A stretch of 5,663 nucleotides of DNA from Candidatus Latescibacterota bacterium. GTDB lineage: Bacteria; JAAXHH01; JABIQT01. Below are positions 1 to 5,663 of this stretch, one piece after another (within the stretch, counting starts at the first letter, position 1; each line of letters starts with the position of its first letter). Under the pieces are notes generated by a model. It was not told the DNA's origin, searched no databases, and worked only from the letters and a program-made list of their open reading frames with translations. The stretch covers positions 1 to 5,663 of the forward strand of contig JABIQT010000248.1 of NCBI GenBank assembly GCA_018667995.1. The letters are read 5' to 3'. The translations under genes and the position numbers were made by a program.

Positions 1-116
1 CATTGCCATGCGGAACTTCCTCCGAGGGCCTTCCTGTGGGCCTGCAGATTATTGGGCCCCAGTTCGGTGAAGCGGAAATACTGCGAGCCGCCTATGCGTA
101 TGAGCAGGCTCGTTGA
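1..116 (+). CDS. gatA: Glutamyl-tRNA(Gln)/aspartyl-tRNA(Asn) amidotransferase subunit A, C-terminal end (partial)
   Basis: Read from position 3, the frame gives about 37 residues ending at the TGA at 114-116, including [20 protein letters not shown] and ending in AYEQAR. This is the typical C-terminus of GatA: the GLPVGLQ(I/L)(I/V)GP segment of the amidase-signature fold followed by a helix with the pattern [10 protein letters not shown]. GatA is the glutaminase subunit of GatCAB and releases ammonia that is channelled to GatB. The 5' part lies outside the window, so the catalytic Lys-Ser-Ser residues cannot be seen. The stop lies 16 bases before the gatB start, and the gatB ribosome binding site overlaps the gatA end, as expected for an operon. 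Identification rests on remembered family sequence and on the gatB neighbour. Confidence 0.93.
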
Positions 117-120
117 GGAG
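115..120 (+). promoter_or_regulatory. Ribosome binding site of gatB
   Basis: GAGGAG overlaps the gatA stop codon and lies 12 bases before the ATG at 133, slightly far but usable. Together with family homology this favours ATG 133 over the upstream in-frame TTG at 52, which would add 27 unrelated residues lying inside gatA. Confidence 0.7.
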
Positions 121-132
121 ATATACCGAACC

Positions 133-1581
133 ATGAGTTATGAAGCAGTGATCGGTTTAGAAGTACATGCCCAACTCCTGACCAATTCCAAGATATTCTG
201 TGGATGCAGTGCCGCCTTTGGCGGAGCCCCCAACACGCATGTCTGTCCCATATGTCTTGGAATGCCTGGCGTGCTGCCTGTACTTAATAAACGTGCCATC
301 TCCTATACCATGAGGATGGCGCTGGCAGTGGGCGGACGAATCGCGGAAGTCAGTCAATTTGCGCGCAAGAACTATTTCTATCCCGATCTTCCGAAAGGCT
401 ACCAGATTTCTCAATACGATCGCGCCGGAGAGCCAGTCTCGATTGGTGGAGCCGTTGAGATCGAGACGGATGATGGTTCCCATTTCATACGTCTTCGTAG
501 AATCCACGTTGAAGAGGAAGCTGGCAAATCCATCCATGATGAGCCTGGATACATCTCAGGTCAGAGTTACATCGATTACAATCGGGCAGGCGTGCCGCTC
601 ATAGAAATCGTCAGCGAACCAGATATCGAAACTCCCCAGCAGGCAGCGGCATTCTTGACGAGGTTACGGCAACTCGTGCAGTACATCGGCGTCTGTGATG
701 GTAATATGGAGGAGGGCAGCATGCGATGCGACGCCAATGTGTCTGTCCGAAAACCTGGTGACCCATTGGGTGAGCTCGCCGAGATAAAGAATCTCAATTC
801 CATACGTGCCGTCGAGCGGGCAATCACATACGAAGTAGAGCGACAGATCGAAGCGAAGAACAACGGTGCGGATATCATTCGCGAGACGCGCGCATGGGAC
901 GAGGCCACGAAGCAGACTTTCTCAACGCGCAGTAAGGAAGAGGCGTCTGACTACCGATATTTTCCCGATCCCGACCTGGTATCGCTGGAGATTGATCGTA
1001 ATTGGGTGGAGCAGATAAACGCTGAATTACCTGAATTGCCGCATATCCGTCAGGCGCGGTTCGAATCCCAATATCAGCTACCCCAAGCCACGGCTCAGAC
1101 GCTGACGGAAACTCGGGACCGCGCTGATTACTTTGAGGAAGTCGCCGAAATCCACGACGATACCAGAACCGTGGGAAACTGGATGCTCAGTGAACTGCTC
1201 CGCGTTCAGAATGAACAGAGCTTGGATAGTCACGAGCTCTACCGTAGAATTCCTGCCGCTCGCTTTGCCAGTCTGCTTCAAAAAATGAAAGAAGAAGAGA
1301 TAAGTGGCAAGATCGCCAAAGATGTTTTGGATAAAATGGCGATTTCAGGAGATGATCCTGGAACGATTATCGAGGCGGAAGGGTTGAGGCAGATCTCTGA
1401 TTCAGGCGCCATTGAGTCCATCGTGAAAGAGGCGATAGCGGCTAATCCCTCGGAGGCAGAAGCCTATTGTGCAGGAAAGACAAAGCTCATCGGCTTCTTC
1501 GTGGGGCAGGTCATGAAAGCCACGAAGGGGCAGGCAAACCCCAAGCTCGTGAACGAGCTGCTACGAAAGCACCTCACTTAG
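133..1581 (+). CDS. gatB: Aspartyl/glutamyl-tRNA amidotransferase subunit B
   Basis: GatB is the kinase/transamidase subunit of GatCAB. It phosphorylates the side chain of Glu-tRNA(Gln) or Asp-tRNA(Asn), then uses ammonia from GatA to make the amide. The product is 482 residues, the usual length. The N-terminal cradle domain starts with YEAVIGLEVHAQL. Cysteines 23, 25, 38 and 41 form the CxC...CxxC zinc site found in one class of GatB. Signature segments follow in order: RKNYFYPDLPKGYQIS, HVEEEAGK (from residue 125), DYNRAGVPLIEIVSEPD, MEEGSMRCDANVSVR (from residue 192), EIKNLNS and SDYRYFPDPDL. The C-terminal third is the helical plus YqeY-like tail, ending in the common KGQANPKLVNELLRK pattern. 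The start follows GAGGAG and matches the family; the frame is open further upstream but overlaps gatA. No odd features. gatC is not in the window. Confidence 0.98.
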   Translation: MSYEAVIGLEVHAQLLTNSKIFCGCSAAFGGAPNTHVCPICLGMPGVLPVLNKRAISYTMRMALAVGGRIAEVSQFARKNYFYPDLPKGYQISQYDRAGEPVSIGGAVEIETDDGSHFIRLRRIHVEEEAGKSIHDEPGYISGQSYIDYNRAGVPLIEIVSEPDIETPQQAAAFLTRLRQLVQYIGVCDGNMEEGSMRCDANVSVRKPGDPLGELAEIKNLNSIRAVERAITYEVERQIEAKNNGADIIRETRAWDEATKQTFSTRSKEEASDYRYFPDPDLVSLEIDRNWVEQINAELPELPHIRQARFESQYQLPQATAQTLTETRDRADYFEEVAEIHDDTRTVGNWMLSELLRVQNEQSLDSHELYRRIPAARFASLLQKMKEEEISGKIAKDVLDKMAISGDDPGTIIEAEGLRQISDSGAIESIVKEAIAANPSEAEAYCAGKTKLIGFFVGQVMKATKGQANPKLVNELLRKHLT

Positions 1582-1607
1582 CGATCTTATTGATGCGAAG
1601 TGAGTTT
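1573..1607 (+). terminator. Weak candidate terminator after gatB
   Basis: CTCACTT (1573-1579) and AAGTGAG (1598-1604) form a perfect 7-bp stem around an 18-base loop, followed by only TTT. The 5' arm overlaps the gatB stop codon. A second 7-bp hairpin, GAAGGCT (1614-1620) with AGCCTTC (1633-1639), follows directly and also has almost no T-tract. Either or both could end the gat transcript, but neither is a textbook intrinsic terminator. Confidence 0.35.
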
Positions 1608-1959
1608 GCCGTGGAAGGCTAGTAATCCCCAAAGCCTTCTTGAGGCCGTGGTTGATCGCGGATAAAGCCGGTTATGATACCCTACTGCCTCCCGGGGGAA
1701 TTTGGTTGAGAAAGAACAACTGCCCTGTGATCTTTGCGACGGAACTTGTTCGCGGGGCCCAGGACATTAACTCAAACCATGAGCCAGGTCCATTAGAAAC
1801 CCTTTTTGCAAGATGGGCGTGATTACCATCATTGTCGGGTTTACCTCGATCGAATATCTTACCGTACGTCAAACACCTGAATGAAAGCCATCTTCGGACC
1901 GTGAACAATGGCTTTCCAACAGCCCTATAAATCGTTGAATCACTGGCCATGAAGTCCAA
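1608..1959 (+). other. Gene-free spacer with several inverted repeats; possible structured RNA
   Basis: I see no credible coding region here; the short open frames on both strands lack a ribosome site and family resemblance. The region does contain pairing potential. GCCC (1722-1725) plus ATCTTTGC (1730-1737) can pair with GCAAGAT (1808-1814) plus GGGC (1815-1818), giving 11 pairs around a small bulge and a 4-base bulge. Inside this, GGAC (1762-1765) pairs with GTCC (1788-1791) and CTCA (1771-1774) with TGAG (1780-1783). A possible -10 box TATGAT (1673-1678) lies 15 bases after TTGATC, a poor -35 at short spacing. A perfect 9-bp inverted repeat lies at 1883-1916. I compared the stretch by memory with 6S RNA, SRP RNA and common riboswitches and could not assign it. 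Confidence 0.3.
1883..1916. repeat. Perfect 9-bp inverted repeat upstream of the regulator
   Basis: GAAAGCCAT (1883-1891) and ATGGCTTTC (1908-1916) are exact reverse complements around a 16-base loop, inside which TTC (1893-1895) and GAA (1903-1905) can add three pairs. There is no T-tract on either side in either direction, so it does not look like an intrinsic terminator. It lies 74 bases before the regulator start and could be an operator or an RNA hairpin. Confidence 0.45.
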
Positions 1960-1986
1960 TTGACCGGTGGGTCACTAAACTATAAC
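1960..1986 (+). promoter_or_regulatory. Possible sigma70-type promoter placed for a leaderless regulator mRNA
   Basis: TTGACC (1960-1965) and TATAAC (1981-1986) each match five of six consensus bases, but the 15-base spacer is short. The -10-like box ends four bases before the ATG at 1991, so transcription from it would begin at or very near the start codon. This fits the lack of a Shine-Dalgarno sequence close to that ATG; the nearest purine-rich run, GGTGGG at 1966-1971, is 19 bases away. The evidence is weak. Confidence 0.25.
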
Positions 1987-1990
1987 AAAT

Positions 1991-2443
1991 ATGTCGACTA
2001 CGCCTGAACTCAAAGGTTCGAAAATCCTAATCGTAGATGATGCGCCGACGGTGATGAAGTTGTTGCAGCGTGCATTGAAGACGGAAGGGTACGATGTACT
2101 GGCAGCCACAAACGGCGCCGTAGCTCTCAACATGGCTGAGGAAGCACTTCCGGATCTTATTCTGCTCGATATCAAGTTGCCTGACATTGACGGTCTGGAG
2201 GTTTGTCGTCGCCTTAAGGAGAGAGAGGCGACCTCGAGTATCCCCGTCATTTTTCTGACGGCACTTGACCAACCACAAAATATGGTCCAGGGCTTTCGAG
2301 CAGGTAGTCAGGATTATGTGTCCAAACCTTTTCACATTGAGGAGGTGCTGGCGCGTGTTAAGATTCATCTCACGCTCAGGCGTCTGATCACTACGATGGA
2401 AGAGCAGCACCAGGAACTGACTCGAAAACACCACGACCTATAA
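1991..2443 (+). CDS. Response-regulator receiver domain with coiled-coil tail; N-terminal piece of a split sigma54 activator
   Basis: The 150-residue product is a CheY-like receiver (residues 11-127) followed by the start of an amphipathic helix. Acidic pocket D16-D17, phospho-acceptor D60 (in ILLDIKLPDIDG), T90 and K112 (in SKPF) are all present, so the domain should accept phosphate from a histidine kinase; no kinase is in the window. After residue 128 the heptad-like LRRLITTMEEQHQELTRKHH begins and is cut by TAA at 2441-2443. The same frame continues directly into the coiled coil and AAA+ domain of the next entry. This is therefore the input half of what looks like one 519-position regulator. 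ATG 1991 is the first start after an in-frame TAA at 1976-1978 and has no clear ribosome site. As a stand-alone protein it would resemble a single-domain receiver; the downstream half argues for a broken or two-part activator. Confidence 0.9.
   Translation: MSTTPELKGSKILIVDDAPTVMKLLQRALKTEGYDVLAATNGAVALNMAEEALPDLILLDIKLPDIDGLEVCRRLKEREATSSIPVIFLTALDQPQNMVQGFRAGSQDYVSKPFHIEEVLARVKIHLTLRRLITTMEEQHQELTRKHHDL
2441..2443 (+). other. In-frame TAA separating receiver and AAA+ halves
   Basis: Codon 151 of the frame starting at 1991 is TAA. The following codons stay in the same frame and keep the heptad-like helical character (ESIQQRNALSTERNQLADHL) up to the AAA+ domain at about codon 185. One base change from a sense codon such as CAA, AAA, GAA or TTA would restore one continuous protein. 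No frame change is involved. Confidence 0.9.
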
Positions 2444-2467
2444 GAATCCATCCAGCAACGCAATGCA

Positions 2468-3550
2468 TTGAGCACCGAGAGAAACCAGCTGGCAGATCAT
2501 CTTGCAATGTTGACCGCACGGGAAGCCGAAAGGTGGGGGCTGGAAGGTTTAATTGGTCGGAGCCCAACCATGCAGACCATACTGGACAAGATTCGTCTGC
2601 TACGCCAGTCAGACACAATTCGAATCCTTATCACCGGAGAGAGCGGAACCGGAAAGGAACTGATTGCCCGGGCGATCCACACTGGTAGTGGGCGGCGAGA
2701 GGGACCCTTTATCCCGGTGAATTGCGCTGCTATTCCGGTACAATTGGCGGAGTCGTTGTTTTTTGGTCACGTACGAGGTGCATTCACGGGAGCAGACCGG
2801 GACCGGCAAGGGTATTTTGCGCTCGCGCATACTGGGACGCTCTTTCTGGATGAAGTAGCGGATCTGGCGCCTGAGCTCCAACCAAAACTGCTACGTGTGC
2901 TCGAAGATGGTGTGGTTGTACCGCTCGGATCCTCAAAGGAGCAGAAAATAGATGCGAGGATCATCGTTGCCAGCAATCAGGATCTTCAGACCCGTGTGGC
3001 TCAGGGCGTATTCCGGGAGGACCTGTATTTTCGTCTTCGGCAGGTTGCTGTGGGCGTACCTCCTCTGCGCGATCGAAAAGAGGACGTACCGTTGCTGGCT
3101 AATCATTTTCTGCAGTTGTTTGCTCAGGAAATGGCCATCCCTGTGCCCCAGTTAACGGATATGGCCCTCACACGCTTGCAGGGGTACAGTTTCCCCGGCA
3201 ACGTGCGCGAGTTGAAGAATCTGGTCGAGCATGCTTTGCTTGACAGCCGGGGAAAAGACATTCAGGCAGAGCCCCTCCATCTCTTGCCGAACCTGCCGAT
3301 GGGGACGAACATCTCGCTGGAAAATGGTGGCAATGATCTTGGTTCATCGATGTCGCGGAGTGATGACCTCAGCGGATTCGAAGCTCAGAATGAATTGCCC
3401 CTCAATCTGGAGGAGGCCGAGTTGCTCGTAATCAAACGGGCCGTAGCTCATACCCATGGGAACGTGGCCGCAGCGGCCAGGCTCCTGGGTACGAATCGTA
3501 CCCGAATCTATCGTACTCTGAACCCTGAGAAATACAAAATCTCCAGTTGA
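2468..3550 (+). CDS. Sigma54-dependent activator, AAA+ and Fis-type HTH half
   Basis: This bacterial enhancer-binding protein half remodels the RNA polymerase-sigma54 closed complex using ATP. Residues, counted from TTG 2468: coiled-coil end 1-25; AAA+ domain about 28-258 with Walker A GESGTGKE (57-64), sigma54-contact loop GAFTGA (104-109), Walker B GTLFLDEV (123-130), sensor I around N170, arginine-finger segment FREDLYFRL (182-190) and sensor II FPGNVREL (242-249). A Ser/Asp/Asn-rich linker of about 35 residues follows, then a Fis-type helix-turn-helix (about 315-350, NVAAAARLLGTNRTRIYRTL). All catalytic motifs are intact, so selection has recently maintained it. The start is uncertain: TTG 2468 and ATG 2507 both lack a good ribosome site, so expression may need readthrough of, or reinitiation after, the TAA at 2441. 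The conserved ESELFG motif reads ESLFFG here. Its likely targets are the repeat clusters at 3601-3658 and 3909-3969. Confidence 0.92.
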   Translation: MSTERNQLADHLAMLTAREAERWGLEGLIGRSPTMQTILDKIRLLRQSDTIRILITGESGTGKELIARAIHTGSGRREGPFIPVNCAAIPVQLAESLFFGHVRGAFTGADRDRQGYFALAHTGTLFLDEVADLAPELQPKLLRVLEDGVVVPLGSSKEQKIDARIIVASNQDLQTRVAQGVFREDLYFRLRQVAVGVPPLRDRKEDVPLLANHFLQLFAQEMAIPVPQLTDMALTRLQGYSFPGNVRELKNLVEHALLDSRGKDIQAEPLHLLPNLPMGTNISLENGGNDLGSSMSRSDDLSGFEAQNELPLNLEEAELLVIKRAVAHTHGNVAAAARLLGTNRTRIYRTLNPEKYKISS

Positions 3551-3600
3551 TTACCTCAGCCATACCTACCCTGTCTAACAGCACCGGACATCATCGATAT

Positions 3601-3658
3601 TGTCGCGACACGTAACACGGATGTATCTCCGCGTGACAGATTGTAACGCCATGTAACG
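3601..3658. promoter_or_regulatory. Enhancer cluster 1: three 17-bp dyad sites
   Basis: Three sites start at 3601, 3622 and 3642 (TGTCGCGACACGTAACA, TGTATCTCCGCGTGACA, TGTAACGCCATGTAACG). Their centres are 21 and 20 bp apart, about two helical turns. All share TGTnnC at the left and GTnAC at the right, as do the three sites of cluster 2. The same structure can be read as a GTNNC motif recurring every 10-11 bp. The cluster lies 50 bp after the activator stop and before its likely terminator, so it falls in the 3' untranslated part of the activator mRNA. By analogy with NtrC-family activators these are probable upstream activator sequences, here weaker matches than in cluster 2. Confidence 0.6.
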
Positions 3659-3692
3659 ATATTCTTGCAGATAAGTGGCCCGTAGCCGGATA

Positions 3693-3725
3693 GCTGGAAG
3701 TAACAGGCTCGTTTCAGCATTTTTT
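3693..3725 (+). terminator. Intrinsic terminator, probably of the activator gene
   Basis: GCTGGAA (3693-3699) pairs with TTTCAGC (3712-3718), seven pairs including one G-U, around a 12-base loop. After one A follows a run of six T (3720-3725). It lies about 170 bases after the activator stop and before the sigma54 promoter, so it would separate the regulator transcript from the downstream unit. The stem is modest. Confidence 0.5.
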
Positions 3726-3908
3726 GCCATGTCGTCAGCATCGTTCCACAGGTCTGGCCCTATTGTTGATTCCGAATGTGGATGAGTCTATGGATAGTAG
3801 TTGTGAAGTTTCATATGTTTAGGTCCATCGTGATAGCTTGTACCATGGGCAAACATAGGCTCGGGCGCTGCATTTTACCTTGGTCCTATTGCTGTATGAA
3901 AGAAAACA
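3726..3908. other. Spacer between enhancer clusters; no gene seen
   Basis: No credible coding region occurs on either strand. Two poor sigma54-like matches are present, TGGCCC-N5-TTGAT (3755-3770) and AGGCTC-N5-CTGCA (3857-3872). Both keep the 12-base GG spacing, but the first lacks the -12 C and the second has three mismatches outside the core dinucleotides. Confidence 0.4.
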
Positions 3909-3969
3909 TGTAACACTGTGTGACACGTTAGTGTTACGCAGTGTTACAATAGTGTAGCGCACTGTTACA
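3909..3969. promoter_or_regulatory. Enhancer cluster 2: three 17-bp palindromic activator sites
   Basis: Sites start at 3909 (TGTAACACTGTGTGACA), 3932 (TGTTACGCAGTGTTACA) and 3953 (TGTAGCGCACTGTTACA). They fit TGTnnCRCn(G/C)TGTnACA, a dyad; the first is palindromic at seven of eight base pairs. Centres at 3917, 3940 and 3961 are 23 and 21 bp apart, placing them on nearly one face of the helix. They lie about 110-150 bp before the predicted start of transcription at 4069, the normal position for enhancers of sigma54 promoters. The outer arms (3907-3926 and 3952-3971) also form an imperfect 20-bp inverted repeat matching at 16 positions. Three dimer sites would suit assembly of one activator hexamer. 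Binding by the adjacent activator is inferred. Confidence 0.78.
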
Positions 3970-4042
3970 TGGTTGCGGGGTAGGAGGAAGTCGCTCTTGA
4001 TTAAGTTGTGTGTTTATATTGAAATAAGAGATTTCGGTTTGT

Positions 4043-4058
4043 TGGCACAGTGATTGCA
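4043..4058 (+). promoter_or_regulatory. Sigma54 (RpoN) -24/-12 promoter
   Basis: TGGCAC (4043-4048), five bases, then TTGCA (4054-4058) matches the TGGCAC-N5-TTGCA consensus at every defined position, with GG and GC exactly 12 bases apart. Transcription should begin near 4069. The upstream gene encodes an activator with the GAFTGA loop, and three palindromic sites lie at enhancer distance. Confidence 0.92.
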
Positions 4059-4068
4059 CAATATATAG

Positions 4069-4208
4069 ACCAGAGAAGGAAAGAATGTATAACGGTATCG
4101 CAGACTTTACGCGCTACCGTTTACTCCCCTCCTCCTCGTTCTTACCTCCAAGGGCTCTCGCCCATTCCCGCCATCGAATCTGCCCATTCGGTGGCGGGTT
4201 TCCTTTTT
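4069..4208 (+). ncRNA. Predicted sigma54-dependent small RNA of about 140 nt
   Basis: The 5' end is set by the promoter at 4043-4058 and the 3' end by the terminator at 4167-4208. Visible structure: hairpin 1 pairs AACGGTA (4091-4097) with TACCGTT (4115-4121), with CGC/GCG (4099-4101, 4111-4113) closing a loop of nine. A pyrimidine-rich unpaired stretch (4122-4149) then holds CCTCC at 4128-4132, 4131-4135 and 4145-4149. A small GGGC-TCTC-GCCC hairpin (4152-4163) and the terminator hairpin follow. CCUCC is complementary to Shine-Dalgarno GGAGG, so base-pairing with target mRNAs is a reasonable guess. The placement next to a sigma54 activator recalls CrcZ and Qrr RNAs, but I recognise no family. 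It could instead be an attenuated leader of the transporter, or encode a short peptide from ATG 4085. Confidence 0.7.
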
Positions 4209-4306
4209 ATGCCTGTTTTCTCTTGACAATATATCCTATCCTGATACCGTTTTTGACTTCCATCATATATATAGGGCTGGTCATCAAATACGAGGTGCCG
4301 CCATGA
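4085..4306 (+). CDS. Doubtful small ORF overlapping the small RNA and the transporter start
   Basis: A 73-residue frame begins with ATG 4085, four bases after AAGGA (4076-4080), and stops at TGA 4304-4306, overlapping the transporter ATG as ATGA. The C-terminal half is hydrophobic (FYACFLLTIYPILIPFLTSI) and could span a membrane. Against it: the frame runs through the strong terminator hairpin at 4167-4198, is rich in Pro, Ser and Arg because it covers the C/U stretch, and resembles nothing I know. It is more likely a by-product of the RNA gene, though the ribosome site and ATGA overlap would suit a translated leader. Confidence 0.2.
   Translation: MYNGIADFTRYRLLPSSSFLPPRALAHSRHRICPFGGGFPFYACFLLTIYPILIPFLTSIIYIGLVIKYEVPP
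4167..4208 (+). terminator. Strong intrinsic terminator of the small RNA
   Basis: CCCGCCATCGAA (4167-4178) pairs with TTCGGTGGCGGG (4187-4198): twelve pairs with one G-U, loop TCTGCCCA, followed directly by TTTCCTTTTT (4199-4208). It stands between the sigma54 promoter and the transporter, so most transcripts from 4069 should stop here unless antitermination occurs. Confidence 0.9.
4209..4302 (+). promoter_or_regulatory. Transporter leader with ribosome binding site
   Basis: GAGGT (4292-4296) lies six bases before ATG 4303 and is a good ribosome site. A perfect -35 box TTGACA occurs at 4223-4228, but no acceptable -10 follows at 16-18 bases, so an independent sigma70 promoter is possible but unproved. 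GATACCGTT (4243-4251) is the exact reverse complement of 4091-4099 in hairpin 1 of the small RNA. Confidence 0.5.
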
Positions 4307-5663
4307 GTACCAGTCAGGATTCGCAGACAGGCCTCATTGAAATCCCGCCGAACGAGGGATTGCATGGTGAGCCGTTTTCTCTGCGAAAAATGAAACGCCT
4401 ACTCGCCTTCTTTGGGCCCGCAGCGCTGCTTGCGTCGCTGGCAATCGGTGCTGGAGAAACCATTCTGGTGACAGGTGTGGGTGCCTGGGCAGAATATGGC
4501 CTTCTGTGGCTGATACTTGTAGGTGTCCTGGTGAAGGCCGTATTCGTCACCTATCTGCTCGGGCGATATACAGCCGTGAGTGGTCAATACATTGGTCATT
4601 CGCTCGTAGGGCTACCTGGCCCGCGGGGTTGGTTGATATTGACATTGATCGTTATCGAGCTCGTGGGATTGAGCCTGGCACTCACGGCGGTGGCAAAGCC
4701 CTGCGGAAATCTGGTGGTATTTCTATTCGAAGGGGCCTTCCCGCAGGTCGTGTCTTCGACCTTCTGGGAGAATCTGGTTACTACGCTGTTTCTCGGTGCC
4801 GCAATGGCGCTCAGCCTGACGATGTCCTATCACGGATTAGAGCGTCAGCAGATTGTCATATGTGGTGTCTTAGTGTGTGGTACCGTGCTCGGTACCTGGA
4901 TGGTATGGCCGAGTATATCCGGTATTCTTATCGGTACATTGAGCGTGGGCAGTCTTCCAGCTGTACCCGACTGGGGACCACCGGCTGCGCGTAACGACTA
5001 TTGGTTGAATCTCGTAACAGTGTTTGGGTATGTCGGCGGTACCATCAGCGCCTATCTGGCGTATTCAAACTGGGTCGGACTCCGGGGTTGGGGCATTACT
5101 TCACATCCCGATATTGAGCGTATTCGGGCAAGGTCTCAAGATGGCTCCCGTATAGACTACCTGTCAGACAATCCGGTCGAAGTTCAGAGAATGCAAGTCC
5201 TGCTAACGCCATTGCGATGGGATGTGGCAATGGGCGCTTTGGTACTCTTTATAGTAACGGCATCATTTATGATTGCCGGAGCCATTGTACTCTATCCGAG
5301 ACACCAGATTTTGCCGGGCAATGCATTCGATCTCCTAACAAGTCAGTCAGCTATCTGGGCCGAAATTCACAGCGGTCTGGTTCCCGTGTATCATGTCGCA
5401 GTTCTTGCGTCTCTATGGGGAACCTTGGCTACCATACCAGAGGCTGCGACACGTGTCACTCACGAGTTCCTGAGCGCGGTCTGGAAATCGTTTGAATCCT
5501 TCCCATATAAAGGGCTTCAGACGATAATAGTAGTGTGGTTCTTCGGCGCCTCCTGTGTCTGGATATGGAGTGACGTCAGTTTCGCGCTCTTAACGCAAAT
5601 CGTGGCCATGTTTACCACGAACCTTGGTGTTGGACTGCTGGGAATAATCTCAGTCTATCTGAA
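4303..5663 (+). CDS. Nramp-related multi-pass membrane transporter (partial, 3' end outside window)
   Basis: From ATG 4303 the frame stays open to the window edge, giving 453 residues. After a polar N-terminus (1-26), hydrophobic segments lie at about 33-50, 52-80, 108-130, 160-178, 184-217, 232-258, 306-332, 357-377, 405-424 and 427-453. The first reads FFGPAALLASLAIGAGET, which has the shape of TM1 of Nramp/SLC11 carriers (GPGFL..IAYIDPGN). Residues 235-260, with GYVGGTISAYLAYSN, occupy the TM6 position. The metal-binding motifs of classic MntH are not conserved: DPGN is replaced by GAGE (49-52) and no MPH is present in TM6. It is therefore a distant Nramp-like protein, and substrate cannot be inferred; Mn2+ or Fe2+ should not be assumed. 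The start follows GAGGT at six bases. A loop at 265-300 is rich in charged residues. Its link to the upstream sigma54 promoter is uncertain because a terminator intervenes. Confidence 0.8.
   Translation, partial: MSTSQDSQTGLIEIPPNEGLHGEPFSLRKMKRLLAFFGPAALLASLAIGAGETILVTGVGAWAEYGLLWLILVGVLVKAVFVTYLLGRYTAVSGQYIGHSLVGLPGPRGWLILTLIVIELVGLSLALTAVAKPCGNLVVFLFEGAFPQVVSSTFWENLVTTLFLGAAMALSLTMSYHGLERQQIVICGVLVCGTVLGTWMVWPSISGILIGTLSVGSLPAVPDWGPPAARNDYWLNLVTVFGYVGGTISAYLAYSNWVGLRGWGITSHPDIERIRARSQDGSRIDYLSDNPVEVQRMQVLLTPLRWDVAMGALVLFIVTASFMIAGAIVLYPRHQILPGNAFDLLTSQSAIWAEIHSGLVPVYHVAVLASLWGTLATIPEAATRVTHEFLSAVWKSFESFPYKGLQTIIVVWFFGASCVWIWSDVSFALLTQIVAMFTTNLGVGLLGIISVYL

Follow-up and report, generated by a model that had tools for sequence, protein, structure and literature searches.

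The 5,663-nt stretch of DNA analysed here (the window), which is one entire contig (C614) of a 6.06 Mb, 85% complete draft genome of Candidatus Latescibacterota, carries a probable sigma54-driven small RNA (sRNA) gene, known from a single sequence. The reading that we favour, with a probability slightly above one half (about 0.56), is that of a stand-alone regulatory sRNA of about 140 nt, which the NtrC-type activator encoded next to it would turn on. The gene order is gatB, the NtrC-like activator gene (1991-3550), an intergenic region, and an Nramp-like transporter gene (4303 to the contig end). A search of the Latescibacterota literature for sRNA work found none. The elements read from the DNA are the following.

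1-1581: gatB, the first gene on the contig.
1991-2443, plus strand: receiver domain of the NtrC-like activator (Pfam Response_reg, 3.1e-32), ending at an in-frame TAA.
2444-3550, plus strand: linker, AAA+ domain and Fis-type HTH of the activator, in the same frame (Pfam Sigma54_activat, 6e-63; HTH_8, 4e-6).
3601-3617, 3622-3638 and 3642-3658, strand not applicable: far palindrome row, three imperfect 17-bp palindromes 20-21 bp apart.
3909-3925, 3932-3948 and 3953-3969: near palindrome row, a probable enhancer (UAS), one mismatch each, 21-23 bp apart.
4043-4057, plus strand: sigma54 -24/-12 promoter TGGCACAGTGATTGC, from a motif scan.
4069-4208, plus strand: predicted small RNA of about 140 nt, from its fold, the lack of a complete ATG-started ORF and the lack of an Rfam match.
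4087-4124, plus strand: 5' hairpin, stem AACGGTA...TACCGTT with inner CGC/GCG.
4125-4150, plus strand: C/U-rich linker CUCCCCUCCUCCUCGUUCUUACCUCC, mostly single-stranded by sequence and unpaired probabilities.
4152-4163, plus strand: small hairpin GGGC-UCUC-GCCC, from the fold.
4167-4208, plus strand: intrinsic terminator with a 13-pair stem (4167-4198), a 6-nt loop and the tail TTTCCTTTTT.
4223-4250, plus strand: TTGACA-16-TACCGT, a possible but weak promoter of sigma70 type for the transporter gene (matched in score by 15 of 300 shuffles).
4303-5663, plus strand: Nramp-like transporter gene, running off the contig (NCBIfam Nramp, 2.6e-11, below the cut-off).

The promoter TGGCACAGTGATTGC is the sole match without mismatches to TGGCAC-N5-TTGC within the window, and we estimate the chance of a perfect match at about 0.01 per window, the scan tool's own chance figure referring to matches with up to two mismatches rather than to perfect ones. 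Genome-wide, 32 perfect sites were counted, whereas the reversed pattern, used as a control, gave 9, and perfect -24/-12 sites are thus enriched about 3.5-fold; rpoN is also present, as a sigma54 DNA-binding domain truncated by a contig end. Since the G-C of the -12 box lies at 4056-4057, the transcription start is predicted at about 4069 (4068-4069). Among the 30 perfect sites that were read, only the one at 4043-4057 is followed by a long and strong (13-bp) terminator ahead of the next gene, two others having weak terminator matches of 7-10 bp.

The 141 nt downstream of this promoter are predicted to fold with -52.7 kcal/mol (z -5.8; none of 200 shuffles did as well), and the segment without its terminator gives a z of -3.3. 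In a sliding scan of 370 segments of 141 nt, taken from both strands of the window, it is among the five strongest. The original prediction, namely, a perfect -24/-12 promoter followed, from about 11 bases downstream, by some 140 nt with a 5' hairpin, a C/U-rich linker, a small hairpin and a terminator with U-tract, is borne out by these results in all but one detail, as the terminator stem has 13 pairs and not 12. The T-tract, TTTCCTTTTT, is broken by CC. The linker CUCCCCUCCUCCUCGUUCUUACCUCC resembles the anti-Shine-Dalgarno sequence and ends in ACCUCC. The RNA contains a single ATG, whose frame reaches the terminator without meeting a stop, and no complete ATG-started ORF lies inside.

At z -6.7, the minus strand of 4068-4208 folds better still, and a long stem forms around the 5' hairpin. 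Fold energy alone therefore gives no strand, and it is the promoter and the T-tract that assign the RNA to the plus strand. An RNA from the minus strand was considered and rejected: it would fold well, but no promoter or terminator signal for that strand is present there.

The best support for a sigma54 switch, which the original prediction did not mention, comes from the intergenic region. Between the stop codon of the activator gene and the promoter there are two rows of 17-bp palindromes (TGTAAC-N5-GTTACA type), each with three copies at intervals of about 21 bp. When all 6-bp half-sites with every spacer from 0 to 10 were considered, five palindromes with up to two mismatches were found in the 492 bp of 3551-4042, against a maximum of three in 60 dinucleotide shuffles. 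Relative to the predicted start, the three near palindromes have their centres at about -152, -129 and -108, which places them roughly on the same helix face, and the far row lies at -419 to -460. NtrC-type enhancers are 17-bp dyads of the form 6-N5-6. The palindromes have the length and symmetry of these and of the NifA enhancer, TGT-N10-ACA (PMC6296734), but their half-site is TGTAAC and not TGCACC. By its motifs, the near row has the position and layout typical of an NtrC-type enhancer, and is probably one; that the activator gene next to it encodes the protein binding these palindromes is suggested by position.

Across the whole assembly, six places match the palindrome with at most one mismatch, three of which are the near row itself. 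A comparable intergenic palindrome cluster was sought throughout the assembly and none was found elsewhere. We also considered whether the activator has a regulon at other places in the genome, and rejected this: the remaining matches do not exceed the control number, and the sole further tandem pair that includes a good site is located within a coding gene. Because the near row supplies half of the assembly-wide matches and the other tandem pair is in a coding gene, the data suggest a local, dedicated regulator, as judged in a genome of which 15% is missing and for sites strong enough to be detected.

The activator itself has a complete receiver domain, and GESGTGKE and GAFTGA motifs in its AAA+ domain; together with the Fis-type HTH, these identify it as the likely activator gene that had been proposed to lie next to the RNA, with one reservation. 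An in-frame TAA at 2441-2443 falls in the linker after the receiver, and the part that follows corresponds to an ORF from TTG 2468. The orthologue in genome G013 is an uninterrupted protein of 509 aa, without a stop at this place, with 49-50% identity along its full length. The TAA may mean that the gene is truly split or is decaying, or may be an error in the consensus; if real, either the receiver would be cut off or the activator gene would be decaying. The G013 orthologue has different neighbours, with no palindromes and no perfect promoter on its contig, and the G013 genome showed no palindrome excess.

Decay could extend to the RNA, if the enhancer and promoter here were the remains of a unit that once worked, next to an activator gene that is broken, and the RNA were now functionless. 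The TAA would fit such a scenario, and so would the lack of conservation of the RNA. First, no relative was found in a DNA search against 96 genomes, the lone match (in G042) being 24 nt of C/T-rich sequence and not a homologue. Second, a single-sequence covariance model detected no relative in 16 genomes of the same phylum, deposited mostly as Candidatus Latescibacterota and some with titles that bear other names; neither did it detect a further copy across 16 sources, including the window. Third, plasmids, phages and viral contigs yielded no relatives. Turnover is also suggested by the far palindrome row, which is accompanied only by a poor sigma54-like site. Nevertheless, decay would not have kept the promoter, the three near palindromes and the terminator intact, as all of them are, and the AAA+ and HTH parts beyond the TAA are intact as well. 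We consider decay or chance the least probable of the explanations, and very improbable.

A more serious, though still unlikely, alternative is that the sigma54 promoter serves the transporter gene, such that the 234 nt of 4069-4302 would form a 5' leader, with a terminator that either attenuates or is passed by the polymerase, and the activator would control the uptake of a metal or another solute. The control of dctA by DctD provides a model for such activator-controlled uptake, and activator genes commonly adjoin their sigma54-driven target genes. The same genome offers an example in locus L085 (contig C188 of G000, from 1501 onward), where a perfect -24/-12 site lies downstream of a second sigma54-activator gene and precedes, with a leader of about 180 nt, a thioredoxin-like gene. 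Here, the transporter gene has the same direction as the RNA and starts 95 nt after the terminator, and its own sigma70-type promoter is weak. Moreover, the 73-aa frame from ATG 4085 (4085-4306) spans the RNA and the terminator; it contains a hydrophobic stretch towards the C-terminus, and its end shares an ATGA with the start of the transporter gene. In a transcript that continues past the terminator, the linker is paired with the Shine-Dalgarno region of that gene. This pairing with the start region slightly beats that of shuffled linkers (p about 0.03; the test covered four genes) and is a hint at most.

Against a leader, a 13-pair terminator with a T-tract intervenes, its hairpin persists in the fold of the long transcript, and no convincing antiterminator pairing was found. 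The codon score of the 73-aa frame, -0.13, is near that of intergenic DNA and lower than in all tested pieces of the window's genes (0.02 to 0.21); a small protein at 4085-4306, with this weak score and no family match, was accordingly rejected. The transporter, which has no Pfam match and only a weak NCBIfam Nramp match, has orthologues of 63-70% identity through the order, and the family also occurs in a few Planctomycetota. The orthologues examined in the order have neither the sigma54 promoter nor the RNA or a leader, and the RNA unit is therefore separable from the transporter gene. In addition, the tests for leader and riboswitch families of this Nramp-like gene gave no known family, and no conserved leader before the orthologues. 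For these reasons we hold the sRNA reading likelier than that of a leader.

A combination of both, in which the promoter yields mostly the short RNA plus some transporter mRNA through partial read-through, seems improbable to us. It draws on the same geometry as the leader and on the interrupted tail of the terminator, TTTCCTTTTT, and read-through into a neighbouring regulatory RNA has been described for crcZ, from the cbrB promoter (PMC8871633).

With a stand-alone sRNA as the preferred reading, we compared the locus with known systems. Rfam, which holds models for CrcZ and Qrr, was searched up to E=5 with no match besides a chance microRNA model, which agrees with the original view that the RNA resembles neither of the two; the match to mir-2804, at 3889-3959, comes from the enhancer palindromes, which the model takes for a hairpin. 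Hfq, on which Qrr depends, was sought in the 16 genomes of the phylum and not found, with controls detected and the genome under study 85% complete. For a sigma54-dependent sRNA beside its activator, the locus appears to have a suitable promoter distance, an adjacent AAA+ activator gene (with its in-frame TAA) and enhancer motifs within 80-200 bp upstream. As far as can be judged from sequence, the RNA would work like Pxr, CrcZ and Qrr, and on the tests made it is a member of none of these families. With one sequence to go by, the data carry the claim of a probable sigma54-driven sRNA gene, and the new RNA family originally suggested goes beyond them. The parallels drawn at the outset, CbrB-CrcZ and LuxO-Qrr, are apt, but a closer one, Pxr of myxobacteria, had gone unnamed.

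The closest known wiring is that of Pxr in Myxococcus, followed by CbrB-CrcZ. The Pxr locus consists of the NtrC-like gene pxrR (PxrR being Nla19), about 260 nt with enhancer and sigma54 promoter, and an sRNA of about 108 nt with three stem-loops; the next gene follows close behind, the neighbour pxrA is a proposed target, and no Hfq was found in the genomes (PMC5684412, PMC5568312, PMC11928866). In layout, the Latescibacterota locus shares the regulator, the enhancer, the sigma54 promoter and the three-hairpin RNA, and Hfq was found in neither. However, it belongs to another phylum, it has no kinase gene by the regulator, whereas Pxr has PxrK, and its neighbour is an Nramp-like transporter gene instead of an acetyltransferase gene.

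In CbrB-CrcZ of the Pseudomonadaceae, the enhancer has three subsites 20-25 bp apart, which have been called non-palindromic (PMC6296734, PMC8871633). The likeness lies in an sRNA gene that immediately follows the activator gene and forms a unit of its own, with a sigma54 promoter and three subsites; even the CbrB subsite hexamer, TGTTAC/GTAACA, is found here, at 3910, 3932, 3942 and 3963. Yet the orientation of the subsites differs, the hexamers here sit within 17-bp palindromes, there is no CrcZ match in Rfam, and CrcZ acts by binding the Hfq/Crc complex (PMC6296734, PMC8871633), whereas no Hfq was found here. In LuxO-Qrr of the Vibrionaceae, an NtrC-type regulator gene likewise adjoins a sigma54-driven sRNA gene with enhancers upstream, but qrr is opposite to luxO, the enhancer is TTGCAWWWTGCAA (PMC10162802), and no Qrr match was obtained.

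The mechanism that we propose is as follows. First, the phosphorylated activator would bind the palindromes at -108 to -152, and possibly those of the far row (-419 to -460) as well. Second, the bound activator would contact the sigma54 polymerase through DNA looping, and the promoter at 4043-4057 would open. Third, the transcript would stop at the terminator (4167-4208), which would set its 3' end ahead of the transporter gene. Fourth, the RNA would probably base-pair with its targets through the exposed C/U-rich linker (ACCUCC, CUCCUCCUC). Given that this linker is like the anti-Shine-Dalgarno tail of the ribosome, the simplest action would be to cover Shine-Dalgarno sequences of target mRNAs, possibly that of the transporter mRNA too, without Hfq. 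More tentatively, and with somewhat less than an even chance in our judgement, this may be a dedicated switch, where one NtrC-type activator acts, through its sole recognisable enhancer row in the assembly, on the adjacent sRNA gene, having arisen in the Latescibacterota independently of Pxr, CrcZ and Qrr, and with a C/U-rich linker acting free of Hfq.

If real, this locus would extend the module of an NtrC-type activator beside its sRNA to the Latescibacterota and, together with Pxr, CrcZ and Qrr, would suggest a repeated origin of such wiring. It also provides a search rule, namely, an activator gene, a row of 17-bp palindromes about 21 bp apart, a -24/-12 box, and a terminator within about 200 nt before the next gene.

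Some minor observations concern the sequence upstream of the promoter. Aligned with each other, the two palindrome rows score 39, whereas shuffles reach no more than 35. A duplication that covered the promoter and the RNA as one unit was considered and rejected, as the alignment outside the rows is not clearly above shuffles. The poor sigma54-like site mentioned above, TGGCCC-N5-TTGA with two mismatches (3755-3769), lies about 97 bp past the far row and is possibly a worn second promoter unit. Finally, the segment 3818-3958, which overlaps the near enhancer row, also folds strongly (z -5.7).
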